The translations under genes and the position numbers were made by a program. From Parahaliea maris (GTDB lineage Bacteria; Pseudomonadota; Gammaproteobacteria; Pseudomonadales; Halieaceae): a DNA stretch of 64,000 bases. Where the stretch lies: contig NZ_VRZA01000003.1 in NCBI RefSeq assembly GCF_008064665.1, positions 372,001 through 436,000 on the forward strand. The letters are read 5' to 3'. Of the stretch, positions 1 through 64,000 are shown in pieces. The notes beneath the pieces were generated by a model, which was not told the DNA's origin, ran no database searches, and was given only the letters and a program-made list of their open reading frames with translations. Positions within the stretch are counted from its first letter, which is position 1, and every line of letters starts with the position of its first letter.

Positions 1-11
1 ATAGGCGTCAT
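1..11 (-). CDS. start of a downstream gene, cut by window edge
   Basis: On the minus strand the stop codon of the YrbL-like gene reads TGATG, so an ATG overlaps the stop and opens a frame (Met-Thr-Pro) running off the left edge. The same coupling style joins every gene of this operon. Only three codons are visible, so no function can be given. Confidence 0.3.
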
Positions 12-715
12 CAGATACTGCGCTGCGCGTCCTCGAGCCAGCCGTGGACGCCGTAGTCATCGCCACGGGCCTGCTTGGCCAGCAGGGCGTTCATGGCTTC
101 GCGCAGCAGCACCGCCCGGCGCCCGGCCTTGTGGCGGGCGAGGGCCGGCAGGTACCAGGCGAGAGGCACCAGGTCGGGCCAGCCGAGGCCGTCGATGACC
201 TTGAGGGCTACCGGGTACCGGTCCTCCTGGCATTGCACGACCACATTGTGCAGCAGCAGCCGGCGGGAGGGCATCCCCAGGGCCTGCCAGCGGGCGCTGA
301 AGCTGTCGAGCAACTGGCTGAGGGTAGTGGTCTCACCGTATTGCCAGAGGTACTGCTTCAGGGTGATGGCAATGCGCCCGTCGCTGTCGCGCAGCAACTC
401 GGAGCACAGCCCGGGGCCAAGATTGGTTTCGACCGGGCCGAACAGTCGCGGCACGAGGTCCCAGGCCGCGGGGCCTATGCGGCGCTCGATACGGCGATAC
501 ACCGCAGCTTCCTGCCAGTTGTCATCGAAGGCGTTCAGGGGTTTGAGCCGTTTGATCCACGGCGCTTCGCGGCGCTTTTGCCCGGGAGAGCGATCCGCGC
601 GCAGCAGCTTAATGCAGCGGCCGGCATCGCGCGGGTCCACAAAACACAGTCGGTTGCCGCCGCGGGCAAAGGCGTCCTGTTCGCCTGACAGCATGACCGG
701 TTGATCATCACTCAC
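11..715 (-). CDS. YrbL-like (PhoP network) kinase-fold protein
   Basis: A 234-residue protein of the YrbL family, which has a protein-kinase-like fold and is known in enterobacteria as a PhoP-regulated gene. Kinase-like landmarks are the strand around CIKLLRADR (Lys36), a His156-Asn157 catalytic-loop-like element in LLLHNVVVQ, and Asp175-Gly in VIDGLGWPD. No signal peptide or membrane segment is seen, so it should act in the cytoplasm. It starts at GTG 715, overlapping the stop of the upstream glycosyltransferase by four bases (GTGA). The operon context suggests phosphorylation of a lipopolysaccharide core sugar, but that substrate is an inference. Confidence 0.8.
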   Translation of the reverse strand: MSDDQPVMLSGEQDAFARGGNRLCFVDPRDAGRCIKLLRADRSPGQKRREAPWIKRLKPLNAFDDNWQEAAVYRRIERRIGPAAWDLVPRLFGPVETNLGPGLCSELLRDSDGRIAITLKQYLWQYGETTTLSQLLDSFSARWQALGMPSRRLLLHNVVVQCQEDRYPVALKVIDGLGWPDLVPLAWYLPALARHKAGRRAVLLREAMNALLAKQARGDDYGVHGWLEDAQRSI

Positions 716-1764
716 GCAGGCTTGTCCTTGCCGGCGATGTCGAACAGCAGGTCCCGGTAGCTGCGGCTGATGGTCTCGCGGCTGTAGTGTTTGTGGTAGT
801 GCGCCCGGGCGTTGTCTGCAAGGGTGCGGGCGGCGGGGGGGTCGGCCAGCAGCTGACGAATGCTGCCGGCGAGGGCCGGGGCGTCATCGACCGGGCTCAC
901 CAGGCCGGTTTCACCATCGTCTATCAGCTCACCGGGGCCCTGGGAGTCGGTGGCGATGATCGGGCAGCCGTGATACCAGGCTTCCACGACGATGCTGCCG
1001 AGGCCTTCGTGGCGCGAAGGGCAGACAAACAGGTCGGCGCTGCGCATCAGGGCGTCAACGTCCTTGCGCCAGCCCAGGAAGCGCACCCGCGAGCTGAGGC
1101 CCAGTTCGCGGCTGAGCTGTTCCAGGGCGTCTCTCTCGGGACCGTCTCCTGCCAGCCACAGCCAGGCCTCGGGCAGCTCGGTGAGGGCCTGGAGCAGCAC
1201 ATCGAAAGCCTTGTTGCGGTGGAGGCGACCGGCGGCCAGCAGCAAGGGCGCATCCGCGGGCGTATCCTGGCTTTCCCGGGAGACCGGCTCCGGGTTGGTC
1301 TCAGCGGCAAAGTTGGGAATCTGGTGGACCTTTGCGGCGGGCATGCCGCCCTGTACCAGGTGGTCGCAGAGGCCACGGGTGATGCCTATCCAGTGGTCCG
1401 CGTGGCGGTAGTACTTGAGGTCATAGTAATGCCCCAGCCGGCAAACCAGTTGGTAATCCCCGCTGGGGGTACAGATGCTGGCCCGATTCATGTAGGTCAG
1501 TACCACGTCGGGGGCCAGCTTGCGCAGGGCCAGGTGATAGCGCCAGTGGCCGGGCAGGGCGAGGCGCCCGCCGAAGCGAAAGGTCTGTACCGGCACACCG
1601 GCATTGGCCAGTTGTAACTCGCGCTCGCTGTTGGGCCGGGTGAAGGCAAACTGGCGCAGGCTCGGGTCCTCCGCCAGGGCGCAAACCAGCCGGGTATAAA
1701 AATTCTCCGCCCCCCCGAAAGGGGCGCCGGCGAGGGCCTGAACGACGGTCAGCGTGCTGCTCAC
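712..1764 (-). CDS. GT4 family glycosyltransferase
   Basis: About 350 residues with the two-Rossmann GT-B layout of glycosyltransferase family 4. The C-terminal donor-sugar half contains LLAAGRLHRNKAFDVLL and the EX7E element (EGLGSIVVE) inside a PSRHEGLG stretch. The N-terminal half has the glycine-rich acceptor loop GAPFGGAE near the start. A longer frame begins at GTG 1779, but GTG 1764 overlaps the preceding stop as GTGA, which matches the coupling seen elsewhere here. It probably adds one sugar to lipopolysaccharide core or another surface glycan; the sugar cannot be read from sequence. Confidence 0.85.
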   Translation of the reverse strand: MSSTLTVVQALAGAPFGGAENFYTRLVCALAEDPSLRQFAFTRPNSERELQLANAGVPVQTFRFGGRLALPGHWRYHLALRKLAPDVVLTYMNRASICTPSGDYQLVCRLGHYYDLKYYRHADHWIGITRGLCDHLVQGGMPAAKVHQIPNFAAETNPEPVSRESQDTPADAPLLLAAGRLHRNKAFDVLLQALTELPEAWLWLAGDGPERDALEQLSRELGLSSRVRFLGWRKDVDALMRSADLFVCPSRHEGLGSIVVEAWYHGCPIIATDSQGPGELIDDGETGLVSPVDDAPALAGSIRQLLADPPAARTLADNARAHYHKHYSRETISRSYRDLLFDIAGKDKPA

Positions 1765-2780
1765 TCTCCCTGATCCCACACGTAGTTGTGACTGAAGGGG
1801 AGGCCGAGACTGGCCTCCACGATATAGCGAGCGTAGAGCGTACAGTTGATCTCCCGGTGAAAGAAGTCCCGGGTGTTGGCCGCCCAGTGCATGCGCTGGT
1901 CATCGTCGGCGTGGAATTGCTTCACCGCCTTTAGCAGTGACGCCTCGTCGTCGAAGTAGGCCAGCGTTTCCGCCGGGAACAGGCTGTCGAAACCGGCCCC
2001 CGAATGGGTGAATACCAGCAGTCCATTGCCGCCCAGTTGCGCCATGCGGGCAGAGGAGTACCAGTGCCCGCCCTCCTGCCGGTTCAGGTTGAGCCCCATC
2101 CGGCTCTGGGCGAGGGTTTCGTCGTAATCCCGCCCCCAGACCCCGGGTACGCCGAAGCTGCCGGGCGTGTGGAAGCGCAGGTCGGGGGGCAGGCCGTCGC
2201 GCAGGGCCGCCACCAGCTTGCCGCGCTCGGTGTGAGCCTGGGACTTGCTGCAGAACAGCAGGTCGTAAAGAAAGTCTTTGCGGGTGCTGCAGTCCGCGCT
2301 TTCAATCGCCGGATCCACCGGGTTGGGCATGTGCAACAGGCGGGCGCGGCGACCCTCAAAGGGAGTGAGTTCCCGGGTGCCAGTGGAGACGAACATGGCA
2401 TCCACCGTGTCACAGCGGTGCATGATCTTGGCGAAGTTCTCGGGGACGAACAGCGGGTCGTTGTTGAGCCCGGCGATGACCACACCGGGGCACAGGCGGC
2501 GCAGCTCCTCCAGGGTTTCGTTGCTGATGATGTCGCAGTGGCCGACCAGTACCAGGTCGGGGGCAAAGGCTTCCGCTGTCTGCAGCAGCCGCCGGTTGCT
2601 ACGCCGCGCGCCGAGGTCACGGATACCCAGTGGAGCCTCGAAGGCCGCCACGTCGCGATCGGAAAAGCTTTGCACCAGGTAGTCGTTCTTGATCAGGCCG
2701 TGCAGCAGCTTGCGCGCCCAGCTGACCCGGGTGTAGCCATATTTTCGCAATTGCTGGTGGGCGACGTGGAGTACTCGCAT
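1761..2780 (-). CDS. CgeB-like glycosyltransferase
   Basis: A 339-residue protein resembling the CgeB/Glyco_trans_1_2 group of GT-B glycosyltransferases. The N-terminal half holds the DLVLVGHCD strand and the GLNNDPLFVPENF loop typical of these proteins. The C-terminal half has GLNLNRQEGGHWYSSAR, followed by a region rich in Gly and Phe that usually contacts the nucleotide sugar. The ATG overlaps the upstream stop (TGATG) and the stop overlaps the next start. No transmembrane segment is visible. It probably works in sequence with its neighbours in surface glycan assembly; the linkage made is unknown. Confidence 0.75.
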   Translation of the reverse strand: MRVLHVAHQQLRKYGYTRVSWARKLLHGLIKNDYLVQSFSDRDVAAFEAPLGIRDLGARRSNRRLLQTAEAFAPDLVLVGHCDIISNETLEELRRLCPGVVIAGLNNDPLFVPENFAKIMHRCDTVDAMFVSTGTRELTPFEGRRARLLHMPNPVDPAIESADCSTRKDFLYDLLFCSKSQAHTERGKLVAALRDGLPPDLRFHTPGSFGVPGVWGRDYDETLAQSRMGLNLNRQEGGHWYSSARMAQLGGNGLLVFTHSGAGFDSLFPAETLAYFDDEASLLKAVKQFHADDDQRMHWAANTRDFFHREINCTLYARYIVEASLGLPFSHNYVWDQGE

Positions 2781-3904
2781 CAGTGATGTTCTCTCTTTTC
2801 TGCCAGGCCGTCGCGGTAAACGGCCATGGTGGCTTCTGCCTGGGCTGCGAGGGTGTACTCCGGCGGTAACGCCAGTGGCGCCGGCGGCGCTGCGAGGATG
2901 CCCCTCACCCGGGCGGTCAGGGCCGCGCGATCACCCGGTGGAACGAGTCCCGCGGGGAAGGCCTCGCGCAGTGACTCGGCGGGGCCGCCGGCATTCCAGG
3001 CGACCACCGGAACACCCGTGGCCAGCGCTTCGATCACCGTGCGTCCGAAGGGCTCGGCCTTGCGCGACAGGCTGAGGGTGATCGCGCAGTGGGCATACAG
3101 CCGGTCCATGTCGTTGCGGTGTCCCAGAAATGTCAGGTGGTCGCCGAGCCCGAGATCACTGACCCGCTGGCGCAGATCTCGCAGGTATTGTTCCTTGCCG
3201 GGCGTCGGCTCTCCGGCGATCACGCCGTGACAGCTCACTCCCTCCCGCTTGAGGTCGGCCAGCAGGTCGACGAATTCGTGCTGGCCCTTCCAGGGGCTCA
3301 GGCGGCCGGGCATCAGCAGCAGCGGCTTGCCCCGGGTCTGGGGGTAGTCTTGCTCGAAATCACGCTGCCACTGGTCGCGCTGCCTGGCGGTCACGGTGGG
3401 AAATTCGCTGGTGTCCACCCCGCGGGGAATAACGCGAATTCGGGCGGGGTCCACCTGCGGGTAGTTTTCCCTGATGTAATCGCGAACGCAGTCGGATATG
3501 GCAATGACCCGGTCGCCGCAGCCCATGATGGCGCTGTACCGGCTCACTGAGTAAAGCCCGTGAAAGGTCGTCACCAGCAGGGGGCGCTGTTCGGCCGGCA
3601 GTGGTTTCAGGGCCAGCCAGACCATCCACGCGGGAACCCTGGAGCGCATATGAATGACGTCCGGCGCCAGCTCACGCAGCAGGCGGCGCAGGGCGGGGAC
3701 TCGCAGCAGGGAGAGCGGTGACTTGGCGTGCACTGGGAACCGTACGTGCTGGCTACCCTGCTGCAGCAGGCGCGGCTCCAGGCGGCCACCCGCCGACATC
3801 ACCAGCGACTCGTGGCCGGCGGCGATCAGGGCGCGGGCAAAGTCCAGTGTACCCCGTTCCACACCACCGCTATCGAGGCGGGGTAATACCTGTAGAACCT
3901 TCAT
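2780..3904 (-). CDS. GT4 family glycosyltransferase
   Basis: A 374-residue GT-B glycosyltransferase of family 4. The N-terminal motif LDSGGVERGTLDFARAL is the acceptor-side loop common to WaaG/RfaG-like enzymes. The donor side shows LLLMPGRLSPWKGQHEF and AEPFGRTVIEAL, which fits EX7E, followed by GVPVVAWNAGGPAE. The ATG at 3904 lies 35 bases inside the end of the preceding ELM1-family frame, so translation is probably coupled. It is likely cytoplasmic or peripheral at the inner membrane. Family membership is secure; the sugar and acceptor are not. Confidence 0.87.
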   Translation of the reverse strand: MKVLQVLPRLDSGGVERGTLDFARALIAAGHESLVMSAGGRLEPRLLQQGSQHVRFPVHAKSPLSLLRVPALRRLLRELAPDVIHMRSRVPAWMVWLALKPLPAEQRPLLVTTFHGLYSVSRYSAIMGCGDRVIAISDCVRDYIRENYPQVDPARIRVIPRGVDTSEFPTVTARQRDQWQRDFEQDYPQTRGKPLLLMPGRLSPWKGQHEFVDLLADLKREGVSCHGVIAGEPTPGKEQYLRDLRQRVSDLGLGDHLTFLGHRNDMDRLYAHCAITLSLSRKAEPFGRTVIEALATGVPVVAWNAGGPAESLREAFPAGLVPPGDRAALTARVRGILAAPPAPLALPPEYTLAAQAEATMAVYRDGLAEKREHH

Positions 3905-4811
3905 GGGTAGCGTTTCCTTGCTGCAGGCCGATCATTTGTACCAGGTATTGGGCAACCCGGTCCGCTTCGCAGAGCGGGGCTGCCTGATCCGTTTGTGGTG
4001 CGGGGTCCGAGTCCATGGCCCCGGATAGTGAGGTGGCGATACCCTCCTCCAGTAATTGATCCAGGCCGCGACTGACCCGGCTGGTGTGCTGCCTGGGCAC
4101 CGCGAGCACGCCTACCCGGGCACCGCTGGTCAACGCCTCGTAGACCATTGAGGCGCTGTCTTCGGTGGCCCAGATCACGCCGCTGGTGGCGTACTGCTCG
4201 CGCAGCCAGTCCCGGTCGCCCTGCTCCGCCGGGACGACCTCCAGGCCGCTGAGCCCGAGCCGCTCCAGAGCAGGCAGAAAGCTCCCCGGGGTGCGCCGCG
4301 AGGTGGTGAGTGTCCAGTGTCGCCCCGGCCGGGTGTCCAGCAGGCGTTGCAGCTGGTCCAGTATTTGCCCATCGTCCCAGCCGTGATGGCGGGAAGGGCC
4401 GCCAATGAGGATCAGGCCCCGGTCCTCCCGCTGTCGGCTGGAGGGCTGGATATCGTTGATCGGGCCCCGCGTGAGCAGGACGTTTTTGCCACCGGCCAGG
4501 CCGTCGTGTCGGGGAACCACGCAGAGGTCGAACAGCCAGCGCGGCAGGCTGGGTTTCATCAGAACCACAAGCTTCCCTCCGTACCGCCATCTCAGGTAGA
4601 GGCTGCAGCGATGGGTGCTGTGACCCGCACAGAGAATGAGCTGTGGTGAGCGGTCGAGCGCGGCGGCCTGCCGCAGTGGTTTTGCGTTGCAGTCAAACCA
4701 GTGCACTTCACATTGTTGGCGTTGCCGCAGGGCATCGAGCAGACCGTTGAGCTGGCTTTTGTGGCCCGCTTTGCCGTCGCTGACGCACCAGATGGCGAGC
4801 GCATTCTGCAC
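3870..4811 (-). CDS. ELM1/GtrOC1 family glycan protein
   Basis: A 313-residue protein of the ELM1 family (DUF1022). The family is named after a plant mitochondrial fission factor, but bacterial members sit in lipopolysaccharide or sugar gene clusters and look like GT-B glycosyltransferases. Typical sequence marks are CVSDGKAGHKSQLNGLL near the N terminus, LILCAGHSTH, and LILIGGPSRHHGWDD mid-protein. GTG 4811 is chosen because it precedes the conserved block and has AGGGACT upstream. It is the first gene of the minus-strand glycan operon. The enzymatic reaction is not established. Confidence 0.8.
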   Translation of the reverse strand: MQNALAIWCVSDGKAGHKSQLNGLLDALRQRQQCEVHWFDCNAKPLRQAAALDRSPQLILCAGHSTHRCSLYLRWRYGGKLVVLMKPSLPRWLFDLCVVPRHDGLAGGKNVLLTRGPINDIQPSSRQREDRGLILIGGPSRHHGWDDGQILDQLQRLLDTRPGRHWTLTTSRRTPGSFLPALERLGLSGLEVVPAEQGDRDWLREQYATSGVIWATEDSASMVYEALTSGARVGVLAVPRQHTSRVSRGLDQLLEEGIATSLSGAMDSDPAPQTDQAAPLCEADRVAQYLVQMIGLQQGNATHEGSTGITPPR

Positions 4812-4997
4812 GAGCTGAGTCCCTCGCGGTGTACGATGGGGGTATTATGCATCATTGCGGCGAGGATGCCTGTGCTGGATGACGTGAATGTGACGGGGTC
4901 CTGGAGCTCGGGGGGACCTTAACGTTCCAGGTGCTGACACGCAACTTTTACCTGCCGGAACGGTCAATGGCCTATCAGTCAGCACAGAGGGGGAGAT

Positions 4998-5813
4998 ATG
5001 AGACAGGGAATCTGGCGCAGTACGGCAGTGGCGTTAATAACAGGCGTGCTACTTGGCGCCTGCAGTGACAAAGGCAGCAACGAGGGGGCTGATGTGACCT
5101 GGATAGAAGGAACTGTGCTGTACCGGGAGCGTATGCTGTTGCCACCCGGTGCCGAGGTGGAAGTCGAGTTGCAGGACATCTCCCGCGCCGATGCGCCCGC
5201 GGATACCCTGGCGACGGTCATTATGCCGGGCAACGCCGGGCCTCCCTATCAGTTCCGTATCGAGTACGACAGCGCGGCCATCGACCAGCGCCACACCTAC
5301 ACCCTGCGTGCGGTGATTCAGGCGGGTGGCAAACTCCTGTTTACCAGTACCGAGCACATCGATCCCTTCGCCGACGCCCCCATCGAGATCATGGTCCGCC
5401 GGGTGCCGGAGCCGGTCGCTGCGCCGGCCAGGGCGGACTCCGGGTCCGCGGATGTGCAACTGGAAGGTGTGCGCTGGCAACTGGTTCGCCTGGACGGGGA
5501 GCCCGCTACTGCCGGGGCCGGCGGCAAGCCGGTGGACCTGGCCCTGGAGGCGGAGGGGCAGACCGTGTCCGGCTTCTCCGGCTGCAACCGGTATCACGGG
5601 ACTTACCGTCGTGATGGCGCATCCGAACATGGCGCCGCCCTGCGCTTTGGGCCGCTGGCGGGGACCCTGATGGCCTGCCCGGAGGGAACCGGGCTGGAGC
5701 GCCGGTTCCTCGATGCACTGGGTGCCGTGGACAACTTTCGCCTGACCGATAGCGGCCACCTGCAACTCGCAGCCGGTGGCAATGTGGTCGCAGAATTCGA
5801 GCCTGCCCCGTGA
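4998..5813 (+). CDS. YbaY/META-domain lipoprotein
   Basis: A 271-residue lipoprotein with a signal peptide ending in the lipobox LLGAC (Cys22). Residues of about 34-133 look like a YbaY/YscW-type domain (IEGTVLYRERMLLPPGAEVEVEL). After a linker rich in Ala and Pro comes a META (HslJ-like) domain at about 150-265 with WQLVRLDGEP, SGFSGCNRYHGTY and MACPEG. The RBS GGGGGAG is well placed. The gene is read divergently from the glycan operon. META proteins are linked to envelope stress and drug or heat tolerance, but no specific activity is known. Confidence 0.85.
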   Translation: MRQGIWRSTAVALITGVLLGACSDKGSNEGADVTWIEGTVLYRERMLLPPGAEVEVELQDISRADAPADTLATVIMPGNAGPPYQFRIEYDSAAIDQRHTYTLRAVIQAGGKLLFTSTEHIDPFADAPIEIMVRRVPEPVAAPARADSGSADVQLEGVRWQLVRLDGEPATAGAGGKPVDLALEAEGQTVSGFSGCNRYHGTYRRDGASEHGAALRFGPLAGTLMACPEGTGLERRFLDALGAVDNFRLTDSGHLQLAAGGNVVAEFEPAP

Positions 5814-5887
5814 TCGGCCAGCTGGAGCTGGCGGCGGTCATGGTGTAAACTTCGAGCGTTTTTTGACCGCTATTCCGATTTGAGCCG

Positions 5888-6187
5888 ATGAGGCAACTCC
5901 GCACTTCCTCCCTGCGTAACGCCCGTTTCGCCCGCATCCTGGTGCTGGTGGCGTTGCTGTGCGCGGCTGCCATACCGGTGGTGGAAGCGGCTCACCTGCA
6001 CGGGATCGGTGAGGGCAACGCGGACTGCATGCTGTGCAAGAGTCCGTCCCTTGCCCCGGTTGTCGCTGCAGTCCCTCTCGTTTTCCTGGCGCTCAACCGC
6101 GCTATTGCACCACCACGACTCACGCTCGCCGCCCTGGCGCAGCGCTACCTGCCACGCCAGAGCCGGGGGCCGCCCCGCTACACCTGA
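5888..6187 (+). CDS. small DUF2946-like protein with HxH and CxxC
   Basis: A 99-residue protein with a hydrophobic N-terminal segment (residues 16-35) that is a likely signal peptide or anchor. It is followed by AAHLHG (His36, His38) and DCMLC (Cys47, Cys50), then a second hydrophobic stretch at about 54-72. The HxH plus CxxC layout resembles DUF2946-type proteins found beside copper or zinc TonB receptors. It ends 42 bases before the ZnuD-like receptor gene, so the two probably form one transcript. A periplasmic metal-handling role is inferred only. Confidence 0.6.
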   Translation: MRQLRTSSLRNARFARILVLVALLCAAAIPVVEAAHLHGIGEGNADCMLCKSPSLAPVVAAVPLVFLALNRAIAPPRLTLAALAQRYLPRQSRGPPRYT

Positions 6188-6229
6188 GACAACGCCGGAA
6201 TATCCCGTTTTTTCCCAGGAGTAGAAAAA

Positions 6230-8320
6230 GTGAAACGCATTATGCCCCTCGCGCTGGCCGTCGCCAGCGCGCAAGCGGCCGTTGCCGAGCAACTGCCAAT
6301 GGAACACGTACTGGTCTCAGTGCCTTTGCACAAGCAGACCGCAGAAACCGCACTGCCCATCACGGTACTGAGTGGCGACGCCCTGAGTCGCGCTGCTGCC
6401 GCCACGATCGGTGACACCCTCAACAACGCCCCCGGACTGGCCAACGCCTCCTTCGGTCCAGGTGTCGGCCAGCCGGTGATTCGCGGCCAGCAGGGCCCCC
6501 GGGTCACCGTGCTGCAGAATGGCACCAGCAGTGCCGACGCCTCCAGTCTGTCGGCGGACCACGCGGTCTCGGTAGAGGCCCTGCTCGCCGACAGTATCGA
6601 GATCCTGCGCGGCCCCTCCACCCTGCTGTACGGCGGCGGGGCGATTGGCGGTGTGGTCAATGTCGTGGACAACCGCATCCCCACCCGGCGTATCGACGGT
6701 GTCGAGGGTGGCGCCGAGTACCGGCACGACGCCGCCTCGGATATGGACACCACGGTGGGTCGGCTGGAGGGCGGCAGCGGCGACTTCGCTTTCCATCTGG
6801 ATGGCCTTTACCGCGACTGGAATGATCTCGAGATTCCCGGTGAAGCCGCCAGTGAGCACGCCCACGAGGATCACGATCACGAGGAAGGTGAGGCGGCGGA
6901 GGAGGAAACCACCGACGGCTATGTCGCCAACACCGGCGGACGTACTCGCAGCGTGACCGCCGGCGCCAGCTACCACTTCGATGACAGTTTTATCGGCCTG
7001 GCGGTGAACCGGCTGGAAAACAACTACGGCATTCCTGCGGGCGCTCACGAGCATCACGACGACGAGGGGGAAGACCTCGATGATCACGATGAAGGTGAGG
7101 AGGAACACGGTCACGAGGAAGGCGGTGTGCGCATCGACATGACCCAGACCCGTTACGACCTGGCCCTGCACCTGCATGAACCGCTGCCGGGGCTGGAGGT
7201 GGCCCGGGGGTTTGTTTCCTACACCGACTACGAGCACCGCGAAATCGAGCCGGGTGGCGAAGTGGGAACCCGCTATAACAGCGACAGCTGGGAAGGCCGG
7301 CTGGAGCTGGTACACCAGCCGCTGGCGGACTTTCACGGGGTGCTGGGACTGCAGGCCAAATCCCGGGAGTTCAGTGCCCTGGGTGAAGAGGCCTTTATCC
7401 CGGTCACTGACAGCCGTGACATCGGCCTGTTCCTGCTTGAGGACTACCACCTGGGTGAGGTGACCTTCGAGGGCGGTTTGCGCCTCGACCGCGACGAGCG
7501 GGACCCCTCCGGCATTGCGGAAAGCCGCGACTTTAACTCTGTCAGCGCGTCGGTATCCGGTTTGTGGGACGTCTCCGATCAGTGGCAGCTGGGGCTGTCC
7601 CTGTCACGCGCCGAACGGGCGCCGGCCATTGAGGAGCTCTACTCGAATGTCGAGAACAATGGCTCCGAGGACTGGATTGCCCACGCTGCTACCAACTCCA
7701 TCGAGATCGGCAACCCGGATCTCGATACCGAGGTGTCTAACAACGCCGATCTGTCCCTGCGCTGGGACAGCGGTACACACTTTGTCTCGGTCACCCTGTT
7801 CTACAACGACTTCAGCGATTACATCGACCTGCAAAACAGTGGCCTCGAGGTCGATGACATGCCGGTCATGGTCTACGGTCAGCAGGACGCGACGTTCCGG
7901 GGCATCGAGGTGGACTCCAGTTTTACCCTGGCTTCACTGGCGGGCGGTGAGTTTGTGCTGCGGGTATTCGGCGACGCCACTCGCGGCGAACTGGCCAATG
8001 GCGACGATGTGCCACGTCTGCCGCCCATGCGGGTTGGATCCCGCCTGGGTTGGGATACCGGTGCCCTGGAGGTCTGGGGGCAGGTCCTGGAGGCGGCGGA
8101 GCAGGATCGACCGGGCGTGAACGAGGAGGCCACTGATGGCTACACCCGCTGGGATGCCGGCGTGGACTATCGCCTCGGTCTCGGAGATGGCCAGCTCACG
8201 GTGTTTGCCGCGTTGAACAACCTGACCGACGAGGAGATTCGCCTGAGCACCTCCTTCCTGCGCGATGTTGCGCCGGAAGCGGGCCGCAGCGTCGAGGCGG
8301 GTGTGCGCTACAACTTCTGA
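6230..8320 (+). CDS. ZnuD-like TonB-dependent receptor (zinc/metal)
   Basis: A 696-residue outer-membrane receptor starting at GTG 6230 behind a CAGGAG RBS. It has a signal peptide ending near AVAEQ, a plug domain with PITVLSGDAL, GDTLNNAPGL and the IRGQQGPRV element, then a beta-barrel ending in an aromatic residue (VRYNF). Two surface-loop-like segments are very rich in His, Asp and Glu: around residues 205-227 and 275-302. Such loops are a hallmark of ZnuD zinc receptors, although copper or nickel cannot be excluded. It should take up metal using TonB energy. No Zur box was recognised upstream. Confidence 0.85.
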   Translation: MKRIMPLALAVASAQAAVAEQLPMEHVLVSVPLHKQTAETALPITVLSGDALSRAAAATIGDTLNNAPGLANASFGPGVGQPVIRGQQGPRVTVLQNGTSSADASSLSADHAVSVEALLADSIEILRGPSTLLYGGGAIGGVVNVVDNRIPTRRIDGVEGGAEYRHDAASDMDTTVGRLEGGSGDFAFHLDGLYRDWNDLEIPGEAASEHAHEDHDHEEGEAAEEETTDGYVANTGGRTRSVTAGASYHFDDSFIGLAVNRLENNYGIPAGAHEHHDDEGEDLDDHDEGEEEHGHEEGGVRIDMTQTRYDLALHLHEPLPGLEVARGFVSYTDYEHREIEPGGEVGTRYNSDSWEGRLELVHQPLADFHGVLGLQAKSREFSALGEEAFIPVTDSRDIGLFLLEDYHLGEVTFEGGLRLDRDERDPSGIAESRDFNSVSASVSGLWDVSDQWQLGLSLSRAERAPAIEELYSNVENNGSEDWIAHAATNSIEIGNPDLDTEVSNNADLSLRWDSGTHFVSVTLFYNDFSDYIDLQNSGLEVDDMPVMVYGQQDATFRGIEVDSSFTLASLAGGEFVLRVFGDATRGELANGDDVPRLPPMRVGSRLGWDTGALEVWGQVLEAAEQDRPGVNEEATDGYTRWDAGVDYRLGLGDGQLTVFAALNNLTDEEIRLSTSFLRDVAPEAGRSVEAGVRYNF

Positions 8321-8330
8321 TGGCGTCCTT

Positions 8331-8363
8331 CGCGTCCGGCGGTGAACGCCGCCGCCGGACGCG
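8331..8363. terminator. bidirectional hairpin between receptor and GNAT genes
   Basis: A perfect 12-bp stem (CGCGTCCGGCGG at 8331-8342 pairing with 8352-8363) around a 9-base loop lies between two convergent genes. No clear T-run follows on either strand, so termination is inferred from position and stability. Confidence 0.6.
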
Positions 8364-8365
8364 AC

Positions 8366-8887
8366 TCAGTTGTCCTCGTTCCGGTTCCAGCCGTACAGGT
8401 GGATCGGCTTCTCTCCCTCGGCCAGGGTGATGTCGCGCTCGTAGTGCAGCCCCAATTTCTCCAGCAGCCGAATGGAGGGGGCATTGTCCGGGTTGACGAT
8501 GGCCACTATCCGGCCCAGGCGGAGTTCGTTGACCGCGTAGTCCCGGACTGCGCTGGCGGCCTCGATCGCCAGGCCACGGCCGCGGGCGACGGGCAGGAAA
8601 CCGTAGCCGATATCCACGTCATCGAGCTGTGGTCGCCGGACCAGGCCGCACAGGCCCATAAACTCGCCGTTGCTGCGCAGTCGCACCGCATACATGCCGA
8701 ACCCGTGGTCGCGATAGCTGGCCATGGGGCCTTCCTCGATATAGGTCCGGGCCTGTTCGAGGGTGCGTACACCGCGGTCGGCGACGTTGGCAATGAAGTC
8801 GGGGTCATTGAGTACCGCTAGCATATGGGGTGCGTCTTCCGGGGTGAGTGACTGGATGAGGAGGCGTTCAGTGGTCAGGGTCAGCAT
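8366..8887 (-). CDS. GNAT acetyltransferase (RimJ/RimL type)
   Basis: A 173-residue GNAT-fold N-acetyltransferase of the Acetyltransf_3 group. It opens with LTLTTERLLIQSLTPEDAP, has the strand region GLCGLVRRPQLDDVDIGYGF, and the acetyl-CoA loop in LPVARGRGLAIEAASAV, then NPDNAPSIRLLEKLGL, a typical C-terminal block. ATG 8887 is chosen over the upstream GTG 8908 because GGAGA lies just before it. It transfers an acetyl group from acetyl-CoA to an amine, perhaps a ribosomal protein terminus; the substrate is unknown. Confidence 0.85.
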   Translation of the reverse strand: MLTLTTERLLIQSLTPEDAPHMLAVLNDPDFIANVADRGVRTLEQARTYIEEGPMASYRDHGFGMYAVRLRSNGEFMGLCGLVRRPQLDDVDIGYGFLPVARGRGLAIEAASAVRDYAVNELRLGRIVAIVNPDNAPSIRLLEKLGLHYERDITLAEGEKPIHLYGWNRNEDN

Positions 8888-9056
8888 GGCAATCTCCGGC
8901 TTTGCCACAGCTTAACCCGGGGGTGCGCCTTGCGGTGAATTCATGGCTTTGCCCTGATACAGTGCGCACATTTCTCACAGGCAAGGCAGCGACATGACGC
9001 GGTTCTCTCCAGGGGGTGCAATGGCCGGGGTGCATCGGCGGGCGGGTCGTTAGACC

Positions 9057-10229
9057 GTGCCCATCCTGTTCGGCGTGGTATTGCTGGACCTGATCGGGTT
9101 CGGCATCGTGATCCCCATTCTGCCCTTCCTGTCCCCGGAACTGGGGGCGAGCAAGATGGACATTGCCCTGATCATCGTCGCCTACGCCGTTGGCGCGGGG
9201 CTCTGCGGCGGTTGGTGGGGGCGCCTCTCGGACCGGGTCGGTCGCAAGCGGGTCATCATGATCTGTCTCGCTGGCGCCGCGCTGGGTTATGTTTTCCTGG
9301 GCCTGGCCAGCGAACTCTGGATGGTCTATGCCGCCCGGGCCTTTTCCGGTTTGATGGCCGGCAACTTCGGTGTGGCCTCCGCCATGGTGGCCGACCTCAC
9401 CCGGCCGGAGCAACGCGCCCGGGGCATGGGCATGATCGGGGCTGCCTGGGGGCTGGGGATCATGCTGGGGCCGTTTCTGGGTGGCCTGCTGGCCGGAGGT
9501 AGCGGCGACTTTACCCTGCCCTGTATTGCCGCGGGGGGGATGTCTGCCCTGGCCATTATTGCCGCTGCGCTGTTCCTGCCGGAGTCCGTCAGCGCCGAGC
9601 GCCGGGCCGCCAACCGGGAGGCCCAGCGCAGCTCTCGCGGGGGCGCACTGGCCATGCTGCGGGATACCGGAAACCGCCTGTTGGTGCTGCAATACGTCTT
9701 GCACAACACGGTGGCCAGCAGCTTCACTTACCTGGTCCCCCTGTGGACCGGCGACCTGCTGGGCTGGGGGGCGCGCGAGGTAGGAATCCTGTTCGGGATA
9801 CAGGGTGGCATCATGGTGGTGCTGCAGGCGGGCCTGCTGGGGCCACTGGTACGCCTGCTGGGTGAGTGGCGCCTGTTGCGATTGATGATCACCCAGTTTC
9901 TTTGCGGCGTGTTGCTGGCCCTCTTTGCCAACGGCGCAGTCGCCATGGCCGGCGCCGTGTTTATCGCCATGTCCGGCGGCACCCTGTGCATGCCCCTGCT
10001 GAACACCATCACCAGCCAGCGCACGCCAACAGCCCTGCGCGGCCGCATGCTCGGAACGACCAGCGCAGCCGCCTCCTGGGGCCGGGTTTGCGGGCCGCTG
10101 ATGGGCGGCGTGTGCCTGTTCCTGTTTGGTTATACCGGTGCCTGGATTGCCTGCGCGCTGGTGTTGTGCGCCTACCTGAGCTGGGCGCTGCTGGTGAGCC
10201 CCCGCCGGCGACCCCTTGGCAACGGATGA
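9057..10229 (+). CDS. MFS transporter (TetA-like drug/H+ antiporter)
   Basis: A 390-residue major facilitator with about 12 hydrophobic segments. The first reads VVLLDLIGFGIVIPILPFL, characteristic of TetA-type antiporters, and loop 2-3 has the motif A sequence GRLSDRVGRKRV. The protein begins at GTG 9057, almost directly in the first membrane helix, so the cytoplasmic leader is unusually short and no RBS is evident. The same frame continues upstream through a TAG at 9051 to an ATG at 8994, so the annotated start may reflect a nonsense change or a short leader ORF. Substrate is unknown. Confidence 0.85.
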   Translation: MPILFGVVLLDLIGFGIVIPILPFLSPELGASKMDIALIIVAYAVGAGLCGGWWGRLSDRVGRKRVIMICLAGAALGYVFLGLASELWMVYAARAFSGLMAGNFGVASAMVADLTRPEQRARGMGMIGAAWGLGIMLGPFLGGLLAGGSGDFTLPCIAAGGMSALAIIAAALFLPESVSAERRAANREAQRSSRGGALAMLRDTGNRLLVLQYVLHNTVASSFTYLVPLWTGDLLGWGAREVGILFGIQGGIMVVLQAGLLGPLVRLLGEWRLLRLMITQFLCGVLLALFANGAVAMAGAVFIAMSGGTLCMPLLNTITSQRTPTALRGRMLGTTSAAASWGRVCGPLMGGVCLFLFGYTGAWIACALVLCAYLSWALLVSPRRRPLGNG

Positions 10230-10323
10230 CATTTGCCCATAGGGTGGTATGATGCGACTGCAAACATACTCAAAGTTGGAAAAAAAGCCGACATAGTCAA
10301 ATTGGCACTGAAGGAGGTTAGTC

Positions 10324-11088
10324 ATGTCCACGAATCTGTTCGACCTGGGAGGGAAGGTTGCCCTGGTCAGCGGCGCCAGCCGCGGGATCGGGGAAGCCAT
10401 TGCCAGATTGCTGGCGCAACAGGGAGCCCATGTGATCGTCTCCAGCCGCAAGCAGGCCGATTGCCAGCGGGTGGCCGACGAGATTGTCGCCGCCGGCGGC
10501 AGCGCCGAGGCCTTCCCCTGTCACGTGGGCAGCATGGAAGATATCGCCGCCCTGTTTGAACACATTCGCAGCACTCATTCCCGGCTTGATATCAGTGTCA
10601 ATAACGCCGCGACCAACCCCTACTTTGGCCACGTCCTCGACACCGACCTGGCCGCCTTTACCAAGACCGTCGACGTCAATATCCGCGGCTATTTCTTCAT
10701 GTCAGTGGAGGCGGGCAGGATCATGCGCGACCAGGGGGGCGGCGTTATCGTCAACACCGCATCCATCAATGCGCTGCAGCCCGGGGCCATGCAGGCGATT
10801 TACTCCATTACCAAGGCCGCCGTGGTCAACATGACCAAGGCTTTCGCCAAGGAGTGCGGGGGGCTCGGTATTCGCTGCAATGCCCTGCTGCCCGGACTGA
10901 CCCGGACCAAATTCGCCGGTGCGCTGTTTGATAACGAAGACATCTACGAGACCGTAAAAAGCCAGATCCCGATGGGTCGCCATGCGGAGCCGGAAGAAAT
11001 GGCCGGTACGGTGCTTTACCTGGTGTCAGACGCCAGCAGCTATACCAATGGCGAATGTATCGTGGTGGACGGCGGCGTCACCCTCTAG
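10324..11088 (+). CDS. SDR family oxidoreductase
   Basis: A 254-residue classical short-chain dehydrogenase/reductase. The NAD(P)-binding glycine motif SGASRGIG is at residues 16-23, NNAA at 93-96, and the catalytic Ser147, Tyr160 and Lys164 are all present (YSITK). The C-terminal stretch ends in the usual GGVTL. A strong RBS (AAGGAGG) precedes the ATG. It stands alone between two unrelated genes. The many close SDR groups prevent a substrate call; the sequence resembles 3-oxoacyl or steroid/alcohol dehydrogenases in general form. Confidence 0.85.
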   Translation: MSTNLFDLGGKVALVSGASRGIGEAIARLLAQQGAHVIVSSRKQADCQRVADEIVAAGGSAEAFPCHVGSMEDIAALFEHIRSTHSRLDISVNNAATNPYFGHVLDTDLAAFTKTVDVNIRGYFFMSVEAGRIMRDQGGGVIVNTASINALQPGAMQAIYSITKAAVVNMTKAFAKECGGLGIRCNALLPGLTRTKFAGALFDNEDIYETVKSQIPMGRHAEPEEMAGTVLYLVSDASSYTNGECIVVDGGVTL

Positions 11089-11096
11089 GGGTGACG
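11076..11096. terminator. hairpin overlapping the SDR stop codon
   Basis: An 8-bp perfect stem (CGTCACCC/GGGTGACG) with the 5-base loop TCTAG lies across the SDR stop codon and just before the stop of the convergent cupin gene at 11098. It probably ends both transcripts. Confidence 0.5.
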
Positions 11097-11097
11097 G

Positions 11098-11826
11098 TCA
11101 GGCGCCGACAGCCTGCGGGGCGTCCTGCTCGTCGGGGGCCTCTCGCAGGTAGGTGAAACCACCTTCCTTGATGTAGAGCTCGCAGTACTCATTGCTGGTG
11201 GGAGTGAGTGAACCCCCGGCGGGAATCCGCAGCCAGCAGTGGGTGCCGTAGGTACCCTGCGCGTCGGCGAAGCTGCCCTTGAGTACAAACAGCTCTGCAC
11301 CGCGGGGGAAGTTGACTTGCCCCAGATCGCCAGGGCAGTCCCAGGCTTCCAGCCGCATGAAGTCGGTGTAGGGCTCCTGGGCGTAGAGTTTCTTCCACTG
11401 GGAATTGCGACGCACCGAGGGCTGCCAGGGGCGGTCGAGGGTCTGGATGGCCACCTTGTCGCGGTCGGCGCCGGGGTACTGGCGCAATTTCACCAACAGG
11501 GTACAACCCTCCTTCGACCACGGTGCGTGCCGGAAGCCCTCGGGATTGAGCAGATAGCTACCGGCGGGCCAGTCGCCCTGTTCATCGGAAAACACGCCCT
11601 CCAGGACCAGGATTTCCTCGCCCTGGGGGTGGTCGTGGCTGGGGAAGCGGGCGCCGGGTTCGTAGCGCACTACGGAGGTGACCTGCCCGGATTCGGCGGG
11701 GCCGACCCGGTGCACGCGCCTGCGCCAGACCTCCGCGCCGGGGCTTGCGCTCCAGGGCATGCTCTGTGTATCGACGACCACGCGCTTGCTGAGGTCGCCA
11801 TTGATGGCTTGGTTTTCGTCTGTCAT
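11098..11826 (-). CDS. double cupin protein, ChrR-like
   Basis: A 242-residue protein with two tandem cupin folds of the ChrR cupin-like group. The first carries a full metal motif: HDHPQGEEILVLEG followed by FRHAPW. The second (about 140-230) has PRGAELFVLKGSFAD and lacks the HxH pair, so it is probably structural. There is no anti-sigma zinc domain before the cupins, so it is not a complete ChrR. It may be a small dioxygenase or sensor of organic or reactive compounds. Function not assigned. Confidence 0.75.
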   Translation of the reverse strand: MTDENQAINGDLSKRVVVDTQSMPWSASPGAEVWRRRVHRVGPAESGQVTSVVRYEPGARFPSHDHPQGEEILVLEGVFSDEQGDWPAGSYLLNPEGFRHAPWSKEGCTLLVKLRQYPGADRDKVAIQTLDRPWQPSVRRNSQWKKLYAQEPYTDFMRLEAWDCPGDLGQVNFPRGAELFVLKGSFADAQGTYGTHCWLRIPAGGSLTPTSNEYCELYIKEGGFTYLREAPDEQDAPQAVGA

Positions 11827-11971
11827 TGCGGGATTAACCTGTTGGGGCCGGGTCTTGTGCCCGGCTGATGGTATTTGGACTCTGGTGGGGCGGGGTGGTT
11901 CCCCTCGTTGAATATCAGGATAGCTTCGTAGGATGATCTCGACTAGTGCGTTCTTTGTGGTCGGGTAGCGG

Positions 11972-12080
11972 TGCGATCACCGGGTGACCTTTCCCGGACA
12001 CGCCGTGAATCCATCCATGGAGGCTTCACTGCGACATCCTTGTCGCAGAGAGTCCGGGAAAGGTCACCCGGCAATCACAC
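11972..12080 (+). repeat. structured palindromic repeat, copy 1
   Basis: Outer arms are 19 bp and perfectly complementary (11981-11999 and 12052-12070), extending with a few mismatches to about 29 bp. Inside are two small hairpins: TCCATCCATGGA (12010-12021) and an 8-bp stem with loop TCCT (12029-12048). The inner core reads GTGAAT-CATCCATG-GCTT-CATCC-AGAGTC in outline and is shared with copy 2 in the opposite orientation. It looks like a three-way structured element. Confidence 0.8.
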
Positions 12081-12170
12081 CTTCGCCCAAAACTTCGCGA
12101 CTTCTGCCGGAGTTCCTCGCAAGCAGCCCGTTGTATGAGTTTCTGACGCTGGAATTGAGTCCAAATTGAA

Positions 12171-12282
12171 GTCGTGGCGTGTGGAGGGCCTGCGACAGAC
12201 TCTATGAGGCATGGATGCCGAGTAGAAGCGTACATGGATGTATTCACAGCGGGTCTGGCGCAGGCCCTCCACATGACACGAC
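12171..12282 (-). repeat. structured palindromic repeat, copy 2 (inverted)
   Basis: Outer arms at 12180-12194 and 12259-12273 are a perfect 15-bp match. They extend inward by CAGAC/GTCTG after one mismatch and outward to about 24 bp. Inner hairpins are GGCATGGATGCC (12208-12219) and TACATGGATGTA (12231-12242). Read on the minus strand, the core aligns with copy 1 base for base over most of its length, while the outer arms have a wholly different sequence that still pairs. Confidence 0.8.
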
Positions 12283-12361
12283 GCCACCAAACCTGAAAAA
12301 TGGTGATTCATGATGGAATAACACGAAGTGAGAAACCGTTGGGTTTTTAGACTTCACGCTA

Positions 12362-12389
12362 TTGCCGTTAAAACACTTTGGGTTATTCT
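12362..12389 (+). promoter_or_regulatory. possible sigma-70 promoter, leaderless start
   Basis: TTGCCG (12362-12367) and TATTCT (12384-12389) are separated by 16 bases. The predicted transcription start falls on or next to ATG 12396, and no Shine-Dalgarno sequence precedes that ATG, so the message may be leaderless. Motif matches are modest. Confidence 0.3.
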
Positions 12390-12395
12390 CAAAGC

Positions 12396-13364
12396 ATGAA
12401 CAAAAAAGTTTTCGTGACCCATCAGCTTCCCGGTGAGCGCATTCACGAGCTCGCCGAATTGTGCGACCTCAACCTGTGGATGGGGCCCGGACTGCTGCCG
12501 CCCGAGGAATTGCGGGAAGAACTGGAAGACTGCCACGGCCTGCTCTGCCTGCTTACCGATCGCCTCGATAGCAGCGTCATTGCAGGTGCGGAGCATCTGG
12601 AGTTTGTCTCCAGCATGTCCGTCGGAGTCGACCATATCGACGTCAATGCCATGAGCGCCCGCGGCATACCCGTGGGGAACACCCCGGGCGTACTGGTAGA
12701 TACCACCGCCGACACCGCCTTCGCCCTGTTGCTCGCCGCCGCGCGCCGGGTGGGCGAGGCAGACCGTTTCGTGCGCCAGGGCAACTGGCGCGAAGAGAAT
12801 GCCTGGGCACCGGACTTCTTTACCGGCAAGGACGTCAGTGGCGCCACCCTGGGGATTGTCGGGCTGGGGGCGATTGGTCAGGCTGTGGCGAAGCGGGCCC
12901 AGGGTTTCGGCATGGAAGTGCTCGGCTGGTCCCGCAGCGGGCGTGACGTACCCGGGGTCAACAGTGTGTCGCTGGATGAATTGTTATTGCGCAGCGATTT
13001 CGTCAGCGTGCATACCGCGCTGGTGCCGGAAACCCGGCATATGCTCGACGCCGAGCGAATCGCGAGCATGAAACCGGGTGCGGTGCTGGTCAATGCCGCC
13101 CGGGGCGGCATTGTCGATGAGGTCGCACTGGCGGAGGCGCTGGTGCGTGGCCACCTCTACGCCGCCGGGATCGACGTATTCGAGCGCGAACCCCTGCCCG
13201 CGGACAACCCTCTGCTGCATCTGCCCAACGTGGTGCTGACGCCACACATCGGTAGCGCGACCACCATCACCCGGGCACGGATGGCGGACCTGGCAGTGGG
13301 AAATATCATCGCTGCACTGGGCGGCGAGCCCATGCCCCACTGTGTGAATCCCGCCGTTTACTAG
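12396..13364 (+). CDS. D-2-hydroxyacid dehydrogenase (glyoxylate reductase-like)
   Basis: A 322-residue NAD(P)-dependent D-isomer-specific 2-hydroxyacid dehydrogenase, closest in form to glyoxylate/hydroxypyruvate reductases. It shows SVGVDHID, the dinucleotide loop GLGAIGQAVAKRA, NAARGGIVDE with the catalytic Arg, and the C-terminal PHIGSAT containing the catalytic His. ATG 12396 (MNKKVFVTHQ) fits the family N terminus better than the upstream TTG at 12378. It would reduce glyoxylate or hydroxypyruvate to the hydroxyacid in the cytoplasm. Substrate choice is family-based. Confidence 0.85.
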   Translation: MNKKVFVTHQLPGERIHELAELCDLNLWMGPGLLPPEELREELEDCHGLLCLLTDRLDSSVIAGAEHLEFVSSMSVGVDHIDVNAMSARGIPVGNTPGVLVDTTADTAFALLLAAARRVGEADRFVRQGNWREENAWAPDFFTGKDVSGATLGIVGLGAIGQAVAKRAQGFGMEVLGWSRSGRDVPGVNSVSLDELLLRSDFVSVHTALVPETRHMLDAERIASMKPGAVLVNAARGGIVDEVALAEALVRGHLYAAGIDVFEREPLPADNPLLHLPNVVLTPHIGSATTITRARMADLAVGNIIAALGGEPMPHCVNPAVY

Positions 13365-13386
13365 CCCACCGTCGGCTGCAGGCCCC

Positions 13387-13965
13387 TCACTCCGCCTTGG
13401 GTAGCGGTCGCAGGCCGTGCTTGATGGCAGTGTTCACGGTTTTCTTCATTGCATCCACGTCGGTCTGGTTCACCCGGTCGATGATCTTGGTCACCACTAC
13501 CCGCCAGACTTCTTCCCTGCGCTCGACATCGTTGAACTGCAGCCCGATGTTACTGGTTTCCTTCACGCCCCCCAGGGCGATGGCGTTATCGACGCTGGCC
13601 TGGTCGACGTTGCGGTTGGGAATCTGGCCGGGGTAGGGCGAAATGTTGCTGGCCTGTTCAGCGGTTGCCCCCATGCGCAGGCCTTGGGCGTAGACATAAT
13701 CCACGCTGAACTGGGCCTGGCCGGGATCCAGCACATAGCCCTTGGCCTGCAGCTCGCGGTCCACGGCGCGGCGCAGCATGGGATCGACGAGATAAATCGG
13801 ATCGGTGGAGTTGCGTTTGTTGTCCAGGGGTTCGCTGCGCCACTTGTAATAGCGATAGTTGCCTGCTTCGAATTTGGCGGTGTCGTCGGGACGTGTTTCC
13901 ACGCCGCTGCAGGCGGCGATCGAAAGGATCAGCAAGGCGATGGACAGAAGTCGGGTGCGCAGCAT
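13387..13965 (-). CDS. DUF4136 lipoprotein
   Basis: A 192-residue lipoprotein of the DUF4136 family. The signal peptide (LLSIALLILSIAACSG) has a lipobox ending at Cys19. The domain carries YKWRSEP, the recurrent VDYVYAQ strand, and the ERREEVWRVVVTKIIDRV block near the C terminus. The frame remains open upstream to 14529, but the ATG at 13965 directly precedes the signal peptide, so the longer form is not used. The protein should be anchored in the outer or inner membrane. Its function is unknown in the family. Confidence 0.82.
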   Translation of the reverse strand: MLRTRLLSIALLILSIAACSGVETRPDDTAKFEAGNYRYYKWRSEPLDNKRNSTDPIYLVDPMLRRAVDRELQAKGYVLDPGQAQFSVDYVYAQGLRMGATAEQASNISPYPGQIPNRNVDQASVDNAIALGGVKETSNIGLQFNDVERREEVWRVVVTKIIDRVNQTDVDAMKKTVNTAIKHGLRPLPKAE

Positions 13966-14122
13966 GAAGGGCCTCTTTATGGATGGGTATCTGGCAGGCG
14001 GGTAAATGGTAGCAGTACCACCGTACGGCAGCCACAGCAGATGCCGGAAGGCAGGAAAAAGCGGTGCAGGGCCGCGAGGGCTTTGGTAGCATCGGTGACA
14101 ACAGAACGAAACTGGGCCTGCG

Positions 14123-15106
14123 ATGATTTCCAGAAAGTTGATCCGCACCGATCTCAACCTGCTGGTCGCCCTGCAGATACTCCTGGAAGAACGCAATGTC
14201 ACTCGCGCCGCGGAACGACTCTCGGTATCGCAGCCGGCCCTCAGTAAAACCCTGCAGAAGCTGCGCGAGTCTTTCGAAGACGAACTGTTTACACGCACCG
14301 CCCACGGCCTTGTGCCCACACCGCGCGCGGAAGTGCTGGCGCGGGACCTGCCGGCGCTGCTGGAAAGTGTCGAGCAGGTACTGGGCAGCGACGAATTCAA
14401 TCCCGAGACCTTCGTCGGCAGCTTCAAGCTGTTGCTGCCCCCCATTGTCAGCGAGGGCCTGCTGCCCGGACTGGTAGCGGAATTGCGTGAAATCGCGCCG
14501 CAGATACAGATTATCGCCGGGGAGGTCACGCCCGATTACCAGGAGCGCCTGAAAAAGGGCGAAGTGGACTTTGCCGCCTTCGTCGTCCCGGAGACCGAAC
14601 GGGATATTCTTGCCGAGCCGATCACTGCCCGGCCCCCGCGCTGCTACATGCGCATGGGCCACCCGCTGATGGGCACGGAATTCAGCCTGAAGGAATTTCT
14701 CGCCTACCCCCACCTCCGCCTCTACCTGCCGGGGCTTACCCGGGCCAACTCCTCCATGGTGGACGACGTGCTGGGGCAGTACGGCGTGCACCGTACCATC
14801 GCCCTGGAAACCACCCAGTTTGCGGCCGCAGTCGGTGTACTTGCCCGCACCGATTCCCTGCTGGTGGCCAACGCCGGGTTTGAGCAGAGCGGACTATACC
14901 GCGACCTGATCACCGGCGCCGACCTGCCCCAGGAACTGCAGCGCATGATTCGCAATACCCACAGCGAACATCGCGGCAAGATGTCCCTCGTACGCCATAC
15001 CCGGACCTCGCGCAGCGCGCCCCACCAGTGGTTGCGCTCGCTGCTGATGAAACACCTCACCAGCAGTGCCCTCGAAGCGGACGACGGCAGCCACGTCGCT
15101 GCCTGA
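14123..15106 (+). CDS. LysR-type transcriptional regulator
   Basis: A 327-residue LysR-type regulator. The N-terminal winged helix-turn-helix spans about residues 8-68 with RTDLNLLVALQILLEERNVTRAAERLSVSQPALSK. The effector domain follows from about 95 to 300. It is read divergently from the DUF4136 lipoprotein, with 157 bases between the starts where its operator would normally be. Its downstream neighbour is convergent. The target is not clear; the divergent lipoprotein gene is the simplest candidate. Confidence 0.88.
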   Translation: MISRKLIRTDLNLLVALQILLEERNVTRAAERLSVSQPALSKTLQKLRESFEDELFTRTAHGLVPTPRAEVLARDLPALLESVEQVLGSDEFNPETFVGSFKLLLPPIVSEGLLPGLVAELREIAPQIQIIAGEVTPDYQERLKKGEVDFAAFVVPETERDILAEPITARPPRCYMRMGHPLMGTEFSLKEFLAYPHLRLYLPGLTRANSSMVDDVLGQYGVHRTIALETTQFAAAVGVLARTDSLLVANAGFEQSGLYRDLITGADLPQELQRMIRNTHSEHRGKMSLVRHTRTSRSAPHQWLRSLLMKHLTSSALEADDGSHVAA

Positions 15107-15116
15107 AGGTGGTAGC

Positions 15117-15998
15117 TTACTTGCGTACCGAGCTCCGGTAGTCCCGGGGTGAGAGTCCCATCGTTTTCCGGAACAGTCGGGAGAAATACAGCGGATCCTC
15201 GTAGCCCACAGCCGCGGCAATGGCCTTTACGCTCATGTCGGAGCCGTCCAGCAACTGGCAGGCGTACTCGATTTTCATGTGCAGGAAGTGCTTGATCGGG
15301 GAGTAGCCGGTCAGGGCCTTGTAGCGGCCGGAAAAGTGATATTTCGACAGGTGGGCCACCTCGGCCAGGTCGTCAAGTTCCAGACTCTGGTGAATATTGT
15401 CCTGCATGTAGGACTGCAGGGCCTCCAGGTCCAGGCCGGTGGGGTGACTCGCCTGTTCGCGGTTGGCTTCCAGGGCAAACTGGGTAAACAGGTGCCGCAG
15501 CTGGTTGGCGGCATTGATGAAGGCGCGGCTGCTGTAGCCTGTCTTGCCCACCGCCAACAGGCTGTGGAACCCCGCCGCCAGTGCCGGTGCCAACCCCACC
15601 CGCACCACCGGCCGGCCCTCCCGGTAGCCCATGTACTCGGTGAACAGGCGTGAACTGACACCCTGGAAATGCACCCAGTACAGCGTCCAGGGATGGCTGC
15701 GGCCAGCGGTGTAGCTGTGGGCCAGGCCCTGGGGCAACAGCATCAGGTCGCCGGCAGTGATCGGGTAGCGGGTGTCGCCAACCCGAAGCCGGCCCTCGCC
15801 GTCCACGCAATACAGCAGCAGGTTGTCGTCGTGCCGGGGGCGCCGCATGCGGTGGCCTTTGGCCTGGGGGTAGTAACCCATGGCGGTGGGGTAGCAGTCC
15901 CGGGTCAGGGGGTGGCGGTGCAACTGCTCCAGCAGAAAGGCCGGTGTCAGCAGGCGCACACCCTGGGGGGGCAGGGGCCATTGGGAGGGGCTGCTCAT
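15117..15998 (-). CDS. AraC family regulator, MmsR-like
   Basis: A 293-residue AraC/XylS regulator with an N-terminal cupin-like ligand domain (about 30-170, RPRHDDNLLLYCVDGEGRLRVG) and a C-terminal double helix-turn-helix (about 195-290, DLAEVAHLSKYHFSGRYKALTGYSP and AIAAAVGYEDPLYFSRLFRK). Its N-terminal pattern of RDCYPTAMGYYPQAKGHRMRR recalls MmsR, the activator of mmsAB in Pseudomonas. It lies 750 bases upstream of mmsA with one small cupin gene between. Control of the valine operon is therefore a reasoned inference, not proven. Confidence 0.8.
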   Translation of the reverse strand: MSSPSQWPLPPQGVRLLTPAFLLEQLHRHPLTRDCYPTAMGYYPQAKGHRMRRPRHDDNLLLYCVDGEGRLRVGDTRYPITAGDLMLLPQGLAHSYTAGRSHPWTLYWVHFQGVSSRLFTEYMGYREGRPVVRVGLAPALAAGFHSLLAVGKTGYSSRAFINAANQLRHLFTQFALEANREQASHPTGLDLEALQSYMQDNIHQSLELDDLAEVAHLSKYHFSGRYKALTGYSPIKHFLHMKIEYACQLLDGSDMSVKAIAAAVGYEDPLYFSRLFRKTMGLSPRDYRSSVRK

Positions 15999-16189
15999 GG
16001 TGGCGTTGTGGTATCCGTTCTCAGGCCGCAGGGCCGATAGTATCAGCCCGGCGCCAGACCGTCCGGTTTTGGGTTTTGCGCACCCCAGCGTCTATGCTTA
16101 TCGAGTGGCTTCGAGTTACCGCGAAACACCGGAAGATGGCGGTTGTGATTGCGGCGCTGCCTGGCATCGATCAAAGGAGAGAAGGCTGA

Positions 16190-16576
16190 ATGAACAAAAA
16201 TCTGACTGGTCTGTTTTTTGCGATATTGCTGTCAATGGCTGCGCCATGGCTTGCGGCGGAAGTCACGCCGGAGCAGCTGCTGAAGACCACGCTCGAACGG
16301 GATCCCGAGGTTGAAGTGATTGTTACCCGGGTGACCATGTCACCTCAATCCGGGCTGTCGAAGCATCTTCATCCGGGGGACGAATTCGCCTATATCCTTG
16401 GGGGCTCCGTCACCCTTCGACAGGAGGACAAGGATGACCAGCAGGTCAGTGAGGGCGAGCTTGTGCACATCGCTCCGCAGCAGGTGCACAGCGCTACCGC
16501 GGGAGCCGAGGGCGTGCGGCTACTGGTCTTTCGTGTGCACCCCTCGGGGCAGCCCGTGCGGGTGCTTGTGGAATAA
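16190..16576 (+). CDS. secreted cupin-domain protein
   Basis: A 128-residue protein with a cleavable signal peptide (LTGLFFAILLSMAAPWLAAE) and one cupin domain. The metal-ligand motif KHLHPGDEFAYILGG supplies His-X-His and Glu, and a later His lies in APQQVHSA. An AGGAGAG RBS precedes the ATG. It is read divergently from the AraC gene and in the direction of mmsA, but a 170-base regulatory gap separates it from mmsA. A periplasmic role is likely; the ligand is unknown. Confidence 0.75.
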   Translation: MNKNLTGLFFAILLSMAAPWLAAEVTPEQLLKTTLERDPEVEVIVTRVTMSPQSGLSKHLHPGDEFAYILGGSVTLRQEDKDDQQVSEGELVHIAPQQVHSATAGAEGVRLLVFRVHPSGQPVRVLVE

Positions 16577-16622
16577 CACGGTTATTGATCGACCGATTTG
16601 ATAGCGATAATCCCTATATCCA

Positions 16623-16660
16623 CCCTTTAAGGGTTATATGGCAGCAATAAAGTCCATATA
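16623..16660. promoter_or_regulatory. candidate operators upstream of mmsA
   Basis: Two inverted repeats lie between the cupin gene and mmsA. CCCTTTAAGGG (16623-16633) is a palindrome. TATATGG at 16635-16641 pairs with CCATATA at 16654-16660 across 12 bases. They sit about 90-120 bases before the mmsA start, a suitable place for an AraC/MmsR-type activator. Binding is inferred. Confidence 0.35.
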
Positions 16661-16746
16661 GATCGCAACTTCGTGAATATGCCCTTCTCCGGGGACCTGC
16701 TACCTTTAGAGTTTAACGATTCTGATAAACCCGCAGGTAGCTAACA

Positions 16747-18246
16747 ATGACAGTCCAGGTCCCCCTGTTCATCAACGGTGAATTTGTCCAGAGCTCCAGC
16801 AGCAACAAGCTGCCGGTAACCAACCCCGCCAGCCAGCAGCTGCTGGCCGAAGTGCCCATGGCCACCGAGTCCGAGGTGGAAGCCGCCATCGCCAGTGCCA
16901 GTGAGGCCTTCAAGACCTGGCGCAATGTGCCCGTGGCCGAGCGCGCGCGCCTGATGATGCGCTACGTGGCCCTGCTAAAAGAGCACCACGACGAACTGGG
17001 TGAGATCCTGTCCCAGGACACTGGCAAAACCTTCGAGGACGCCAAGGGTGATGTCTGGCGCGGTATCGAGGTGGTCGAGCAGGCCGCCAATATCGGTTCC
17101 AACATGATGGGTGAAACCGTCGAGAATGTGGCCAATGGCATCGATACCTACAGTTATATCCAGCCCATTGGTGTATGCGCCGGTATCACGCCGTTCAACT
17201 TCCCGGCGATGATTCCCCTGTGGATGTATCCCCTGGCCATTGCCGCCGGCAACACCTTCGTACTCAAGCCCTCCGAGCAGGATCCGCTGACGCCGGTGCG
17301 TCTGGTTGAGCTGTTCATCGAGGCCGGCGCACCCAAGGGCGTGCTGAACATGGTGCACGGTGGTGCCGATGTGGTTAACCAGATCCTGACTCACCCGGAA
17401 ATCCAGGCTATCTCCTTCGTCGGGTCTTCCCGCGTAGGTGATCACATCTATCGCACCGGTACCGACGCCGGCAAGCGGGTGCAGTGCATGATGGGCGCCA
17501 AGAACCACATGGTGGTAATGCCCGACGCCGACAAGAACGGCACCCTGAACGCGTTGGTCGGTGCATCTGCGGGCGCTGCCGGTCAACGCTGCATGGCGAT
17601 TTCCGTGGCGGTATTCGTCGGCGAGTCGAAAGAGTGGATCGGTGAGCTCAGCGAGCGCATGGCCACGGCTCGTCCGGGTGCCTGGAACGACGCCGGCGCC
17701 AGCTACGGTCCGATAATCTCCCGCCCGGCTTACGAAAAAGTGCTCGGCCTCATCCAGAAAGGCAAGGACGAGGGCGCCACCTGTCTGCTCGACGGCAGCG
17801 ACTGCGTGGTCGACGGTTTGCCTGACGGCAACTGGGTGGGCCCCACCCTGTTCGCCGACGTTACCACCGACATGGCGATCTACCAGGAAGAAATCTTCGG
17901 ACCGGTTCTGTGCTGTATCACCGTCGACACCCTGGATGAGGCTATCGAGCTGATCAACGCCTGTCCCTACGGCAACGGCACCTCGATCTTCACCAACTCC
18001 GGCGGCGCCGCGCGCAAGTACCAGCACGAAATCCTGGTGGGCCAGGTGGGTATCAATATTCCCATCCCGGTGCCGCTGCCCTTCTTCTCCTTCACTGGCT
18101 GGCGCGGCTCCTTCCGCGGCGACCTGCACGCTTACGGCAAGCAGGCGGTGCGTTTCTATACCGAAACCAAGACCATCACCGCGCGCTGGACTCACTCCGA
18201 GGCGACTACCTCGAAGCAGCCCAACATGAGCATTAACCTGCGCTAA
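16747..18246 (+). CDS. mmsA: CoA-acylating methylmalonate-semialdehyde dehydrogenase
   Basis: A 499-residue member of the aldehyde dehydrogenase superfamily matching MmsA. It oxidises methylmalonate semialdehyde with NAD+ and CoA to propionyl-CoA and CO2, the last step of valine breakdown. Diagnostic features are [14 protein letters not shown], the catalytic Cys282 in GQRCMA, and the C-terminal [20 protein letters not shown], which is typical of the CoA-acylating branch. It lacks the usual general-base Glu, as expected for MmsA. It heads a five-gene plus-strand operon that ends with mmsB. Confidence 0.95.
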
Positions 18247-18348
18247 TACCCTTGAAGGATCCGCTCGGGGCCCGGTTGAGATCACCGGCCCCGATCGTTT
18301 CTGTCACCCAGCGGGCCACGCGGCCCGACAATAACACCGGGGGTAAGC

Positions 18349-19509
18349 TTGGACTTTTCTCTTAGCGACGACCAGAAAGCCTTTGTCGAAAGCGCCCGCG
18401 CCTTCAGCGAGGGTGCACTGGCGCCGATGGCGGCCGAGTGGGATGCGACAGCGTATTTTCCCAAGGATGTTCTCGCCCAGGCGGGTGAACTCGGCTTCAT
18501 GGGCATGTATACGCCGGAGCGCGCCGGTGGACTCGGCATGGGCCGCCTCGACGCCAGCCTGATTGTGGAAGAGCTGGCCAAGGGCTGTACCACCACCGCT
18601 GCGTTTCTCACCATTCACAACATGGCCACCAGCATGGTGGGCAAGTACGGCAGCGAGGAACTGATCGAAACCTGGTGCCATGAGCTGACCATGGGCAGCA
18701 AGCTGGCGTCCTACTGCCTGACCGAGCCCGGTGCGGGCTCCGACGCCGCTTCCCTGCGCACGACCGCAACCCGCGATGGTGACGACTATGTCGTCAACGG
18801 CAGCAAGGTGTTCATCTCGGGTGCCGGCGAAACCGACGCGCTTGTCGTCATGCTGCGTACCGGCGATGCGGGCCCCAAGGGCATTACCGCGCTGTTGATT
18901 CCCGCCGATGCGGAGGGCGTTAGCTACGGCAAGAAAGAAGAGAAAATGGGCTGGAACGCCCAGCCCACCCGGATGATCAGTTTCGACAATGTGCGGGTGC
19001 CGGTGGCTAACCGCCTCGGCGCAGAGGGACAGGGCTTTGCCATCGCCATGGAAGGACTCGACGGTGGCCGCATCAATATCGCCACCTGCAGCGTCGGTAC
19101 TGCCCAGCAGGCACTGGAGGAGGTCGCGGCCTACGTGCAGGAGCGCAAGCAGTTCGGCAGCGAGATCGCCGCGTTCCAGAATACCCAGTTCAAACTGGCG
19201 GACATGCTGACGGAGCTGGTGGCGGCACGCCAGATGGTGCGGCTGGCCGCTTACAAACTGGACACGGGCGACAGTCAGGCCTCCACCTACTGTGCCATGG
19301 CCAAGCGATTCGCCACCGATGCCGGTTTCACTATCTGTAACGATGCCCTGCAGTTGCTGGGTGGCTACGGTTACATCCGCGAGTACCCGATGGAGCGCCA
19401 TGTGCGCGACACCCGGGTACACCAGATCCTGGAAGGGACCAACGAAATCATGCGCGTCATCATCTCTCGCAAAATGCTGATGGACGGCGCCCTGGAGATA
19501 ATCAAATGA
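18349..19509 (+). CDS. isobutyryl-CoA dehydrogenase (acyl-CoA dehydrogenase)
   Basis: A 386-residue FAD flavoenzyme of the acyl-CoA dehydrogenase family. It contains YCLTEPGAGSDA (FAD/substrate signature), the QERKQFG block, QLLGGYGYIREYPMER, and the catalytic Glu362 in ILEGTNEIMR. The start is TTG 18349, after a GGGGTAAG RBS; it fits the normal MDFSLSDDQ N terminus. The gene follows mmsA and overlaps the next gene by four bases. In this operon the substrate is most likely isobutyryl-CoA, which gives methacrylyl-CoA. Confidence 0.9.
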   Translation: MDFSLSDDQKAFVESARAFSEGALAPMAAEWDATAYFPKDVLAQAGELGFMGMYTPERAGGLGMGRLDASLIVEELAKGCTTTAAFLTIHNMATSMVGKYGSEELIETWCHELTMGSKLASYCLTEPGAGSDAASLRTTATRDGDDYVVNGSKVFISGAGETDALVVMLRTGDAGPKGITALLIPADAEGVSYGKKEEKMGWNAQPTRMISFDNVRVPVANRLGAEGQGFAIAMEGLDGGRINIATCSVGTAQQALEEVAAYVQERKQFGSEIAAFQNTQFKLADMLTELVAARQMVRLAAYKLDTGDSQASTYCAMAKRFATDAGFTICNDALQLLGGYGYIREYPMERHVRDTRVHQILEGTNEIMRVIISRKMLMDGALEIIK

Positions 19510-20294
19510 GCTTGAGCACATCCGACAAGATCAAGGTGGAACTGCGCGGCCACACCGCCCTGGTCACCATCGACAATCCCGCCGCCAACACCTGGGATAC
19601 CGAAAGCCTGCCCGCCCTGAAGGCGCTGGTGGAAACCCTCAATGAAGAGCGCGATGTTTACGCGCTGGTATTGACCGGCGCTGGCGAGAAGTTTTTCTCG
19701 GCGGGTGCCGACCTGAAAATTTTCGCCGACGGTGACCCGGAAAAAGCAGGCGCTATGGCGCGCTACTTTGGCGAGGCCTTCGAGACCCTGGCCGACTTTC
19801 GCGGCGTGTCGATAGCCGCCATCAATGGCTTTGCCATGGGTGGTGGCCTGGAGGTTGCCCTGGCCTGCGATATCCGCATCGCCGAAGAGCAGGCGCAGAT
19901 GGCCCTGCCGGAAGCGAAGGTAGGCCTGCTGCCCTGTGCCGGCGGCACCCAACGCCTGTCCTGGCTGGTGGGCGAGGGCTGGGCCAAGCGCATGATTCTC
20001 TGCGGCGAGCGGATCACTGCTGCCACCGCCGAGAAGATTGGCCTGGTGGAAGAAGTGGTCGGCAGGGGAGAGGCGCTGGAGAAGGCCTTGGCCCTGGCGG
20101 AGCAGGTGGGTGAGCAGAGCCCCTCCTCCATCGGCCGCTGCAAGACGTTGATCCACAGTGCACGCGACAAGGCATTGGATGATGGCCTTGCCGGCGAGCG
20201 GGACCTGTTCGTGGAGCTGTTTTCCACCGAAGACCAGCGCGAAGGGGTCAACGCCTTCCTGGAGAAGCGCAAACCCGAGTGGAAGAACCGCTGA
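19506..20294 (+). CDS. enoyl-CoA hydratase (methacrylyl-CoA step)
   Basis: A 262-residue crotonase-fold hydratase. The oxyanion-hole regions are FSAGADLKIF and GFAMGGGLEVALACDIRIA, and the catalytic acids lie in the LPEAKVGLLP region as usual for the family. The ATG overlaps the preceding stop (ATGA). In this valine operon it should hydrate methacrylyl-CoA to 3-hydroxyisobutyryl-CoA. The general family call is firm; the methacrylyl specificity rests on context. Confidence 0.9.
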   Translation: MSLSTSDKIKVELRGHTALVTIDNPAANTWDTESLPALKALVETLNEERDVYALVLTGAGEKFFSAGADLKIFADGDPEKAGAMARYFGEAFETLADFRGVSIAAINGFAMGGGLEVALACDIRIAEEQAQMALPEAKVGLLPCAGGTQRLSWLVGEGWAKRMILCGERITAATAEKIGLVEEVVGRGEALEKALALAEQVGEQSPSSIGRCKTLIHSARDKALDDGLAGERDLFVELFSTEDQREGVNAFLEKRKPEWKNR

Positions 20295-20303
20295 GGAGTC
20301 CCC

Positions 20304-21416
20304 ATGAGCGAAGCAGCTGTACTGTTTGACGAACTGCCCGCCAGTGCGGGCCGGATCGGCCGGATCACCCTGAACGTACCCGGTACTCTCAACTCCCTCA
20401 CCCTGGACATGGTAGACCTGCTGCAGGGACAGCTGGATGCCTGGGCCGCGGATGACAGCATTGCCGCGATCTTTATCGAGGGCAGCGGTGACAAGGCATT
20501 CTGCGCCGGCGGTGACGTGCAGGCCCTGCACCGCTCGGCGGTAGAGCAGCCCGGCGGGCCCTGTGACTATGCAGAGAACTTTTTTACCCGCGAATACCGC
20601 ATGAACTACACCCTGCACACCTACCCCAAACCGCTGGTGTGCTGGGGACACGGTATTGTGATGGGCGGCGGGCTCGGTGTCATGGCCGGCTGTAACCACC
20701 GGGTGGTAACCGAGGCGACCCGCATCGCCATGCCGGAGGTGACCATTGCCCTGTTCCCCGACGTGGGCGGAAGCTGGTTCCTCAATCACATGCCCGGCAA
20801 GGCCGGCCAGTTCCTGGCCCTTACGGGTGCCTCGATCAATGCCGCCGACGCCCTGTACACCGGCCTGGCGGATCGCTTCATCGCCAGCGAATACAAGGAT
20901 GCGGTACTGGCATCCCTGCTGGAGCAGGGCTGGACCCTGAGTCCCGCGGAAAATCACGCCCTGGTACGCCATTGCCTGCGGCCCTTCGCCGAGCGCAGCC
21001 TGGGGAGTGTACCGCCGGCCCAGGTGGAGCCGCACATGGCTACCATCAACCGGCTGTGCGATGGCGACAGCGTGCACGAAGTGATCGACAACATCGTCAG
21101 CCAGCAGACCGAAGACCCCTGGCTGGCCCGGGCGCGGGACAGCCTCGCCCACGGCTCCAGCCTGGCGGCCCTGTGGATCGATCGCCAGCTGATCGCCACC
21201 CGGCACGCTTCGCTCAAAGAGGTCTTTCAGGCCGAAATCCAGCTCGCCACCAATATCGTCCGCTACCCGGAATTCGCCGAGGGTGTGCGCGCGCTGCTGA
21301 TCGACAAGGACCGCAACCCGGCCTGGCAATACGCTAACTCCCGGGCCGTGCCCGAAGAACTGCTGGACGGATTTTTCCATGCCCCCTGGGCGGAAAACCC
21401 CCTGGCCAATCTGTAA
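20304..21416 (+). CDS. 3-hydroxyisobutyryl-CoA hydrolase
   Basis: A 370-residue crotonase-superfamily member, longer than hydratases as HIBCH enzymes are. It has FCAGGDVQALH, CWGHGIVMGGGLGVMAGCNHRV, MPEVTIALFPDVGGSWFLNHMPG, and the extended C-terminal domain ending AVPEELLDGFF. It removes CoA from 3-hydroxyisobutyryl-CoA to release free 3-hydroxyisobutyrate. A GAGGAG RBS lies upstream. It sits between the hydratase and mmsB, in exact pathway order. Confidence 0.92.
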   Translation: MSEAAVLFDELPASAGRIGRITLNVPGTLNSLTLDMVDLLQGQLDAWAADDSIAAIFIEGSGDKAFCAGGDVQALHRSAVEQPGGPCDYAENFFTREYRMNYTLHTYPKPLVCWGHGIVMGGGLGVMAGCNHRVVTEATRIAMPEVTIALFPDVGGSWFLNHMPGKAGQFLALTGASINAADALYTGLADRFIASEYKDAVLASLLEQGWTLSPAENHALVRHCLRPFAERSLGSVPPAQVEPHMATINRLCDGDSVHEVIDNIVSQQTEDPWLARARDSLAHGSSLAALWIDRQLIATRHASLKEVFQAEIQLATNIVRYPEFAEGVRALLIDKDRNPAWQYANSRAVPEELLDGFFHAPWAENPLANL

Positions 21417-21437
21417 CCAGCAAAAAGGACTATCAAC

Positions 21438-22322
21438 ATGGCTAATGTCGCATTTATCGGCCTGGGCAACATGGGCGGCCCGATGGCCGCCAATCTGGTC
21501 AAGGCAGGGCACTCGGTTACCGTATTCGATCTATCCGAGGTAGCGTGCAAAACCCTCGCCGAGGCCGGTGCCACCGTTGCTGCCAGCGCTTCCGAGGCCG
21601 CCCGTGAGGTGGACTACGTCATCAGCATGCTGCCGGCGGGCAAACATGTTGCCGGACTCTATCTCGGTGCAGACGGCCTGCTGGCCCAGTTGGACGGGCA
21701 CACCACGGTGCTGGATTGCTCCACTATCGATGCCGCCACTGCGCGGCAAGTGGGGGAGGCCGCCAGCGCTGCCGGTATCGGCTTCATGGACACGCCGGTG
21801 TCCGGCGGGGTGGCAGCGGCAGCGGCGGGTACCCTTGCGTTCATGTGCGGTGGGGGTGCCGACACCTTCGAGAAGGCGAAGGTGATCCTGGCCGATATGG
21901 GCAAGAACATCTTTCACGCCGGGCCGGCGGGTGCCGGCCAGGTCGCCAAGGGCTGCAACAATATGCTGCTGGCGATCCACATGATCGGTACCTGCGAGGC
22001 GCTGGAGATGGGGGCCCGCAACGGGCTGGACCCGAAAGTGCTGTCGGAAATCATGCTGGCCAGTTCCGGCCGCAACTGGTCGCTGGAAGTGTACAACCCC
22101 TATCCCGGAGTGATGGAGCAGGCCCCGGCCAGCAACGACTACAGGCCGGGATTCATGGTCGACCTGATGGTCAAGGACCTGGGGCTGGCACTGGAAATTG
22201 CCGAGCAGAGCGAGTTCGAGAACCCCATGGGGCAGCTTGCACGCAAGCTCTATGCCGAACACCAGTTCGCCGGTAATGGCGCCCGGGATTTCTCCAGTAT
22301 CCTGCAGAAGCTGCAGGCCTGA
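21438..22322 (+). CDS. mmsB: 3-hydroxyisobutyrate dehydrogenase
   Basis: A 294-residue NAD-dependent beta-hydroxyacid dehydrogenase. The N terminus has the Rossmann loop FIGLGNMGGPMAANLVKAG. The substrate motif MDTPVSGGVAAAAAGTLAFM and the catalytic Lys region GAGQVAKGCNNMLL follow. It oxidises 3-hydroxyisobutyrate to methylmalonate semialdehyde, the substrate of MmsA. AAAGGA precedes the ATG. It is the last gene of the valine operon and is convergent with the next gene, seven bases away. Confidence 0.94.
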   Translation: MANVAFIGLGNMGGPMAANLVKAGHSVTVFDLSEVACKTLAEAGATVAASASEAAREVDYVISMLPAGKHVAGLYLGADGLLAQLDGHTTVLDCSTIDAATARQVGEAASAAGIGFMDTPVSGGVAAAAAGTLAFMCGGGADTFEKAKVILADMGKNIFHAGPAGAGQVAKGCNNMLLAIHMIGTCEALEMGARNGLDPKVLSEIMLASSGRNWSLEVYNPYPGVMEQAPASNDYRPGFMVDLMVKDLGLALEIAEQSEFENPMGQLARKLYAEHQFAGNGARDFSSILQKLQA

Positions 22323-22329
22323 GATGTCC

Positions 22330-22515
22330 TCAGTTTTCTCCGTCGAGTTCCTGTAGCCGGCTCTCGGCGGAGTCCTTGAGCGTCTGCTCGACGCTTTCGG
22401 CTTTTTCCAGGGGCCGCTTGATCGCCTCTTCCAGCCCTGCTTCGGGATCATCCCGGGCGCAACCTGCGCCCAGCGCAAGGGTAATGCCCATTACCAACAA
22501 GCTCAGTGCTCTCAT
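22330..22515 (-). CDS. small lipoprotein
   Basis: A 61-residue lipoprotein with signal peptide LLVMGITLALGAGC (lipobox Cys19) followed by a short, charged, probably helical tail rich in Glu and Lys. A strong AAGGAGG RBS precedes ATG 22515. It lies 12 bases after the DUF4340 gene, so it is probably the last gene of the Gld-type ABC operon. The family is not recognised and no function can be given. Confidence 0.65.
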   Translation of the reverse strand: MRALSLLVMGITLALGAGCARDDPEAGLEEAIKRPLEKAESVEQTLKDSAESRLQELDGEN

Positions 22516-22527
22516 GGCCAGCCTCCT

Positions 22528-23469
22528 TCAGTTGCCGGTTTCCTCGATCGATTTCGATGGTGCCACCTGGGCGGCGCTTGCGCCAGTCAGCCGTTGCCGG
22601 TCGAACTGCAGCAGTGCGAGGTACTGGCGCGGATCGACGATAAAAAACAGGGGATAGCGGGCGTCCTTGGCGTAGAACTGTCCCTCCAGCACCAACAGCT
22701 CAAGCACCCGGTCCTGGCCGCCCTGGCGCAGGCGAATAATGCGCTGGGCCGCGCCGTCCTCGGCCAGGCTGCGCTGCATATCCTCGTCGGCAAGGCCGGT
22801 GACCTTCAGTTCGCGCAGCAGTTTCAGGAGTCGCTCCACTGCCTTGCCGTCTGCTCTGTGACCGTCTCTGGTGCGCCATTGCTGGTCATTGCTGCGCTCC
22901 AGCCTGAGCCCGGCTATCTCCATCCGGGAGGGCGCTGCCACCTGTAGCAGGTTGCGGTCCAGCCAGGCGTTGGCGGTCGCCGGAGCGTCGTGATTGCTGT
23001 AGCGCAGGCTGTAGATATCGTTGCTGCGACTATTGCGGGCATACACCTGGCGGTAGGCGGGGGAGCGGCCCAGGTAGACGGTTTCCAGCAGTTCCTGGCC
23101 GTGGTAGAAACCAAGCCGCCGGTGAAACTGGTAGGACGTCACCCGATAGCGCTGACGGGCGGCAGCGGAGTTGGCAACCGGGAAGCCGTGGGGCTGGCGG
23201 GCCAGGGTCTCCAGCAGGCGGGTGACTCGCTGCTGGCTGGCCGGCAGGTTTTGCAGCTCCGGCAGCAGCCACTGGCCGTGTACCTGGCGTAGCACCACCT
23301 CGCTGTCGGCGGCGTCCGCAATCCGGATCTCGTCCACCTGCAATTCCCGACCGGCGGGCAGGAGCTGCTGGCGTTCATCGAGCTCGTTCTTGCCGGACCA
23401 GGCCAGCACGCCCGCCAGGAGAACCTGCACCGCCAGCAGGAACAGCAGGGCGAGAATAGTGCGGTTCAC
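22528..23469 (-). CDS. DUF4340 domain protein
   Basis: A 313-residue protein with one N-terminal membrane helix (ILALLFLLAVQVLLAGVLAW) and a large periplasmic part of the DUF4340 type. This part has EIRIADAADSEVVLRQVHGQWLLPELQNLPA and the LVLEGQFYAKDARYPLFFIVD repeat-like strands. GTG 23469 overlaps the stop of the GldG-like gene (GTGA). DUF4340 genes regularly follow GldG-type genes, which supports a shared complex. Its role in the transporter is unknown. Confidence 0.82.
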   Translation of the reverse strand: MNRTILALLFLLAVQVLLAGVLAWSGKNELDERQQLLPAGRELQVDEIRIADAADSEVVLRQVHGQWLLPELQNLPASQQRVTRLLETLARQPHGFPVANSAAARQRYRVTSYQFHRRLGFYHGQELLETVYLGRSPAYRQVYARNSRSNDIYSLRYSNHDAPATANAWLDRNLLQVAAPSRMEIAGLRLERSNDQQWRTRDGHRADGKAVERLLKLLRELKVTGLADEDMQRSLAEDGAAQRIIRLRQGGQDRVLELLVLEGQFYAKDARYPLFFIVDPRQYLALLQFDRQRLTGASAAQVAPSKSIEETGN

Positions 23470-26297
23470 AGGGCCAGCTCCCGCCGGTAGCGCCTGCGGC
23501 GCAGACGCTGCCGCAACCAGCTCAGCGCCGCTATCAGCAGGAGCAACAGCAGCGCCAGACCATAGTTGAAATACTCGATGAAGCTCTGGGCCCGGTCGGT
23601 CATGGCCGGCAGGGTGCGATTGTACTGACCGCGCGAGCGGATACTGAGCAGGGTATCGTCCTGCAGCGCCCAGTCCAGCGTGTTCATGAACATTTCCAGG
23701 CTGCCGTGGTACTGGGTGCCACTGGCGGCGATACTGGCGTTGAGCATCTGGTCGTCGAGGAAGTCGTTGGAGGCAAATACCACCAGCCGTGCAGAATGGG
23801 GAGAGTGTTCCAGCAGGGGCTGCAGCGCGCTGGCCCCGGAGTCTGCCGCGGATTCAGGGCGCGGGTGCTCCTTGAACCAGGACTGGAAGCGTCCGCGCAG
23901 TATGGTGCCGACGGCGAAGCTGCCGCGTTCCGCTCCGGGCTCGAAATGGGTCCTGCCCTGGGCATCCACGGTGGGGGCGATGTCACTGCTGCGTGACAGC
24001 CAGGCGCCGCTGGAGCTGCGCAGGAGCGTGAGGTTCTTCCTCCCGCGTGCAGGCGTGACCTGCAGGGGCGAAGCCCAGCCCATGGTGGCCTGCGGCAGGC
24101 TGGCGGTGACCGGGTGTTCACGGTGCAGCCCCGGCGGCCTCAGGTCGAGAAAGTAGGGGTAGTCCAGCAGATGTACGTCGCGGAACTGTTGCCCTCCGCG
24201 CTGGCGTATTACCGGTACCGGGAAGGGGCTGCTCTGGGGGTCCATGACCAGGCTGTCATCGATGCTGATGCCCTGGAATTCGAGCCATTCCTCCAGGCCG
24301 CTGGGCCAGGGCAGCAGGCGCATTTCGGCATCGGAGATTTCGGTACTGAAGGGGGAGGTGGCCAGTACGACAGTGCCGCCGCGCATCAGGAACTGGTCGA
24401 TGGCATACACCGCCCGGGGACCGAGGCTGTGCGGCGCCATGACCGCGAGGATGTCGGCTTCGGGGCTGACGCTGCCATCGTCGAGCTGTTCCATGCGCAG
24501 GCTGTAGCCCTCGCTGATCTGCTGCTCCAGCTGCCTGAAGGTTGGGGCGCCAAGGTGGTGTTCTGCCATCCGCGCCTGCACAGCGGGTAGTGACAGGGCG
24601 ACCGTGCGAGTGACACTGTCGGCAAAGCGGCGCAGCCCTGCATTGAGCGTCTTGCGGAAATCATCGGGGTCGAAGCTGCCCGTGGGGATCTGCACCACCT
24701 GGTGGCTATCCTCCAGGGTCAGGTAGAAATAAAACTCACCGCCTTCGCCCACCGCAGTCACCATGGGCTGGAAGCCCCACTTGTCCCGCAGGACGTTGGC
24801 AATGGCGCCATTCTGGTCTGCGGGGTCGACCCAGCGCACGCTGAGCATACCGCCGGAAGCCTCGACGCTTTGTTCGAGCTGCGCGGCGATCGAACGCCGG
24901 TAGGCGCTGAGCAGGGGGGGCAGGCTGTCTTCACTGGAGACGTAGGCCACCAGCTGTACCGGTCGGTCCAGTCCGGTGAAAGGGTCGCCGCCGGCCCGCT
25001 GCCGCTTCAGTACATCGCGAATGGCTCGGGTGAGGTTGAACTCGGGGTTGCGCAGGCGCACCTCGGCCTGACGATTGGCGGCAGTGCGAACTTCCACCAG
25101 CTGGCTGAATCCCAGGGCCTCGAATTCTTCGCCATAGGTCACCAGTACCTGGAACCAGGCGTTCACCAGGGAGGCCTGGTGACGGTCGGCGACCTGGAAA
25201 GGCCGGGCGCGAAGTCCGTAGCGGTCGATCGCCTCCCGTTCCAGTTCCGGATAATCGGCGGGGTCGATGATCTCCACCTTCACCCGGCCGCCGGAGACCG
25301 CGGCGTATTCGGCCAGCAGATCTCTCAGCCGGGGCACCAGCGGTGCCAGTTGGGGGTGCTGACGGGCGCTGAAATAGCCCCGCAGCAGCAGGGGTTCCTC
25401 CAGCCGCCCGAGGAAGCGCCGGGTGGTGTCCGACAGGGAGTAGCGCTGGTCTGCGGTGACATCCAGCCGCAGGCCCGGCAGGAGTTGCAGCCAGACGTTG
25501 GCCAGCAACAGGTTGGCCACCAGCAACAGGGTGACGGCGCGCCAGTCGCGGTGGCGCCGGCTGTGGGCCCGGGACCAGCGGACCCGCTCCAGGGCGTAGA
25601 CATTCAACGCCAGGAACAGGCCGCAAAGGCAGAGGTAGTAGTACAGGTCGCGCAGGTCCAGGACACCGCGCCCGATACTTTCGAAGCGTGAACCGCTACC
25701 GAGGGCCCTCAGCAGGCCGGCCCCGCTGTCGCCGAAGAATCCGGTCATCAGCGGGCTGCCGAGCAGGTACAGGCCGCCACACAGCGCGACCGAACCCAGC
25801 AGGGCGACGATGGTATTCCCGGTACAGGCGGATACGAACAGCCCTGCGGCGAGGTAGGCGGCCCCGAGCAGTACGGCGGCCAGGTAGCCCGCGGCCACCG
25901 GGCCGGGGTCCAGTTCACTGATCAGGGCCACCGTAATCGGCAGCGGCAGCGTCAGCAGCAGGGCAATGAGTAACAGGACCAGGCTGGCGAGAAACTTGCC
26001 GTAGACAAACCGGCTGATACCGATTGGCAGGGTCAGCACGTGTTCCAGGGTGCCGCGACTGCGCTCTTCGCTCCAGGCTCGCATGGTGATGGCGGGGCAG
26101 AGAAAGGCCAGCAGCAGCGGCATCCACTGGAACAGGGGGCGGACGTCTGCCACGTTGCGGGCGAAAAAGGATTCCACCCAGAAAAACACAAACAGGGTCG
26201 CGCCCGCGAACCCGGCGAGGAACAGCCAGGCCACCGGCGAGGAGAAGTACTGGCCGAGTTCCTTGGCGGCGACCCGGCGGATCACGGACTCGCTCAT
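23466..26297 (-). CDS. fused ABC-2 permease and GldG-like protein
   Basis: A 943-residue protein joining two usually separate parts. Residues of about 1-245 form a GldF-like ABC-2 permease with six hydrophobic segments (MRAWSEERSRGTLEHVLTLPI is the conserved block). After a second set of membrane helices, about 280-900 is a GldG/ABC_transp_aux extracytoplasmic domain (YSLSDTTRRFLGRLEEPLLLRGYFS), and a final helix lies near the C terminus. ATG 26297 is chosen because it overlaps the ATPase stop by four bases. The frame is open further upstream, but that part overlaps the ATPase gene. Confidence 0.88.
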   Translation of the reverse strand: MSESVIRRVAAKELGQYFSSPVAWLFLAGFAGATLFVFFWVESFFARNVADVRPLFQWMPLLLAFLCPAITMRAWSEERSRGTLEHVLTLPIGISRFVYGKFLASLVLLLIALLLTLPLPITVALISELDPGPVAAGYLAAVLLGAAYLAAGLFVSACTGNTIVALLGSVALCGGLYLLGSPLMTGFFGDSGAGLLRALGSGSRFESIGRGVLDLRDLYYYLCLCGLFLALNVYALERVRWSRAHSRRHRDWRAVTLLLVANLLLANVWLQLLPGLRLDVTADQRYSLSDTTRRFLGRLEEPLLLRGYFSARQHPQLAPLVPRLRDLLAEYAAVSGGRVKVEIIDPADYPELEREAIDRYGLRARPFQVADRHQASLVNAWFQVLVTYGEEFEALGFSQLVEVRTAANRQAEVRLRNPEFNLTRAIRDVLKRQRAGGDPFTGLDRPVQLVAYVSSEDSLPPLLSAYRRSIAAQLEQSVEASGGMLSVRWVDPADQNGAIANVLRDKWGFQPMVTAVGEGGEFYFYLTLEDSHQVVQIPTGSFDPDDFRKTLNAGLRRFADSVTRTVALSLPAVQARMAEHHLGAPTFRQLEQQISEGYSLRMEQLDDGSVSPEADILAVMAPHSLGPRAVYAIDQFLMRGGTVVLATSPFSTEISDAEMRLLPWPSGLEEWLEFQGISIDDSLVMDPQSSPFPVPVIRQRGGQQFRDVHLLDYPYFLDLRPPGLHREHPVTASLPQATMGWASPLQVTPARGRKNLTLLRSSSGAWLSRSSDIAPTVDAQGRTHFEPGAERGSFAVGTILRGRFQSWFKEHPRPESAADSGASALQPLLEHSPHSARLVVFASNDFLDDQMLNASIAASGTQYHGSLEMFMNTLDWALQDDTLLSIRSRGQYNRTLPAMTDRAQSFIEYFNYGLALLLLLLIAALSWLRQRLRRRRYRRELAL

Positions 26298-27226
26298 TCC
26301 GCTGGCGCCTCGCTGCCAGTGGCTTCCCGAAACACGGTTTCGAGGTCGCGCCGGGACGCCTGCAGGGTGATCAGTCCGGCGTCGTTGGCTTGCACGCACT
26401 GCGCCGCCAGCCCCGCGGTGGTGTCGAGTTCCCCCTGTTCGGCGAGGAGCAGCAGGTAGCCGTTTTCCGCGAGACGGCTTTCGACCCCGGCAACCCCCGG
26501 CAGGCGTTCCAGTTGGTGACGCAGAGCCTCGGAGGGTGTGTCTACCCGCAGCAACAGGCTGCAACTGCGGCGCAGATCGGCCATGCCGGCATCGAGGGCA
26601 ATCCGTCCCTCGTGCATGATCAGCACCCGCTCGCAGAGTGCCTCGACTTCCTGCAGGATGTGGGTCGAGAGAATCACCGTGGCGCGTCGGGCGAGGCGCT
26701 GGATGAGCTCCCGCATGTGGCGATTCTGCTCCGGGTCCAGTCCGTTACCGGGCTCGTCCAGAATCAGCAGGCGCGGGTTTCCGAGAATCGCCTGGGCTAC
26801 CCCGACCCGTTGTTTCAGGCCGCGGGAAAGAGTGTCGATGCGATCCAGGGCTCGCGTTCCCAATTCCGTCGCCAGCAGCGCGTCCCGCACGGCACGCGAA
26901 CGTTCTTCCCGCGCTATCCCCTTGCAGGTGGCGACGTAGTCGAGGTAATCCGCCACCATCATGTCGGGGTACACGGGCGGGTCTTCCGGCAGGTAGCCAA
27001 GGGTGCGCTGCACCGCACGGCAACCGCCGGCGTAGTCGTGGCCGGCCACCACGAGGCTGCCGGCGGTAGGTTCCAGGTAGCCGCTGAGCATCTTCATGAC
27101 AGTGGTCTTGCCGGCGCCGTTGTGGCCCAGCAGGCCGATGATGCCATTGTGTTCGACGCGGAAACTCACCCGGTTGACGGCGGTGGTGTTGCCGTAGCGG
27201 CGAGTGAGTGATTGGGCCTCGATCAT
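26294..27226 (-). CDS. ABC transporter ATPase (GldA-like)
   Basis: A 310-residue ATP-binding subunit. Walker A is GHNGAGKTT, the signature is LSRGLKQRVGVAQ, Walker B is LLILDEPGNGLD, and the switch His lies in ILSTHIL. About 90 residues follow the nucleotide domain, as in GldA/CcmA-type ATPases. ATG 27226 starts at the canonical MIEAQSLTRRYG. An upstream GTG at 27286 would overlap the gor gene end and is less likely. It drives the fused permease encoded next. Cargo is unknown; many such systems affect envelope or export functions. Confidence 0.88.
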   Translation of the reverse strand: MIEAQSLTRRYGNTTAVNRVSFRVEHNGIIGLLGHNGAGKTTVMKMLSGYLEPTAGSLVVAGHDYAGGCRAVQRTLGYLPEDPPVYPDMMVADYLDYVATCKGIAREERSRAVRDALLATELGTRALDRIDTLSRGLKQRVGVAQAILGNPRLLILDEPGNGLDPEQNRHMRELIQRLARRATVILSTHILQEVEALCERVLIMHEGRIALDAGMADLRRSCSLLLRVDTPSEALRHQLERLPGVAGVESRLAENGYLLLLAEQGELDTTAGLAAQCVQANDAGLITLQASRRDLETVFREATGSEAPAE

Positions 27227-27270
27227 GGGCTTGGCGCTGATCTTCTGCGGATGTGTCCCGGGCCCGGAAT

Positions 27271-28629
27271 TCAGCCCGCGCTCCACTCGTCACGCATGGT
27301 GACGAACTCTTCTGCCGCCGTGGGGTGAATTCCGATGGTGGAATCGAACATGGCCTTGGTGGCCCCGGCGCGCATGGCAATGGCCAGGCCCTGCATGATT
27401 TCACCGGCGTCGGGTCCCACCATGTGCGCCCCCACCACGCGATCAGTCGCGTCTTCGACGATCAGTTTCATGAAGGAGCGTTCGTCGCGGCCGCTGATCG
27501 TGTGTTTCATGGGCCGGAACGCCGACTTGTAAAGGCGTAACCTGCCAAAGTGTTCGTGGGCCTCGTCCTCGGTGTAGCCCACCGTGCCGATATTGGGCTG
27601 GCAGAACACCGCCGTGGGGATGTAGTCGTAGTCCACCGCCTGCTCCAGCTTGCCGAACTGGCGGCGCGCAAAGGACATGCCTTCAGCGAGGGCTACCGGG
27701 GTGAGTTCCTCGCCGCCCGTCACGTCACCGAGGGCATAGATGCTGGGTTCGCTGGTGTTGTAGTGCTCGTCCACGGCGATGTAACCGCCTTCGTCGAGCC
27801 GGACGTTGACGTTTTCCAGCCCCAGCCCTTCCAGGTGGGGTTTGCGGCCGGTAGCGTACAGCACGCAGTCGGTTTCGATCCGGGTGCCATCGGTCAGGTC
27901 CAGCTCTAGTGCGCCATTGCTGCGGCGTATTGCCGTGACGTTGGTTTCAAAGCGCAGGTCGACGCCGGTCTTGGCGATTTCCTGGGCGGCGTGGGCGCGG
28001 ATGTCCGGGTCGAAACCGCGCAGGAACAGGGGCCCGCGATAGAGCTGGGTAACCCGTGAGCCAAGCCCGTTGAAGATGCCCGCAAACTCCACCGCGATAT
28101 AGCCTCCGCCCACCACCACCAGGCGCTCGGGAAACTCCTCCAGGTCGAAGACTTCATTGGAGGTGATCGCGAACTCCCGGCCGGGAATGTCGGGTACGTG
28201 GGGCCAGCCGCCGGTGGCGATCAGGATTTTGCCGGTGCTGTATTCGCGTTTACCCACCGCGACCGTGTTGGCGTCCACGATCCGGGCCCGGCCTTCGACG
28301 ATGGTGACGTCCTGGCCTTCCAGCAGTCGCTCGTAGATGGCATTGAGGCGGCTGATTTCGGTTTTCTTGTTGTCGCGCAGGGTGGCCCAGTCGAAGGATG
28401 GCTTGTGACTGTCCCAGCCGAACTCGCGGGCATCCTCGAAGGCCTTGCTGTATTCGGAGGCGTAAACGTAAAGCTTTTTCGGTACACAGCCCACGTTGAC
28501 GCAGGTGCCGCCCATGTAGCGGTCTTCGGCCACCGCCACCCGGGCGCCATAGCCCGCGGCCATCCGCGCCGCGCGTACCCCGCCCGAGCCGGCACCTATC
28601 ACAAACAGGTCAAAATCCAGGGCAGTCAT
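27271..28629 (-). CDS. gor: glutathione-disulfide reductase
   Basis: A 452-residue FAD/NADPH disulfide oxidoreductase. The N-terminal FAD loop is [20 protein letters not shown] and the redox pair is Cys43/Cys48 in [13 protein letters not shown]. The NADPH domain ([13 protein letters not shown]) and the C-terminal [10 protein letters not shown], with the catalytic His and Glu, complete the set. ATG 28629 has GGAGGAAC upstream; the long frame above it is out of family. It regenerates reduced glutathione in the cytoplasm. Its C-terminal end lies close to the ABC ATPase gene on the same strand. Confidence 0.95.
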
Positions 28630-28752
28630 CCGTGTTCCTCCACAGCGGTGGGTTGGCTGGGTAAAAAGAGGGAAAAAGTTTAACAGTGTTGCGCTTTGGG
28701 CTGTACCGCGCGGCCCGGTAATATGGGCGCTTTTGCGAGTCGCGGAAACTAT

Positions 28753-30120
28753 ATGCGAAAAGTGGCGACGGTCGGAGTGTTGCTGTGCGGGCTGGTGCTC
28801 TTGCTGTGGTGGGCGGCGCGCCCGGCATTGCAGGTCGCAGTCGGTTATACCGCCAAGCAACTCTGCTCCGGAATACTGGTCTCCGGTTTGCCGCTGGACG
28901 CGGTCTGGGCGCGGGACGTGGCACCGCGCATGGCGATTATCGGACCGCTGCGTGGCGCATTGCGGCAGGGAGTGCAAGCGGACGCGGGCGGAGTAAGCAG
29001 TCGGTTTCTGGGTGTCTCGGCCCGGGCAGAGCATCGTCGCGAGGCGGGTTGCACCCTGTTTGGCGAGCCCGCTTCGCCGCCGAAGCCAGCGGGGGACTTT
29101 CGCTGGGCTGGCGCGACCGACGCTCCGGAAGACGGCCCCTTCGCCGACGCCCTGGATGCCGCTTTCGGCGAACCCGGCGGCGGTGGGCGGAATACCCTGG
29201 CTGTGCTGGTTTCCCACCGGGGGCAGCTCGTCGGGGAGCGCTACCGGCCCCCGGTGTCGCCCGCCACCCGCCTGCAGGGCTGGTCGATGAACAAGAGCCT
29301 GATGGCGACCTGGGTTGGCCTGCAGGTGCAGCGTGGTGATCTGTCACTGGATAGTCCGGTGGCTGACGCGCTGCGAGCAGAGGGGCGGGATGATCTTGCC
29401 GGGGCGGTTGATCCCGGGCTCAATCTCGGCCACCTCCTGCACATGGAGAGCGGGCTCGGTTTCGAGGAGACCTACGCGCCCGGTGACGACGCCACGCGCA
29501 TGTTGTACCGGAGTCGGGCAATGTGGGCGGTGGCACCGGCGACCGGGCAGGCCTACAGCCCCGGCGAGCACTTCAGTTACTCCAGTGGCGACACCAATGT
29601 CGCCTCCATGATCTGGCAACGGTCCCTGGGGGAGCGAGGTTACCGCGACTGGCTTGCGGACAATTTTTCCGGGCCACTCGGCTTGCAGCATCCCGTCTAT
29701 GAGGCGGATGCATCCGGCGTGCAGGTGGGCTCTTCCTACACTTACCTGCGAGGGCGGGACTGGTTAAGAGTGGGGCAGCTCTGGCTGGACGCCTGGCATG
29801 GGCGCAGCGATGTATTGTCTCAGGCGTGGCAGCGGGCGGCGGTGACGCCCCGCCCCTCGTCGCGGGATGGCCAGTATGGCCGTGGCTTCTGGCTGAATAC
29901 GGCGGGCGCCAGTTTTTCCCGGCTGCCGGAGACACTGTTTTACGCGTCGGGTAACGGCAGTCAGGCGGTGGTGGTATTTCCCGAGCAGGAACTGGTGGTA
30001 GTGCGGCTGGGCCTGACCACAACCGGTGTCGACAGCGGCCTGGAGTCACTGCTCGAGGCTGTTTTCAGTGAACACCAGCCTGTAGTCGACGCCGGCCTTG
30101 GGGGGGAAGCAAGTGACTGA
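28753..30120 (+). CDS. beta-lactamase-fold serine hydrolase
   Basis: A 455-residue protein of the class C beta-lactamase/PBP-like family with one N-terminal membrane segment (residues 4-22). The active-site SxxK is SMNK in [13 protein letters not shown], and the YSS tyrosine follows in [10 protein letters not shown]. The rest matches the family in order ([22 protein letters not shown]). ATG 28753 directly precedes the hydrophobic segment. It is probably a periplasm-facing esterase or peptidase rather than a true antibiotic-resistance enzyme. It overlaps the MOSC gene by eight bases. Confidence 0.82.
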
Positions 30121-30925
30121 ATGTATCCTCGAATCGATTCATATCTACCCGCTGAAGTCCTGCGGCGGCATAGCGCTCGGCGAAGTCGACCTGGATCGCT
30201 TTGGGCCGGTTGGCGACCGCCGCTGGATGGTGGTAGAGCCCTCGGGGCAGTTTCTCAGTCAGCGCCAGGTGCCGGCCATGGCCCTGCTCGGAGTGAGGGT
30301 GGAGTCCTGTGGCGGGCTGTTGTTGACACGCGAGGGCTCCGTTTGCGAGGTGCCGGTACCCGGCGCAGGGGCGCTGGCCCTGGAAGTGACCGTATGGTCT
30401 GACAGGGTGCCTGCCCTCGATGCCGGGGACGCTGCGGCAACCTGGCTGACCCGGGCGCTCGGGCGGCCCTGCAGGCTGGTGTACATGGCGGATGAGACTC
30501 GCCGCCCGGTGGACCTGGACTATGCTCTGCGGGGGGAAACCGTGAGTTTTGCCGATGGTTTCCCCCTGTTGCTGATATCGGCTGCCTCACTGGCGGAACT
30601 CAACAACCGACTGGCGCAAAATGGCCATCCCGCTGTGCCAATGAACCGCTTTCGCCCGAACCTGGTGGTGTCCGGCTGCGGGCCATTTGCCGAAGACGGC
30701 TGGCGCAGAATCCGTATCGGGGGGGTAGAGCTGCAGGTTGCCAAGCCCTGCGCTCGCTGCGCGATTCCCGCCATCGACCAGTCCAGTGGGGAACGCGATC
30801 CGTATATAAACCGGGCGCTGGCCGCGTTTCGCCGCTTCGACGGCCAGATACTGTTCGGGCAGAACCTGCTGTATCAGCAGGGCGGCACAATCGGTGTGGG
30901 CGACCCGGTGGAAGTACTGGAATGA
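30113..30925 (+). CDS. MOSC domain protein (YcbX/MARC-like)
   Basis: A 270-residue protein with an N-terminal MOSC_N beta-barrel (ESIHIYPLKSCGGIALGEVDLD, DRRWMVVEPSGQFLSQRQ) and a MOSC domain whose molybdenum-liganding region is AKPCARCAIPAIDQ. YcbX and mARC proteins reduce N-hydroxylated compounds using a molybdenum cofactor. GTG 30113 overlaps the serine hydrolase stop; a TTG at 30098 would be upstream. No ferredoxin domain follows, so an external electron donor is needed. Substrate not known. Confidence 0.85.
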   Translation: MTECILESIHIYPLKSCGGIALGEVDLDRFGPVGDRRWMVVEPSGQFLSQRQVPAMALLGVRVESCGGLLLTREGSVCEVPVPGAGALALEVTVWSDRVPALDAGDAAATWLTRALGRPCRLVYMADETRRPVDLDYALRGETVSFADGFPLLLISAASLAELNNRLAQNGHPAVPMNRFRPNLVVSGCGPFAEDGWRRIRIGGVELQVAKPCARCAIPAIDQSSGERDPYINRALAAFRRFDGQILFGQNLLYQQGGTIGVGDPVEVLE

Positions 30926-31063
30926 GAACTGGCGGACAATTACCGCCCCCCGGGGTGGGGATTTCAGGCGATTTCCGGTATGGTGGCGCCGCTTAAAAAA
31001 TGAGCGATCGGCGCCGGCGGCGGTGACCTTTCGCTCCCGTAGGGAAAAGACAGGAAGAATGTT

Positions 31064-32134
31064 ATGGCAGGTTTACGTACCCGTGCCGGCAGCCTCTGTG
31101 CTGCTGGATTGCTGGCGGCCCAGATTGCCGCAGCGGTCGCCGATGATGGCACCAACCTCTCCGCTACACCCACCACTGACGAAATCGTGCTGCAGAACGG
31201 CTCCCGCATTCTCGGCACCGTGACCGCCACCCGCGACGGGGTGGTGACGGTGGAAACCGAATTCGCCGGGACCCTGAAAATCGCCCAGGACAAGATCCAG
31301 TCCATGCAGACCCGCGAAGCCGTGGTCATGAAGCTGCGGGACGGAACCGTGGTCGAGGACCAGCAGGTCGTGGTGCAGGACACGGAGTTGGTGCTGCCGC
31401 CCTCGCTGGTTCCCGCGGCGCCCTACTCGCTGGCGGATCTGGCGGTCATGAACCCGCAGCCCTGGGAGCTGGGCGATGGCTACCGCTGGACTGGTCTGGC
31501 GAGTGCTGCCCTGACCATCGAGGATGGCAACACCGATACTGAAGAGTTCGATTACAAGCTGGAATCCGTGTGGCGCAGCCTCCGTGACCGTTTTACTGCC
31601 AAAATGGTCGGCGAGGTGGACGAGGCCAATGGCGTCAAGAATGCCGAGAACTGGAAGGCCAACGGCAAGTACGACTACTTCCTGAAAGACCCGACCTACT
31701 ACACCGGCATGGTTGGCGCCGCCGAGGCGGACAAGTTCGCGGACCTGGATTTGCGGTATTACATCGGTCCCTACCTGGGTCACCAGTTTTATGAGGAACC
31801 GGTCCTCACGCTCTCGGGCGAAGTCGGTGCGGTGTACGTGAATGAGAACTTCATCGTTGCCGACGACAAGGAATACCCCGGTTTGAACTGGACCGCGAAC
31901 GCGACCAGCAACATTCTGGGGGGGGATTCGCGGCTGTATTTCGATCACAACGGCATCCTCAACCTCGATGACGCCAGTGACCTGATCATGAATACTACCT
32001 TCGGCCTGGCCTTCCCGCTGATGTTCAGCATCGAGGCTGCAGCCGAGGTGTTGCTCGAGTATGACAGCGGTGTTCCCCCGGGCGTGGAGGAAATGGACCA
32101 GACCTACCGTTTCCGCGTGGGCTACACCTGGTAA
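31064..32134 (+). CDS. DUF481 (YdiY-like) outer-membrane protein
   Basis: A 356-residue exported protein. The signal peptide spans about 1-26 and is followed by a short N-terminal domain (DEIVLQNGSRILGTVTATRDGVVTVETEF). From about 140 it is DUF481: WTGLASAALTIEDGNTDTEEFDYKLES begins a beta-barrel of repeated aromatic-ended strands, ending FRVGYTW. Relatives such as YdiY are called salt-induced outer-membrane proteins. It ends next to the convergent aroG-like gene without a spacer. Its transport role, if any, is unknown. Confidence 0.85.
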   Translation: MAGLRTRAGSLCAAGLLAAQIAAAVADDGTNLSATPTTDEIVLQNGSRILGTVTATRDGVVTVETEFAGTLKIAQDKIQSMQTREAVVMKLRDGTVVEDQQVVVQDTELVLPPSLVPAAPYSLADLAVMNPQPWELGDGYRWTGLASAALTIEDGNTDTEEFDYKLESVWRSLRDRFTAKMVGEVDEANGVKNAENWKANGKYDYFLKDPTYYTGMVGAAEADKFADLDLRYYIGPYLGHQFYEEPVLTLSGEVGAVYVNENFIVADDKEYPGLNWTANATSNILGGDSRLYFDHNGILNLDDASDLIMNTTFGLAFPLMFSIEAAAEVLLEYDSGVPPGVEEMDQTYRFRVGYTW

Positions 32135-33193
32135 TCAGTGCTGGCTGCGGCGTACGGCTGCTGCCAGTTGCTCCAGCAGCGGCGCCGTATCATCCAGTGA
32201 CAGGCAGGCGTCGGTGATGCTCTGGCCGTAGGTCAGGGCATCGCGTGCCGCCATCGGCTGGTTGCCCGCCACCAGGTGGCTCTCCAGCATCACCCCGCGA
32301 ATGGCCCGTTGGCCCTGTTCCATTTGCTCGCACAGGCTGAGCACAACGTCTCGCTGGCGCACCGGGTCCTTTTCGCTGTTGCCGTGACTGCAGTCGACAA
32401 TGACCGAGGCGGGCAGGCCTTTGGCCGCCAGCGCCTCGGCGGCTTCCTGTATCGCAGCGGGGTGGTAGTTGGGTCCGGTATCACTGCCGCCGCGCAGAAT
32501 GAGATAGCAGTGGGGATTGCCGCTCGATTGCAGCACCGCCGGAGTCCCTTCCTTGGTCAGTGACGGAAACCAGTGGCTGTGGCTGGCACTGCGGATGGCG
32601 TCTATCGCCACCCCGGTCTTGCCGCTGGTGCCATTCTTGAAGCCGACCGGCATGGACAATCCCGAGGCCAGCTCCCGGTGTACCTGGCTTTCCACCGTGC
32701 GCGCGCCGATGGCCCCGAAACTGACAAGGTCCGCGTAGTACTGGCCAAAGGTCGTGTCCAGGAACTCGCTGGCGGCGGGCAGGCCCAGGTCGGCAATGTC
32801 CAGCAGCACCTGGCGCGCCAGGTGCAGGCCCTTGTTGATGTGGAAGCTGTCATCCAGGTCCGGGTCGTTGATCAGCCCTTTCCAGCCAATGACGGTGCGC
32901 GGCTTTTCGAAGTACACCCGCAGCACCGGCACGATGGCATCCTGCAATGGTTCGCACAGGGCCTTGAAGCGAGTGGCGTAATCCCGCAGCGCGGCGGGGT
33001 CGTGCACCGAGCAGGGGCCGGCGATCACCAGCAGGCGACGGTCGTGGCCGGCCAGAACGGCTTCGATTTCCCGCCGGGCACTGGCGATCAGGTCTGCCTG
33101 GGCCTCGGGCAGGGGCAGTTCTTCCTGCAGGATCCAGGGCGTGATCAGGGGCTGGGCCCGGCTGATACGAATATCGTCAGTGCGTTCTGTCAT
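32135..33193 (-). CDS. aroG: 3-deoxy-7-phosphoheptulonate synthase (class I)
   Basis: A 352-residue class I DAHP synthase, which condenses phosphoenolpyruvate and erythrose 4-phosphate in the first step of the shikimate pathway. It has VIAGPCSVHDP, FEKPRTVIGWKGLINDP, SFGAIGARTVESQVHRE and PVGFKNGTSG, plus CSHGNS and the metal-binding RGVMLESHL. ATG 33193 (MTERTDDIRI) is the family start; the longer frame to 33337 is out of family. The feedback type (Phe, Tyr or Trp) cannot be assigned safely, so the symbol marks the family only. Confidence 0.9.
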   Translation of the reverse strand: MTERTDDIRISRAQPLITPWILQEELPLPEAQADLIASARREIEAVLAGHDRRLLVIAGPCSVHDPAALRDYATRFKALCEPLQDAIVPVLRVYFEKPRTVIGWKGLINDPDLDDSFHINKGLHLARQVLLDIADLGLPAASEFLDTTFGQYYADLVSFGAIGARTVESQVHRELASGLSMPVGFKNGTSGKTGVAIDAIRSASHSHWFPSLTKEGTPAVLQSSGNPHCYLILRGGSDTGPNYHPAAIQEAAEALAAKGLPASVIVDCSHGNSEKDPVRQRDVVLSLCEQMEQGQRAIRGVMLESHLVAGNQPMAARDALTYGQSITDACLSLDDTAPLLEQLAAAVRRSQH

Positions 33194-33263
33194 GGTGGAG
33201 TACCGGCCACTGGGTGGGGCGGGCATTGTGGCCCAGGCCGCGCGGGCCGGGCAAGCTTCCGCT

Positions 33264-34703
33264 TCAGCCTCCCGCGGCGGACTCCTCCCGGCGGCGTACT
33301 TGCAGGGCTTGCTGGATTGCCTGCACCTGGCTTTCACTCATGGAGATTTTCAGCGCCAGCGCCAGCGACACCAGCAGCGCAGGGAGCACACCCAGGCCCA
33401 GCGCGTAGATCAGTCCCGTGAGGGTATCCTGTGGCACCTCGCCGGGCAGGGCGCCGGCCTGTAAACCGATCACGTCCAGTACCAGGCCTCCATAGAGGGG
33501 GCCGACAATCGTGGCGGATTTATTGATCAGGTTGATCATGGAGAAAAAACCGGCTTCCTGGCGCAGGCCGTGGGAGAGTTCATGCTCGTCGGTGATGTCG
33601 GCCACCACTGACTGGGTGTAGATGCTGCGCAGCAGGAAGAAGTACATGAAAAAGAGCATGAACAGGAAGTTCAGCGCAAAGACCAGGGTGCCGTCATTGT
33701 CTGGCAACAGTCCGGCGAGTTTGAGCGGGTACAGCCAGAGGCAGTTAAGGATCATGCCGGCCATCGACCACTGCACCAGCCGGTGCTTGGGAAAGCGTCG
33801 CCCGAGAGGCCCCATGCTCAGCATGACCAGGCTGATGGCGATGATGCTGGGCAGGGAAAGAATGATGGAGGACTCACCCGGGGAAAACTCCCAGAGGTAG
33901 GTCCAGACCAGCATATTCAGGCTGATGATAACGCCGTAGGCGGCCATGCAGGCAAACTCGTAGCCGATCAAGGTGCGAAAGCGTCGATTCTCCAGGGTGC
34001 GAAGCAGGTCGCGGGTGAGCGCTCCGAGGCCGCGCCCGTTTCTCGGTACCGGTGCGCTGCGGGAGGAGCGAATATAGCGGCGTGTGCCGAATGTACACAG
34101 GGTGGCAGCCAGCCAGACGGCAGCGCAGCTGAGCGCGCCATACCAGGGGTAGTTGCTGGCGATAAAGCGGCCGTCCACGCCGCCCGCGGTGGGAAAGATC
34201 AGCAGCAGGCCGGCGGCCGGCAGCAGCACGGAGAACAGGAACAGGAAGCCCAGTCGCGTCCCCAGTATCTGGCTGCGCTCGTGGTAGTCGCTGGTGAGCT
34301 CGGCGGACAGGGCGAGGTGGGGAATGCAAAAGGTCGTGACGAATGTGCGTACCCACAGGGACCAGAACAGCAGCCATGCAGCGAGCACACCCTGTGACGC
34401 GACCACGGCCGGCGGTGGGCTGAACAGGCCGATAAAGCCAAGGCCCAGCGGCACGATGCTGAGGGCCATGAAGGGATGGCGTCGGCCCCAGCGACTGCGC
34501 AGGCGGTCGGACAGGGAGCCCACCAAGGGGTCCGACACACTGTCCCACACCAGGCTGAGGGCAATAATGGCGCCCGTGACAGTGCCGCCAAGGCCCAGCA
34601 CCTGGGTGTAGAACAAGAGGATGAACATGGCATAGGCAGATTCCTTGGCCGCGTACACCGCGCCACCACTGCCGTAAAAAAACCGTGTACGAAGGTTGAT
34701 CAT
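33264..34703 (-). CDS. MFS transporter, GPH sugar-cation symporter type
   Basis: A 479-residue membrane protein with about 12 hydrophobic segments of the MFS_2/GPH group. Typical features are the N-terminal YGSGGAVYAAKESAYAMF, WDSVSDPLVGSLSDRLRSRWGRRHPF between helices 2 and 3, and YTQSVVADITDEHELSHGLRQEAGFFS in the central half. The group includes MelB-like sugar symporters. It starts at ATG 34703 and stands alone. Substrate could be a sugar or an organic ion; nothing nearby decides it. Confidence 0.85.
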   Translation of the reverse strand: MINLRTRFFYGSGGAVYAAKESAYAMFILLFYTQVLGLGGTVTGAIIALSLVWDSVSDPLVGSLSDRLRSRWGRRHPFMALSIVPLGLGFIGLFSPPPAVVASQGVLAAWLLFWSLWVRTFVTTFCIPHLALSAELTSDYHERSQILGTRLGFLFLFSVLLPAAGLLLIFPTAGGVDGRFIASNYPWYGALSCAAVWLAATLCTFGTRRYIRSSRSAPVPRNGRGLGALTRDLLRTLENRRFRTLIGYEFACMAAYGVIISLNMLVWTYLWEFSPGESSIILSLPSIIAISLVMLSMGPLGRRFPKHRLVQWSMAGMILNCLWLYPLKLAGLLPDNDGTLVFALNFLFMLFFMYFFLLRSIYTQSVVADITDEHELSHGLRQEAGFFSMINLINKSATIVGPLYGGLVLDVIGLQAGALPGEVPQDTLTGLIYALGLGVLPALLVSLALALKISMSESQVQAIQQALQVRRREESAAGG

Positions 34704-34875
34704 GTAGGGCGCAAGCCTGTCGGGCCGCCGGTCAGGGCCTCGGTGTTATGGTGTCCGGTCTTGGTGTTGGAAGCGTGCCGTTACCCGGGTGGTTGCCCGG
34801 GCACGGGCGAATAGTGAAGATGCTGCGGCAGACAGCTGAAAGCAACCTGAAACGTTGCCCCTGCACTGGGCTCTC

Positions 34876-34905
34876 CCGGGGTTTGCCGGGGTTTGCCGGG
34901 GTTGC
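34876..34905. repeat. 10-bp tandem repeat (CCGGGGTTTG)
   Basis: Two full copies and one partial copy of CCGGGGTTTG run in tandem inside the 247-base gap between the GPH transporter and the zinc-ribbon gene. The rest of the gap shows only a hairpin at 34919-34942; no gene is seen. Confidence 0.7.
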
Positions 34906-34918
34906 CCTGGATAGGCGA

Positions 34919-34942
34919 GTGGATGGCGTAAGCGCCATCCAC
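34919..34942. terminator. 10-bp hairpin after the zinc-ribbon gene
   Basis: GTGGATGGCG (34919-34928), loop TAAG, and CGCCATCCAC (34933-34942) form a perfect stem nine bases beyond the minus-strand gene stop. No T-run follows on the minus strand, so it may act as a factor-dependent end or an mRNA stabiliser. Confidence 0.5.
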
Positions 34943-34950
34943 CCCAGGCG

Positions 34951-35346
34951 TCAGCGTGAGCCCTTGATCAGGCTGCGAAAGCGGTCGGCCAGCGTTTCGT
35001 GCTTGTAGTCGGTGAACTCGCCGGCATCCATGAACATGCCGTGCTCGTCGCAGACCTCGTACCAGATGTGAGTCTGCTTGGGGTCAGAGGCTTTCTCCAT
35101 ATCCTTGCCGCAACGCGGACAGGCTATGTCTTCCACGGTATCCCACTTCTTGCCTTCGTCCGGTTTCCCGGTATCCAGGGCGTCTCCCATCCACTTCGCT
35201 TTCAGTTCATCTGCCTCGCCCGTATCGAACCACAGACCCTGACAGTTGGTACAGCGATCGATGGTGACGCCGCCGTAGCCTACTTCTTCCATGCCGTGTC
35301 CACACTTTGGACACTTGATGCTGTGTACCTCTGGGTTGTATTCCAT
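34951..35346 (-). CDS. zinc-ribbon (zf-TFIIB) protein
   Basis: A 131-residue cytoplasmic protein with two zinc-ribbon halves. The first is CPKCGHGMEEVGYGGVTIDRC, continuing as TNCQGLWFDTGE, a classic zf-TFIIB pattern. The second is CPRCGKDMEK followed by CDEHGMFMDAGEF, with His standing in for one Cys. ATG 35346 (MEYNPEVHSIKCPKC) is preferred to the upstream frame start because of GGGGAA before it. Such small proteins are widespread and of unknown function; nucleic-acid or protein binding is possible. Confidence 0.82.
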   Translation of the reverse strand: MEYNPEVHSIKCPKCGHGMEEVGYGGVTIDRCTNCQGLWFDTGEADELKAKWMGDALDTGKPDEGKKWDTVEDIACPRCGKDMEKASDPKQTHIWYEVCDEHGMFMDAGEFTDYKHETLADRFRSLIKGSR

Positions 35347-35553
35347 CTGGATTCCCCGGAAAAAAATTGACATCGAGTCGGGGCTCTACCCCGGCACTCC
35401 CGAGTCTAGCTCAGCCATATGCGTTTGTCCCGCTCTCCGCGGCCCCAGTGCGAACCCATTTGCAGTGGCGTTACATTGCCGCGTAGGCCGGGGCCGGTGT
35501 GGCGTGGAAATTCAGCTACGTTTCATCGGGAGTGGTATCATTGGCAAATCAAC

Positions 35554-35569
35554 TGGTACGATAGTACCA
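35554..35569. promoter_or_regulatory. candidate operator before the cytochrome cassette
   Basis: TGGTAC-GATA-GTACCA is a perfect 6-bp inverted repeat 20 bases before the first cytochrome ATG, overlapping where a transcription start would be. A repressor binding here would block the whole cassette. No regulator gene is adjacent. Confidence 0.4.
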
Positions 35570-35589
35570 ATTAAAGATGGGAGAAAATC

Positions 35590-36228
35590 ATGCGCTGGTT
35601 AATTCCCGGCCTGCTGGGCGCTCTGGTCCTGGTGGCCCGGCCGGCCCTGGCGGAAGCCGACCTCGAGCGCGGCAAGGCTTTGTACGCCACCTGTGCCACC
35701 TGTCACGGTGCCGACGCCGGTGGCAATGTTGCCCTGCAGGCACCGCGACTCAACCACCTGCGGGAAGTGTACCTGGTAGAGCAGCTGGGGAAATTCCGCA
35801 GCGGACTGCGCGGCGCTGAGGGGGCATCCGTGCAGGCCCGGCAGATGGCTCCGATGGCTGCCACCCTGCCCGACGAGCAGGCTTTGCTGGACGTCGCCTT
35901 CTATATTGCCTCACTCGACAGTGCGGTGCCTGAGGGTACTGTAGAAGGCGATGTGGCCATGGGGGCGGACTACTACAACCAGTTCTGTGGCGCCTGCCAC
36001 GGGCCCACTGCCGAGGGCAATGTGGCGCTGAACTCCCCGGCCCTTGCCGGCAGTGACGACTGGTACCTGATGGCTCAACTCAAGGCTTTCCGGGACGGTA
36101 GCCGCGGTGCAGTAGCGGGTGATCGTACCGGCCGGCAGATGCGGGCCATGGCGGCGGTGCTGCCGTCGGAGCAGGCCCTGGCCGACGTGATCGCCTTTAT
36201 TCAGTCGCAGGCGGAAGCGTCGGAGTGA
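35590..36228 (+). CDS. dihaem cytochrome c (c4-like)
   Basis: A 212-residue exported cytochrome with signal peptide ending ALA-EAD at about 21. Haem motifs are CATCH (35-39) and CGACH (133-137), each in a repeated c4-like half with Met ligand candidates in MAPMAATL and MRAMAAVL. Length and twofold layout match cytochrome c4. It starts the three-gene cassette, with a GGGAGA RBS. In the periplasm it would carry electrons between the dihaem partner and an oxidase. Its GTG-overlap with the next gene is four bases. Confidence 0.9.
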   Translation: MRWLIPGLLGALVLVARPALAEADLERGKALYATCATCHGADAGGNVALQAPRLNHLREVYLVEQLGKFRSGLRGAEGASVQARQMAPMAATLPDEQALLDVAFYIASLDSAVPEGTVEGDVAMGADYYNQFCGACHGPTAEGNVALNSPALAGSDDWYLMAQLKAFRDGSRGAVAGDRTGRQMRAMAAVLPSEQALADVIAFIQSQAEASE

Positions 36229-37436
36229 AACCCCTGCGCCTGATGGCAATGTTGCTGGCACTGGGTGCCAGCGTTGCGTGGCCCGCCGCCGGCGCCGGTG
36301 GACGTATCCAGCTGAACAATGACTGCCCGCCGGGCTTTGAGCTGAACACAGGTCACTGCGAGCTGCGCAGCCTGTACCAGATGTACCCCTCGCTCCAGGA
36401 TGCCGGCGTTGGTGGCCTCAAGACCGGGCTGCCGGAATACCGGGACGGGTTCAGCCCCCAGCAGATTGACCTCGGCCGCTACCTGTTCTTTGATCCATTG
36501 CTGTCGGCGGGCGGGAGCCAGTCGTGCGCCAGTTGCCACCAGCCGGACAAGGGCTTCGCCGATGGCCTTGGTCGCAGTATCGGCCACAACGGACAGCAGC
36601 TCACGCGTTCGGCGCCGAGTCTGTGGAATGTGGCGTTCCTGAAAAGCTTTTTCTGGGATGCCCGGGCCAGCACCCTGGAAGAACAGGTGCAGGGCCCTCT
36701 GTACCACCCGGCTGAAATGGCCAATGATCCGGTCAGGATGCTCGCCGACCTGAATGCCAGTGCTGCCTATCTCGAGCTTTTCGGCGTTGCTTTTCCGGCC
36801 GTGGATATAGCCGGTGAAGGCATCGGCCTGGATCAGGTGTATACGGCACTGGCGGCCTTCGAAAGCTCACTGGTCTCCCTCAATAGTCGCTACGACCAGT
36901 ACGCCCATGGCTACGCCGACGCCCTGTCCGAGAACGAAAAAGAGGGCCTGAATATCTTCCGCTCCTTTGTGGCGCGCTGCGCCGAGTGTCACACGCCGCC
37001 GCTGTTTACCAACCAGCAGGTGGCGGTGCTGGGGACACCCGAGCCGGAAGGTATGCCCTTTGATCCCGGTGCCGGGGCGGTTGGCGACCCGACCCAGCGC
37101 GGCGGTTTCAAGGTGCCATCACTGCGCAACATCGAACTGACCGCACCCTACATGCACTCGGGCCGCTTCGCGTCCCTGAAAGAGGCGGCGGAGTTCTACA
37201 CCCTGGGGCGTGGCCACGCCGTGCCCGAGGGCGAAGACCTGAAGATCCACTGGCATATCTGGGAGCCCAATCTCAGTGACACTGAACTGGACCGGCTGGT
37301 GGATTTCATGAAGACCCTGACGGACGAGAGTTTCAAACCGCGGGAGCCCGAATTGCTGCCTTCAGGCCTGGCACCCGTACACCGTAGTAATGCTCGCGGG
37401 GGCGAGCTGACAAGTGGAGAGCACAACAATGAATAA
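36225..37436 (+). CDS. MauG/CcpA-like dihaem cytochrome c peroxidase
   Basis: A 403-residue periplasmic protein with signal peptide (LMAMLLALGASVAWPAAGA). Haem motifs are CASCH (101-105) and CAECH (252-256), and APYMHSGRF (Met310) is the usual distal-ligand block of bacterial dihaem peroxidases. QIDLGRYLFFDPLLS and FFWDARASTLEEQ are also family hallmarks. GTG 36225 overlaps the preceding stop. It could reduce peroxide or, like MauG, oxidatively modify a protein; its beta-helix neighbour would then be a possible substrate, but this is speculative. Confidence 0.88.
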   Translation: MKPLRLMAMLLALGASVAWPAAGAGGRIQLNNDCPPGFELNTGHCELRSLYQMYPSLQDAGVGGLKTGLPEYRDGFSPQQIDLGRYLFFDPLLSAGGSQSCASCHQPDKGFADGLGRSIGHNGQQLTRSAPSLWNVAFLKSFFWDARASTLEEQVQGPLYHPAEMANDPVRMLADLNASAAYLELFGVAFPAVDIAGEGIGLDQVYTALAAFESSLVSLNSRYDQYAHGYADALSENEKEGLNIFRSFVARCAECHTPPLFTNQQVAVLGTPEPEGMPFDPGAGAVGDPTQRGGFKVPSLRNIELTAPYMHSGRFASLKEAAEFYTLGRGHAVPEGEDLKIHWHIWEPNLSDTELDRLVDFMKTLTDESFKPREPELLPSGLAPVHRSNARGGELTSGEHNNE

Positions 37437-38946
37437 GCTGGTAGTGACAGTGGGGGCCCTCGCCTTGTTGGCGGGGGGTTTCTACCTGGGTCAGTCGCGG
37501 GCGCCAGCGCCCACGGTCATCAAAGTCAACAGCGAACCGAAGGCGGCTTTCACGTCCGGTGGCGCTGAGGAGGTTGCCGCTGCTGCGACTGATGCGGGCG
37601 CGCGCAACTGGGAGACCCCCACCTCGGGCGAACTGATAGTGGTCAAGGACGGTGAGTCCATTCAGGAGGCGGTTGCCGCCGCCAGCCCTGGCGCCGTGAT
37701 CAAGGTAATGCCCGGCACCTACAAGGAAACGGTCTACATCGACAAGGACAACATCACGCTCTCCGGTGTGATCGAGAAAGGCAAGTACGCGGTGCTGGAA
37801 GGTGAGGGGGTGCGCAACGACGCCATCCTGTACTCGGGCAACGGCGTCACCGTAGAGAACTTCTACATCACCCATTACAAGGGCAACGGGGTGATGGGTC
37901 AGGCGGGCAACAACTTCATCATCCGCAACAACATCGTGGTGGATACCGGGGTGTACGGTATCTTCCCCCAGCTGGGCAAGAACGGCATCGTGTCCCACAA
38001 CATCCTCTCCGGTATCGAGGATGCTGCAATTTACGTCGGTATGTCCGACAACGTGGATGTTGTGCACAACGAGGTGTTCGAGAGTGTGGCCGGTATCGAG
38101 ATCGAGAACAGTCGCAAGGCGCTGGTGGAGAACAACTACGTCTATGACAACACCGGCGGCATCCTGGCCTTCATTACGCCCGGCCTGCCCATCAAGAGCT
38201 GCGGTGACGTGATCATTCGCAATAACTTCGTGGTGAACAACAACCACGAGAACTTCGCTATTCCGGGGTCGCTGGTGTCCAACATCCCGCCCGGTACCGG
38301 CGTGCTGGTGATGGCCTGCGACGATGTCGTGATCGAGGGCAACATCATCTCCGGCAATGACTCGGTGGGTATTACCTTCACCAATTTTGATCTCGCCAGC
38401 AGCGCCGCCAACGACCCGGATTCGGAGCCCAACCCGAACCGTCCGGTGATTCTGAATAACATCATGCACAGCAACGGCGAGAACCCGGCGCCGGCCGTGC
38501 GCGCGATCCTGGCCGCCATGCTGGAAACCACCGGGCCGGACATCGTGGACACGGTGGGTATGGAAGACGGCTGCATACTCAACCCGGAGCGCTTCCGCAC
38601 CATTGGCCTTGGCAAGTACACCGAGTGTGAATTCGACACCACCATGAACGTGGCGAGCTACACCCTGCCGGAGCGCGTGCCGCCCCGCAACAAGGAGCAT
38701 ATGGAAACTGGCAAGCTGGTGTACTACGGCATCTGCGCCGGTTGCCACGCCTACAATTCCCGCATGATCGGACCGCCGACGCAGATTCTCCAGGCGCTTT
38801 ACATGGACAACCCCGACGGCATTGTGGCCTACGCCAAAAACCCGGTGAAAAAGCGTGAGGACTACCCGGAGATGCCGCCCCAGTCCCATCTCGACGATGA
38901 AAGCCTGAAGGCCGCGGCGGAATTCATGCTGCAGGTCAGCAAGTAG
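37429..38946 (+). CDS. beta-helix repeat/cytochrome c fusion protein
   Basis: A 505-residue exported protein with an N-terminal membrane segment or uncleaved signal (residues 5-21). Residues of about 68-350 form a right-handed parallel beta-helix with NosD-like repeats (NNFIIRNNIVVDTGVYGIF, ALVENNYVYDNTGGIL, VIIRNNFVVNNN). A C-terminal monohaem cytochrome domain follows, with CAGCH at 436-440 and likely ligand Met482 in YPEMPPQ. ATG 37429 overlaps the peroxidase gene end. The pairing of a carbohydrate-binding-like helix and haem is unusual, and no reaction is known. Confidence 0.82.
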   Translation: MNKLVVTVGALALLAGGFYLGQSRAPAPTVIKVNSEPKAAFTSGGAEEVAAAATDAGARNWETPTSGELIVVKDGESIQEAVAAASPGAVIKVMPGTYKETVYIDKDNITLSGVIEKGKYAVLEGEGVRNDAILYSGNGVTVENFYITHYKGNGVMGQAGNNFIIRNNIVVDTGVYGIFPQLGKNGIVSHNILSGIEDAAIYVGMSDNVDVVHNEVFESVAGIEIENSRKALVENNYVYDNTGGILAFITPGLPIKSCGDVIIRNNFVVNNNHENFAIPGSLVSNIPPGTGVLVMACDDVVIEGNIISGNDSVGITFTNFDLASSAANDPDSEPNPNRPVILNNIMHSNGENPAPAVRAILAAMLETTGPDIVDTVGMEDGCILNPERFRTIGLGKYTECEFDTTMNVASYTLPERVPPRNKEHMETGKLVYYGICAGCHAYNSRMIGPPTQILQALYMDNPDGIVAYAKNPVKKREDYPEMPPQSHLDDESLKAAAEFMLQVSK

Positions 38947-38957
38947 TCATTGCGGGA

Positions 38958-38987
38958 TTGCGGCATGCCCTGAACGGTGTGCCGCAA
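38958..38987. terminator. hairpin after the cytochrome cassette
   Basis: TTGCGGCA (38958-38965) pairs with TGCCGCAA (38980-38987) across a 14-base loop, 12 bases after the cassette stop codon. No T-run follows, so this is a moderate-confidence terminator that would also serve the convergent barrel gene. Confidence 0.45.
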
Positions 38988-39036
38988 GCTGCTTCTATCC
39001 TGGCAAGGGCGGTCTTCGAGCGCCGCCTGCAACTCT

Positions 39037-39882
39037 CTAGAACGCGTAGCTCATGTAGAGTGTGGGTCCCTGGTAGGTGATATCCAGGCTGGATTCCACA
39101 TGGCCACCCTCGTGCGTTATCTCCACGGATACGGCCTGGTAGCCCAGTCCTACGGCCAGGCGTTTGGTTAGCCGGTAGTCGGTGGCCACGTTGGCGTAGA
39201 GGTAGCGTCCGTCCCAGGCGTCAATATTCGCCGATAGCCAGCCAAACGTACCGTAAACGGCCCAGCGGGGGGAGAACGCATAAATGCCGTGCAGGCGCAG
39301 GTTGGGCAGTGGGGCGAGCAGGTCGTCGGTGGTGGAGGTGCGCAGTATCGAGGCGTCGTCGACGTTCAGCTCACCAGTGAACTTTATTTCGTAGTCAAAG
39401 GCGTGAATACCGCCCCCTACCTGTAGTTCGGCCCGCTCGGATTTGTACACGCTGTACATAACGTCCGCGATGTAGGCGTTCAGGTTGAGTTCCGAGCTCA
39501 GGCTGGCGCCCGCTTCGAATGTCTGCCCGTTGAATTCAAAGCTGCGTTCCACGCTGTCCCGGCCATCGGCTTTGAAGACATTGGCATTGAGGGCCAGCGA
39601 CCAGCGTTCGCCAAAGCGCCAGCGATACCCGGCGAGCCAGCTGACATAGTCGCTATCGGCCCCCAGGTCGTCGAGTTTGACGTTCCGGCCCGCTTGTCCA
39701 TTGCGTCGTGCGCCAATGCTGGGGTCGGACTCCTGGAAGTAGGCTCCGGCCAGGAAGGTGTGCCGGTCGTCGAGGCTGGGATGCAGCGACTCTGCCAGCG
39801 ACGTTGCCGGTAGCAGGGTGGTCAGCGTGAAGCTTAGCGTGAGCGCGGTAGCAAAGGGCTTGCTGAGACTGGTCTGGAACAT
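39037..39882 (-). CDS. outer-membrane beta-barrel protein
   Basis: A 281-residue protein with a signal peptide (TALTLSFTLTTLLPATSLAESL) and a series of alternating amphipathic strands ending in an aromatic residue (GPTLYMSYAF), the classic outer-membrane C terminus. Recognisable strands are WSLALNANVFKADG, RAELQVGGGIHAFDYEIKF and WAVYGTFGWLSANID. It is a barrel of the generic OmpA/OmpW-sized class without a clear named family. It lies alone between two electron-transfer loci on opposite strands. Confidence 0.72.
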   Translation of the reverse strand: MFQTSLSKPFATALTLSFTLTTLLPATSLAESLHPSLDDRHTFLAGAYFQESDPSIGARRNGQAGRNVKLDDLGADSDYVSWLAGYRWRFGERWSLALNANVFKADGRDSVERSFEFNGQTFEAGASLSSELNLNAYIADVMYSVYKSERAELQVGGGIHAFDYEIKFTGELNVDDASILRTSTTDDLLAPLPNLRLHGIYAFSPRWAVYGTFGWLSANIDAWDGRYLYANVATDYRLTKRLAVGLGYQAVSVEITHEGGHVESSLDITYQGPTLYMSYAF

Positions 39883-40070
39883 CCCCTGTATTCTCCCGGT
39901 TATCTTTGGTTTCTACAGTACCGCTGGAGCTGGAGCAGGTGTTCGGGCCGGAATCCTGCTGCCATTCCGGGACGAGTGTACCTCAAAAACGGGTGTTGGC
40001 ATCGGGCAATGGTGGGGTGAGTTGTGGCTTCCCGCTTTGCGCGGAAGGGCTGGGTGAGGTGGAATTGGTG

Positions 40071-40086
40071 TTGTCATAAATGACAA
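40071..40086. promoter_or_regulatory. candidate activator site (UAS) upstream of cydA
   Basis: TTGTCAT-AA-ATGACAA is a perfect 7-bp inverted repeat with a two-base centre. Its position, about 120 bases upstream of the -24 element, is where sigma-54 activators bind. The FisR-like protein at 47511 is the natural candidate ligand; binding is not shown by sequence alone. Confidence 0.5.
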
Positions 40087-40204
40087 TTCGCTGACGAATA
40101 TGGCAGGAATGCAAGGTGGTTGGCTTGCGGTGCTGTGATTGTTGGAATGTAAAAACATAATAAAAACAATGGGATAATCCTTATTTGTGCCTGTTGTTCA
40201 GGGT

Positions 40205-40220
40205 TGGCACAGCCATTGCT
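40205..40220 (+). promoter_or_regulatory. sigma-54 (-24/-12) promoter for the cyd-sulfide operon
   Basis: TGGCAC-AGCCA-TTGCT matches the RpoN consensus TGGCAC-N5-TTGC exactly in its invariant GG and GC positions and spacing. It would start transcription near 40231, leaving a leader of about 75 bases before GTG 40307. An RpoN activator gene ends the same operon, which strongly supports this call. Confidence 0.75.
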
Positions 40221-40306
40221 ATTCACCTGGTGATTGTTGATTGCGTCGTCATCTGCGGCGCGTGGTTGCCCGCGGTTGGGCATTGCATGGCAAAGAAGGA
40301 AGTCCT

Positions 40307-41659
40307 GTGGACATCGATCCCGTTGTATTGGCGCGTATCCAGTTTGCCGCCAATATCAGTTTTCATATCCTGTTTCCCGCCATATCGATTGGCCTGGCTT
40401 GGGTATTGCTCTATTTTCGCTGGCAGTTCACCCGCACCGCCAACCGTGACTGGGAGCACGCCTACATCTTCTGGGTGAAAGTCTTCGCCCTTACCTTCGC
40501 CATGGGCGTCGTCTCCGGTATCACCATGAGTTTCCAGTTCGGTACCAACTGGCCCGGCTTTATGGAGAGAGCGGGCAACATTGCCGGGCCCTTGCTTGGC
40601 TACGAGGTACTGACCGCATTCTTCCTCGAGGCGTCCTTTCTCGGGATCATGCTGTTCGGCAAGGACCGCGTATCCAATCGCATGCACCTCCTTGCCAGTT
40701 TCCTGGTGGCGTTCGGGACCACGCTGTCGGCCTTCTGGATCCTCAGCCTGAATTCCTGGATGCAGACGCCGGCCGGTTATCGCATCGAAGATGGCGTGTT
40801 CATGGTCGAAAGCTGGTGGGCGGTGATCTTTAATCCCTCATTCCCCTACCGCCTGGTGCACATGCTGCTGGCCTCGCTGTTGACCACCGCCTTCCTGATA
40901 GCCGGGCTCAGTGCCCTGCGCATGCTGCGCGGGCTCGGTGGCCCCGGCACCCGCAAGGTGCTCAAAACCGGTGTGCTGCTGGCGGCCGTGGTGGCGCCAC
41001 TGCAGATCCTCTCTGGCGATTTGCACGGGCTCAATACCCTCGCTCACCAGCCGGCCAAGGTGGCGGCAATGGAGGCGATCTGGGACACCGAAGCGGGGGC
41101 CCCGTTCACGCTGGTGGCATTGCCGGACGAGGCCAGCCGCAGCAATCGCCTGGCCGTGGAAATCCCCTATGCTGCGAGCCTGATCCTTACCCACCGGGTC
41201 GACGGCGAGGTACAGGGTCTCAATGACTTTGCGGGGCAGCATCCCCCGGTGGCACCGGTTTTCTGGGCCTTTCGTGTGATGCTCGGGATCGGCATGGCCA
41301 TGCTGGTCAGCGCCTGGTGGGCGGCCGCTGTACTGTTGCGTCGGCGGGAGCCGGGCCGGCCGTTGCTCCGGGTTCTGTCCCTGATGACGTTCTCCGGCTG
41401 GCTGGCGGTACTGGCGGGCTGGTATGTCACCGAGATCGGCCGCCAGCCGTGGATTGTCGAAGGCTTGCTGACGGTTCAGGATGTGGCGGCAGACCACAGT
41501 AGCGCGACCCTCTCGGGCACCCTGTTTGGCTATGTAATGCTATATGTGTTGTTGCTGGCCGCCTACATCGGCGCGGTACGCAACCTGTCCAGTAAGCCGG
41601 CCGAGTCTCAGCGCACTATCGCGGTGGGTGAGTTGGCTGCCGTAGCGGGAGGGGCGTGA
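40307..41659 (+). CDS. cydA: cytochrome bd quinol oxidase subunit I (CIO type)
   Basis: A 450-residue membrane subunit of cytochrome bd oxidase, which reduces O2 to water using quinol. The N-terminal ARIQFAANISFHILFPAISIG has the haem-ligand His20. MSFQFGTNW, GYEVLTAFFLEASFLGIMLFG and the GRQPW block near the C terminus are diagnostic. The Q-loop is short, as in cyanide-insensitive (CioA) forms; E. coli CydA is longer, about 520 residues. GTG 40307 is chosen because of AAGGAAGT before it. It opens the operon downstream of the sigma-54 promoter. Confidence 0.93.
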   Translation: MDIDPVVLARIQFAANISFHILFPAISIGLAWVLLYFRWQFTRTANRDWEHAYIFWVKVFALTFAMGVVSGITMSFQFGTNWPGFMERAGNIAGPLLGYEVLTAFFLEASFLGIMLFGKDRVSNRMHLLASFLVAFGTTLSAFWILSLNSWMQTPAGYRIEDGVFMVESWWAVIFNPSFPYRLVHMLLASLLTTAFLIAGLSALRMLRGLGGPGTRKVLKTGVLLAAVVAPLQILSGDLHGLNTLAHQPAKVAAMEAIWDTEAGAPFTLVALPDEASRSNRLAVEIPYAASLILTHRVDGEVQGLNDFAGQHPPVAPVFWAFRVMLGIGMAMLVSAWWAAAVLLRRREPGRPLLRVLSLMTFSGWLAVLAGWYVTEIGRQPWIVEGLLTVQDVAADHSSATLSGTLFGYVMLYVLLLAAYIGAVRNLSSKPAESQRTIAVGELAAVAGGA

Positions 41660-41660
41660 G

Positions 41661-42650
41661 ATGGAATATTGGCTGCCTGTTATCTATGTTGCTGCCATGG
41701 GCCTCGCGCTGCTCATCTATGTGGTCCTGGATGGCTATGACCTGGGCGTGGGCATGCTGCTGCCCTTCGCCGACGAGTCGGAGAAAGATCTGATGATTGC
41801 ATCGATCGGCCCGTTCTGGGATGCCAACGAAACCTGGATTGTGCTGGGGGTGGGCGTCCTGCTGATCGCCTTCCCGGCAGCCCATGGTGTGGTGCTGACC
41901 GCCCTGTACCTGCCAGTGACGATCATGCTGTTCGGCTTGATCCTGCGCGGTGTGGCGTTTGACCTGAGGGTGAAGGCCGGCGATCACCGGCGCACGCTGT
42001 GGAATCGCGCATTCTTCGGCGGCTCACTGGTGGCGGCGCTGGCACAGGGGTGGATGCTGGGGTCTTACGTGACAGGCCTGCAGGGCGGTACGTTGGGCCT
42101 CCTTTTCTCCGCCCTGATCGCCCTGACCCTGCCGGCGCTGTACCTGCTGCTGGGCAGCAGCTGGCTGTTGATGAAGGCGGAGGGCGAACTGCTGGAAAAA
42201 GCCACTCGCTGGGCCCGGTTGTCGCTGCTGCCCATGGGGCTGGGGCTGTTGTTGGTCTCCATTGCCACACCGCTGGTCAGTGAGCGTATCGCCGACAAAT
42301 GGTTCAGCCTGCCCAATCTGTTCTACCTGGTGCCAATTCCGCTGGTGTGTGCCCTGGCATTCGTGATCATGGCCTATCACCTCGCGCGAATCGGCCGGCT
42401 GCGGGCGCTGCCCTGGGTGCCTTTCGCCGCCTGTGTGGCGATCTGCGTGATGGCCTCGCTGGGGCTGGCCTACAGCGTATTTCCCGATATCGTGATTGGC
42501 CGGATGACCATATGGGAGGCCTCGGCATCCGTCGCGTCACTGCAGTTTACCCTGGTGGGTGTGGTGATCACCCTGCCGCTGATCCTGTTCTATACCGTTT
42601 ATGTCTACCGGGTCTTCCACGGCCGGGTGACCGAATTGACCTACCACTGA
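41661..42650 (+). CDS. cydB: cytochrome bd quinol oxidase subunit II
   Basis: A 329-residue integral membrane partner of CydA with eight or nine hydrophobic segments. It opens with VYVVLDGYDLGVGMLLPFA-like residues and contains PFWDANETWIVLGVGVLLIAFP, the CydB signature. The ATG follows the cydA stop by one base. No small cydX gene fits in the 18 bases before the next gene, and no cydDC assembly genes are in the window. Short-Q-loop bd oxidases are known to resist cyanide and sulfide, which fits this operon. Confidence 0.92.
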   Translation: MEYWLPVIYVAAMGLALLIYVVLDGYDLGVGMLLPFADESEKDLMIASIGPFWDANETWIVLGVGVLLIAFPAAHGVVLTALYLPVTIMLFGLILRGVAFDLRVKAGDHRRTLWNRAFFGGSLVAALAQGWMLGSYVTGLQGGTLGLLFSALIALTLPALYLLLGSSWLLMKAEGELLEKATRWARLSLLPMGLGLLLVSIATPLVSERIADKWFSLPNLFYLVPIPLVCALAFVIMAYHLARIGRLRALPWVPFAACVAICVMASLGLAYSVFPDIVIGRMTIWEASASVASLQFTLVGVVITLPLILFYTVYVYRVFHGRVTELTYH

Positions 42651-42668
42651 TACGACCGAGGTGACGCC

Positions 42669-43565
42669 ATGAGCAAGCCGTTTAACTTTGAGGTGAATCT
42701 CGATTGTCGGCCGGAAGTCCTGGCCTTCTTCGACGAGGACACCAATACCTTTTCCTACGTAGTCAGGGATCCGGGCTCCAGCGCCTGCGCCGTGGTGGAT
42801 TCGGTGATGGAGATCGACTACGCCGCCGGCCGCCTGAGCTACGAGGGTGCCGACAAGATCATCGCCTATATCCAGCGTGAAGGTCTCGAGCTGCAATGGC
42901 TGATCGAAACCCATGTCCACGCCGACCATCTCTCCGCCGCGCCCTATATCCAGGAGCAGCTGGGCGGACTCATCGGTATAGGCGAACATATCGTCACGGT
43001 GCAGGAGACTTTCGGCAAGATATTCAACGCCGGCACCGGGTTTCAGCGCGATGGTTCGCAGTTTGATCGCCTGTTTGCCGATGGTGACTCATACTTCGTC
43101 GGCAACATGGAGTGCCACGCGATGCACACGCCGGGGCACACCCCTGCGTGCATGACGCACGTGATGGGGGATGCAGCCTTTGTGGGAGACACTCTCTTCA
43201 TGCCCGACGGCGGCACGGCCCGGGCCGATTTTCCCGGAGGGGATGCCCGCACGCTGTACCAGTCGATCAAGCGTGTCCTGTCGCTGCCCGACAGCGTGCG
43301 CCTGTTGATGTGTCATGACTACATGCCGGATGGGCGGGCTGTCGAGTTCGAAACCACGGTGGTCGCAGAACGGCGGGAAAATATCCATGTGGGAGGCGGC
43401 ATCAGCGAAGACAATTTCGTCGCCATGCGCGAAGCGCGGGATGCCACCCTCGGCATGCCGCGCCTGATCCTGCCGTCCCTGCAGGTAAATATGCGCGCGG
43501 GACACCTGCCAGAGGGCGAGGACAACGGCACCGTCTACCTGAAATTACCCCTGAACGTACTGTGA
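42669..43565 (+). CDS. persulfide dioxygenase, beta-lactamase fold
   Basis: A 298-residue MBL-fold enzyme of the ETHE1/Blh persulfide dioxygenase type. The iron-binding motif is THVHADH (His82, His84, Asp86, His87), followed by HTPGHTPACMTHV, GDTLFMPDGGTARADFPGG and the distal MCHDYMPDG. It oxidises glutathione persulfide to sulfite using O2. It lies directly before the sulfide:quinone oxidoreductase fusion, which makes its persulfide substrate. There is no rhodanese fused to this enzyme; that domain is on the next protein. Confidence 0.9.
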   Translation: MSKPFNFEVNLDCRPEVLAFFDEDTNTFSYVVRDPGSSACAVVDSVMEIDYAAGRLSYEGADKIIAYIQREGLELQWLIETHVHADHLSAAPYIQEQLGGLIGIGEHIVTVQETFGKIFNAGTGFQRDGSQFDRLFADGDSYFVGNMECHAMHTPGHTPACMTHVMGDAAFVGDTLFMPDGGTARADFPGGDARTLYQSIKRVLSLPDSVRLLMCHDYMPDGRAVEFETTVVAERRENIHVGGGISEDNFVAMREARDATLGMPRLILPSLQVNMRAGHLPEGEDNGTVYLKLPLNVL

Positions 43566-43584
43566 CGCGAGGGAGGAGAAGACC

Positions 43585-45258
43585 ATGGACATGAAAGAAC
43601 TCGATAGCGGGCTGACCGTATCCGGGCAGCTGTTACCCCTGGACCTGGCGGCGCTGGCCGACCAGGGTGTGCGCGACATCATCTGTAACCGGCCCGATGG
43701 CGAGGGTTCCGACCAGCCCAACTTCGCCGAGATCGAGCGCGAGGCCCAGGCACTCGGTATGGCCGCACATTACCTGCCGGTGACCAGCGGAGCCGTCACC
43801 GATGAACAAGCGACGCAGTTCGGCGCCCTGTTGCGCGAGGCGTCGGGCCCGGTCCACGCCTACTGCCGTACCGGCATGCGCTCAACCACCCTGTGGGCGC
43901 TGTCCCGGGGTGGCAGTGACCTCTCCCTCGAAAGGATCCTGCTGCGGGCCCGGCAGGCGGGCTACGACATGACCGGTGTGGCCGCCCGCGTCGCCCACAG
44001 TGGCGTGAGTCCGGGCGAGATGGTATTGACCCGCTACGACGTGGTGATCGTGGGCGGTGGCGCGGCGGGTATCGCCTGTGCCGCGAGTCTGCGAGAACGG
44101 GACAAGGGGCTGTCGGTCGCCATTATCGACCCCGCCGATGTGCACTACTACCAGCCTGGCTGGACCTTTGTCGGTGCGGGGATTTTCAAGCCCGCGAAAA
44201 CCGCACGCACCATGGGTTCGCTCATTCCTTCCGGTGTCGACTGGATCAAGGCGGCCGTCGCGGCCTTTGATCCAGAGCATAAGTCGGTTGTACTGGAAGG
44301 GTGTCGTCTGGTCCAGTATCGCCAGCTGGTGGTCGCGCCCGGGCTCAAGCTGAACTGGGAGGGTGTGGAAGGTCTCGTCGAGACGCTGGGGCGCAATGGC
44401 GTGACATCCAATTACCGCTATGACCTGGCGCCCTATACCTGGAAGCTGGTACAGGAGCTGAATAGCGGCCGGGCCCTGTTTACCCAGCCTCCGATGCCCA
44501 TCAAGTGTGCGGGGGCTCCGCAGAAAGCGCTTTATCTCTCGGCGGATTACTGGCGGCGGCAGCAGCGCCTGAATCGTATCGATGTGGAGTTTTATAACGC
44601 AGGCGCGGTGCTGTTCGGGGTACCCGAGTATGTGCCGGCCCTCATGCGCTATGTCGAACGTTATGGCGCAGCGCTGAACTTCCAGCACGAGCTGTTTCGC
44701 GTGGACGGCGAAAGGAAAACCGCCTGGTTCCGGAGGACTACCTCGGAAGGCGAGGTAGAAGTGGTAGAGCGTACCTTTGATATGATTCACGTGGTGCCGC
44801 CGCAGATTGCACCGGACTTCGTGCGCGCCAGCCCCCTTGCGGATGACGCAGGCTGGGTGGACGTCGACCAGTTCACGCTGCAGCACAAGCGCTATGAGGA
44901 TATCTGGTCCCTGGGGGATGCGATGAATGCATCAAACGCCAAGACCGCTGCCGCTGCACGTATGCAGGCACCGGTGGTTGCCAACAATGTCCTGCACGCC
45001 CTTGGCGCCGCATCTGGTATCGCCAACTACAACGGCTATGGTTCCTGCCCGCTGACGGTGGAGCGGGGGCGAATCGTACTGGCAGAATTTGGCTATGGCG
45101 GTAAGCTGCTGCCCATTATGCCCCGCTGGCTGATCAACGGTACCGAGCCGAGCCGGATGGCCTGGTATCTCAAGGAGTGGATGCTGCCGCCTATTTACTG
45201 GCGGGCCATGCTGCGCGGCCGTGAATGGCTGGCGAAGCCAGTCATCACCGAGGGCTGA
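43585..45258 (+). CDS. DUF442 rhodanese-like/sulfide:quinone oxidoreductase fusion
   Basis: A 557-residue two-part protein. Residues of about 1-125 are a DUF442/TIGR01244 phosphatase-like sulfurtransferase domain with a CRTGMRS active loop (Cys94). From about 150, YDVVIVGGGAAGIACAASLRE opens an SQR of the eukaryotic-like type II. It has YYQPGWTFVGAGIF, the catalytic KCAGAPQKA (Cys308), and the C-terminal MPRWLINGTEPSRMAWYLKE. It should oxidise sulfide to persulfide, pass electrons to quinone, and hand sulfur to an acceptor. It is placed after the dioxygenase with a strong GGAGGAG RBS. Confidence 0.9.
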   Translation: MDMKELDSGLTVSGQLLPLDLAALADQGVRDIICNRPDGEGSDQPNFAEIEREAQALGMAAHYLPVTSGAVTDEQATQFGALLREASGPVHAYCRTGMRSTTLWALSRGGSDLSLERILLRARQAGYDMTGVAARVAHSGVSPGEMVLTRYDVVIVGGGAAGIACAASLRERDKGLSVAIIDPADVHYYQPGWTFVGAGIFKPAKTARTMGSLIPSGVDWIKAAVAAFDPEHKSVVLEGCRLVQYRQLVVAPGLKLNWEGVEGLVETLGRNGVTSNYRYDLAPYTWKLVQELNSGRALFTQPPMPIKCAGAPQKALYLSADYWRRQQRLNRIDVEFYNAGAVLFGVPEYVPALMRYVERYGAALNFQHELFRVDGERKTAWFRRTTSEGEVEVVERTFDMIHVVPPQIAPDFVRASPLADDAGWVDVDQFTLQHKRYEDIWSLGDAMNASNAKTAAAARMQAPVVANNVLHALGAASGIANYNGYGSCPLTVERGRIVLAEFGYGGKLLPIMPRWLINGTEPSRMAWYLKEWMLPPIYWRAMLRGREWLAKPVITEG

Positions 45259-45262
45259 TTGC

Positions 45263-47029
45263 TTGGAGGTGTCGAACATTCGCCTGGCAAAATTCCTGCC
45301 GCCCCTGGTTTGGGCACGTCACTACAGCCGGGAAACACTGCTGAACGACTCCGTGGCGGCGGTTATCGTTACCATCATGCTGATCCCCCAGTCGCTGGCC
45401 TACGCCCTGCTGGCCGGGTTGCCGCCGCAGGTGGGCTTGTACGCCAGTATGCTGCCGCTGGCGGCCTATGCCCTGCTGGGTACCAGCCGTACCCTCTCGG
45501 TTGGGCCGGTCGCCGTTGTCTCGCTGATGACGGCCTCGGCGATTGGAGAACTGGCGGCACCGGGTAGCGAGGCCTACCTGGCCATTGCGGTACTGCTGGC
45601 CCTGATGTCCGGCCTGATGCTGTTGCTGATGGGCGTGTTGCGGCTGGGCTTCTTTGCCAATTTTCTCTCTCACCCGGTCATTTCTGGCTTTATCACGGCT
45701 TCGGGCCTGGTCATTGCGCTGAGCCAGCTGAAACACATCTTCGGTATACAGGCCCATGGCGACACCGTGTTGTCGCTGGTACCGGACCTGCTGCGCGGCC
45801 TGGGGCAGCTCAACATGCCGACCTTCCTCGTCGGGGGTGGCGTGCTGGCTTTCCTGTTCTGGACCCGGCTCGGCCTGCCGGGGCTGCTGGAGCGGATGAA
45901 GATGCCGGCTCTGCCTGCCAAGGTACTGTGCCGTGCGGGGCCGGTGTTCGGGGTGATCGCGACCAGCCTGCTGGCTTACTGGCTGAAACTCGATGAACAG
46001 GGCGTAGCCCTGGTGGGTGACGTCCCCGCGGGGCTGCCGGCACTTTCACTGCCCGCCGTGGCAGGCCTGCCCTGGCGCGAGCTGTGGGTGTCGGCCCTGT
46101 TGATCTCCCTGATCGGCTTTGTTGAATCGGTGTCGGTGGGGCATACCCTCGCGGCAAAACGGCGGCAGAAGATCGACCCCGATCAGGAGCTTATCGGCCT
46201 GGGTGCTGCCAACCTGGCCGCCTCCGTTTCTGGCGGTTACCCGGTCACGGGCGGTTTTGCCCGCTCGGTGGTGAACTTTGATGCCGGTGCGGAAACGCCG
46301 GCGGCGGGACTGCTGACGGCAGTCGGTATAGGCCTGGCTGCCCTGTTTTTTACACCGTACCTGGCGTGGCTGCCTACAGCTACCCTGGCGGCTACCATTA
46401 TCGTTGCGGTGCTGTCACTGGTGGACTTTTCCATTATTCGGCGTGCGTGGAACTACAACACAGCCGATTTTGCGGCGGTCAGTATGACCCTGCTGGTGAC
46501 ACTGCTGCTGGGCGTCGAGGCCGGTGTGGCCTGCGGAGTGCTGGTGTCACTGGGTATGCACCTGTACCGCAGCTCCCGGCCGCATATGGCGGTCATCGGT
46601 GAGGTGCCGGGTACGGGCCATTACCGCAATGTCGATCGTCACGAGGTACTCAAGCGGTCGGACCTGCTGCAGGTACGAATCGACGAGAGTCTGTATTTTG
46701 CCAATGCCAGCTACGTGGAAGACAGGCTCATGGCCCGGGTGGATAGCCTGCCGGAGTTGCGCCACGTGGTGCTGCTGTGTGCAGCCATCAACGAGATCGA
46801 CCTGAGCGCGCTGGAAGTGCTGGAGTCCATCAATGAACAGCTGGCCGATCGCGGCGTCTCCCTTCACCTCTCAGAGGTCAAGGGGCCGGTCATGGACCTG
46901 CTGCGCAGCACGCATTTTCTGCAGGCGTTGAGTGGCCGCGTATTTCTTTCACATCACGATGCCGTGAGTCGTCTGACGCGAGAGCTGGAAGACGAGCGGG
47001 ATCAATCGGTACTTAACTGGGAGATTTGA
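45263..47029 (+). CDS. SulP family anion permease with STAS domain
   Basis: About 588 residues: a SulP/SLC26 transporter with 10-14 hydrophobic segments and a C-terminal STAS domain (about 430-570). MLIPQSLAYALLAGLPPQVGLYASM is the family N-terminal signature; VNFDAGAETPAAGLL and the SVSGGYPVTGGFARS block follow. Start is uncertain: TTG 45263 and GTG 45269 both lie five or more bases after the SQR stop; longer starts overlap SQR. In this operon it could move sulfate or sulfite made by sulfide oxidation, an inference from family and place. Confidence 0.85.
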   Translation: MEVSNIRLAKFLPPLVWARHYSRETLLNDSVAAVIVTIMLIPQSLAYALLAGLPPQVGLYASMLPLAAYALLGTSRTLSVGPVAVVSLMTASAIGELAAPGSEAYLAIAVLLALMSGLMLLLMGVLRLGFFANFLSHPVISGFITASGLVIALSQLKHIFGIQAHGDTVLSLVPDLLRGLGQLNMPTFLVGGGVLAFLFWTRLGLPGLLERMKMPALPAKVLCRAGPVFGVIATSLLAYWLKLDEQGVALVGDVPAGLPALSLPAVAGLPWRELWVSALLISLIGFVESVSVGHTLAAKRRQKIDPDQELIGLGAANLAASVSGGYPVTGGFARSVVNFDAGAETPAAGLLTAVGIGLAALFFTPYLAWLPTATLAATIIVAVLSLVDFSIIRRAWNYNTADFAAVSMTLLVTLLLGVEAGVACGVLVSLGMHLYRSSRPHMAVIGEVPGTGHYRNVDRHEVLKRSDLLQVRIDESLYFANASYVEDRLMARVDSLPELRHVVLLCAAINEIDLSALEVLESINEQLADRGVSLHLSEVKGPVMDLLRSTHFLQALSGRVFLSHHDAVSRLTRELEDERDQSVLNWEI

Positions 47030-47032
47030 ACC

Positions 47033-47470
47033 ATGCAGGAATTGCCACACCACTACCGGGTTACCGCCAGAGCCGGTGATTCAGGCAATGTTGTACTTTG
47101 CAGTGAGGGGCTCGATGACATGGCCACCGCACCGCCGGCGGAATTCGGCGGCCCGGGTGACCTGTGGTCGCCGGAGTCGCTGCTGGTGGGCGCAGTGGCG
47201 GACTGTTTCGTGCTGACCTTCCGCGCGGTGGCGCGTGCATCGCGGCTGGACTGGGTTTCCCTGGACTGTGCGGCCGAGGGCGTGCTGGAGAGGGTCGATC
47301 GGGTCACGCGCTTCACCCGCGTGGAGTTGGTGGTCAGCCTGCGAATACCTCAGGGTGGTCCGGTGGAGCAGGCGGAGCGTCTCCTGCACAAGGCGGAGGC
47401 GGGCTGCCTGATTACCAATTCAATGACCTGTGAGGTCGCGCTGGCGTGCACCGTGGAGGAGAGTGACTGA
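47033..47470 (+). CDS. OsmC family peroxiredoxin-like protein
   Basis: A 145-residue OsmC/Ohr-fold protein with the two catalytic cysteines Cys58 (VADCFVLTF) and Cys125 (AGCLITNSM). Such proteins reduce organic hydroperoxides with thiol or, in some groups, handle persulfides. It starts three bases after the SulP stop and is inside the sulfide operon, so a role in thiol or persulfide balance is likely. The residues spacing fits OsmC better than Ohr, but subfamily is not certain. Confidence 0.85.
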   Translation: MQELPHHYRVTARAGDSGNVVLCSEGLDDMATAPPAEFGGPGDLWSPESLLVGAVADCFVLTFRAVARASRLDWVSLDCAAEGVLERVDRVTRFTRVELVVSLRIPQGGPVEQAERLLHKAEAGCLITNSMTCEVALACTVEESD

Positions 47471-47510
47471 CACACGTTGTCAGCAGGTCGCCAGCACGTA
47501 AACTAGGCGG

Positions 47511-48851
47511 ATGCTCATTGCCACCGATTCATTGAACGCCACCGCCCTCGGCCACATGCTGGAGGGTTTTGACTGCCCGGCAATTCTGGTGGCGTCCGAT
47601 TACCGGATTCTCGCGACCAATACCGCCTATCGCGAGGCCTTTGGCGAGCTGGAACTGGAGCCGGAACAGGCACACCACTGCTTTCGCGTATCTCACGGCT
47701 ACGATGTACCCTGTGACCAGGCGGGAGAGGCCTGCCCGCTGGCCGCCGCTACGTCTTCCGGGCACAAGGAGCGTGTGCTGCACGTACACGAGACGCCCCG
47801 CGGCCGCGAGCACGTCGATGTGGAAATGCTCCCCATCTACGATGCCCGGCAACAGCTCCAGTTTTTTGTAGAGCTGCTGAAACCGGTACCGCTGGCCAGT
47901 GGTTCCCTGGGCGACGTGGAAATGGTGGGTAGCTCTGCCGCTTACCACCGGATGCTTGCACGGATTACCCGGGTGGGCCCCACGGATGCCTCGGTACTGC
48001 TGCTGGGGGAGTCGGGAACGGGCAAAGAGCTGGCGGCGCGAGCGATTCACATGGCCAGCGCCCGTAAGCATCACGCGCTGGTCACCCTGGAGTGTTCCGG
48101 CCTCACCGACACCCTGTTTGAGAGTGAGCTGTTCGGCCATGTCAAAGGGGCCTTTACGGGGGCCCACTCATCGCGAAAGGGGCTGGTGGAGCTGGCCGAT
48201 GGCGGCACCCTGTTCCTCGATGAAATCGGCGATGTGCCCCTTCATCTGCAGGTCAAATTGTTGCGTCTACTGGAGACAGGCACGTTTCGGCGTGTCGGCA
48301 GCACGGACTTGCAGGCGTCGGACTTTCGCCTGGTCTGTGCCACCCATCGCGATCTGCCGGCAATGGTGGAGGAGGGCTCATTTCGCAGCGACCTTTACTA
48401 CCGGATCAACGTATTCCCCATCCACATGGCGTCGTTGGAAGAACGCCGACAGGATATCCCGCAGCTGGCCCAGTTGTTACTGAAGCGCCTGGGCAAGGGC
48501 AAGAAATACCGCTTGACCGAGTCCGCTGTCCAGCTGCTCTGCCAGCAGCGCTATCGGGGTAACATCCGTGAGTTGCGCAACTTGCTGCAGCGCGCCCTGG
48601 TGATGTCCGATACCAACCTGCTGGACCGCAAAGTTATCGCCGAGGCGCTGCTGGATAGCGATACCGCGCAGGCCCGGGTGTCCGCATCACCGGCTGCAGC
48701 GGACTGGGTTGATCTCAAAACTGCGGAAGCACGCTATCTCCAGACCCTGATGGCCGCGCACGGCAACGATAAAAGCCGTGTGGCAGAAATTGCCGGCATC
48801 AGCCTGCGCTCCCTGTACCGCAAGCTGGATGCACTCCCGGAACAGGACTGA
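47511..48851 (+). CDS. fisR: sigma-54 activator, FisR-like reactive sulfur sensor
   Basis: A 446-residue sigma-54 dependent activator. The N-terminal PAS-like sensor holds Cys57, Cys68 and Cys75 in [21 protein letters not shown] order; the 11- and 7-residue spacing matches the sensing cysteines (53, 64, 71) known in FisR. The AAA+ domain has Walker A GESGTGKE (166-173), GAFTGA (213-218) and Walker [10 protein letters not shown] Fis-type HTH ends the protein ([21 protein letters not shown]). It is the last gene of the operon it presumably controls from the -24/-12 promoter. Confidence 0.88.
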
Positions 48852-48948
48852 GCGAGCACTCACCTGCAGCGGAAGAATTGCATTACACCTTTCGAGATTG
48901 GCGCTAAACTGCAATAGCGGTACCCGTCCATTTACGGAGTGCGATCTC

Positions 48949-49650
48949 ATGCTGGAAAAGGAACTGGCTCAGGCCACCAAAATGGCCGAAGAGGCCAATA
49001 AGAAAGTAGAGCAGTTGCGCAGGAAGTTGCTGGCGGAAACCGAGAAGGTTCACGCCAGGGCGAAAAAAGATCTGGCCGCCGCGCGCAAAAAGCAGACCAC
49101 CGCCAACGAACGTCTCAAGAAAGCCCGGACTGCGCTGCGCAGCAAGATGACCCTGGCCAACCAGAAGAGGGTCGACGAGCTGGTGAAGCAGGTGCAGGAA
49201 CTGGCGGAGGCGGTCGCGAGTATTGCCAAGTCCGCATTTGAGGCCGCGGAGAAGCTGATGCCCATGCAGGCAGATGCTGCACTGGAGGCGCGCAAGGCCC
49301 AGGCGGCAGAACGCGCTGCCGCGATGGTGGAAAAGGCCGCAGCAAAAGCCAAAACCAAACGCACCGCGACCAAAAAGACTCCCGCAAGGAAGAAGGCCGC
49401 CAGCAAAAAAGCGCCGGTGAAGAAGGCTGCCGCGAAGAAAAAGGCGGCAACCAGAAAGAAAGCCGCACCGAAGAAAAAGGCCGCAGCGAAGAAAAAGGCC
49501 GCACCGAAGAAAAAAGCTGCAGTGAAGAAAAAGGCGGCAGCTAAAAAAGCACCTGCCAGGAAAAAGGCCGGGAAAAAGAAAGCCGCCCCGCGGAAGGCCG
49601 CCCCACGGAAGGCCGCCCCACGGAAGGCCGCCCCCGAAAAACAGGGCTAA
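48949..49650 (+). CDS. AlgP/histone H1-like lysine-alanine-rich protein
   Basis: A 233-residue basic protein. Residues of about 1-110 form a coiled coil (LAQATKMAEEANKKVEQLRRKL). From about 125 to the end it is a low-complexity tail of KKAAAKKKAAPKKKAA repeats ending in three or four PRKAA units. The DNA of the last part repeats in 15-bp units (49591-49635). AlgP and eukaryotic histone H1 tails have the same look, and such proteins bind DNA non-specifically. ATG 48949 follows a possible promoter. The exact function is unknown. Confidence 0.75.
   Translation: MLEKELAQATKMAEEANKKVEQLRRKLLAETEKVHARAKKDLAAARKKQTTANERLKKARTALRSKMTLANQKRVDELVKQVQELAEAVASIAKSAFEAAEKLMPMQADAALEARKAQAAERAAAMVEKAAAKAKTKRTATKKTPARKKAASKKAPVKKAAAKKKAATRKKAAPKKKAAAKKKAAPKKKAAVKKKAAAKKAPARKKAGKKKAAPRKAAPRKAAPRKAAPEKQG
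49591..49635. repeat. 15-bp tandem repeat inside the AlgP-like gene
   Basis: The unit CGGAAGGCCGCCCCA occurs three times in tandem (the last copy ends in C) and encodes Arg-Lys-Ala-Ala-Pro each time. Copy-number change would keep the reading frame and vary the length of the basic tail. Confidence 0.85.
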
Positions 49651-49674
49651 GTTGAGTGCGGGGAGCGAGTCGCG

Positions 49675-50784
49675 TTAGCGCGGCTCGTTCACGGGCACCA
49701 CTCGAATCAGCTTTCCTGCTTCGCTATCGGTTAACAGGTAGAGATAGCCGTCCGGGGCGCTGTACACGTCCCGGATCCGCTCCCCCAGTTCCGAGAACAG
49801 GGGGCGTTCCGATACCACCTTGCCATCGCTGAGTTGCAGGTGGCGGACCTCCCGGTCGACCAGGGCACCGATGAACAGGTCGCCGTGCCACTCGGGGAAT
49901 TTGTCGCCGCCGTACCACGCCATGCCGGAAGGGGCGATACTCGGTACCCAGTAATACAGCGGCTGGACCATTCCCTGCAGCTCCGTATAGGGGCTGACGT
50001 AAGCGCCGCTGTAGTCGATGCCGTAGGTAATGACTGGCCAGCCGTAGTTGTTGCCTGGCTCCAACTCGTTGAGTTCATCGCCGCCCCGGGGGCCGTGTTC
50101 GTGCAGGTAAACGCGACCTGTGTCGGCATCCAGTGCCAGCCCCTGTGCGTTGCGGTGTCCCATGGTCCAGACTTTTGGTCGGCTGGAAGACACGCCGGGA
50201 TTGTCCTGCGGTGTGCCGCCATCATCCAGTATGCGCAGTACCTTGCCCAGTTCGCTGTCCCTGTCCTGGGCTGCCTCGCGATAATCGAAGCCGTCGCCGG
50301 TCACCACCAGCAGGCTGCCATCGGGGAGAAACAGCATACGCCCGGCGTAATGCTGTGGGGTGTCCTTGCGATCTGCCACCCGGAGTACCTGCTCGACCTG
50401 TTCCAGGCCCGCAGAGCCGAGTACGCCGCGAATGACGGCGGTGCCGTTGTCGCCCGGGTCTCCCTCGGCAAAGGACAGGTAAACCAGGTGATTGTCCGGG
50501 TAGTCCGGGTGCAGTCGGACGTCGAAATAACCGCCCTGTCCGGCGACGTAGGTTGGCGGTGTTCCCGCCAGCGCCCTGCCTTCGCCGCCGGAGGACGGTA
50601 CGCGCAGCAGGCGGCCGCCACGTTCGCTGACCAGAAAGTCGCCGTCCGGCAGCTGTACCACTGACCAGGGGAAGGTCAGCCCCTCACTGACCGTTTCCAG
50701 GCGATAATCCGCGGCGCTCGCCACGGTACTGATACAGGCCAGGAGCAGGCTGCCTGCCAGACGTCGGAAGGGTTGCAATGCCAT
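49675..50784 (-). CDS. PQQ-dependent sugar dehydrogenase (YliI/Asd-like)
   Basis: A 369-residue secreted beta-propeller of the soluble glucose/sorbosone dehydrogenase (GSDH) type. The signal peptide ends TVASAADY at about 23. The family blocks are LTFPWSVVQLPDGDFLVSERGGRL, LPDGSLLVVTGDG, GHRNAQGLALD, HGPRGGDELN and NYGWPVITYG. It would oxidise aldose sugars in the periplasm with PQQ, passing electrons to quinone or a cytochrome. ATG 50784 precedes the signal peptide. No pqq biosynthesis genes are in this window. Confidence 0.88.
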   Translation of the reverse strand: MALQPFRRLAGSLLLACISTVASAADYRLETVSEGLTFPWSVVQLPDGDFLVSERGGRLLRVPSSGGEGRALAGTPPTYVAGQGGYFDVRLHPDYPDNHLVYLSFAEGDPGDNGTAVIRGVLGSAGLEQVEQVLRVADRKDTPQHYAGRMLFLPDGSLLVVTGDGFDYREAAQDRDSELGKVLRILDDGGTPQDNPGVSSSRPKVWTMGHRNAQGLALDADTGRVYLHEHGPRGGDELNELEPGNNYGWPVITYGIDYSGAYVSPYTELQGMVQPLYYWVPSIAPSGMAWYGGDKFPEWHGDLFIGALVDREVRHLQLSDGKVVSERPLFSELGERIRDVYSAPDGYLYLLTDSEAGKLIRVVPVNEPR

Positions 50785-50844
50785 GGGCTTTCCCCGCAAT
50801 GAACTTCGCGCCATTATAGGCTCGAACCCCGGTGGAGATTCCAC

Positions 50845-51288
50845 ATGCTCCGTGCATTGAAGGCCTACTTCCCGGCCCTGATCCTGACCTACATACTGGC
50901 GGTGGTGCTGGCAACCGCGTCGGTGATGGATAGTTTGCGGGACATGGGCGTTGCCGTAAGTGCGACGGTACAGGTACAGGCCACCTGGCACGACTTGCTG
51001 GGGATGACCAGCACATACCTTGTCCTGCTCGCGGTAGCGCTACTTGTCGCGTTTGTTGTCGCGGCGGGGGTCATCCGCCTGGTGGGCGGAGGCCGTCTGC
51101 TCTGGTATAGCCTGGCTGGTGCAGTGGCGGTGCTGGTGTTGCACATAACGCTGCAGCTGGTCCTGCATATCAGCCCGGTTGCCGCAGCGCGTAGCGCGAT
51201 GGGACTGGCGGGACAGTGTCTGGCGGGCGCGGTAGGAGGCTGGTTTTTTGCACTGCTCACCGCGCCCCCTGCTGACAGGCCCGGTTAG
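50845..51288 (+). CDS. small four-helix membrane protein
   Basis: A 147-residue integral membrane protein with four hydrophobic segments (about 7-27, 56-76, 82-106 and 125-143). The loop between the first two has conserved-looking DSLRDMGVAVSATVQVQATWHD. It is read divergently from the sugar dehydrogenase, 60 bases apart. No named family was recognised. A short possible stem (CCGCT/AGCGG) lies about 10 bases after the stop codon. Confidence 0.65.
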   Translation: MLRALKAYFPALILTYILAVVLATASVMDSLRDMGVAVSATVQVQATWHDLLGMTSTYLVLLAVALLVAFVVAAGVIRLVGGGRLLWYSLAGAVAVLVLHITLQLVLHISPVAAARSAMGLAGQCLAGAVGGWFFALLTAPPADRPG

Positions 51289-51353
51289 ACCGCTCCAATT
51301 CAAGCGGCCTTTGACTGCCGGACAGCGCGCTCAGCGCAGTAACCGGACTCCGC

Positions 51354-54230
51354 TCAGGGAGTGCGCTGCAGCACGGGCTGTTGGCGCGGCGCGCTGTCCG
51401 CAGCCTGGGTTCCCGGCAGGTAGACCAGGAAGTCGACCGGGAAGTCGACGCCTTCGAGATCGCGATCCAGAATCACTGTGGCCGGCTGCTCTACCGTGAG
51501 CCACGCCCCGCAGGCTTCCCCCGGATCGCAGATGACCAGGTCGTTGTCGGCATCGGTGCCTGCGTACAGCTCATATTCCCCCTCGCTGACAGCCTCGAAG
51601 CGATAACGATAGCTTCCCTCGACCACCTGTAGCGCGGCCTGATCGACCACGGCCGAGCTGGCGCGGTGATACAGCAGGAGGTAGAGAGTGCCCAGGTCGG
51701 TATCGCCACTGCTGCCCACCGCCATCTGTGCCCGCAACTGCAGGGTGTTGGCGGTAGAGCGAATCGTCAGGGTCGCGGTGTACACACCTGTATCGAGTCC
51801 GGTGCGATCGACTCGCAGGGTGTAGCGGCCGAGGCCCCGCCCATCGATATCCTGCGGCTCCATGCTCAGCCAGGTGTCAGAACTGCTGCTCTCGAGAATT
51901 TGCAGGTCCTGGTCTCCACTCGCCCGCAGGGTGACATCCAGTTCCTGCACGCTGCTGCCGAAGCTGAAATTACTGGCGGAGGTGCTGAGCTGGCTCTGGC
52001 CGCCGTCACTGCCCCCACCCACCTCGAGTGCCGCGGTGACCGCGCGGTAGGCGTTGATCAGCCCGTAACCAAAGCTGTCATCCCGACCGGGGGCGCCGAG
52101 GTCATCAGTCAGACGCCCCTCACGTAACAGCTGGGCGATGGCGTCCGGGCTGAGGTTCGGATTGACTGACTTCATCAAAGCGATCACCGCACTGACATGG
52201 GGCGCCGCCATGGAGGTGCCGCTGATAAAGGTATACCCGTAATCGAGAGAACTTCCACGACCGGTGGCGCCGGTGCTCAGGACACCGTCCGGATAGCCGT
52301 CACCGCCCACATCCAGGCTGCTGTCGCCCCCCGGCGCGGTGAGATCGATCAGCGGGCCGCGGTTGCTGTAGGGCGCCAGTTGCTTGCGCGGGTCCACGGC
52401 GCCCACCGAGATTACCGCGTCGTAGGCCGCAGGATAGGAGGGAGCCGTAGAGGCCTCGTTACCTGCCGCTGCTACTACCACCGTACCGTTGGCGCGCACC
52501 TGGCGGTACAAATTCTGGGCAATACTGCTGAAGCCCTCACCGCCGATGCTCAGGTTGATGACGTCTGCCGGGCGTGTCGGCAAAGTGCCGGAGTCGTTGT
52601 CCAGGCCGGCGGCGTAGCGCACCGCCTGCAGCACGTCATAGCTGGTGCCGCCATCGTCGGCGAGGGCGCGCAGAGGCATCACCCGAACCCCGAAGGCAGC
52701 CCCGGCCACGCCGGTGTGGTTGTTGCCGGCAGCGGCCACCGTGCCGGCCACATGACTGCCGTGATAGCTGCTGTTGGCTGGCTCGGCGCGGTTGCCGGGA
52801 TCGTCGGGCTCAAGGTCGATGCCGTTGCCATCGCCCGCGCGAACCGGGTCGCGGATAAAGTCGTAACCCTGGAGCAATTGCCCGTCGAAGTCGGGGTGGT
52901 GTCGCAGGATGCCGGTATCCACCACAGCCACAGTTACATTGGCACTTCCCGTGCTGATATCCCAGGCGCCTGGCAGCTGGATCAGCGGATAGTGCCACTG
53001 GTAAGAGAGCGCCGGGTCGTTGGTGATCAGCAGCGGCCGCAGGCGATAGTTGGGGCTGGCCGCAGCCACTTCGGGGTCTTGCATGAGTCGCTTGATCGCC
53101 ATCAGCGTTTGCCAGCGCATCTTCGCTTCCGGATCGGCGAATTGCGCGGCGCGACTGGCGGCGCTTCCCAGGCTCAGGGTGGTGCTCGTTGCAGCGGGCT
53201 CCATCGCCAGCAGGCGCGGGCGCCCGGCGCCGCCGGCGCGCTGGCGCATGCCCATCCTCCAGGCCAGGTCCTCACTGTCGAGGTCCGGCCCCAGGCGGCG
53301 GTCTGCGGCTTCCCGGTAACTGACGATGGCTTCGCCGGGGATAAAGTCGGTGCGCCGGGATTCGGTTGCACTGATATCGCCCGGATTACCGATGCTCAGG
53401 ATGTAATTGGTGGCATCGTTATAGGCGAATACGTTGACCGCGTAGCGGCCATCCTCCGGCACCGAGACCTGCTCCAGGCTTTGGGTGTCCACCGAGAAGT
53501 CGACGATTTCCCCGGCACTGTTGTAGAGGTAGAGGTCGGCGTCGGCGCCCGTTTCCGAGCTGTCCGCCACCAGCAGGCTGACGACCTGCCCGGCAAGCAG
53601 GTCGACACCGAAATAGTCATCGACATCCCCGTTTGCGAAAGAGCGACCTTCCGCGCCGGTGCCGGGCTGGTTGACGTAGCCCCCAAGTGTCACCGGGTTG
53701 TCGATGGCCTGTCGCTCGGCCAGGGAGTCGTTACTGCGGTAGGGGGTGTCGGGGTTGTTGACGTCACTGTCGACCGTCTGGTTTGGCGAGGCAAGGAGGG
53801 TTCCCGAGAGGCTGAAGCGGGCCGTTCCGGCAGCGGGCTCGACGCTGATGGTTACGCTGGCGCTGGCCGTAGCACCATCGTTATCGGTGACGGTCAGGGT
53901 AAAGCTGAAGACGGTGGAATCACCCACCGGTGGCGCGATAAAGCTGGCAGTGGGTGTGTCCTCGCCACTCAGGCTCACGATGGGGCCGGTCACCTGCTCC
54001 CAGCTCCAGGTGGTGATGCTGCCGTCGGGGTCACGACTGTCGCTGCCGTCGAGTTCCACCGGGGTGTCTGCTGTCACCGTGGTCGGCGCGCTGGCGATCG
54101 CCTGCGGGGACTGATTGGCGGCGGGGGTGGAACTGCCTCCGCCCCCTCCGCTCCCTCCACCACCGCCGCCACAGGCGATCAGCAGCAACGGCAGGAGTAG
54201 CGCAGGCAATGTGCGGGGGTTGATGGTCAT
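51354..54230 (-). CDS. S8 (subtilisin-like) lipoprotein protease
   Basis: A 958-residue outer-surface protease. The signal ends in lipobox LIAC (Cys20), directly followed by a poly-Gly/Ser linker. Domain order: a PKD-like Ig fold (about 45-132), a pre-peptidase PPC domain (about 195-285), the S8 catalytic domain (about 400-745) with Asp438 (VAVVDTG), His490 (YHGSHVAG) and Ser673 (GTSMAAPH), then a BACON-like fold and a C-terminal beta-domain. All triad residues are present. It is likely anchored to the outer membrane and degrades external proteins. Confidence 0.92.
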   Translation of the reverse strand: MTINPRTLPALLLPLLLIACGGGGGGSGGGGGSSTPAANQSPQAIASAPTTVTADTPVELDGSDSRDPDGSITTWSWEQVTGPIVSLSGEDTPTASFIAPPVGDSTVFSFTLTVTDNDGATASASVTISVEPAAGTARFSLSGTLLASPNQTVDSDVNNPDTPYRSNDSLAERQAIDNPVTLGGYVNQPGTGAEGRSFANGDVDDYFGVDLLAGQVVSLLVADSSETGADADLYLYNSAGEIVDFSVDTQSLEQVSVPEDGRYAVNVFAYNDATNYILSIGNPGDISATESRRTDFIPGEAIVSYREAADRRLGPDLDSEDLAWRMGMRQRAGGAGRPRLLAMEPAATSTTLSLGSAASRAAQFADPEAKMRWQTLMAIKRLMQDPEVAAASPNYRLRPLLITNDPALSYQWHYPLIQLPGAWDISTGSANVTVAVVDTGILRHHPDFDGQLLQGYDFIRDPVRAGDGNGIDLEPDDPGNRAEPANSSYHGSHVAGTVAAAGNNHTGVAGAAFGVRVMPLRALADDGGTSYDVLQAVRYAAGLDNDSGTLPTRPADVINLSIGGEGFSSIAQNLYRQVRANGTVVVAAAGNEASTAPSYPAAYDAVISVGAVDPRKQLAPYSNRGPLIDLTAPGGDSSLDVGGDGYPDGVLSTGATGRGSSLDYGYTFISGTSMAAPHVSAVIALMKSVNPNLSPDAIAQLLREGRLTDDLGAPGRDDSFGYGLINAYRAVTAALEVGGGSDGGQSQLSTSASNFSFGSSVQELDVTLRASGDQDLQILESSSSDTWLSMEPQDIDGRGLGRYTLRVDRTGLDTGVYTATLTIRSTANTLQLRAQMAVGSSGDTDLGTLYLLLYHRASSAVVDQAALQVVEGSYRYRFEAVSEGEYELYAGTDADNDLVICDPGEACGAWLTVEQPATVILDRDLEGVDFPVDFLVYLPGTQAADSAPRQQPVLQRTP

Positions 54231-54378
54231 CGCCGGGTCCGCGGGGATAATGCTGCAACCATAGCAGAAATCGCGAGAGAGGCGTTCCGAACTGGCGTGC
54301 CAGGCAGGCCAGCGTCTATGATACTGGCACGCTTAAAACCACTCTAACGAGCTGCGTGCTCCCCACGGAGAAAATCCC

Positions 54379-54987
54379 ATGGCCAATCTGATGTACCAGG
54401 GTTCCGCCCCGGTGTTTACCCACCACCTGAAAAATCTGTCTGCCATCCTCAAGCTGGCGGCGAAGGATGCCAAGACCCGGGGTATTGCACCCGAGGTGCT
54501 GCTCAATGCCCGGCTGGCGCCAGACATGCTGCCCCTGGCGGCGCAGGTGATGATTGCGACCGATCACGCCAAGGGCTGCTGCGCCCGGCTGGCGGGCCAA
54601 CCGTCGCCGGTGTTCGCGGATACCGAGTCGACATTCGCCGAACTGGAGGCGCGAATCAGGAAAACCCTGGCCTTCATCCGTACTATCAAACCGGCTGAAT
54701 ACGCCGACAGCGAGACACGGGATATCACCCTGACCCTGCCCTTTGGTGAGCTTTATTTCAAGGGCGCTGACTACCTGCACGGCTGGGTATTGCCCAACTT
54801 CTACTTCCACTACACCACGGCCTACGACATCCTGCGTCACAATGGCCTGGCGGTGGGCAAGCGGGAGTACCTGGGAGTCGTACCCGGGATGGAAATGAAC
54901 GCCGCGGCGGCCCGGGCGATGGGTGTCAAGCCGCAGGCAGCGAAGAAGGCCGTAAAGAAAGCTGCGCGCAAAAAGGCCTCGAAATGA
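54379..54987 (+). CDS. DUF1993 protein with basic C-terminal tail
   Basis: A 202-residue protein. Residues 1-170 match DUF1993, a DinB-like helical fold: SAPVFTHHLKNLSAILKLA, VLLNARLAPDMLPLAAQVMIATDHAKG and YLHGWVLPNFYFHYTTAYDILRHNG are typical. The last 25 residues are rich in Lys and Ala (KKAVKKAARKK), unlike the core family. The RBS GGAGAA precedes the ATG. The core may bind metal or act in transfer reactions as in DinB proteins, but no activity is known. It precedes the NYN gene by 40 bases. Confidence 0.8.
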   Translation: MANLMYQGSAPVFTHHLKNLSAILKLAAKDAKTRGIAPEVLLNARLAPDMLPLAAQVMIATDHAKGCCARLAGQPSPVFADTESTFAELEARIRKTLAFIRTIKPAEYADSETRDITLTLPFGELYFKGADYLHGWVLPNFYFHYTTAYDILRHNGLAVGKREYLGVVPGMEMNAAAARAMGVKPQAAKKAVKKAARKKASK

Positions 54988-55027
54988 CCCGTGCCCTGGT
55001 GGTATCCCGGCTGGTGGATGTGACGAC

Positions 55028-55801
55028 GTGAGTAACCAGATGGAACAGCGCCGCAAGCTGGCGGTACTGATCGACGCCGACAATGTCAGCCCCAAGGTGT
55101 GTGAGGTGCTGGTTCAGGAGATTGCGACCTACGGTGTCGCCAGTGTCAAACGCGCTTACGGGGACTGGACCACGCCACAGCTGGGTTCGTGGAAAGACAT
55201 CCTTCACGAATACGCCATCAGCCCGATCCAGCAGTTCAGCTATACCCGGGGCAAGAATTCCACCGACGCGTCCATGGTCATCGATGCCATGGATCTGCTC
55301 TATACCGATAAGCTCGACGGCTTCTGCCTGGTGACCAGCGACTGCGACTTCACCCGCCTGGCCACCCGTATTCGCGAGGCGGGGCTGGTGGTATACGGAT
55401 TTGGCGAGCAGAAAACCCCGACGTCTTTACAGGCCGCCTGTGACAAGTTTGTTTTTCTCGAGGCCCTGATGGCGCCACAGGAGGAACCCAAAAAAAGCGG
55501 TACAAAAAGCACTGCGAACCAGAGCAAGAAGGCCAGCAAGAAGACCCTCAACCAGGATGCCCGACTCATCAACCTGTTGCGCGGGGCGGTGGATGCCACC
55601 TCCGACGAGCTCGGCTGGGCCAACATCTCGTTTGTGGGCCAGCACATCGCCAACCAGAGTTCTTTCGATTCGCGCAACTACGGCTATCGGAAACTCAGTG
55701 AGTTGATCGAGGTCACAGAGTTGTTCGACATGGAAAAACGGAACGTCCGCGATGACGGTTCCTACACACTGTATATTCGCGACAAGCGATTCAAACCCTG
55801 A
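55028..55801 (+). CDS. NYN domain and OST-HTH/LOTUS protein
   Basis: A 257-residue protein. The N-terminal NYN (PIN-like) nuclease domain (about 8-150) has LIDADNV, the acid-rich KNSTDASMVIDAMDLL and LVTSDCDFTRLA, the expected carboxylate ligands. A lysine-rich linker at about 155-178 leads to an OST-HTH domain (about 180-250, DELGWANISFVGQHIANQSSFDSRNYGYRKLSELI), which binds RNA or G-rich nucleic acid. GTG 55028 is used; ATG 55040 is an alternative. It is probably an RNA endonuclease or RNA-binding regulator. Confidence 0.85.
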   Translation: MSNQMEQRRKLAVLIDADNVSPKVCEVLVQEIATYGVASVKRAYGDWTTPQLGSWKDILHEYAISPIQQFSYTRGKNSTDASMVIDAMDLLYTDKLDGFCLVTSDCDFTRLATRIREAGLVVYGFGEQKTPTSLQAACDKFVFLEALMAPQEEPKKSGTKSTANQSKKASKKTLNQDARLINLLRGAVDATSDELGWANISFVGQHIANQSSFDSRNYGYRKLSELIEVTELFDMEKRNVRDDGSYTLYIRDKRFKP

Positions 55802-55829
55802 AACTCAATGCCATACAAAGGATAAAACA

Positions 55830-56201
55830 ATGATCGGATACGTCACCATCGGTGTTAGCGACATGGAAAAAGCCAAGGCCTTCTACACAGCCCTGCTGGA
55901 AGACCTGGGTGCCAGTGTGTTGTTCGACATGGACCGCATCGCCATGATCGGCAAGGGCATGGGGGAGCCCATGCTGGCCGTGTGCATTCCCTATAACGAG
56001 GAAGATCCGAGCCCCGGTAATGGCAATATGATCGCCATCAATCCCGGTTCCAAGGAGTTGGTAGACAAGCTGTACCATAAAGCCATCGAGCTTGGCGGGA
56101 CCTGCGACGGCGAACCGGGTCAACGCATTCCCGACATGTTCTACGGCGCCTACTTCCGCGACCCGGATGGCAACAAGGTCGCGTTTTACCAGTTCGGCTA
56201 A
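55830..56201 (+). CDS. VOC family protein (glyoxalase-like)
   Basis: A 123-residue single-domain vicinal-oxygen-chelate protein. It opens YVTIGVSDMEKAKAFYTALLEDLGA and ends AYFRDPDGNKVAFYQFG, the two halves of the beta-alpha-beta-beta-beta fold. ATG 55830 follows AAAGGA. Because one of the usual metal-ligand His residues is not obvious in the first strand (YVTIG rather than HV), it may bind substrate without being a full glyoxalase. It lies close after the NYN gene on the same strand. Confidence 0.8.
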   Translation: MIGYVTIGVSDMEKAKAFYTALLEDLGASVLFDMDRIAMIGKGMGEPMLAVCIPYNEEDPSPGNGNMIAINPGSKELVDKLYHKAIELGGTCDGEPGQRIPDMFYGAYFRDPDGNKVAFYQFG

Positions 56202-56216
56202 GGCCGTTGCGAGTCC

Positions 56217-56236
56217 AGCCGGCCGTCAGGCCGGCT
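56217..56236. terminator. hairpin between VOC and FAD-oxidase genes
   Basis: AGCCGGCC (56217-56224), loop GTCA, and GGCCGGCT (56229-56236) form a perfect 8-bp stem that covers the stop codon of the minus-strand FAD-oxidase gene and lies 16 bases after the VOC stop. It is likely a bidirectional end of transcription. Confidence 0.5.
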
Positions 56237-57695
56237 TGATGTTGCTATTGAGCCGGAACAGGTTGCCCGCGTCGTACTGTGACTTCAGTTTCTGGAGTCG
56301 CGAGTAGGCGGGGCCGTAGTTGCCAGCGGCACTGCTGTCACCCTCGAACTCGATATTGTCGTAGTAACCACCGGTGAAGGGGGCAAGGGCCGCAAACCAC
56401 TCCCGGGCCGCGGCCATCGCCGAGGCGTCCTCCGCCGGGTCCAGCCAGGCGCCGGCCACAATCACCATGGTTTCGGCATTGCGGTGGGGGAAGGCGGTAT
56501 CCAGCTCTCCCACCTGCTTGACCGCACCGCCGGCGGTGTGGGTGAAGAAGGCCAGACGCGGGTCGGGGCGGTAGGCCTCGATCATCGCGTCGACCAGCCC
56601 CTGGGTGATGTGTTTGACCATCCCGTTCTTGGCGTAGGAGCGCACGCCGTGGTGGAAGGTGGCATCCTCGTGGGTCTGCAGGACCATGTAGTCCTGTACC
56701 TTGATGCCGTCCTCGGCGACTTTGCCAATGGCCCGCAGGGGGGCCAGTTCTTTCTCCCCGAGTGCCGGGTCACCGGCGTAAACGACCTCCATGCCCACCA
56801 GGCCATCGCCCTCGGGTGTGGTGACCATCAGGGGGCCGGTGTAGAGGTCGTTCGACACTTTTTCCGACCACTCTCCGTAGAATTCCAGCACGTCCCGAGC
56901 CTGTGCCATGGGCCACATGATCAGGCCGGACAGTACGTTTCTGTTAAACGGATGCAGGCGGAAGTCGAACTGCGTGACGACACCGAAATTGCCACCCCCG
57001 CCGCGCAGCCCCCAGAACAGCTCGGGCTCCTCGCTGGCGGATACGGTCCTCAGCTTGCCGTCGGCAGTGACAATCCGGGCGCCGGCCAGGTTGTCGATGG
57101 CCAGCCCGTAGCGGCGATTGAGACGGCCAAAGCCTCCGCCGAGGGTGAAGCCACCCACGCCGGTGTGTGACACCACCCCGGCGGTGGTGACCAGCCCGTG
57201 GGCAAGGCTCGCGGTATCCAGGTTGTTGAGCAATGCACCTCCGGCGGCGGAGGCAATCTTGCGTTCGGGATTCACGTCGACCTGGTTGAGGTCGGCCAGG
57301 TCGATCATGATGCCCCCCTCACAGACCGATTTGCCGGGCCAGCTGTGGCCACCGCCACGTATGGCCACCAGCAGATTACGCTCGCGGGCGAAGGTGACCG
57401 CGTGAACGACATCCCGGCTGCTGGCGCAGCGGGCGATCAGCGCGGGATGTTTGTCGTGCATGCCGTTCCAGATGCGTCTGGCGGCATCGTAGCCCGAGTC
57501 GCCGGCAATCATGACGGGTCCGTCGAGCTCGCCACCGAATTCGCGAACCGCGGCGCGCTCCAGTTCGGTTTCGGCACCGTCGGAGGTCACTGCGCGAAGA
57601 CTGGTGCTGGCGTGCGCGGCTGACAGGAAGGGAAAGGGCAGGGTACAGGCGAGGCTGGCTCCTGCGGCGGAGCGGCAGAACTGACGGCGGTCCAT
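56226..57695 (-). CDS. FAD-binding oxidoreductase, BBE-type, Tat signal
   Basis: A 489-residue flavoprotein of the berberine bridge enzyme-like group. The N terminus DRRQFCRSAAGASLACTLPF is a likely Tat signal, which suggests export of a folded flavoprotein. The FAD-binding block is IRGGGHSWPGKSVCEGGIMIDL with the His that carries FAD. The second cross-link Cys of plant enzymes is replaced by SHTGVGG, so FAD is probably held by one bond. A BBE domain ends near NYGPAYSRLQKLKSQYD. The substrate is unknown. Confidence 0.87.
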   Translation of the reverse strand: MDRRQFCRSAAGASLACTLPFPFLSAAHASTSLRAVTSDGAETELERAAVREFGGELDGPVMIAGDSGYDAARRIWNGMHDKHPALIARCASSRDVVHAVTFARERNLLVAIRGGGHSWPGKSVCEGGIMIDLADLNQVDVNPERKIASAAGGALLNNLDTASLAHGLVTTAGVVSHTGVGGFTLGGGFGRLNRRYGLAIDNLAGARIVTADGKLRTVSASEEPELFWGLRGGGGNFGVVTQFDFRLHPFNRNVLSGLIMWPMAQARDVLEFYGEWSEKVSNDLYTGPLMVTTPEGDGLVGMEVVYAGDPALGEKELAPLRAIGKVAEDGIKVQDYMVLQTHEDATFHHGVRSYAKNGMVKHITQGLVDAMIEAYRPDPRLAFFTHTAGGAVKQVGELDTAFPHRNAETMVIVAGAWLDPAEDASAMAAAREWFAALAPFTGGYYDNIEFEGDSSAAGNYGPAYSRLQKLKSQYDAGNLFRLNSNIKPA

Positions 57696-57767
57696 AACAG
57701 CACCTCCAACTTGAGAGGTTGATGACCTTTTGCAGTCTAGCTCAATTGACGGATCGGGCCAGTGGGC

Positions 57768-58406
57768 TCACGACTCCTGGACGGCAGGGGGGCGAATATC
57801 GCCGAACAGCAATCGCAGGTGAGTTCGGTAGGCCTGCACCTGTTCCATCAATGCCTCGTTGTCATCGTAGATCCTTGCCAGCAGGATGCCGCCCTCGAGG
57901 GTCGAGCTGAACATGTCGGCCAGCGCGCTCGGTGAGACTTCGATAACCGGCGTGTAGATCGCCAGGGTTTCCTCCAGGCGCTCCTGCAGCATGGCGCGCC
58001 ATCCGAGCATGCCCTGCTGCATCATGTCGCGAATCTCGTCGTTGAATTGCTGGGTTTCGTAGGTGAAGGCGGCCACCAGGCAGCCCGGGTGCACCGAGGT
58101 CATCCCCGCCACTGTCTCGGTCAACAGGTTCAGGAAAATCAGCAGGCGTTGCAGGGGGTCCTCACTGAGGGCGTCGGCGCGCTCGCTGAGCTCCAGGAAC
58201 ATCGCGTCGTCCTGTTCGATATAGCGCTCTACCAGGGCCTTGGCCAGCGCCAGCTTTCCTTCGAAGTGATAGAAAAATCCGCCCTTGGTGATGGCGGCCT
58301 TGTCGATAATGTCCTCGATGGTGGTGCCGGCAAAACCGTGTTCCAGAATCATGGCTTCGGCGGTGCCGAGAATGCGTTCGCGACTGCTGTTGGCTCTGGA
58401 ATTCAA
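57768..58406 (-). CDS. TetR family regulator
   Basis: A 212-residue TetR-type repressor. The N-terminal HTH spans about 8-55: RERILGTAEAMILEHGFAGTTIEDIIDKAAITKGGFFYHFEGK. The C-terminal ligand domain resembles TetR_C_11-like. The start is TTG 58406 with a strong AGGAGG eight bases before it. It lies 72 bases upstream of the FAD-oxidase gene on the same strand, so it may control that gene. Its own promoter gap shows no clear operator. Confidence 0.87.
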   Translation of the reverse strand: MNSRANSSRERILGTAEAMILEHGFAGTTIEDIIDKAAITKGGFFYHFEGKLALAKALVERYIEQDDAMFLELSERADALSEDPLQRLLIFLNLLTETVAGMTSVHPGCLVAAFTYETQQFNDEIRDMMQQGMLGWRAMLQERLEETLAIYTPVIEVSPSALADMFSSTLEGGILLARIYDDNEALMEQVQAYRTHLRLLFGDIRPPAVQES

Positions 58407-58513
58407 CTGCCCAATCCTCCTGGGTGAGGACTCATATTGCTTTCACTATACCACCGGGGCCGCGGAATGCGTTGGGTTTGGCAAGCTGGCGTGGGTGGTT
58501 GTCGGCCCCTTTG

Positions 58514-59293
58514 CTAGCCCGCCAGGGTAGCGTTCAGGTCCACCGAAACCGGGCAGTGGTCCGAACCCATGATCTCGTTGTGAATATCGGCGCTGGTAAT
58601 GTGTTCCTGTACCAGGTTGTCGGACCCAAGGAAGTAGTCAATCCGCCAGCCAATGTTCTTGCCCCGGGCCCCGGCGCGATAACTCCACCAACTGTACTTC
58701 ACTTCGTCGGGATGCAGGTGGCGGAAGGTGTCGGTAAAACCGGCGGCGATGATGCGATCCATGCCATCGATCTCCGCCTGGGTATAGCCGGCGCTTTTAT
58801 TGTAATTGGGCTTGGGACGGGCGATATCGATTTCACGGTGGGCGACGTTGAAGTCACCGCACATCAGTACCGGTTTGTGCGCTTCCAGTTTCTTTACGAA
58901 TTCCAGAAACGCGTTATCCCAGCCCTGTCGGTAAGGCAGGCGGACGAGTTCGCTGCCGGAATTCGGGGTGTAGACGGTCACCAGGTAGTAGTCTTCGAAC
59001 TCCGCGGTCAGAACCCGTCCCTCCCGGTCGTGCTCCTCGATGCCGATATCCGCCTGAACTGCCAACGGCTGAGTGCGGCTGAGGATGGCAACGCCGGAGT
59101 AGCCCTTGCGTTCAGCGGAATTACTGTAGACGTGATAGCCGTCGATGCCTTCGAGGGCCGCAATGACCTGGTCATCCTGGGCCTTGGTCTCCTGCAGGCA
59201 AATGACGTCGGTCTGCAGGGATTGCAGTGAAGCCGCGAAGTCTTTCTTCATCACGGCGCGCAGGCCGTTCACGTTCCAGGAGGTAATTTTCAT
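58514..59293 (-). CDS. xthA: exodeoxyribonuclease III
   Basis: A 259-residue exonuclease III/AP endonuclease of the DNase I-like fold. Blocks in order: [10 protein letters not shown], the metal-binding Glu in [22 protein letters not shown], the active-site Tyr and Asn region [41 protein letters not shown] and the final SDHCPV with the catalytic His. It repairs abasic and oxidised 3' ends in DNA. Length matches the family (about 260). Confidence 0.94.
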
Positions 59294-59388
59294 GGCACTG
59301 GGAAGCTTGTCAGTCGGGGGCGCATTCTAGCAAACGACTGCGGGTGGGTCCCGTGGCCAGTGCGAATTTACGTTTTGACGTGGTCTGC

Positions 59389-59928
59389 TCAGTCCTGCCG
59401 GGGGTATTGCCGGAGTGTCAGCGTATCGCCGCGCTGGGTGAATTCGATGTGTTTGAGGAATGACATGCCCAGCAGCACCTGGTTGCTGTCGAGCCCGGGC
59501 AGAATGGTGGCCGGTACCCGGGCCAGGCGAATATCGCCGACCCCGACGCTATCGAGCTGTGTGATATAGGCCGCCGCGGTCCCGTTCGCGGTCTGGGTGG
59601 CGATGCGCTGCCCCCGCTCCAGCCCGAGTTGCCGGGCCACGGAGTCGGGGACCGCGATGCCTGTGGCACCGGTGTCGAGCATGAACAGCACGGGCTGGTC
59701 GTTGATGCTACCGCTGGTCACATAGTGGCCGTAGCGGTTGCGTTTGAGGCTTACTTCGCGGATCCCGTTGGCCCCGGTGACGGTGTTGACGCTCTGGTTA
59801 GGGTTTTGTTGTTGTTCCAGCAGGCCGGAAAAATAACCTCCCAGCAGGGCCATCAGTACGATCCAGGCCAGGGCCTGCATGGCCAGCCCCATTTTCTTCT
59901 GTTCCCGCGCTTCGCGATTTCCACTCAT
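59389..59928 (-). CDS. retropepsin-like aspartic protease
   Basis: A 179-residue membrane-anchored protein with one hydrophobic segment (about 16-36) and a TIGR02281-type retropepsin fold. The catalytic Asp85 lies in FMLDTGATGIAVPD, and the second flap-like strand reads LLGMSFLKHIEFTQRGDTLTL, a family trademark. It faces the periplasm if the anchor is a normal type II signal. It lies 95 bases upstream of xthA on the same strand. Substrate and role are unknown. Confidence 0.83.
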   Translation of the reverse strand: MSGNREAREQKKMGLAMQALAWIVLMALLGGYFSGLLEQQQNPNQSVNTVTGANGIREVSLKRNRYGHYVTSGSINDQPVLFMLDTGATGIAVPDSVARQLGLERGQRIATQTANGTAAAYITQLDSVGVGDIRLARVPATILPGLDSNQVLLGMSFLKHIEFTQRGDTLTLRQYPRQD

Positions 59929-60127
59929 TCTCTGATCCGGTGCAGGGTCGTTGCCCAGTCGACATAGGGTCAGGGTAAGGAGCCCGGCGCCGGATTACCA
60001 TCCCTGCCCTCCCACACATACGGACCTGCAAGGAAATGCCAGCGATTTGTGGCCCCCGCCGCAGTGGTGGCGCCAAGGGGGGTTGCCTAGACTGAACGCC
60101 GTTACTGGCGCCATGCAAGGAGTACCC

Positions 60128-61924
60128 ATGCCCGCTTACAAGAGCCCCCTCAGGGATATCCAGTTTGTCCTGCGTGACCTGTTGGACTGCGACGCCCACT
60201 ACGCCGCACTGCAGGACAGCAACCCGCTTTCACCGGAACTGGTTGACGCCATCATCGAGGGCGGGTCGAGATTCGCGGAGGACGTTGCGGCGCCCATCTA
60301 CGAGTCCGGTGATGCCGAGGGCTGCCAATTTTCGGGCGGCCGTGTCACCACCCCGAAGGGCTTTGCCGAGGCCTTCCGGGCCTGGGGCGAGGGCGGCTGG
60401 CAGGGCCTGACGGTGCCGGAGGAAGAAGGCGGCCAGGGCCTGCCCATGTCGTTGGGGATGTGTGTCGGAGAAATGGTGGGCTCCGCCAATTGGGCCCTCA
60501 ATATGTATTCGGGCCTGTCCGGCGCCCCGGTGACCTGCCTGTTGAATGGCGGCTCCCCGGAACTCAAAGCGCGATTCCTGCCAAAATTGCTCAGCGGTGA
60601 GTGGGCCGGCACCATGTGCCTGACCGAGGCCCACTGTGGCTCGGATGTGGGTTTGCTGCGCACCCGGGCCGCCGACAACGGTGATGGCACCTGGAACATC
60701 ACCGGCACCAAGATCTTTATCTCCGGCGGCGAGCAGGACTTTACCGACAACATCGTGCACGCGATTCTGGCCCGCACCGAGGGTGCGCCGGATGGTACTG
60801 CAGGAATTTCCCTGTTTATCGTCCCCAAGTTCTGGGTAGAGGAGAGCGGCAGCCTCGGTGCATTCAACAACGTAAATTGTGGGGCCATCGAAAAGAAGAT
60901 GGGGCTCAAGGGCTCCGCTACCTGTGTCATGAATTACGATGGCGCCCGTGGTTTCATGCTCGGCGAGGAGAACAAGGGCCTCGCCCTTATGTTCAAGTTG
61001 ATGAACTCCGCGCGCATTGGTACCGCGTTACAGGGGCTGGCAATGAGTGAGCGCGCTTTCCAGGGTGCGCTCGGGTATGCGCAGGAAAGGTTGCAGATGC
61101 GTTCCCTGACCGGGCCCAAAAATCCGGGTGGGCCGGCGGACCCGATCATCGTGCACCCGGACGTGCGCCGCATGCTCATGACCCAGAAGGCGTTTACCGA
61201 GGGAGCCCGCGCTTTTCTTTACTGGCTCGCGCAACAGGCGGACCTGGCGGCCCGCGGCGACGAAGAGCAGGCGGCACAGGCCACGGCGCTGCTGGAATTG
61301 CTGACGCCCATCGCCAAGGGCTTCTGTACCGAAACCTCCCAGGAGGTTACCTATCTCGGTATGCAGGTGTTCGGCGGCCACGGTTATATCGCCGAACACG
61401 GCATGGAGCAGGTTGCCCGGGACAACCGTATCTCCACGGTGTACGAGGGCACAACCGGGATTCAGGCGCTGGACCTTGTCGGGCGCAAGGTGCTGGGCAG
61501 CGGGGGTGAGCTGCTGCGCGGTTTTACCCGTGTCATTCACAAGTTCTGTGAAGGTCACAACGGCAATGAGTCCATGGCGGAATTTATCAAGCCCCTCGCT
61601 GCGGCCAACCGGGAATGGGGCGAGCTCACCATGAAGGTGGGGGAGGCCGCGATGGCAGACACCGAGGCGGTGGGGGCCTGTTCGGTCGATTACCTGATGT
61701 TCTCCGGTTATGTCAGCTACGCCTGGATCTGGGCCCGGGTGGCCGAGGTGTGCCAGGAGAAGCTGGCGGCGGAGCCCGCCGATGCCGCGTTCTATCGCGC
61801 CAAGCTCGCCACCGCCCGTTTCTTTTTCCAGCGTTTGCTGCCGCGCGCCGGTGCGCACGCGGCGGCCGCGATGGCCTCACCCGATACCGTGATGGCGCTG
61901 GAACCGGAAGCCTTTGCCTTCTGA
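60128..61924 (+). CDS. acyl-CoA dehydrogenase, DmdC-like long form
   Basis: A 598-residue FAD enzyme of the long acyl-CoA dehydrogenase branch with an extra C-terminal domain, like DmdC (3-methylmercaptopropionyl-CoA dehydrogenase). MCLTEAHCGSDVGLLRTRA is the FAD/substrate signature, TKIFISGGEQDFTDNIVHAILAR and the QVFGGHGYIAEHGMEQVARDNRI blocks follow, and the catalytic Glu is in VYEGTTGIQALDL. ATG 60128 has AAGGAG upstream. It acts in the cytoplasm; its fatty or thio-acyl substrate is not defined by the neighbours. Confidence 0.87.
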   Translation: MPAYKSPLRDIQFVLRDLLDCDAHYAALQDSNPLSPELVDAIIEGGSRFAEDVAAPIYESGDAEGCQFSGGRVTTPKGFAEAFRAWGEGGWQGLTVPEEEGGQGLPMSLGMCVGEMVGSANWALNMYSGLSGAPVTCLLNGGSPELKARFLPKLLSGEWAGTMCLTEAHCGSDVGLLRTRAADNGDGTWNITGTKIFISGGEQDFTDNIVHAILARTEGAPDGTAGISLFIVPKFWVEESGSLGAFNNVNCGAIEKKMGLKGSATCVMNYDGARGFMLGEENKGLALMFKLMNSARIGTALQGLAMSERAFQGALGYAQERLQMRSLTGPKNPGGPADPIIVHPDVRRMLMTQKAFTEGARAFLYWLAQQADLAARGDEEQAAQATALLELLTPIAKGFCTETSQEVTYLGMQVFGGHGYIAEHGMEQVARDNRISTVYEGTTGIQALDLVGRKVLGSGGELLRGFTRVIHKFCEGHNGNESMAEFIKPLAAANREWGELTMKVGEAAMADTEAVGACSVDYLMFSGYVSYAWIWARVAEVCQEKLAAEPADAAFYRAKLATARFFFQRLLPRAGAHAAAAMASPDTVMALEPEAFAF

Positions 61925-61981
61925 AATGGCGCAGGTGTTGTTGCGGCGCTAGACTGCGTGTCGAACCCGAGGAGGATCGAT

Positions 61982-63508
61982 ATGACAGACATCGGAATGG
62001 ACCGGCGCCATTTTCTTAACACTTCCCTGATGCTGGGCGCCAGCGCCCTGTTTCCCCGGGCGGTTATGGCGGCCACTACCGGCGGCTTCTATCCGGAGGT
62101 ACGCAAGGCCGCCGAAGCCAACCGTGCTGCGGATATCAAGCGCATCCAGGACTGGATCGCGCTGCCTTCCATTGCCGCCGAGAACCTCAATATGCCCGAG
62201 GGGGCGCAGTACATGAAGGCGCTGGCGCTCGACGCCGGCTTCGACAGCGCCGAGATCATTCCCACCGACGGTCACCCCGGTGTCTATGCGGTCATGGACA
62301 ACGGCGCTCCGCGCACCCTGGCGGTCTACTTCATGTACGACGTGAAGCAGTTCGACCCGGCCGAGTGGAGCTCGCCGCCGCTGGCGGGAAAAATTGTCGA
62401 CAAGCCCGGCTTTGGCCGCGCTATTGTCGGCCGCGGCGCAGTCAACCAGAAGGGGCCGGAAGCGACCTTCCTCGCCGCCCTGCACGCCATGCGCGATGCC
62501 GGGGTGAAACCGCCGGTGAACATCCTGCTGGTGGCGGAGGGTGAGGAGGAAATTGCCTCTCCCCATTTCCAGCAGATTGTGCAGCGCCCGGACATCATGC
62601 AGGCCCTCAAGGGCTCGGAAGGGATTTTTATTCCAGCCAGCTGGCAGGACATCAATGGCGGCGTCAATGTGAACCTTGGCTCCAAGGGCGTGGTTGAGCT
62701 GGAACTGGTGGCCAGTGGCGAGAGCTGGGGCCGGGGACCGGCCGCGGATATCCACTCCAGTTACAAGGCCATGGTGGACTCCCCGGCCTGGCGCCTGGTG
62801 CAGGCGTTGCAATCGCTGGTCACGGCTGACGGCAATACGCCGGCCATCGAGGGCTGGTTCGAGAATGTGCGGCCACTGAGTGCGCGGGAAAAAGAGTTGA
62901 TCGCCGAGGCTGCCCGCTCCGGCAGTGAGGCAGCACGAAAAGAGCAACTCGGCGTGGCCAGGTGGATTGACGACCTGCCCTACCAGCAGGCGCTGGAGCG
63001 GCTCGCTTCGCAACCGACGGTGAATATCGAGGGCCTGGTCGCCGGCTACACCGGCCCGGGCGGCAAGACCATCCTGCCCGGCCGCGCCACCGCCAAGCTG
63101 GATTTACGTCTGGTGCCCAACCAGACCCGCCGCGAAGCCGAGACCAAGCTGCGTGCCCACCTCGACAAGCGGGGCTTCAGCGATATCGAGATCGTGGTCG
63201 GAGGTGGATACGACCCCACCGAAACCGCCGAATCCAGCGCCATCATCCAGGCCCAGCTGGCCACCTACCGCCGGGCCGGCGTGAATGCGACGCTGAATCC
63301 ACGCCTCGCCGGATCCTGGCCAGGGGCCATGTTTACGGCGCCGCCCCTGTCACTGCCCGCCGGGCACTTCGGCCTCGGCCATGGCTCCGGCGCCCATGCC
63401 CCGAACGAATACTACGTGGTGGACTCCACCAACCCGAGGGTCGCGGGGATTACCGATGCCACCCTCGGCTATGTTGATCTCCTGTACCAGGTGGCGGCTA
63501 TTGGCTGA
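61982..63508 (+). CDS. M20 family hydrolase with altered metal ligands
   Basis: A 508-residue M20-fold peptidase or amidohydrolase. The N terminus MDRRHFLNTSLMLGASALF is a Tat-type signal. In the first metal motif the usual His is Met118 (YFMYDV), and the bridging Asp is Asn155 (GAVNQKGPEA). The catalytic Glu pair (Glu188-Glu189 in EGEEEIAS) and the C-terminal GSGAHAPNEYYVVDS remain. The fold is clear, but zinc binding is probably changed. A strong GAGGAGG precedes the ATG. It is convergent with the M20 gene at the edge. Confidence 0.85.
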   Translation: MTDIGMDRRHFLNTSLMLGASALFPRAVMAATTGGFYPEVRKAAEANRAADIKRIQDWIALPSIAAENLNMPEGAQYMKALALDAGFDSAEIIPTDGHPGVYAVMDNGAPRTLAVYFMYDVKQFDPAEWSSPPLAGKIVDKPGFGRAIVGRGAVNQKGPEATFLAALHAMRDAGVKPPVNILLVAEGEEEIASPHFQQIVQRPDIMQALKGSEGIFIPASWQDINGGVNVNLGSKGVVELELVASGESWGRGPAADIHSSYKAMVDSPAWRLVQALQSLVTADGNTPAIEGWFENVRPLSAREKELIAEAARSGSEAARKEQLGVARWIDDLPYQQALERLASQPTVNIEGLVAGYTGPGGKTILPGRATAKLDLRLVPNQTRREAETKLRAHLDKRGFSDIEIVVGGGYDPTETAESSAIIQAQLATYRRAGVNATLNPRLAGSWPGAMFTAPPLSLPAGHFGLGHGSGAHAPNEYYVVDSTNPRVAGITDATLGYVDLLYQVAAIG

Positions 63509-63521
63509 GGTTTAAAACCTC
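63507..63521. terminator. short palindrome between convergent M20 genes
   Basis: GAGGTTT-A-AAACCTC is a perfect 7-bp inverted repeat right at the stop of the plus-strand M20 gene and before the minus-strand one. It may help end both transcripts; the single-base loop makes it a weak hairpin but a good binding palindrome. Confidence 0.35.
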
Positions 63522-63525
63522 CGAC

Positions 63526-63999
63526 TCATGCGCCGCCAGCTCCCTGGATCAGGGCGCTCGACAGGGCTACAGCCTTGTCGATGCTCTCCAGCGCGATACG
63601 CTCGTCGGTGCCGTGCACGCCCGCGCTCTGCTCCAGGCGCACCACCACCGGGTGGAAACGGTAGATGTTGCGGGTCAGGTGCTGGTAGTGGGGTGTGTCG
63701 GTGGTCGCCATCAACAGGCTGGGGGTGACCAGCGCTTCCGGCAATGCGGTGTTGATGCTGGAGCGAATCATGCTGTAGCCCTCGCCCTCCATGTCGGCCA
63801 CGGGTGGTGAGGTTTTCCAGCTCTCCGACTCAATCCGGATGGAGGGATCGTCGATCAGTTCGCCCACTCGCGCCACCAGGGTTTCCACGGAAACGCCCGG
63901 CAGCAGGCGGAAGTTCACCTTGGCCTCCGCCACTTGGGGGATCACATTCTCTTTCACTCCGGCATTGAACATGGTGATGCCGGTGGTGGAGCGCACCAT
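63526..63999 (-). CDS. M20 family peptidase, 5' part beyond window
   Basis: The visible 157 residues are the C-terminal part of an M20 (carboxypeptidase S/PM20D1-like) enzyme: GITMFNAGVKENVIPQVAEAKVNFRLLPG is the dimerisation-domain start, and AGVHGTDERIALESI is the family end block with a metal-ligand His. The frame is open to the window edge, so the true start and the first metal ligands lie beyond 64000. It is convergent with a second M20 gene. Substrate unknown. Confidence 0.75.
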   Translation of the reverse strand: MVRSTTGITMFNAGVKENVIPQVAEAKVNFRLLPGVSVETLVARVGELIDDPSIRIESESWKTSPPVADMEGEGYSMIRSSINTALPEALVTPSLLMATTDTPHYQHLTRNIYRFHPVVVRLEQSAGVHGTDERIALESIDKAVALSSALIQGAGGA

Positions 64000-64000
64000 G

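Follow-up and report, generated by a model that had tools for sequence, protein, structure and literature searches.

The stretch of DNA considered here, referred to below as the window, covers 64,000 nucleotides of the Parahaliea maris genome. Between two open reading frames (11098..11826 on the minus strand and 12378..13364 on the plus strand, the latter recognized by eye and, we take it, a D-2-hydroxyacid dehydrogenase), it carries a pair of structured elements from which both frames read away. Element 1 occupies 11970..12081 and element 2 occupies 12171..12282, with an 89-nt spacer (12082..12170) separating them. Each consists of a 52-nt core containing two small hairpins, enclosed by outer arms that pair with one another: 11970..11999 with 12052..12081 in element 1, and 12171..12200 with 12253..12282 in element 2. 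The strand whose hairpin loops read GGA is the minus strand for element 1 and the plus strand for element 2. On that strand, element 1 carries the loop AUGGAU in hairpin 1 (12010..12021, with column conservation) and AAGGAU in hairpin 2 (12029..12048), while element 2 carries AUGGAU in hairpin 2 (12208..12219), followed by hairpin 1 (12231..12242, UACAUGGAUGUA). AUGGAU is found in three of the four loops, AAGGAU in the fourth, and ANGGA in all four. Directly beyond the arms lie a GTAG (11965..11968, plus strand) at element 1 and a GTGG (12284..12287, minus strand) at element 2, which resemble the tags of REP elements and are treated as a lead only.

A sequence-only reading of the window had described two repeats with different stems but one shared structure, and much of that description stands. 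The opposite orientation of the elements was borne out, an alignment of their inner cores spans 61 nt at 75%, and the paired hairpin changes that it listed (TCCAT/ATGGA versus TACAT/ATGTA and GACA/TGTC versus GGCA/TGCC) are present. The arms of the two elements are indeed unrelated in sequence, and the 19 to 21 bp of pairing ascribed to them holds for unbroken runs, but the full stems are longer, pairing over about 30 nt with 29 Watson-Crick pairs and 5 mismatches in each element. The shared structure was also correctly seen, but the constrained strand proves to be the opposite of the one first read. Whichever strand is folded, and whether as RNA or as DNA, z-scores for the two elements lie between -7.3 and -12.4, and none of 200 shuffles folded as well. 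On the GGA strand of element 1, both small hairpins appear in the minimum-energy RNA fold. Counting against the structure, the corresponding fold of element 2 does not contain the two together, and its centroid has one.

How common are such elements? A 23-base pattern drawn from the core matches twice in the window, versus no match in any of 100 shuffles, and is found at 38 places in the genome (4.85 Mb in 23 contigs), where the reversed pattern has no match. A covariance model, R1, was built from 37 gapless copies, namely, those of the first 50 copies that have the 52-nt core; because all are of that shape and come from this one genome, R1 matches lean toward it. The model finds element 1 at 11976-12075 and element 2 at 12177-12276 (on the minus strand, as its TCC sense) and gives 103 matches in the genome, or 102 copies at 60 loci once one opposite-strand duplicate is removed. 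The possibility that only the two window copies exist, which the sequence-only reading had named as telling against itself, is therefore excluded, and the covariance-model search that it envisaged has produced about 100 copies in this genome, together with matches in relatives.

The arrangement of the copies is strikingly regular. When a pair is defined as two copies no more than 600 bp apart, 42 of the 60 loci are paired and 18 are single, the latter divided into 9 plus and 9 minus in the TCC sense. Every one of the 42 pairs reads plus, then minus in that sense, so that the GGA strands point outwards. Spacing falls between 75 and 88 nt in 18 of the 42, and 14 of these closely spaced pairs, judged by eye, have an arm of one related type at the first end and of a second type at the opposite end; they look like an amplified form. 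Each copy has a private outer stem of about 30 bp around its two-hairpin core, and 100 copies from this genome include 100 distinct arm pairs and 92 distinct cores; given the latter number, the cores are variations on recurrent types, not exact duplicates. Some GGA loops are extended, judged by eye, by 20 to 24 nt that could form a small hairpin of their own, with GGA still present (L011:1472-1595, L080:1501-1623, L085:1687-1810, and L123:1722-1869); this insert is similar between copies and occurs in either hairpin.

Beyond this genome, R1 has matches in 33 of 58 relatives and in 45 of 274 genomes of the class (few candidates being scored per genome), with the window's own genome included in both counts. 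RF01731, the Rfam family discussed below, matches 14 of the 58 relatives, 10 of them above its cut-off, and none of 14 control genomes. The bare core pattern was found in at least 120 stretches of a collection of species genomes, mostly from Gammaproteobacteria among the matches listed, which include Marinobacter, Methylotuvimicrobium, Arenimonas, and Saccharospirillum. Three of the loci with the pattern (L227, L234, and L236) come from metagenome-assembled genomes (MAGs) labelled Klebsiella pneumoniae, which are possibly mislabelled or misbinned. A Saccharophagus MAG has four tandem copies about 180 bp apart that all face in one direction (L192:3100-3760), unlike the inverted pairs found elsewhere.

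Individual sites are occupied in some relatives and empty in others. At the window site, two genomes of the same genus, G001 and G002, have the same neighboring genes and neither element, and no stem in the corresponding gaps exceeds 8 bp. At 13 further loci, G002 is occupied at 6 and G001 at none, with one of the G001 loci giving a partial match (16 bits, E 0.41). Where the sites could be worked out, G001 also lacks about 10 to 170 bp beyond the unit, leaving no exact insertion ends. Next to serS, the window's genome has the element, as do G002 and G004, and G001 lacks it; since a tree of this one gene nests G001 inside that clade, the absence is most simply a loss. Units, arms included, are therefore gained and lost. 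G001 keeps only 2 copies, and at one of these sites its first element is a remnant, so the copies are not essential. Copy numbers also differ within another genus, where G013 has 5 and G035 has 0. Loss of the RNA-binding regulator CsrA was considered as the cause of copy loss and rejected, as CsrA is found in 54 of the 58 relatives, G001 included, whether or not they carry copies.

Is the structure itself maintained? In the 37 gapless copies, standard pairs fill 85.8% of 1,517 pair cells, versus 62.2% after shuffling (none of 500 shuffles being as high), and sliding the partner by 1 to 3 columns lowers the figure to 31 to 44%. Further pair types in the same alignment show no excess (69 versus 72.8 in shuffles). 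By eye, model position 25 (an A or T; position 12000 of the window in element 1) covaries with positions at the base of hairpin 2, in the combinations ACAC/CTCC/GAAG and ACTC/CTTC/GACG, which suggests a contact beyond the simple stems.

The exceptions to pairing reveal a strand. Over 888 arm cells, the 37 copies have A.C, C.T, and C.C mismatches and not a single G.T, G.A, G.G, A.A, or T.T. An extended count of 100 copies, with two loci left out and 25 opposite-strand duplicates dropped, gave 2,077 Watson-Crick pairs in 2,400 cells, and the same asymmetry: A.C 121 versus G.T 2, C.C 61 versus G.G 1, and C.T 130 versus A.G 2, along with 2 A.A and 4 T.T. Read on the complementary GGA strand, the frequent mismatches are G.U, G.A, and G.G. 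The bias recurs, more weakly (A.C 147 versus G.T 30), in 98 copies taken from other records (to judge by their titles, mostly Gammaproteobacteria), several of them from one genome; R1, being trained on the window's genome, may slightly favor it there. These copies come from an R1 scan of 80 of the at least 120 bare-pattern stretches plus two viral loci, which returned 111 matches, less one duplicate and 12 truncated copies. Three stem positions also behave in a nearly all-or-none way across the 100 copies, being Watson-Crick in 45, fully open in 34 (mostly GNA/GGA), and mixed in 21, and the triplets adjoining them are fully paired in 79 to 96 of the 100. The cores are also one sided: on the GGA strand, 99 of 100 have at least two GGA and 83 have at least two ANGGA, and only 3 have two or more GGA on the opposite strand. 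The mismatch asymmetry and the all-or-none triplet therefore argue that it is the GGA strand that appears to be constrained, as a folded single strand. Is that strand RNA or DNA? G.T mismatches are also tolerated in single-stranded DNA, so such pairs alone are not decisive; RNA is most likely, since the elements resemble an RNA family that is already known.

How do the elements change at one and the same site? Orthologous elements were chosen by flanking synteny among 28 loci of G002 and 2 of G001, giving 28 pairs of elements (26 with G002 and 2 with G001). Of their 671 arm pairs, 449 are identical in the two genomes, 81 differ on one side only, and 141 differ on both sides, versus 49 two-sided changes expected. 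When only the 15 of 28 with clearly related arms (identity of about 75% or more) are considered, the figures are 284, 44, and 32, versus 8.1 two-sided changes expected. In 27 of these 32, both genomes have a Watson-Crick pair, and 19 of the 27 are GC/AT exchanges, which can be reached via a G.U step on the GGA strand. The 44 one-sided changes left A.C alone in 17 and G.T alone in 1. The proposal of the sequence-only reading that the structure is selected, as RNA or DNA, draws support from these compensatory changes and from the strand asymmetry of the mismatches.

The cores behave differently from the arms. In 20 of 26 comparisons, the core is less similar to its ortholog than to the best paralog in each of the two genomes, and it is more similar to the ortholog than to both in just 1; the arms are closest to their ortholog in 13 of 26. 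One clear case is L012/L144, with 98% identity in the arms but cores of different subtypes (0.58 by column and 0.48 by matching blocks), and L015/L133, L024/L123, and L080/L129 are others. As counterexamples, L017/L128 and L025/L145 have conserved both arms and core. Arms have diverged as well (below 75% identity) in 13 of the 28 ortholog pairs, so some sites have changed as a whole. At several shared sites, cores have turned over while the arms persisted.

What known family do these elements resemble? At gathering thresholds, Rfam has nothing in the window, and matches to MIR918, Ysr224, mir-296, and mir-642, all far under the cut-offs of those families, were rejected as long-hairpin artifacts. 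The family TwoAYGGAY (RF01731) matches the GGA strand of both elements, with 38.4 bits on the minus strand for element 1 and 26.7 bits on the plus strand for element 2, both below the cut-off of 43. Six matches are found in the genome, and two sister copies exceed the cut-off (44.5 and 44.2 bits); the window copies would belong to the family only through homology to these sisters. A published description of TwoAYGGAY gives it AYGGAY-type loops on two hairpins, tandem G.A pairs, and an external stem of low conservation, with CsrA binding put forward as a hypothesis (PMC4333381). It has been recorded for the human gut, gamma-Proteobacteria, and Clostridiales and judged probably an RNA and probably not cis-regulatory (PMC2864571). 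Along with the matches on the GGA strand, the window elements share with it the hairpins with AYGGAY-type loops within an external stem (here, of about 30 nt) that is poorly conserved. The tandem G.A pairs (TC facing TC, or GA facing GA on the GGA strand; columns 56-57 with 70-71) occur in 23 of 37 copies, including element 2, with the remainder mostly Watson-Crick, as in element 1. The elements differ from the family as described in those sources in their high copy number (roughly 100 per genome), in pairs that face outward, in stems private to each copy, in the turnover of their cores, and in copies borne between terminal inverted repeats. In the accessible literature on the motif, mostly from non-subscription journals, no mention of a dispersed-repeat or paired arrangement was found.

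The connection to CsrA comes from several sides. TwoAYGGAY belongs to the same Rfam clan (CL00106) as CsrB, and the high-affinity target of RsmA/CsrA is ACARGGAUGU (PMC3937308), of which hairpin 1 of element 2, ACAUGGAUGU, matches 9 of 10 letters. The genome encodes one CsrA (a single PF02599 match). CsrA-titrating small RNAs of the CsrB/RsmZ type likewise present hairpins with GGA loops, in addition to sharing the clan in the case of CsrB. Those, however, are single genes with many sites, whereas the elements described here are dispersed repeats with two sites each. Judging from sequence, CsrA binding is most likely their function.

Are the copies transcribed? Near the window pair there is one weak promoter-like site (9 of 12 positions, 0.2 expected), and none was found in the spacer. 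Gene orientation, determined for 58 of the 60 loci with a home-made open reading frame score, places 25 of the 42 pairs where genes converge and 2, including the window pair, where they diverge; for background, the single 64-kb window has 31 gaps of 30 nt or more, of which 5 are convergent, and the p-values of this comparison treat copies as independent. In the flanks of L019, L020, and L029, an ordinary intrinsic terminator seems by eye to stand between the gene and the unit, which puts some units in apparently untranscribed space. With units so often located between convergent genes and some beyond a terminator, transcription is not obvious, though we infer it for functional copies. In a differential RNA-seq study of Alcanivorax dieselolei, a strain that may lack copies, 11 of 549 small RNAs were in Rfam families, and the accessible text does not name TwoAYGGAY among them (PMC9788540).

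What evidence is there for mobility? In the genome G092, the element sits within a unit of about 209 bp that has sharp ends and is bounded by 19-bp terminal inverted repeats (CTAAATACGTGTTCCGAAT), which match perfectly in several copies. Seven of these units are 84 to 99% identical, and the genome has 123 repeat ends when up to 3 mismatches are allowed. Two of 22 units read are without a core (102 and 115 bp) and look like deletion derivatives. A larger unit of about 365 bp in G124 has inverted repeats of about 32 nt, judged by eye. At L339-L346 of that genome, also by eye, the center of the unit is found in both orientations relative to the flanks, and the flanks contain another hairpin whose loop is of the same type, GGTGCATGGATGCACC. 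The G092 unit, with its inverted repeats and many repeat ends, resembles a MITE, as do the occupied and empty sites among relatives. The window's genome differs in that no terminal inverted repeat or target duplication was recognized around its copies. Nor was an autonomous partner found: in G034, three regions with facing elements 0.7 to 2.6 kb apart hold ordinary-looking genes (by eye), and no inverted repeat pair around a transposase was recognized among the places listed in G092. Transposition, in whatever form, would be our proposed route of spread. Carriage by other replicons was also considered and rejected. Two units from this genome have no match in plasmids and the G092 unit has only short, weak ones (best E, 2); one unit from this genome has no match in phages; and of two viral contigs matched by the bare pattern, neither has an R1 match at an E of 1e-4 or less.

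Could the elements instead act as DNA? On such a reading, they would be giant REP-like mobile elements whose folded GGA single strand is recognized by a transposase or structure-binding protein, with no need for transcription. REPs are known as intergenic palindromes in many copies, often arranged as inverted dimers or heterodimers, with GT pairing and a GTRG tag (PMC3733652). These traits, with the tag as a tentative one, link elements of the REP, BIME, and REPIN kind to the elements here, whose inverted pairs and intergenic location match those of REP dimers, and the terminal repeats in G092 also speak for mobile DNA. Of 100 copies, 42, including both window copies, have a GTRG tag close to the end of an arm, versus 7 of 100 in a control interval, though the tagged copies, by eye, are partly one amplified subfamily and make up less than half of the total. 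G.T, G.A, and G.G are the most stable mismatches in DNA as well as the ones favored here. Yet stems in GTAG REPs are 5 to 13 bp (PMC3733652), compared with about 30 bp capped by two hairpins in these elements, and the GGA loops and tandem G.A pairs match a known RNA family. The Y1 transposase that drives REPs (RAYT, PF01797) has no match in the genome, while 5 of 14 control genomes do have one, and a RAYT-driven REP was rejected on this ground. We consider the wider DNA-level reading possible but doubtful. Less probable still is that the pairs serve the neighboring mRNAs as bidirectional terminators or 3'-end stabilizers, in favor of which stands their excess between convergent genes (25 of 42, versus 5 of 31 gaps). 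No T run follows the arms in the copies examined by eye, some loci already have an ordinary terminator ahead of the unit, and genes converging on a pair would read the near element in its non-constrained sense. Moreover, the window pair itself lies between divergent genes, and 16 single copies have no clear orientation preference relative to genes.

The remaining alternatives concern the origin of the pairing. The sequence-only reading had offered, besides selection, a mobile core that inserts at the center of existing palindromes, and the turnover at L012/L144, where nearly identical arms surround cores that are about 50 to 60% similar at the same site, is what one would look for. The part of the idea that survives is that cores differ while arms persist at several shared sites. 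As stated, however, it is not supported, because relatives without the window copy are also without a palindrome: both core and arms are missing from the window site in G001 and G002, and no stem in the gaps of the 13 G001 sites exceeds 16 bp. In addition, stems in the copies examined are paired over about 30 nt and carry element-specific features, and the two core-less units of G092 look derived by deletion. We regard insertion into ready-made palindromes as the most improbable of the readings weighed here. Only marginally better placed, and very unlikely in our view, is the absence of selection altogether, with template-switch correction of quasi-palindromes during replication keeping the arms complementary. 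In its favor, two-sided changes are common between orthologs. But such a process should favor neither strand of the element, yet the residual mismatches are strongly asymmetric, and 19 of the 27 two-sided Watson-Crick changes are exchanges open to a G.U step on the GGA strand.

The reading that we prefer, with moderate confidence, is that the window elements are a TwoAYGGAY-type structured RNA element, resembling a CsrA site, that spreads as a dispersed repeat, mostly in outward-facing pairs, and whose hairpins are predicted CsrA sites. On the GGA strand, each copy can form an outer stem of about 30 bp that ends in two hairpins, whose loops read GGA (in most cases ANGGA); loops of this kind are what CsrA/RsmA recognizes. 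Selection would keep the fold and not the sequence of the stem, which could for that reason drift, largely through G.U steps. Whole units come and go at intergenic sites, in many cases where genes converge, and the cores are replaced from copy to copy even where the arms persist. When a copy is transcribed, its two hairpins would most likely bind one CsrA dimer, and the copies would then serve either as local CsrA sites or, collectively, as a distributed sponge. A bolder extension, which is speculative and rather unlikely, would make TwoAYGGAY the head of a widespread class of selfish repeats in which RNA or a folded DNA strand is functional. A core cassette bounded by GGAC/GTCC would be exchanged by a structure-directed process, the private stem would be kept, and the two CsrA sites would tap or tune the host regulator.

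Why does this matter? TwoAYGGAY has been a candidate RNA family without a known function since 2010, and here it is encountered as a high-copy, paired, mobile-like repeat, which changes how matches to RF01731 are read. The copies offer many natural variants for testing CsrA binding. Finally, because the stem and the core follow separate evolutionary courses, structural selection can be measured independently of exchange among the copies.
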